This document shows positions 1 through 16,110 of a stretch of 16,110 nt of DNA, piece by piece. Both the position numbers and the translations under genes were made by a program. The stretch is from contig CAKZPJ010000360.1 of assembly GCA_937138955.1 (NCBI GenBank), forward strand, positions 1-16,110, written 5' to 3'. Origin of the DNA: an uncultured Flammeovirgaceae bacterium (GTDB taxonomy: Bacteria; Bacteroidota; Bacteroidia; Cytophagales; Cyclobacteriaceae). Numbering within the stretch: position 1 is the first letter of the stretch; each line of letters starts with the position of its first letter. The notes under the pieces are model-generated. The model saw only the letters and a program-made list of their open reading frames with translations, was not told the origin of the DNA and made no database searches.

Positions 1-513
1 AAATATGAAAAAATTTATACGCCAGCACTTGCATGAACCATAGAAATCGCGATTGGTGCATCGTATTCACAGGCCAGTCAGATTCTAGATTTTTATCATG
101 CCAAGGAACACTTGACTCAATTTGCCCAGGTATATTTTGGCAACACCCCGTCAGGCAAAGCGTGGCTAACACAAGTCAGTGACCAACTTCTGGAACAGGG
201 TGGATATCAGGTGGTGGCTACTATTGAGGCACTGGAGGCCAAAACAGAGCAGCTCCGAAAAGAAAAGGCCAAACTGCTGGGGTATTATCAGAAAAACAGC
301 GACCGCATGGATTCCCCTAGCTACCTACGCCAAGGCTGGATGATTGGCTCAGGGGCTATAGAAGCTGCACAGCGTACTGTTGCCCAACAGCGATTAAAGT
401 TATCAGGACAACGGTGGGGAAAGAAAGGGGCGCAGAAGGTACTTGATTTGAGAGCACTCAACATGAGCGATAGGTGGTATCAACTTCAAGATATAATGCA
501 AAAGGCCGCTTAA
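1..513 (+). pseudogene. 3' part of a DDE transposase (ISKra4-like), interrupted by a stop
   Basis: Frame 1 reads continuously as transposase from about 37 to the TAA at 511-513, with an in-frame TGA at 34-36 and the rest of the gene outside the window. Recognisable landmarks are QILDFYHAKEHL (about 82-114), a charged helical stretch, then IGSGAIEAAQRT and LKLSGQRWGKKGAQ near the end. The glutamate of GSGAIE (codon 361-363) sits where the third acidic residue of the DDE triad lies in ISKra4-type and related transposases. No convincing start codon exists: translation from TTG at 112 would begin inside the conserved core. The stop and the lack of an aspartate-bearing motif upstream suggest a decayed copy, although a sequencing error or a programmed frameshift cannot be excluded. 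The family name is from motif memory, not a search. Confidence 0.75.
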
Positions 514-527
514 TGACATTTTGAAAT

Positions 528-544
528 GCACCCAATTAGGGGGC
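528..544. other. Short inverted repeat between transposase and GH2 3' ends
   Basis: The convergent transposase and GH2 genes are separated by 43 bases holding a small hairpin: GC-A-CCC, loop AATTA, GGG-G-GC. There is one mismatch and no T-run on either side. It could be a weak bidirectional terminator or part of the terminal sequence of the insertion element. The missing left end of the element prevents a test of the second idea. Confidence 0.2.
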
Positions 545-556
545 TAAATCACGACC

Positions 557-2398
557 TCACTTTTGTTCATATTCCTGTTCTACCTCTTCATAATATTCTT
601 TCATCAGGTAAAAGGCCTCCTTTTTAAGACCACGCTCCGAGATCAGGCCCTTGCGGTTGTAGTCATCCTGAATATCGACCAGAGGGCGACGCGGCGAAAG
701 AAAATCTTTGAGTAACCAGGGCGTAGTGCCACGTAGGAAGGGGATTTCTTTGAGCATTTCAATATTGTACTTATACACTTCTGCCTGAAAGTCTTCTGTC
801 CAGCGTTGGTTGACCTCTCCCCGATAACCCTGCAAGGCACCTCCACCAAATTCGCTGAGGATCATCGGTTTTTCGTAGGTAGTTTCCCAGCGCAGTTCGT
901 CACAGCTTTGCGGTTCTCCCTGGTACCATCCGCAATAGTTGTTATTACCAATGACATCAAGTTTAGCCCCCAATGGATCGTCAATCATCTTATTACCGTC
1001 TTCCGTCATGTGGTTTTCCAGGGCGGCAGTAAGCAGTCGTGTGGGGTCAAGGGCTTTGGCATAATCCACTAAGTCAGAAATGAACTCCAGGCGCCCTTCT
1101 TCCATCGGGGTTTCGTTGGCCACCGACCAGAGAATGACGGAAGCTTTATTTTTATCACGGTTGATCATCTCCCGTAACTGTTGCCGGGCGTTGTCAATGG
1201 TTTGCTGGTTTTGCCAGAGAATAGTCCAGTATACCGGGATCTCCGACCAGATCATCATGCCCATCTCATCCGCTGTGCGGGTGGTGTGCTCGTTGTGCGG
1301 GTAATGCGCCAGGCGAAGAAAGTTGCTGTTCATTTCCTGTGCCCAGCCAAACTGTACCCGGGCTTCTTCGGCACTGTTAGGCCGACCAGGTTGGTAAGGC
1401 GATTCTTCATGCATGCAGATGCCTCTCAAGAATATGCTCTGGTCGTTGAGCAGAATATCGTAACCATCCACTTCAATACTCCTCAATCCGATAGGCTCGG
1501 CAATCTTATCCGTTTCCGCTTCTACGGAAACTTCGTGCCTTTTCGGGTTCTCAGGGCTCCAGTAAGTAGGATTTTTGACAGCCGCAGTAAATTCAGCGTA
1601 GCCTTCGGCATTGGTCGGCACGGTTTCGTCAACTTGTAGTTCAACGACACTTAGCTTTACATTTTGCTGACGCTCAGGGCCGTTGAGCTTTACCCAGCCT
1701 TTGATCTGTTGTTCGTTCTGCGGATCAAGCTGTATAAAGTAGTTGTGTACAAAGGTCTGCGGTGCTTCAATAAGTTGAACCGAGCGGGTAATACCGCCGT
1801 AGTTCCACCAATCAAAAATGACGGTAGGCAATGCTTCCCGCTTGCGCTTGTTGTCTACCTTTACAATGACGAAGTTTTCCCCATCTTTGAGCTTATCGGT
1901 GACTTCAAAGTTAAAAGGCGTAAAGCCTCCCTGGTGCTCGCCCACCTTTTCTCCGTTGAGATAGACTTTAGCATCGTAGTTCACTGCTCCGAAGTACAGA
2001 TAATAACGCATATTTGTCTGCTTGTCGTAGTCAAAGACCTTACGGTACCAGATGGTGCCTTCGTAGCGCAACAGGTCTTTGGCCTGCGAATTCCAGTCGC
2101 CGGGCACATTGAGCTTACGGGCTCGCTCAAAGTTGTATTCTATCAGGTCTGAGGGTTGTTGTACCTGTTGGTCTTTGAACCAGCCGTTTTCAGATTCTTT
2201 GTAACGATAATTATAAAAACCAATCTCTTGCTGGTCTACTATGGCATCCCACTTGCCATCCAGTGAAAAGGTATTACGGCCTTCCACATTTGCCAGCAGG
2301 CTATTGTTGTCATCCAGGATAGCCTCCCATTCGGAAGATTGAGCCTTGGTTAGCGTACTATATAAGATTAGGCTGAGGAGTGTTAGCGTTACTTTCAT
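557..2398 (-). CDS. Exported GH2 beta-glucuronidase
   Basis: Predicted retaining glycoside hydrolase that releases non-reducing-end beta-D-glucuronate (possibly galacturonate) from oligosaccharides, probably in the periplasm. The 613 residues, close to E. coli GusA (about 603), start with a signal peptide (1-19, cut before QSS). They continue with a GH2 sugar-binding jelly roll (about 45-212, with GTIWYRK and YLNGEKVGEHQGGFTPF), an Ig-like domain (about 214-306) and a TIM barrel (about 308-605). The acid/base is Glu429 in WSVANE and the nucleophile Glu516 in ILSEFGGG. N581-R-K583, followed by GLISERGLKKEAF, fits the N-x-K motif that binds the uronate carboxylate in glucuronidases and is absent from galactosidases and mannosidases. 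It is the last gene of the enzyme run, 73 bases after the oxidoreductase gene. Family assignment is firm; uronate specificity is a strong inference. Confidence 0.93.
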   Translation of the reverse strand: MKVTLTLLSLILYSTLTKAQSSEWEAILDDNNSLLANVEGRNTFSLDGKWDAIVDQQEIGFYNYRYKESENGWFKDQQVQQPSDLIEYNFERARKLNVPGDWNSQAKDLLRYEGTIWYRKVFDYDKQTNMRYYLYFGAVNYDAKVYLNGEKVGEHQGGFTPFNFEVTDKLKDGENFVIVKVDNKRKREALPTVIFDWWNYGGITRSVQLIEAPQTFVHNYFIQLDPQNEQQIKGWVKLNGPERQQNVKLSVVELQVDETVPTNAEGYAEFTAAVKNPTYWSPENPKRHEVSVEAETDKIAEPIGLRSIEVDGYDILLNDQSIFLRGICMHEESPYQPGRPNSAEEARVQFGWAQEMNSNFLRLAHYPHNEHTTRTADEMGMMIWSEIPVYWTILWQNQQTIDNARQQLREMINRDKNKASVILWSVANETPMEEGRLEFISDLVDYAKALDPTRLLTAALENHMTEDGNKMIDDPLGAKLDVIGNNNYCGWYQGEPQSCDELRWETTYEKPMILSEFGGGALQGYRGEVNQRWTEDFQAEVYKYNIEMLKEIPFLRGTTPWLLKDFLSPRRPLVDIQDDYNRKGLISERGLKKEAFYLMKEYYEEVEQEYEQK

Positions 2399-2471
2399 TG
2401 AAATTTTTTTTATGATGAGGTTATCTTGTTACTAATTTTAATTATGCCATACGATCCCAGTTTATGGCGCA

Positions 2472-4331
2472 TTACTTAAATGATGCTGAATAGATTTCTT
2501 GTAAAAACGCTTTCCTAAGCTTTCCTTCGTAGGGTAAATCCGTACCTGCCATTTCGTTCCATCGTTGTGCCAATGTTGCATCCATCACTTTATCGGGATG
2601 AATTTCATGGTAGGGGTAGGCAGCAATGTATTGTCCTCTCATTCCTTTACCAGAACCACGTCCAATGTAGGGTACATTTTCGTATTCGAAAAGCCCATGA
2701 AAATAGCCTTGTGTACCAAGAAACTGCGCCACCTTGAAAAACTCGTCTCTCGGCCCGACATCAGTCACATAGACAGTGAAAGCGTTGTATTTGTGAATAG
2801 TTTTCTGCAGGACTGCTACATCTATACTTCTTAGCTGCTTCTTCCCGATGACTGCTTGTGCTGCCGCTAGTCCGGCTGCATAGCCCAAACTAGTCCAGGT
2901 AGGCTCCATACGGAGAGAAGAATAAGCCACATGCGAAGCCGAGACGGCTACCGGTACTAGCAAGCCCTCGGTACGGGGAGGCAGCATGATACGATAGGGC
3001 AGTTGATATGGCTGTACATAAAAATTGAAAGCACCCTCGGTAACGCCGGGATGAAAAGGAATAGGCGCTCCGTTACCATGACTGTCCATGCTGTAGTCGC
3101 AGATCGCTACGGCATCAGCATGTAATTTGGCCCGTACCTGACCCGGTACTTCGGGCTGGGTATCGTGTTCGGTCAAGACAAAATCGCTTTTCATACGTCT
3201 ACCTTCCCGAAGATACAGGGCTGGGGAAAAGCCGTTGGTTTCCTCAAACTCGTCCCGGGCGAACCCCCAAGCTGAAGCCTCTTCACGAATGGACGCCGGT
3301 ACCGTCGTATCATTTTGCATAAAGTACAGCAGCCCTAAAGTATAGTCTTTGTGTTGTTGAAAAATATCTGCCCGTGTAGCACTGTCTCCTTCCGGCCAAG
3401 CATGCTGTGCTTCCATCAGGCGGATACCAAAGGGCGAGTACAGCGGGTCGTTGATATCAGCTTTGCGGTTGGGCAGGTAACGAAATTTGATGACATCGTG
3501 CAGACTTTTTACCTGCCCCTCCTCTATTAGTTCTAACAAGCGGTCATACCTTTCTCTTTGGTAATGCTCAGGTTTCCATACGGTAATGCGGTTCTCTAGG
3601 CTGTCGGTCATGCAGAGGCGAAAGTTGAAACACTGAATCTTATGATCGCCGGCGCCAGTGCTACCCGGCAGGAATTTATGATCCCGGGAAAAGTATTTGA
3701 CCCCAGCGAATAGCTCTCCGTAGACTGACCGGGATTCCCTCCCTACCCGGTAGGGTACGCCTGATGCAGCCATCAGGTCGCCCTCGTAGGTAGCGTCAAT
3801 GAATACTTCAGCGGTCAGTTGCTGAATTTGTCCTTGTCTATTTTCAAAAGTTACTCTTTTAATCTGAGGATTTCCGTTTGTACTATCCAACTGCACCTGC
3901 CGAAGAGCATGCTGCATCAGTAGCTGAACATTATTTTTCTTAAGCAAGTCCATGAATATTTTTTGTGCCACCCGGGGCTCGTACCACACGCCGTAGTAGC
4001 TGTCGTCTACCTGTTTGGAATCAGGGCCGTAGGTGTGGGTATAGTGGGCAAGCACACTATCCATAAACTCCTGGTAAAAACCTCCCAGTGCTTCAAAAGT
4101 CTTAAAATCAGGATTGGACAACCCTCCGGTCATGATGCCTCCAAAATGATCGCTAGGCTCAACCAAGACTACATTCATTCCTTCGCGTGAGGCGGCGATA
4201 CTGGCGGCTACGCCAGCCGGGGTGGAGCCATATACCAGTACATCTAGACTCGCTTGCTGTGCATGGGCACAGTGCCCGGCTCCTGTATGGCAAATGATAG
4301 AAATGGCTACGAATGATACAAGTCTTAACAT
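2472..4331 (-). CDS. Exported FAD-dependent oxidoreductase (PF12831-like)
   Basis: A flavoprotein of unknown substrate. The 619 residues begin with a probable signal peptide (about 1-25, ending HAQQA). An N-terminal dinucleotide-binding unit follows: VLVYGSTPAG (31-40), a helix, and VVLVEP with Glu58 placed to bind the ribose, then HFGGIMTGGLS. FIDATYEGDLMAASG (about 177-191) matches the second FAD-contact motif of this family, and a conserved helix near the end of the core reads SLGYAAGLAAAQAV. The last roughly 100 residues, from VYVTDVGPRDEFFKVAQFLGTQGY, look like the SLH-like tail often seen in these proteins. Members are common in PULs of Bacteroidota and Planctomycetes and are sometimes labelled xanthan lyase without evidence. 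The gene lies 15 bases after the sulfatase, so cotranscription is likely. It may oxidise a sugar or a released product; this is inference. Confidence 0.85.
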   Translation of the reverse strand: MLRLVSFVAISIICHTGAGHCAHAQQASLDVLVYGSTPAGVAASIAASREGMNVVLVEPSDHFGGIMTGGLSNPDFKTFEALGGFYQEFMDSVLAHYTHTYGPDSKQVDDSYYGVWYEPRVAQKIFMDLLKKNNVQLLMQHALRQVQLDSTNGNPQIKRVTFENRQGQIQQLTAEVFIDATYEGDLMAASGVPYRVGRESRSVYGELFAGVKYFSRDHKFLPGSTGAGDHKIQCFNFRLCMTDSLENRITVWKPEHYQRERYDRLLELIEEGQVKSLHDVIKFRYLPNRKADINDPLYSPFGIRLMEAQHAWPEGDSATRADIFQQHKDYTLGLLYFMQNDTTVPASIREEASAWGFARDEFEETNGFSPALYLREGRRMKSDFVLTEHDTQPEVPGQVRAKLHADAVAICDYSMDSHGNGAPIPFHPGVTEGAFNFYVQPYQLPYRIMLPPRTEGLLVPVAVSASHVAYSSLRMEPTWTSLGYAAGLAAAQAVIGKKQLRSIDVAVLQKTIHKYNAFTVYVTDVGPRDEFFKVAQFLGTQGYFHGLFEYENVPYIGRGSGKGMRGQYIAAYPYHEIHPDKVMDATLAQRWNEMAGTDLPYEGKLRKAFLQEIYSASFK

Positions 4332-4346
4332 TGAAATCCCTGAAAT

Positions 4347-5837
4347 TTAAGGGTCAAACACTTTTTTCTGAGACAGGGAATTAGTTAACTGATCAACGGT
4401 TGACCTGTATGAAGCCTTTGCGGCTAGATTCACTGTTTCGTAGGGGTCGGTTTCATGATCATAGAGTTCCATTGATGCTATTTGCCCGGGCTGGTCTTCG
4501 GGGCACCAGGCAGTGAAACGAAAACGATTAGTTCGTAGTGAATGGGCCTGGAAGCCGTCATGGATAATAGTTGAGTAGGCATGATCTTTTCCTACTGAAT
4601 CGGGCGAGTCAACAAAACCCGCAAAGCTTTTACCATCACTTTCCTGCTGGGGCAGTGGTAGGCCCGCAAGTTCACTGAGGGTCGGGTACACATCTACTGA
4701 TTCTACTATCCCGCTTATCTCGTTGCCACTATAAGAAGTTCCGGACACCGACACAATTAAAGGAACCCGGGTGTCTAGCTCCATTGTAGAGTGCTTGCTC
4801 CACCGACCGTATTCACCTAATTTATATCCATGATCCCCCCACAATACGACAATAGTATTATCGCGCATCTCCAGCTTTTCCAGCTCATTCAGCAACTGCC
4901 CTACCTGGGCATCAATGAAACTCACGCAGGCGTAGTAGCCCCATTTGAGACGGGTTGATAAAGAATCAACGAACGGTTCTTCTTCGGAAACATCGGCGTA
5001 GCTACCCGGCTCTGACCAACTACGAAACAGGTAGGGTGGGGCTCCTTCAGGCAAACTATTAATATTGCTGAGTTGCATGTAATCAGATTGGTACGTATCC
5101 CAATACTGGGATGGTGCAGTAAACGGTAAATGTGGTTTATAGTAGCCAACAGCTAGAAAAAAAGGTTGCTGGCTTTTGGCTAACTTCCTCATCGCTTTTA
5201 GTACCTGCTGCGTTGTTTGTCCGTCAGGATAGGCAATATCTGGTACTACAGCTTGCTCAGTAGCATTTGCTTTGTGATAAGGGTTCGACCGTGCTACCTC
5301 CTTGTTATCTTCCAACGCATAAGCCTGAATCGGGTTGAGATGGTCGGGAAGCCAGGCTGGCTTAGACCAGGATAGCGAGTCCTGTAGCAATTTACTATTG
5401 TGATACACCTTACCGAAACTCAAGGTGGTGTAGCCATTTTCTTTAAAGTGCTGAGGCAGGGTTTTTATCTGCGGGATAGTATGGCGGAAGTGGGTTTGCA
5501 AATCCAGTACCCCCGTATGATGCGGGTACAGTCCGGTCATCAGGCTGGTACGGGAAGGGGAGCACCACGACATTTGGCAGTAAGCCCGAGTGAACATAGT
5601 GCCTTCTTCAGCCAAACGGTCAATATTGGGGGAGTGGACTTCCGAAACACCGTAGCAACCTAATTCTGGGCGAAGGTCATCAATCGCTATAAAGAGAATG
5701 TTGGGGTGGTCTGTCCGGGTATTTTCTATCCCACTACAGGACTGCAATAGCAGTAGAAGGCATCCGCCAAGCGTAGCCAAACTGAGCCGGGATAGGGTTA
5801 GGTTGCACGTGAAGAAGTATAAGGCTGTTAGTGGCAT
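4347..5837 (-). CDS. Iduronate-2-sulfatase-like S1 sulfatase lipoprotein
   Basis: Type I sulfatase expected to remove sulfate esters from a glycan residue, most like 2-O-sulfated uronate. The 496 residues have the lipobox LQSC (Cys34) after a hydrophobic stretch, so it is probably membrane-anchored. Metal-site Asp53-Asp54 lie in IAIDDLRPELGCYG. The maturation motif C-S-P-S-R is at 92-96, with Cys92 the formylglycine precursor. Other residues matching human iduronate-2-sulfatase are Lys143 and His146 (GKVYH), His236 (YYKPHLPF), Asp335-His336 (GDHGYKLGEYG) and Lys348. These features place it near SulfAtlas S1_7. The start is four bases after the upstream stop, which implies translational coupling. 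The region before the hydrophobic stretch is long for a lipoprotein, so a later non-ATG start is possible. A formylglycine-generating maturase must be encoded elsewhere. Confidence 0.93.
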   Translation of the reverse strand: MPLTALYFFTCNLTLSRLSLATLGGCLLLLLQSCSGIENTRTDHPNILFIAIDDLRPELGCYGVSEVHSPNIDRLAEEGTMFTRAYCQMSWCSPSRTSLMTGLYPHHTGVLDLQTHFRHTIPQIKTLPQHFKENGYTTLSFGKVYHNSKLLQDSLSWSKPAWLPDHLNPIQAYALEDNKEVARSNPYHKANATEQAVVPDIAYPDGQTTQQVLKAMRKLAKSQQPFFLAVGYYKPHLPFTAPSQYWDTYQSDYMQLSNINSLPEGAPPYLFRSWSEPGSYADVSEEEPFVDSLSTRLKWGYYACVSFIDAQVGQLLNELEKLEMRDNTIVVLWGDHGYKLGEYGRWSKHSTMELDTRVPLIVSVSGTSYSGNEISGIVESVDVYPTLSELAGLPLPQQESDGKSFAGFVDSPDSVGKDHAYSTIIHDGFQAHSLRTNRFRFTAWCPEDQPGQIASMELYDHETDPYETVNLAAKASYRSTVDQLTNSLSQKKVFDP

Positions 5838-5841
5838 TGGG

Positions 5842-7968
5842 TTACTGGTATTCGATCGTTCTGCCTACCGTTGCAATCTTAGGCTGCTCTCCGGCAACTT
5901 CCAACCTGAACCCTTTAGGAGGAATACTAAGGGACTCACTTTCGTAAGTAGTAATTCCAAAGTTAACCCAGACCTTCGTTCCATCACTAAACTCAGAGCG
6001 CTGTACCATATAATCATCCGACAGATAATGATGGTCCACCATCGCAAAATGAGCCGTTTTCTGATGAAGGCGCCCCAGCAAATCGTAGGTTTCCTTATAA
6101 AGTGGTTTAAGATCTTCCCATTGATCATACACCAGTGACCAACTGGAAGGCTGACCATAGAGCACATCCAGCAATACGTGGTTCGCATGATCTTCCCGCC
6201 CGTAAGGAGTGCCGTGCTGCCAGTAGCCCACTACACATTCCCGGTATACTAAGTAGAATAAAGGTACAGTTAGTCCTACTCGGTACCCCATTCCACGGTG
6301 ATAATCACCGCCGCCCCCTTGTAAGCCTTCACAAAAAGAAACGACCGGTAGGGCCCAGTCGGTGCCTCGCTCCCCGCCAACCACCAAGCCCCGGTCTTGT
6401 ACGTTCTTCAGCAAAGCTTTGCGGTAGGCCAAATCCTGCCGACGGGTCATGATATTTTCTGGGTCATAGTTTTCCTCGTGGGAAGTGTTAGTAATCACAT
6501 CGAAATAATAAGCATTTAGTGGAATGTGCTCCTCAATGCTCTTCATATTCCGATTGAGTAGTTCCTCGATAGCGGAAGTGGCAATATGGTGGGTTAGTCC
6601 CCCGTCCCATACTCCACCTAGTCCTATTGAGCCATCTTCTCGTTGGATGATGTACTTTTCGTCGTAGCTAGGCGCATCCGGATAGAAATCGTTATAATTA
6701 TCGTGTAGGGCAAACAGGTAGCCCTGATCTTTTACCCGCAAACAGGCTTGTCGTAACCCATCTACTCCGCCTGGACCCTCTGCCGGGGGCCACATATCTA
6801 CGTGTTCACGGTCGTAACCCATACGGTTCCAGCCGCCCAATAGGATCATGGTTTTCTCAATTCCCATCTCCGAAAGATCCTCAGCAATATCCCCTACCTG
6901 CTCAAAGGTAGTATGCACTCGAGAGTAGCCATTGAGTACCGGGCCGCTCCAAGCGCGTAGCTTGGGGGTATTCTTCCGGTTAGTGTAGATGTAAATCTTT
7001 AGGTCGGGGGCCCCAATAATTTTCGCTACTTCAGGATTGTCATCGATCTTTTGTTTTAAGGTAACGTAGCGCCCGGATTTCTTGGCTTCTTCCTTATAGC
7101 GTTTGGCCATACCCACGTAACCGTTTTCTACCAGTTCAACGCGCATTTTACGCGGATAGCTTAATTGTCCTAGGCTGGATTTCCAAATGGGGGTCAAGGA
7201 AGATAAACGAGTGCCGGGAAGCAGTCCCCGGCTATCATCCACGGTCATGCCCTCTTCGCCTACGTGGGCGTTTCCAATCAAGTGCAATACGCAGTCCGAA
7301 GAAGTTTCTACCATTGCCATCACCGACGAATTGTTTAGGGAGGCACCGAACCAGGGCATGTTCAGGCTACCCGATTCCAGCGTGAGCCAGCGTTCTTGGT
7401 CGGTAATCAAATCCCAGATGTTTTGCCCGTAGCGCATAAATCCGGCATCGTAGCGACTAGGAATAAGAATGCCCTGGAGGTGCGGGGCAACGATGTATCC
7501 GTTCGGAACTCCGGAGTTTACAGTGAACAAATGGGCGGGGTATTCTACGTCTTCCAGGCGCAGGTTGGTTTGGACTTCTTTCAGCTCCAGGGTAAACCCC
7601 TGCTTCAGCAGACTTAACTTAACGGTTAGTGAAAAATCACTATCGTTTAACCGTTCACCTTGAATACCTTGAAAGTGAAGTAGTACCGAATCGGCGTACT
7701 GCCTTATGGAAAAATCAGAGGAAGTCAGTGCTATTTTTTCTGGAGTTCCATCGTCATCGCTTAAGTAGACCCAACCCACGTAGGAACTACCCCAATTAGT
7801 ATTATGCGGTTTGTCAACAAAGCTGAGCGCTCCCTGTTCATCAACCAGTACCTGAACATTTGTGTTTTCCAGGACAGGAGAAGCTCCCAAAACGTACCCC
7901 GAGGCAGCCAACCACAGAACAAAATAGTACAGAATAAACGGGAAGGTAAATAGTAAATGTTTACGCAT
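5842..7968 (-). CDS. DUF5696-like putative glycoside hydrolase, exported
   Basis: The 708 residues have a signal peptide (about 1-29, ending YVLGA), an N-terminal beta-sandwich-like region (about 35-280), a central probable TIM barrel (about 320-640) and a short C-terminal beta domain. The barrel carries LHDNYNDFYPDAPSYD (421-436), AYYFDVIT with Asp490, DPENIMTRRQD, and VGGERGTDWA with Glu533. These resemble the DUF5696 family, distantly related to the GH101/GH129 alpha-N-acetylgalactosaminidase barrels. By analogy Asp490 may be the nucleophile and Glu533 the acid/base; this is inference. The linkage it cleaves is unknown. It opens the four-enzyme run, 474 bases downstream of susD beyond a terminator, so it probably has its own promoter or depends on read-through. 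Confidence 0.75.
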   Translation of the reverse strand: MRKHLLFTFPFILYYFVLWLAASGYVLGASPVLENTNVQVLVDEQGALSFVDKPHNTNWGSSYVGWVYLSDDDGTPEKIALTSSDFSIRQYADSVLLHFQGIQGERLNDSDFSLTVKLSLLKQGFTLELKEVQTNLRLEDVEYPAHLFTVNSGVPNGYIVAPHLQGILIPSRYDAGFMRYGQNIWDLITDQERWLTLESGSLNMPWFGASLNNSSVMAMVETSSDCVLHLIGNAHVGEEGMTVDDSRGLLPGTRLSSLTPIWKSSLGQLSYPRKMRVELVENGYVGMAKRYKEEAKKSGRYVTLKQKIDDNPEVAKIIGAPDLKIYIYTNRKNTPKLRAWSGPVLNGYSRVHTTFEQVGDIAEDLSEMGIEKTMILLGGWNRMGYDREHVDMWPPAEGPGGVDGLRQACLRVKDQGYLFALHDNYNDFYPDAPSYDEKYIIQREDGSIGLGGVWDGGLTHHIATSAIEELLNRNMKSIEEHIPLNAYYFDVITNTSHEENYDPENIMTRRQDLAYRKALLKNVQDRGLVVGGERGTDWALPVVSFCEGLQGGGGDYHRGMGYRVGLTVPLFYLVYRECVVGYWQHGTPYGREDHANHVLLDVLYGQPSSWSLVYDQWEDLKPLYKETYDLLGRLHQKTAHFAMVDHHYLSDDYMVQRSEFSDGTKVWVNFGITTYESESLSIPPKGFRLEVAGEQPKIATVGRTIEYQ

Positions 7969-8241
7969 AGGTTGTTTTGTTTGAGTTTTTTATTGCCCTA
8001 CTAATAATTCTAGTCTTGGGTAATTTATTTATGTGATATCAAAAGATATACAGACCGTTCAACAAGCTTTAAATTAGCCACAACAGTAACACGTGCTCGC
8101 TCTGATGTAAGACACTTTATTTTTTTAGTTTTGATTCTGGCATTTGCTGAAAAACTTATCCCAACCCTAAACCAATGTTAGCCAAAAAAATCGTAAAACG
8201 TGAAAGAACAGAACACAATCTGTTTGAAAAAAGAAAAATAA

Positions 8242-8255
8242 CGTTCCCGGAAAAT
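8242..8255 (+). promoter_or_regulatory. Putative LacI-family operator, copy D (upstream of enzyme operon)
   Basis: CGTTCCCGGAAAAT matches 11 of 14 positions of CGTTCCCGGTAACG found upstream of lacI. The left half and CCGG core are intact and the right half is degraded. It lacks the TGCAA extension of the other three copies. It lies 274 bases before the enzyme-operon start codon. This is the weakest of the four copies as a palindrome, but it is in non-coding DNA where control of the second transcript would be expected. Confidence 0.45.
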
Positions 8256-8383
8256 TAATACGTCTTGAAAAATAAAAACCATATAGATTGAAGATAGGAA
8301 TATGACCCGTTATGAACTCATCTGGACAAAGCTTCACCATGAAAAACAGGTGCTTATACTGACGGATAAAGCTATAATTGCTA

Positions 8384-8417
8384 CAAAAAAAGAAAAGCCC
8401 CACCAATGGCAGGGCTT
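8384..8417 (-). terminator. Intrinsic terminator downstream of susD
   Basis: Read on the minus strand, AAGCCC and GGGCTT form a 6-bp stem (8412-8417 with 8395-8400) around an 11-base loop that can itself add two G-C pairs. A T-rich run, TTCTTTTTTT, follows at once. It begins 26 bases after the susD stop. It should end or attenuate the susCD transcript, giving more SusC/D than enzyme if read-through is partial. Confidence 0.85.
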
Positions 8418-8442
8418 AGTTTTGGTTACTTAATTCAGATTA

Positions 8443-10017
8443 CTAGTTGTATCCCGGATTTTGATCCGCTTCAGTTATGGCTTCGTTATTATTTATTTCA
8501 TTCTGAGGTATAGGGTAGTACTCGTGCTTACCAGCCTGGAAATTGGCGATAAATTGAGGGGCTAGTCCCCAGCGAACCAGATCAGTACGTCGTACCTGTT
8601 CCATACTCAACTCTACTTGCCGCTCTGAAATCAGAAAGTCAATAGCCTCAGCTTGTGATGCCCCGGTAGGCCGGTCGGGCAAGATTGCTCCGGTAGGATC
8701 GGCCCGGCGGCGGATCTGGTTGATCAACGCAACTCCCTCCACTACTTTGCCCTGCTGTATTTTAGCCTCAGCGGCCATCAGTATCACGTCAGCATATCGA
8801 ATTACATCATGATTCACGTCATTATCATCAGGGTTGTTGGGATTCTGCACGAACCGATCTTGTTGATATTTTTTATACGCGTATCCTGAAGTAGCCAATA
8901 TATCCGAGTAAGGCACTTCTTCGCCTCCCTGCACGATAGTATCGTTTTCGGTGAAAAAGAAGGCTTCAAAACGAAGGTCGCGGTCGCCTATTGCGGTTCC
9001 ACCATTTCCTACGAAGGCAGCCAGTAGCTCAGGACTAGGTTTAGCGTTATAGAAGGAGGATCCATCTACCCCGTATTCGCGGGGCCGAATGGTAGCTTCA
9101 CGCCGGCCATTCTCATTGTTACTGTTCCAGCTTAATCCTCCGGCACCGCCCAGAAATTGCACTTCAAATACGGCTTCCCCGTTGTTCTTAACTCCAAATG
9201 TATGATTCTGACGCATAGCTGCAATAGCTTCTTCAACGGTTGTTGCCTCGCCAGTAGGATCATTGGGCCCACCAATTAAGTAGTAAGATCCGTTATTGAT
9301 AACATCCATAAGTTCAGTTTCGGCAGCCTGATATTCCTCCTGGTACAAGTGCGCTTTACCCAGTAGGGATTTGGCAGCTCCCCGGGTGGCGCGCCCCACG
9401 TTCGCTTCATCCCATTCCCAGGGCAACTTAGTAGCAGCATCTGTCAAATCAGACTCTACCAGTTCCCAAATTTCTTCGGGAGAAGCCCGGGGGGTAGATA
9501 ACTCCTCATCGTTTTCTTCGGTACGCAATGGGCCGCCGTTCCATAGAGCATTGATGTAGAAATAACCCAAAGCCCGTAAAAACTTCGCCTGGCCAATTAC
9601 TTCGTCTTTCACCTGCTGATCAATGTCTATGTCGGATACTTCACCAATCGTAATATTGGTTTTAGCAATCATCCGGTAGAACATATTCCAGGGATTGTCA
9701 ATGTGCTCATTTCCCTGCGGACCAAATGTATGCTGCAGCAGTTCAAAAGGTGCCCCCTGGGTGTTAGGGGTAGGAGCTACTTCATCGGAAGCAAAATCCA
9801 ACATGAAGTGAATCCGCCTTCCCCACAAGCTTAAATTTTGAAGGGGGGCGTACGCCGCCGTAACGGACGCTACAGCATCGGCTTCGGTCTGATAAAACGA
9901 ACCCGAATTAACACTGGTGTTATCGGTACGATTTAGAAATTCATCCCCACAGCTAGTGTACAGTAGGGATAAAGATATGGTTAAAGCAGTAATGATTATT
10001 CTTTTCATCTTCTTCAA
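8443..10017 (-). CDS. susD: SusD/RagB-family glycan-binding lipoprotein
   Basis: Surface lipoprotein that caps the partner SusC channel and binds the oligosaccharide before import. The 524 residues start with a short signal peptide and lipobox LYTSC (Cys23). The following Gly-Asp-Glu is consistent with the acidic lipoprotein export signal used by Bacteroidota to reach the cell surface. The N-terminal SusD-like region includes NRTDNTSVNSGSFYQTEADAVASVTAAYAPL (about 29-59), and LRALGYFYINALWNGGPL is typical of the TPR-like part. The RagB/SusD C-terminal part includes VILMAAEAKIQQG, LINQIRRRADPTG and the closing PIPQNEINNN...QNPGYN. The start is 13 bases after the susC stop, so the two genes are an operon. 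The ligand cannot be read from the sequence. No SusE/F-like gene follows. Confidence 0.97.
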   Translation of the reverse strand: MKKMKRIIITALTISLSLLYTSCGDEFLNRTDNTSVNSGSFYQTEADAVASVTAAYAPLQNLSLWGRRIHFMLDFASDEVAPTPNTQGAPFELLQHTFGPQGNEHIDNPWNMFYRMIAKTNITIGEVSDIDIDQQVKDEVIGQAKFLRALGYFYINALWNGGPLRTEENDEELSTPRASPEEIWELVESDLTDAATKLPWEWDEANVGRATRGAAKSLLGKAHLYQEEYQAAETELMDVINNGSYYLIGGPNDPTGEATTVEEAIAAMRQNHTFGVKNNGEAVFEVQFLGGAGGLSWNSNNENGRREATIRPREYGVDGSSFYNAKPSPELLAAFVGNGGTAIGDRDLRFEAFFFTENDTIVQGGEEVPYSDILATSGYAYKKYQQDRFVQNPNNPDDNDVNHDVIRYADVILMAAEAKIQQGKVVEGVALINQIRRRADPTGAILPDRPTGASQAEAIDFLISERQVELSMEQVRRTDLVRWGLAPQFIANFQAGKHEYYPIPQNEINNNEAITEADQNPGYN

Positions 10018-10030
10018 TTGACTAATTTAA

Positions 10031-13000
10031 TTAAAATCCTAACTGAACTCCCAAAACAATAGTTCTCGGCTGAGGGTATAATAATCGGTCTATACCATTA
10101 TCTCGAGGGTCGCCACCCTGCGTGCCTACTTCGGGTTCTAGACCGAAATAATTGGTAATGGTAGCCAGGTTTTGAGCCGAAGCGTAAATACGTAGCCGAC
10201 GGGCATTAAGACGGTCTAACACACTGGCAGGAAGGTTATAACCCACTACTAGGTTCTTAATACGCGCGTAGGAACCATCAAATACGTAGCGGTCAGAACT
10301 GCGCAGCACGTTACGGTTAGGATCGGCTCGCACAATACGCGGCTCGGAAGCCGTATAGTTGGGTTGGTAATAGGTAGCATTGAGTGCTTCAACCCCCTGA
10401 TTAAAGTTCTGACGGCGATCAACCAGCCAGCGTTTGGCCGCATTGTAAATCTCATTACCCTGCGAACCTTGAATAAACAGCTGGAAATCTAACCCTTTGT
10501 ATGAACCATTGAAGGTAAACCCGTAGAGAAAGTCGGGAATAGGACTACCCAAAGGTACTTGGTCATCCCCGTCTATTATACCGTTGCCATCCGTATCCCT
10601 CCAACGAATATCTCCCGGGGCGGTATTGGTCACTGAGGTTTCAACATCCTGGGCATCAGAATCATAAACTGGAGCACCGTCAGCTCCGGTTTCCCCCGTG
10701 GTAGCCTGGTTAATATAGGCGTGGTTATATACCTCGTCCCAGCTTTGGAAGATACCATCGCTGACAAATCCGTAGAACGTACCGATGGGCTCGCCTACGC
10801 GGGTCCAAGAAACTTGATTGATATCATCGGTTACGCTACCATCGCGTAGGATTACATCTTCCCCACCTGAAAGAGCTAGTACTTCATTGTTGATCGTTGT
10901 TAAGTTAGCATTCATATCAAATTGGAAGTCGCCTACTGATTTGCGGTAGGTAATGCCCAACTCAATACCGTTATTCTGTATTTCTCCGGCATTCACGAAT
11001 GGTGCCCTTAATCCCGCTGAATTAGGAACGTTGGCCCGTAAAATTAAATCCACGGTATTTCGGCGGTAGTAGTCGAAGTTCACCACCAACCGGTTCTCAA
11101 ATAAACCCATGTCGAGCCCGATATCCAGTTGTTCAGAAGTTTCCCAGCGCAAATCGGGATTGGCTAGTTCATTCTGGCCGATACCTGCGATAGTTTCTCC
11201 ACCGATAACGTAGTAATAGTCAGTAAGTAGGTTAACATCAGTAGGGTAAGCACTCAACGGTGCCTGGTTGCCGAGCGTACCCCAGCCGGCTCGGATTTTC
11301 AGGTCGCTGATAAAGGAAACATTATCCATAAACCCTTCTTCACTGATGCGCCACCCGGCTGAAACCGAAGGAAAGATACCCTCGGGGTTGTTTCCCCGAA
11401 ATAGCTTAGAAGTAAGATCGTACCGAATATTAGACGTTAGTAGATACTTGTTAGCATAATTGTAGGTGACCCGCCCGAAGTAGGAGCGCAAAGCGGTTTC
11501 GGCAAAACTTTCGCTGACATCCCGGTTTACGGTAGCGGCTTCCAGCGAGACAACGTTGTCAGGCAATTCAGTCCCACTACCCCCAATGCTGGAGAAGTTG
11601 GTTTCTTGCACGGCAAAACCTCCTAGCACGGTAATGTTATGTTCACCAAACTGTTTGTTGTAGGTTAATGTCTGCTCCAAAATAGGGTTGAAAACCTGGT
11701 TTCGTGACCGATTAATGCTCGATGACGTTCTTAACCGACGTACTCCCTGGTAAGTAGGGTTATAGGTGAAGTTGTTCTGATAGCCAAAATCCAGCCCGAG
11801 CTGCAAGCGGTAGGTTAAGCTGGGAATAATGTCCCATTCTCCGTACAATGATCCAAAAATTTGGTAGCGCTCCTGATCGTTGTCGACCAACATGGCATCG
11901 GCAATCGGGTTAGAGGCATCTTGCCCCTCGTCGGTATCGGGGTAGCCGTATCCACCCAGAAAAGAAGGGTCCAGAATGGGTACAGTAGGTGCTTGCTTAA
12001 TAGCGTGCTCTTGCGGTCGCCGTCCGCCAGCGCCTCCGTATACTTCCTTGAAGGTTCGGCTTATCAGCATTGTTTCGCCAATACGTACCTTGCCATTAAA
12101 CATCTTAAAGTCAGAGTTTAGCCGAAGGGCATAACGATCAAACGAAGTGCCAACCATGGTGCCCTCCTGATCGAAAAATTCCAATCCGGCTCCGAAAGTG
12201 GCATTTTCGTTACCTCCCGAAAGGCTAAGGTTATACTTTTGAATGGGTGCCGGATCGTACAGTTCGTCTTGCCAGTTGGTATTAGTATTGGTGCCTAATA
12301 ACCGCCCGCCACCGTCAGCACCGGGATCAAACGCCGTCGGCAACTGGCCATCGGGGCCACTGTGCAACTCCTGAATATAATTAATATACTGGTCGTTGTT
12401 CAGTACGTCGTAGAACCGGCCCTGGGATTGAATACCATAGTAACCATCAAAATTCACCTGAACCGGGCCTTGCTTGCCTCGTTTGGTGGTAATGAGTACT
12501 ACCCCACCGGAGGCTCTTGAACCGTAGATAGCCGCCGCCGAGGCGTCTTTTAGAATGTCGATAGACTCAATGTCATTGGGGTTGAGACTGTTCAGAATGC
12601 TGTAGCCATTCACCCCTTGTTGCCCTTGCTGTACCTGTACTCCGTCAATTACGTAGAGCGGGGTTTCACCGTTGATCGTACCAATACCCCGGATGTTCAC
12701 CTGAAGAGCGCCTCCGGGCGTTCCTCCGCCCGTTTGAGTTACCTGTACGCCCGGTACTCGGCCTTGCAGCGATTGTTCCACTGAGGTAAGCGGTATACTT
12801 TCTAGATCTTCCATAGAAACAGAGGAAACCGCGCCTGTGACAACGCCTTTTTCCTGCGTACCATAACCGACAACAACCACTTCGGAAAGCGACTGAATAT
12901 CGGGTAGCATCAGCATGTCAATAGTTGATTGGTTACCCACAGTCACTTCTTCGGCAGAGTAGCCTACGGCCGAAAAAACCAGAATAGCATCTTGGCCGGG

Positions 13001-13207
13001 TACGGTGATTCGGTAGTTTCCGTCAATGTCGGTCACCGTACCCTGGGTGGTGCCTTTGACCAGGATATTAACTCCCGGCAAAGCTCCTTCCTCATCAGAG
13101 GTGACCGTTCCGGAGACGGTACGAGACTGAGCGAGCACTGCTATGCTTAACAAGCTCAATAGCCCGACTAGTGGCATAGTCTTTAAAACAGTAGTAAAAA
13201 CTCTCAT
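10031..13207 (-). CDS. susC: SusC/RagA-family TonB-dependent oligosaccharide transporter
   Basis: Outer-membrane TonB-dependent channel that imports glycan fragments with the adjacent SusD. The 1058 residues comprise a signal peptide (about 1-26, ending VLA-Q), a CarboxypepD-regulatory-like domain (about 30-104; VSGTVTSDEEGALPGVNILV), and a SusC-type TonB-box/linker segment EVVVVGYGTQ (109-118). A plug follows (about 118-235; LQGRVPGVQVTQTGGGTPGG, NIRGIG, PLYVIDGV, DIESIDILKDASAAAIYG). The beta-barrel runs to the C-terminus and ends in VQLGF, with the terminal aromatic residue used for barrel assembly. No STN/secretin domain is present, so signalling through an anti-sigma factor is not indicated, which fits control by the nearby LacI protein. 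It starts the susCD transcript and is complete. Confidence 0.98.
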   Translation of the reverse strand: MRVFTTVLKTMPLVGLLSLLSIAVLAQSRTVSGTVTSDEEGALPGVNILVKGTTQGTVTDIDGNYRITVPGQDAILVFSAVGYSAEEVTVGNQSTIDMLMLPDIQSLSEVVVVGYGTQEKGVVTGAVSSVSMEDLESIPLTSVEQSLQGRVPGVQVTQTGGGTPGGALQVNIRGIGTINGETPLYVIDGVQVQQGQQGVNGYSILNSLNPNDIESIDILKDASAAAIYGSRASGGVVLITTKRGKQGPVQVNFDGYYGIQSQGRFYDVLNNDQYINYIQELHSGPDGQLPTAFDPGADGGGRLLGTNTNTNWQDELYDPAPIQKYNLSLSGGNENATFGAGLEFFDQEGTMVGTSFDRYALRLNSDFKMFNGKVRIGETMLISRTFKEVYGGAGGRRPQEHAIKQAPTVPILDPSFLGGYGYPDTDEGQDASNPIADAMLVDNDQERYQIFGSLYGEWDIIPSLTYRLQLGLDFGYQNNFTYNPTYQGVRRLRTSSSINRSRNQVFNPILEQTLTYNKQFGEHNITVLGGFAVQETNFSSIGGSGTELPDNVVSLEAATVNRDVSESFAETALRSYFGRVTYNYANKYLLTSNIRYDLTSKLFRGNNPEGIFPSVSAGWRISEEGFMDNVSFISDLKIRAGWGTLGNQAPLSAYPTDVNLLTDYYYVIGGETIAGIGQNELANPDLRWETSEQLDIGLDMGLFENRLVVNFDYYRRNTVDLILRANVPNSAGLRAPFVNAGEIQNNGIELGITYRKSVGDFQFDMNANLTTINNEVLALSGGEDVILRDGSVTDDINQVSWTRVGEPIGTFYGFVSDGIFQSWDEVYNHAYINQATTGETGADGAPVYDSDAQDVETSVTNTAPGDIRWRDTDGNGIIDGDDQVPLGSPIPDFLYGFTFNGSYKGLDFQLFIQGSQGNEIYNAAKRWLVDRRQNFNQGVEALNATYYQPNYTASEPRIVRADPNRNVLRSSDRYVFDGSYARIKNLVVGYNLPASVLDRLNARRLRIYASAQNLATITNYFGLEPEVGTQGGDPRDNGIDRLLYPQPRTIVLGVQLGF

Positions 13208-13629
13208 ATAATAGCGTTTGAGTTAAAAGAATATAATTGAATAAAAATTGTAAGTGCAACTAATATCTATTAAACAAAAAATTTACGATGGTTTTCTAAG
13301 GTCAGCTTGGTTTTCAGTAGTAAAGCGTTTTATCAATAATTTTAAAATTGACAGCATTTGTTTGAATATATTCTAATACGATCCTCAATATTACTTATTT
13401 TGTGGTATTATCGTAAGAAATGCACGACATTTTTGTGAAAAATACAGATGTCGCAGTCTGGGAACGTTTGCAGATAATTTATTTTGAATGGATAACTCTC
13501 ATATCGGTGTTTTTTGGGCTAACCTAATCCTGATAAAAAAACAATAGGCAGCAAGTTAGTAAGGAAGACCGTTAAGCAGGTAAAAAGAAGGAAAGGTGGA
13601 TTGAAGTGTGAGGATACCCTGAGAATCTA
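13208..13629. other. Intergenic region between lacI and susC
   Basis: This 422-base A/T-rich region contains the operator-like element at 13453-13473, about 250 bases before the susC start. No convincing terminator for lacI, TAnnTTTG promoter or small gene was seen. The distance from operator to start suggests a long susC leader or a promoter missed by eye. Read-through from lacI into susC cannot be excluded. Confidence 0.5.
13453..13473 (-). promoter_or_regulatory. Putative LacI-family operator, copy A (upstream of susC)
   Basis: On the minus strand this reads CTGCAAACGTTCCCAG followed by ACTGC. The first 16 bases are an imperfect palindrome (12 of 16 symmetric positions) centred on the AACGTT core typical of LacI/GalR/PurR operators. 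The left half GCAAACG equals the PurR-type half-site. It shares TGCAA-A-CGTTCCC-A-G with copies B and C, in the same orientation relative to the gene downstream. Confidence 0.55.
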
Positions 13630-14673
13630 CTACCGAACGTGGGATTCGCTTTGCTTAAGCAGTGAAGATTTTCGGACGATTAATTCCGATTTCAGAATTC
13701 TGGTTTCGGGAAAACGGTCTTCGGGTTCCAATCGGATTTGCTCCAGAAAGAGCTGGGCCGTTGTTTGACCAATTTCATAAGTAGGCTGAGAGACAGTAGT
13801 GAGCGATGGGTCAATAAGCTCCGCCAGTGGCTCATTGGTGAAGCCTACAATGCCAACATCATTAGGTATCTGAAGCCCCATTTCTTTAATTATTTTCATG
13901 GCTCCAAAGGCAGCAGAATCACATACTACAAAAATGGCATCCGGTGGTTCAGGTAATGACAACAATTTCCGGGTACACTGGATACCGCTCTCCATGGTAA
14001 AGTCGCTTCGTACAATGAGTTCTTCTTCAACGGGCAATCCGTGCTTCTTCAAAATATCTAAATAACCGTTTAACCGGTTGGTGCTTATTTGCAGGGTAGA
14101 TGGTCCGGCGATATGGGCTATTCTTTTATACCCCTGGTCTACCAGGTGCTCCACCGCATCGCGGGCTCCCCCATAATCGTTCACCTGCACTTTTGAAACA
14201 TTGAGCTCTTTAGATACCCGATTAAACATAATTAGCGGAATACCTTTTTGCTGAATTTGTTTTAAATGGCTAATATCCTGGGTTTCGCGGGATAAAGAGC
14301 ATATTATTCCATCAACTCGGCTGGAGAGCAGGGTGTGAATATTATTTATTTCGGTCTGGTATCTCTCACCTGACTGGCATATCATTACGTTATACCCAGA
14401 TTCGGTTAATGCCTCCTGAATAGCACTGATCGCCGAGGAGTAAAAATGAATGATAAAACCGGGAATAATAATGCCGACAATGTGGGTGCGCTTGGTCACC
14501 AGACTAAGTGCCACCGAATTAGGCTCGTAGTTCAACTCCTCAGCTAGCTTTCTGACCTTTCTCTTGGTTGCCGGATTCACGTCGGGCAGTCCCCGTAAAG
14601 CTCGGGAGATGGTAGAGGTAGAAAGATTGAGTTTTCGGGCTAAGTCTTTTATAGTGATTTGACCACTGTTCAT
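13630..14673 (-). CDS. LacI-family transcriptional regulator of the PUL
   Basis: Sugar-responsive DNA-binding protein, predicted to bind the CGTTCCC-type sites in this window. The 347 residues, the usual size for the family, carry an N-terminal helix-turn-helix (6-27; ITIKDLARKLNLSTSTISRAL). Next is the LacI hinge (about 48-60; NYEPNSVALSL, with Leu56 in the minor-groove intercalating position). A periplasmic-binding-protein-like effector domain (about 64-335) has IVGIIIPGF, VDGIICSLS, PLIMFNRV, YGGARDAVEHLVDQGYKRIAHIAGP, DAIFVVCDS and NDVGIVGFTNEP. It lies upstream of susC in the same orientation and divergent to an amidohydrolase gene. An operator-like site 47 bases before its start codon suggests autoregulation. 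The inducer is unknown; a uronate or oligosaccharide product would suit the enzymes. Confidence 0.96.
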   Translation of the reverse strand: MNSGQITIKDLARKLNLSTSTISRALRGLPDVNPATKRKVRKLAEELNYEPNSVALSLVTKRTHIVGIIIPGFIIHFYSSAISAIQEALTESGYNVMICQSGERYQTEINNIHTLLSSRVDGIICSLSRETQDISHLKQIQQKGIPLIMFNRVSKELNVSKVQVNDYGGARDAVEHLVDQGYKRIAHIAGPSTLQISTNRLNGYLDILKKHGLPVEEELIVRSDFTMESGIQCTRKLLSLPEPPDAIFVVCDSAAFGAMKIIKEMGLQIPNDVGIVGFTNEPLAELIDPSLTTVSQPTYEIGQTTAQLFLEQIRLEPEDRFPETRILKSELIVRKSSLLKQSESHVR

Positions 14674-14719
14674 AAAGTAAGAAGATTATGAAGTTATAGC
14701 TTAATAGACATGATACATA

Positions 14720-14740
14720 CGTTCCCGGTAACGGTTTGCA
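14720..14740. promoter_or_regulatory. Putative LacI-family operator, copy B (upstream of lacI)
   Basis: CGTTCCCGGTAACG (14720-14733) is symmetric at 12 of 14 positions around CCGG, followed by GTTTGCA. On the minus strand it reads TGCAA-AC-CGTTACCGGGAACG toward lacI. The core GTTnCCGGTAAC resembles the operator of E. coli GntR/IdnR, which are LacI-family regulators. At 47 bases before the lacI start codon it is well placed for autorepression. Confidence 0.7.
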
Positions 14741-14949
14741 AAACAACATACTAAAATTTGAGAGAAAATTTTAAAAATATTAATCGTTCTGCGATTTACT
14801 GTAAATAGGTTATGCTAACTGATTAGATAGTTTTGTGAGCAGGCATCTTTGACTTTAGCACTATATTGATACATAACTACCTCTCTCTTTAGAAAGTCGT
14901 AACGGTGAGAATAAGAAAAAATTGAGCTACTTTAAAAATTCAGCACTTA

Positions 14950-14981
14950 TTTGAGTCAGTAAACTTCAACAATAGTTATTG
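14950..14981 (+). promoter_or_regulatory. Candidate Bacteroidota-type promoter for the amidohydrolase gene
   Basis: TTTG at 14950-14953 is followed 19 bases later by TAGTTATTG (14973-14981). This resembles the TTTG-N19/21-TAnnTTTG promoter of Bacteroidota, with two mismatches in the -7 element. Operator copy C begins at its last bases, where a bound repressor would cover the transcription start. Such A/T-rich motifs recur by chance, so the call is tentative. Confidence 0.35.
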
Positions 14982-14999
14982 CAATCGTTCCCGGCAACG
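14980..14999 (+). promoter_or_regulatory. Putative LacI-family operator, copy C (upstream of amidohydrolase)
   Basis: TGCAA-T-CGTTCCCGGCAACG. The last 14 bases are symmetric at 12 positions around CCGG and differ from copy B at a single base. It points toward the plus-strand amidohydrolase gene, 300 bases upstream of its start, and abuts a candidate promoter. It is the main reason for placing that gene in the same regulon as the PUL. Confidence 0.65.
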
Positions 15000-15162
15000 T
15001 TGTGGGTGATTCTTTACGTTATCCGAAAATAATTTTTATTCAAATTGGCGGAGAAGCTGATATAGTATCGTGAGTATGTCAATGAAGTTCTGCTAGTAGA
15101 AGATCCATGATAATCTGATGGCACCTCGCCTGTACTAAGGGAGTCAGGTAACCATTTGCTAG

Positions 15163-15216
15163 AAGAAGGATGGCTTGGGGCAAGTGTTACATTATAACTT
15201 GTGGCCTATCCTTCTT
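15163..15216. other. Long imperfect hairpin in the amidohydrolase leader
   Basis: The outer arms AAGAAGGAT (15163-15171) and ATCCTTCTT (15208-15216) pair perfectly over 9 bp. Inside, GGC/GCC pairs beside one bulged base, and CAAGT (15181-15185) pairs with ACTTG (15197-15201). The 3' flank TTTAAATT is only moderately T-rich, so it is not a textbook terminator. It could be an attenuator, an mRNA-stabilising structure, or a remnant of a mobile element. Confidence 0.5.
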
Positions 15217-15299
15217 TAAATTACCTTTAGTAAGGCACTTTATCTAGGCACTGTTTTGAGTGTACGATTAGATTTTATCCAATCAAAAACTATAATCCA

Positions 15300-16110
15300 T
15301 TGAAAGATTCGATCATATCCGAGATCAACCGACGAGTTGGTTATTTAAAAGAGAATAAAGATTCACTCACCATAGATGGGGATACCCATCCTAGTGACAT
15401 CAGTGCTATTGACCCAGAATTACGGAGCAAAGTGCTAGACCATCCTAATTACTATCAGGGCAAGCCTATCGATACCAAAGACTTAATCCGGGAAATGGAT
15501 ATGGCCGGGGTAGATATGGGTATTTCCTGGCAAAATCCTTCGGTGTTGGTATACGAAGATATATCTGAAGAGAATTATTACACCAACTATCAGAAACTAC
15601 TGGGAGCTAACCGGCATATATATCATGCTAGCGGAGAATACCCCACTAGAATCATTCCTTGTGGTTGGACAGACCCCAAAGCCTTAGGAGTAGACCTGGC
15701 GAAGCAGATGGCTAGCATTTGTATAAAAGAATTTGGCTTTCCGGTAGTGAAAATGAATCCGGGGCAAAATGAATACCCGATGGATAGCCCGGAAGTATTG
15801 GAGGTAGTATCCCATATTATCTCCTTAGGTGCTATACCGACCTTTCACTTTGGCGGAGATACCCCCTACACAACTATTCAGGCTTTAACTCAAATTGCCG
15901 AACAGTACTCTAGTCATAGAATTATTGCCGTGCATATGGGTGGTGGTGGTTCCCACTACGTGGAGGGGGACGGGCACTATATCCGAACTCGTGAACTTGG
16001 CCTGAAATATCCTAATCTCTTCTTTATTTTAAGTGCTATCCGCGATTGCCATATTGAAAGTAACTTAATCACGTATCAGTTAGCCGGCAAGCCTTTTTCG
16101 CAGAATATCG
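15300..16110 (+). CDS. Amidohydrolase-2 family metal-dependent hydrolase (3' end outside window)
   Basis: The first 270 codons of a cytoplasmic TIM-barrel hydrolase like PF04909, a family including lactonases, decarboxylases and related enzymes. The reading frame is open from a stop at 15231 to the window edge. The only reasonable start before conserved sequence is TTG at 15300, after an A-rich stretch, giving MKDSIISEINRR. Landmarks are the metal-binding Asp28-x-His30 (IDGDTH), PVVKMNPGQNEYPMDSPE (148-165, the usual Lys and Y-P-x-D segment), His183 (TFHFGG), His212 (VHMGGGG) and a possible catalytic Asp249 (SAIRD). No signal peptide is seen. It diverges from lacI and carries operator copy C upstream, so it is probably induced with the PUL. 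Its substrate is unknown; a sugar-acid lactone would be logical after glucuronidase or oxidase action, but that is inference. Confidence 0.85.
   Translation, partial: MKDSIISEINRRVGYLKENKDSLTIDGDTHPSDISAIDPELRSKVLDHPNYYQGKPIDTKDLIREMDMAGVDMGISWQNPSVLVYEDISEENYYTNYQKLLGANRHIYHASGEYPTRIIPCGWTDPKALGVDLAKQMASICIKEFGFPVVKMNPGQNEYPMDSPEVLEVVSHIISLGAIPTFHFGGDTPYTTIQALTQIAEQYSSHRIIAVHMGGGGSHYVEGDGHYIRTRELGLKYPNLFFILSAIRDCHIESNLITYQLAGKPFSQNI

Follow-up and report, generated by a model that had tools for sequence, protein, structure and literature searches.

The window analysed here, a stretch of 16,110 nt within a host genome of 5,628,691 bases in 879 contigs, carries genes for glycan degradation and uptake next to a LacI-family regulator. 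An enzyme operon on the minus strand starts with a DUF5696/GH129-related protein (5842..7968; PF18952 and PF11308), followed by a sulfatase (4347..5837; PF00884), an FAD-dependent oxidoreductase (2472..4331; PF12831) and a glycoside hydrolase of family 2 (557..2398), for which the closest NCBIfam model is beta-glucuronidase, with a score under its cut-off. Also on the minus strand are susD (8443..10017; PF07980 and PF14322) and susC (10031..13207), encoding a SusC/RagA TonB-linked outer membrane protein (TIGR04056, 871.7 bits against a cut-off of 368). The regulator gene lacI (13630..14673, minus strand) encodes a 347-aa protein with a LacI-type helix-turn-helix (PF00356, 46.1 bits, cut-off 27) and a sugar-binding domain (Peripla_BP_3, PF13377, 122.9 bits), and its recognition helix, LSTSTISRAL, belongs to class TST. 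Divergent from lacI is a gene on the plus strand (15300..16109) that begins with TTG, runs off the contig end and encodes a putative amidohydrolase, the match to PF04909 being weak and just below the cut-off. A search of four promoter regions for the Bacteroidota promoter element TAnnTTTG returned a single exact copy, at 14828 and directed towards the amidohydrolase, and none in the other three regions; no TTG was found at the searched spacing to TAnnTTTG in the promoter regions of the window.

The preliminary description drew attention to four intergenic copies of CGTTCCC, and an exact scan of both strands bears this out. The window holds exactly four, at 8242 (plus), 13460 (minus), 14720 (plus) and 14986 (plus), here called S1, S2, S3 and S4, and none lies within a called gene. 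Because called intergenic DNA amounts to only ∼1.78 kb of the 16.11 kb (11%, summed by hand), the probability that all four fall there by chance is ∼1.5e-4 (hand arithmetic). The number of copies was dropped as evidence, since dinucleotide shuffles of the window gave 2.03 ± 1.45 copies and at least four in 30 of 200 cases.

S3 (TACGTTCCCGGTAACGGT, 14718..14735) lies 45-62 bp before the start codon (ATG) of lacI and S4 (ATCGTTCCCGGCAACGTT, 14984..15001) in the divergent region between lacI and the amidohydrolase gene, with an extended half TGCAATCGTTCCC that begins at 14980 (S1, S3 and S4 are listed without strand). Both are full even palindromes centred on CCGG, with a central CG. Scored out of 16 against an 18-mer consensus, AACGTTNCCGGNAACGTT, which was built from related lacI loci and whose flanks were picked with S1 and S2 already known, S4 ranks first in the window (15/16), S3 second (14) and S1 third (13). 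As described earlier, S3 and S4 contain near-identical 14-mers, CGTTCCCGG(T/C)AACG, at 14720 and 14986. The exact 14-mer occurs at three places in the 5.6-Mb genome, namely S3, S4 and a position within an ORF (C136:5288), and so is not frequent genome-wide; the symmetric form CGTTNCCGGNAACG matches exactly at these three places too, and with one mismatch at ten others. That all the sites are short, functionless motif matches would agree with a number of 7-mer copies within random expectation, but this is very improbable given two of the three genomic 14-mer copies within 266 bp of each other and the recurrence of such sites beside related lacI genes (below). On sequence criteria, S3 and S4 qualify as operators of the LacI type.

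Homologues of the amidohydrolase are present in 5 of 194 other relatives, while none was found at E 1e-45 in 394 other, evenly drawn Bacteroidota genomes. In three of the five other genomes that have it, the gene lies near a TST-helix lacI, and in two of these related loci a GntP gluconate-type permease is encoded near it, so that the amidohydrolase is not the unexpected member that it had been taken for. Candidate sites recur in two of the three other lacI-amidohydrolase loci. Locus L143 has ACCGTTACCGGGAACGTT 30 bp before lacI and a full site, ATCGTTCCCGGTAACGGT, ahead of a GH30 gene, and L146 has AACGTTCCCGGGAACGTA ahead of a transcription unit ending in lacI. The third, L117 (LacI 56% identical, amidohydrolase present), offers weak candidates only (12/16 intergenic, 11/16 before the amidohydrolase).

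The four copies are not equals, as had first been assumed. S1 (AACGTTCCCGGAAAATTA, 8240..8257), ∼275 bp ahead of the enzyme operon, is a degenerate candidate operator in which the left half and CCGG are intact and the right half is broken. S2 (TGCAAACGTTCCC, 13460..13472, minus strand), ∼255 bp ahead of the start codon (ATG) of susC, is a candidate half-operator that keeps the left half alone; its 11/16 match to AACGTTNCCGGNAACGTT is at the level of the coding background, so that it fails the consensus test. The damage to both sites, the choice of consensus flanks with S1 and S2 already in view, and the absence of the susC-proximal element CGTTNCCGG from L117, L143 and L146 would fit a smaller system, in which only S3 and S4 are operators, for lacI and the divergent amidohydrolase. 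S1 and S2 would then be remnants present by chance or sites of a different factor, and regulation of the enzyme operon and susCD would run by other means. Against this, sites of the S1 grade (at least 13/16) are expected just 0.061 times per window, and S2 matches one half of an extended form of the operator, TGCAAACGTTNCC, perfectly (12/12, null expectation 0.006 per window). The 12-mer of S2, AACGTTTGCAGA, is present again in the promoter of susC in L146, and the full site before the GH30 gene in L143 likewise counts against the smaller system. We therefore regard the smaller system as a real alternative, though an unlikely one. S2 and S4 share TGCAAWCGTTCCC, and they are two of the six places in the host genome that carry TGCAANCGTTNCC.

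Sites of this type recur beside other lacI genes according to the class of recognition helix. All 4096 half-sites with the pattern NNNNxNN were screened beside LacI genes with T/I/V-ST helices. CGTTNCC came out on top, and with at most one mismatch it was found at 8 of 35 such loci (IST 5/6, TST 2/5, VST 1/24). Intergenic matches to the 18-mer of at least 13/16 were found at 9 of 13 TST and IST loci (4/7 and 5/6), the TST loci L130 and L131 having none in this search of the first sample, and none of 400 letter-permuted half-sites reached the TST or IST locus counts. Across 95 loci, 26 sites of at least 14/16 lie in 267 kb of intergenic DNA, compared with one in 1516 kb of coding DNA. In 17 further genomes, a site of at least 14/16 lies 27-153 bp upstream of lacI in 7 of 7 TST/IST loci and in 1 of 10 loci with other helices (Fisher test by hand, ∼4e-4). 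The LacI proteins of three of the seven (L190, L193 and L194) are 93-99% identical to that of L128 in the first sample, and those of the other four are 57-75% identical to their nearest first-sample LacI; leaving out the near-copies, 4 of 4 clearly distinct loci carry the site (∼5e-3 against the same 1 of 10). Many of the counted loci are related, so that locus counts overstate their independence. With these limits, conservation of the S3/S4 type holds up in the relatives. Flavisolibacter ginsengisoli (L064) is one cultured relative that has a perfect site.

The helix rule is not exclusive, because the counts for AST (9/14) and PST (6/16) loci also lie above every one of the 400 permutations (all except one of these loci through variants with other centres), and two exact 18-mers adjoin LacI genes whose helices are VST and SST (L163 and L169). 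Exact AACGTTNCCGGNAACGTT occurs at nine places in 3 of 395 genomes, six of them in one genome, a modest excess over a reversed-pattern control (four places in 4 of 395 genomes), and all eight of the exact loci examined are intergenic, the two LacI genes next to them being those of the VST and SST classes. In the half-site screen, AST and CST helices were more often accompanied by TGCAAACGTTTGCA-like sites, and L170 has a composite 26-bp sequence, TGCAAACGTTNCCGGNAACGTTTGCA. Matches to 16-bp palindromes before lacI were few in 30 loci and are left out of the counts. A tentative generalization, against which we would still place the odds, is that the operator of a Bacteroidota LacI protein can largely be predicted from the residues at the start of its recognition helix (AACG(T/A)TNCCGGNAACGTT for TST and IST, more often TGCAAACGTTTGCA-like for AST and CST), that the two types may fuse into a composite 26-bp operator as in TGCAAACGTTNCCGGNAACGTTTGCA, and that single halves such as S2 could provide graded control at susC promoters.

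Six LacI DNA-binding domains were counted in the host genome, and the gene for one of these proteins, with an IST helix (C785), is preceded by the similar sites TCGGTAACGTTACCGA and AACGCTTTCGGTAACGTT; this or another LacI-family protein of the genome might bind some or all of the sites in the window. The position of S3, so close before the window's own lacI, and the repeated occurrence of such sites before lacI in TST/IST loci make this quite improbable.

The reading that we favour, with a probability of about two in three, is that a polysaccharide utilization locus here has its own local regulon of LacI type, comprising lacI, the amidohydrolase, the enzyme operon and susCD. At the level of sequence, it is supported by the sites, their rarity, their positions and their recurrence beside LacI genes of the same helix class, and from these we infer that LacI binds and represses, that an effector exists, and that the enzyme operon and susCD are under LacI control. 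A LacI dimer with a TST recognition helix would bind CCGG-centred palindromes of the form AACGTTNCCGGNAACGTT, repressing its own gene from S3 and the divergent amidohydrolase unit from S4. At the weaker S1 it may repress the enzyme operon (GH129-like protein, sulfatase, FAD oxidoreductase and GH2); susCD may come under its influence by way of the half-site S2. Its release would be brought about by a product of glycan breakdown, for which a sugar acid of the uronic or aldonic type is plausible. The proposal that a single circuit links enzymes, transporter, regulator and hydrolase thus stands in part: membership is strongly indicated for lacI and the amidohydrolase by palindromes, rarity and recurrence, moderately for the enzyme operon by S1, and more weakly for susCD by S2. 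With lacI flanked by repeats and similar signals beside related repressors in other bacteria, the whole looks like a local gene switch of an ordinary kind, if a well-supported one.

Control of polysaccharide loci in Bacteroidota is best known through hybrid two-component systems, SusR and anti-sigma pairs, and to our knowledge few operators of LacI-controlled SusCD loci have been described. In searches of one open library, no paper was recognisable from its title and abstract as describing an operator of the CGTTNCCGGNAACG type for a LacI linked to SusCD. If the reading is correct, the DNA signature, together with a simple protein marker (the TST/IST helix), would help in predicting from sequence which genes uncharacterized LacI proteins control, and a poorly characterized amidohydrolase, accompanied by gluconate-type permeases in two related loci, would be tied to sugar-acid catabolism.

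The operators of E. coli GntR and IdnR, the repressors for gluconate and idonate, are presumably CCGG-centred even palindromes with a TTNCCGGNAA core, as in the window, a likeness in DNA sequence only; we take their helix to be KMT, against TST in the window LacI, and their outer operator base to be T, against C. Membership of the window LacI in either group was rejected, its scores lying below the NCBIfam cut-offs for IdnR (NF047913, 136.9 against 500) and GntR (NF011563, 99.8 against 433), as also for the equivalog NF052440 (175.4 against 400). The top-scoring NCBIfam LacI models, CytR (NF008269, 256.6 against 436) and RbsR (NF047341, 223.2 against 382), likewise have cut-offs above its scores.

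In the available part of the study of LacI-family local regulons by Ravcheev et al. 2014 (PMC4052901), in which Bacteroides make up about 1-2% of the regulon set, operators usually lie 140-30 bp from the start codon. S3 falls inside this zone, and S1, S2 and S4 fall outside it (∼253-316 bp from start codons), so that the window differs from that set, as far as this part describes it, in having three of four sites farther from the start codon than usual and one that is a half-site. It resembles the regulons described there in its LacI-type protein, even palindrome with a central CG, intergenic sites, likely autoregulation, and clustering of sites around one sugar pathway. The accessible portion of PMC3878776 describes the Bacteroides thetaiotaomicron LacI regulators KdgR, UxaR, UxmR and UxuR, which serve uronate use and are tied to monosaccharide pathways; the predicted regulon is like these in pairing LacI-family regulators with sugar-acid pathways in Bacteroidota.

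Contig CAKZPJ010000360.1, which makes up the entire window, belongs to a genome of 5.63 Mb over 879 contigs; because the window is the whole contig, the amidohydrolase gene is cut at its end. The contig carries a polysaccharide utilization locus, with a C-terminal fragment of an ISKra4-family transposase at the contig's left end (112-513; 97 bits, cut-off 205), followed on the minus strand by genes for GH2 (557-2398; nearest model beta-glucuronidase, below its cut-off), FAD oxidoreductase (2472-4331), sulfatase (4347-5837), DUF5696/GH129-like protein (5842-7968), SusD (8443-10017), SusC (10031-13207) and LacI (13630-14673), and by the plus-strand amidohydrolase (from 15300).

As the preliminary description had it, the 16,110-base window contains exactly four copies of CGTTCCC, all between called genes: before the enzyme operon (S1, 8242, plus), susC (S2, 13460, minus), lacI (S3, 14720, plus) and the amidohydrolase (S4, 14986, plus). 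The number of copies is unremarkable (shuffles of the window contain a mean of 2.03, and 30 of 200 reach four), but their placement is remarkable because intergenic DNA is only ∼11% of the window (hand sum over called genes). S3 and S4 are the near-identical CCGG-centred palindromes previously noted, CGTTCCCGG(T/C)AACG; the exact 14-mer is found at three places genome-wide, two in the window and one within an ORF on contig C136. An 18-mer consensus, AACGTTNCCGGNAACGTT, was drawn from related loci, chiefly two Flavisolibacter sites (L064), with the window sites already seen. It ranks S4 (15/16), S3 (14/16) and S1 (13/16) ahead of the next best (11), where first-order random sequences matched in composition yield 0.061 sites of at least 13 and 0.001 of at least 14 per window. 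S2 scores 11, which is background by this measure; the sites fall into three grades.

S2 perfectly matches TGCAAACGTTNCC, one half of the extended operator TGCAAACGTTCCCGGCAACGTTTGCA found at L170, in a genome that is distant but belongs to the same order. A perfect half is expected 0.006 times per window, in a test that is not blind because the extended form was noticed after S2 and S4 were seen to share TGCAAWCGTTCCC. The sequence TGCAANCGTTNCC occurs at six places in the genome, including S2 and S4, and the S2 12-mer AACGTTTGCAGA occurs once in this genome and again in related locus L146, ∼200 bp upstream of susC.

For footprinting, LacI relatives were taken from 146 related genomes and 80 named loci, with 20 regions fetched; loci were grouped by the first residues of the LacI recognition helix (TST in the window), and the full set of 4096 half-sites with the shape of CGTTNCC was ranked. 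That half-site comes first beside IST genes (5/6), tied first beside TST genes (2/5) and third in the non-P group as then parsed (8/63), after TGCA- and CGCA-type halves that occur mainly at AST and CST genes. Intergenic 18-mers scoring at least 13/16 recur at 4 of 7 TST, 5/6 IST, 5/15 KST, 1/24 VST, 9/14 AST, 0/10 CST, 6/16 PST and 0/3 AAT loci, counts that are not independent because several loci are closely related (four Echinicola, four of the Parachryseolinea kind). No permuted half-site in 400 reaches the observed count for TST, IST, KST, AST or PST, compared with 54/400 for VST. The helix-operator rule is graded, not exclusive, because AST and PST loci also have sites, mostly with other centres: TGCGG in 8 of 9 AST loci (the exception, L099, also carries a KST LacI) and CCGC in 6/6 PST loci. 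At AST loci L086, L089, L091, L093, L101, L102 and L108, GCAAACGTTTGC lies ∼199-209 bp before susC, a very constant position.

With consensus and helix class fixed beforehand, a second sample comprised the 17 of 30 loci in genomes outside the first 146. At every one of the seven TST/IST loci, an intergenic site scoring at least 14/16 lies 27-153 bp before lacI, and the one at L192, AACGTTACCGGGAACGTT, is perfect; among the ten other-helix loci one reaches 14 (a PST variant) and two further reach 13. Three of the seven LacI proteins (L190, L193, L194) are 93-99% identical to that of first-sample L128 and are not new evidence, and the remaining four (L189, L192, L198, L199) share 57-75% identity with the nearest LacI. 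Fisher's exact test by hand against 1/10 gives ∼4e-4 for 7/7 and ∼5e-3 for 4/4, the ten being partly related mutually and to the first sample. Counted over 95 loci, sites of at least 14/16 number 26 in 267 kb of intergenic DNA versus one in 1516 kb of coding DNA. Distant genome G116 has six exact AACGTTNCCGGNAACGTT sites; the eight loci examined from three genomes (L163-L170) are all intergenic, three precede susC, and two adjoin lacI genes, one with a VST and one with an SST helix. The existence, rarity, positions and recurrence of the sites are shown.

The window's own genome encodes an IST-helix LacI on contig C785 with similar sites upstream, and this protein could cross-bind the candidate sites in the window. 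Upstream of that gene (L157:1405-1460), motif copies nearly overlap, some ∼12 bp apart, including TCGGTAACGTTACCGA.

Amidohydrolase homologues are rare (5 of 194 other relatives), and a phylum-wide draw of 394 other genomes yielded none. Three of the five have a TST-helix lacI within a few kilobases: L117 (LacI 56% identical), L146 (58%) and L143 (46%). In L143, lacI is divergent from a GntP permease-binding protein-amidohydrolase unit and has ACCGTTACCGGGAACGTT 30 bp upstream, and ATCGTTCCCGGTAACGGT precedes a GH30-type gene; in L146, AACGTTCCCGGGAACGTA precedes the unit whose last gene is lacI. No site elsewhere in either 19.9-kb region scores better. L117 has weak candidates only (12/16 and 11/16), and L144 (4 kb only) and L145 have no lacI in view and no site of at least 12. 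Near the amidohydrolase homologue, L143 (10717-12006) and L146 (8057-9451) encode GntP gluconate:H+ symporter family permeases (both TIGR00791, above cut-off), and L145 instead has a YiaMN-like TRAP transporter; these transporters suggest a sugar acid. A sequence search of solved structures gave one match to the amidohydrolase, the weakly related 4-oxalomesaconate hydratase 2gwg (E 2e-4).

Judged from sequence, a LacI dimer most likely represses lacI at S3 and the amidohydrolase at S4. S1 would give weaker control of the enzyme operon, S2 would perhaps control susCD, and a glycan-derived sugar acid or oligosaccharide would release LacI; we infer binding, repression and effector alike. S1, S2 and S4 lie ∼253-316 bp from start codons, and long leaders or looping must be assumed for them because LacI sites usually lie 140-30 bp from the start codon (PMC4052901, section 9).

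The window LacI falls below the NCBIfam cut-offs for GntR, IdnR, CytR and RbsR, and the GntR/IdnR likeness suggested for the operators does not extend to the protein. The open literature searched contains no description that we found of this operator for SusCD-linked LacI, and the helix-operator relation offers an operator rule that is useful and testable. Local regulons of LacI type whose sites are even palindromes centred on CG are already known (PMC4052901), and S3 and S4 are palindromes of this type.
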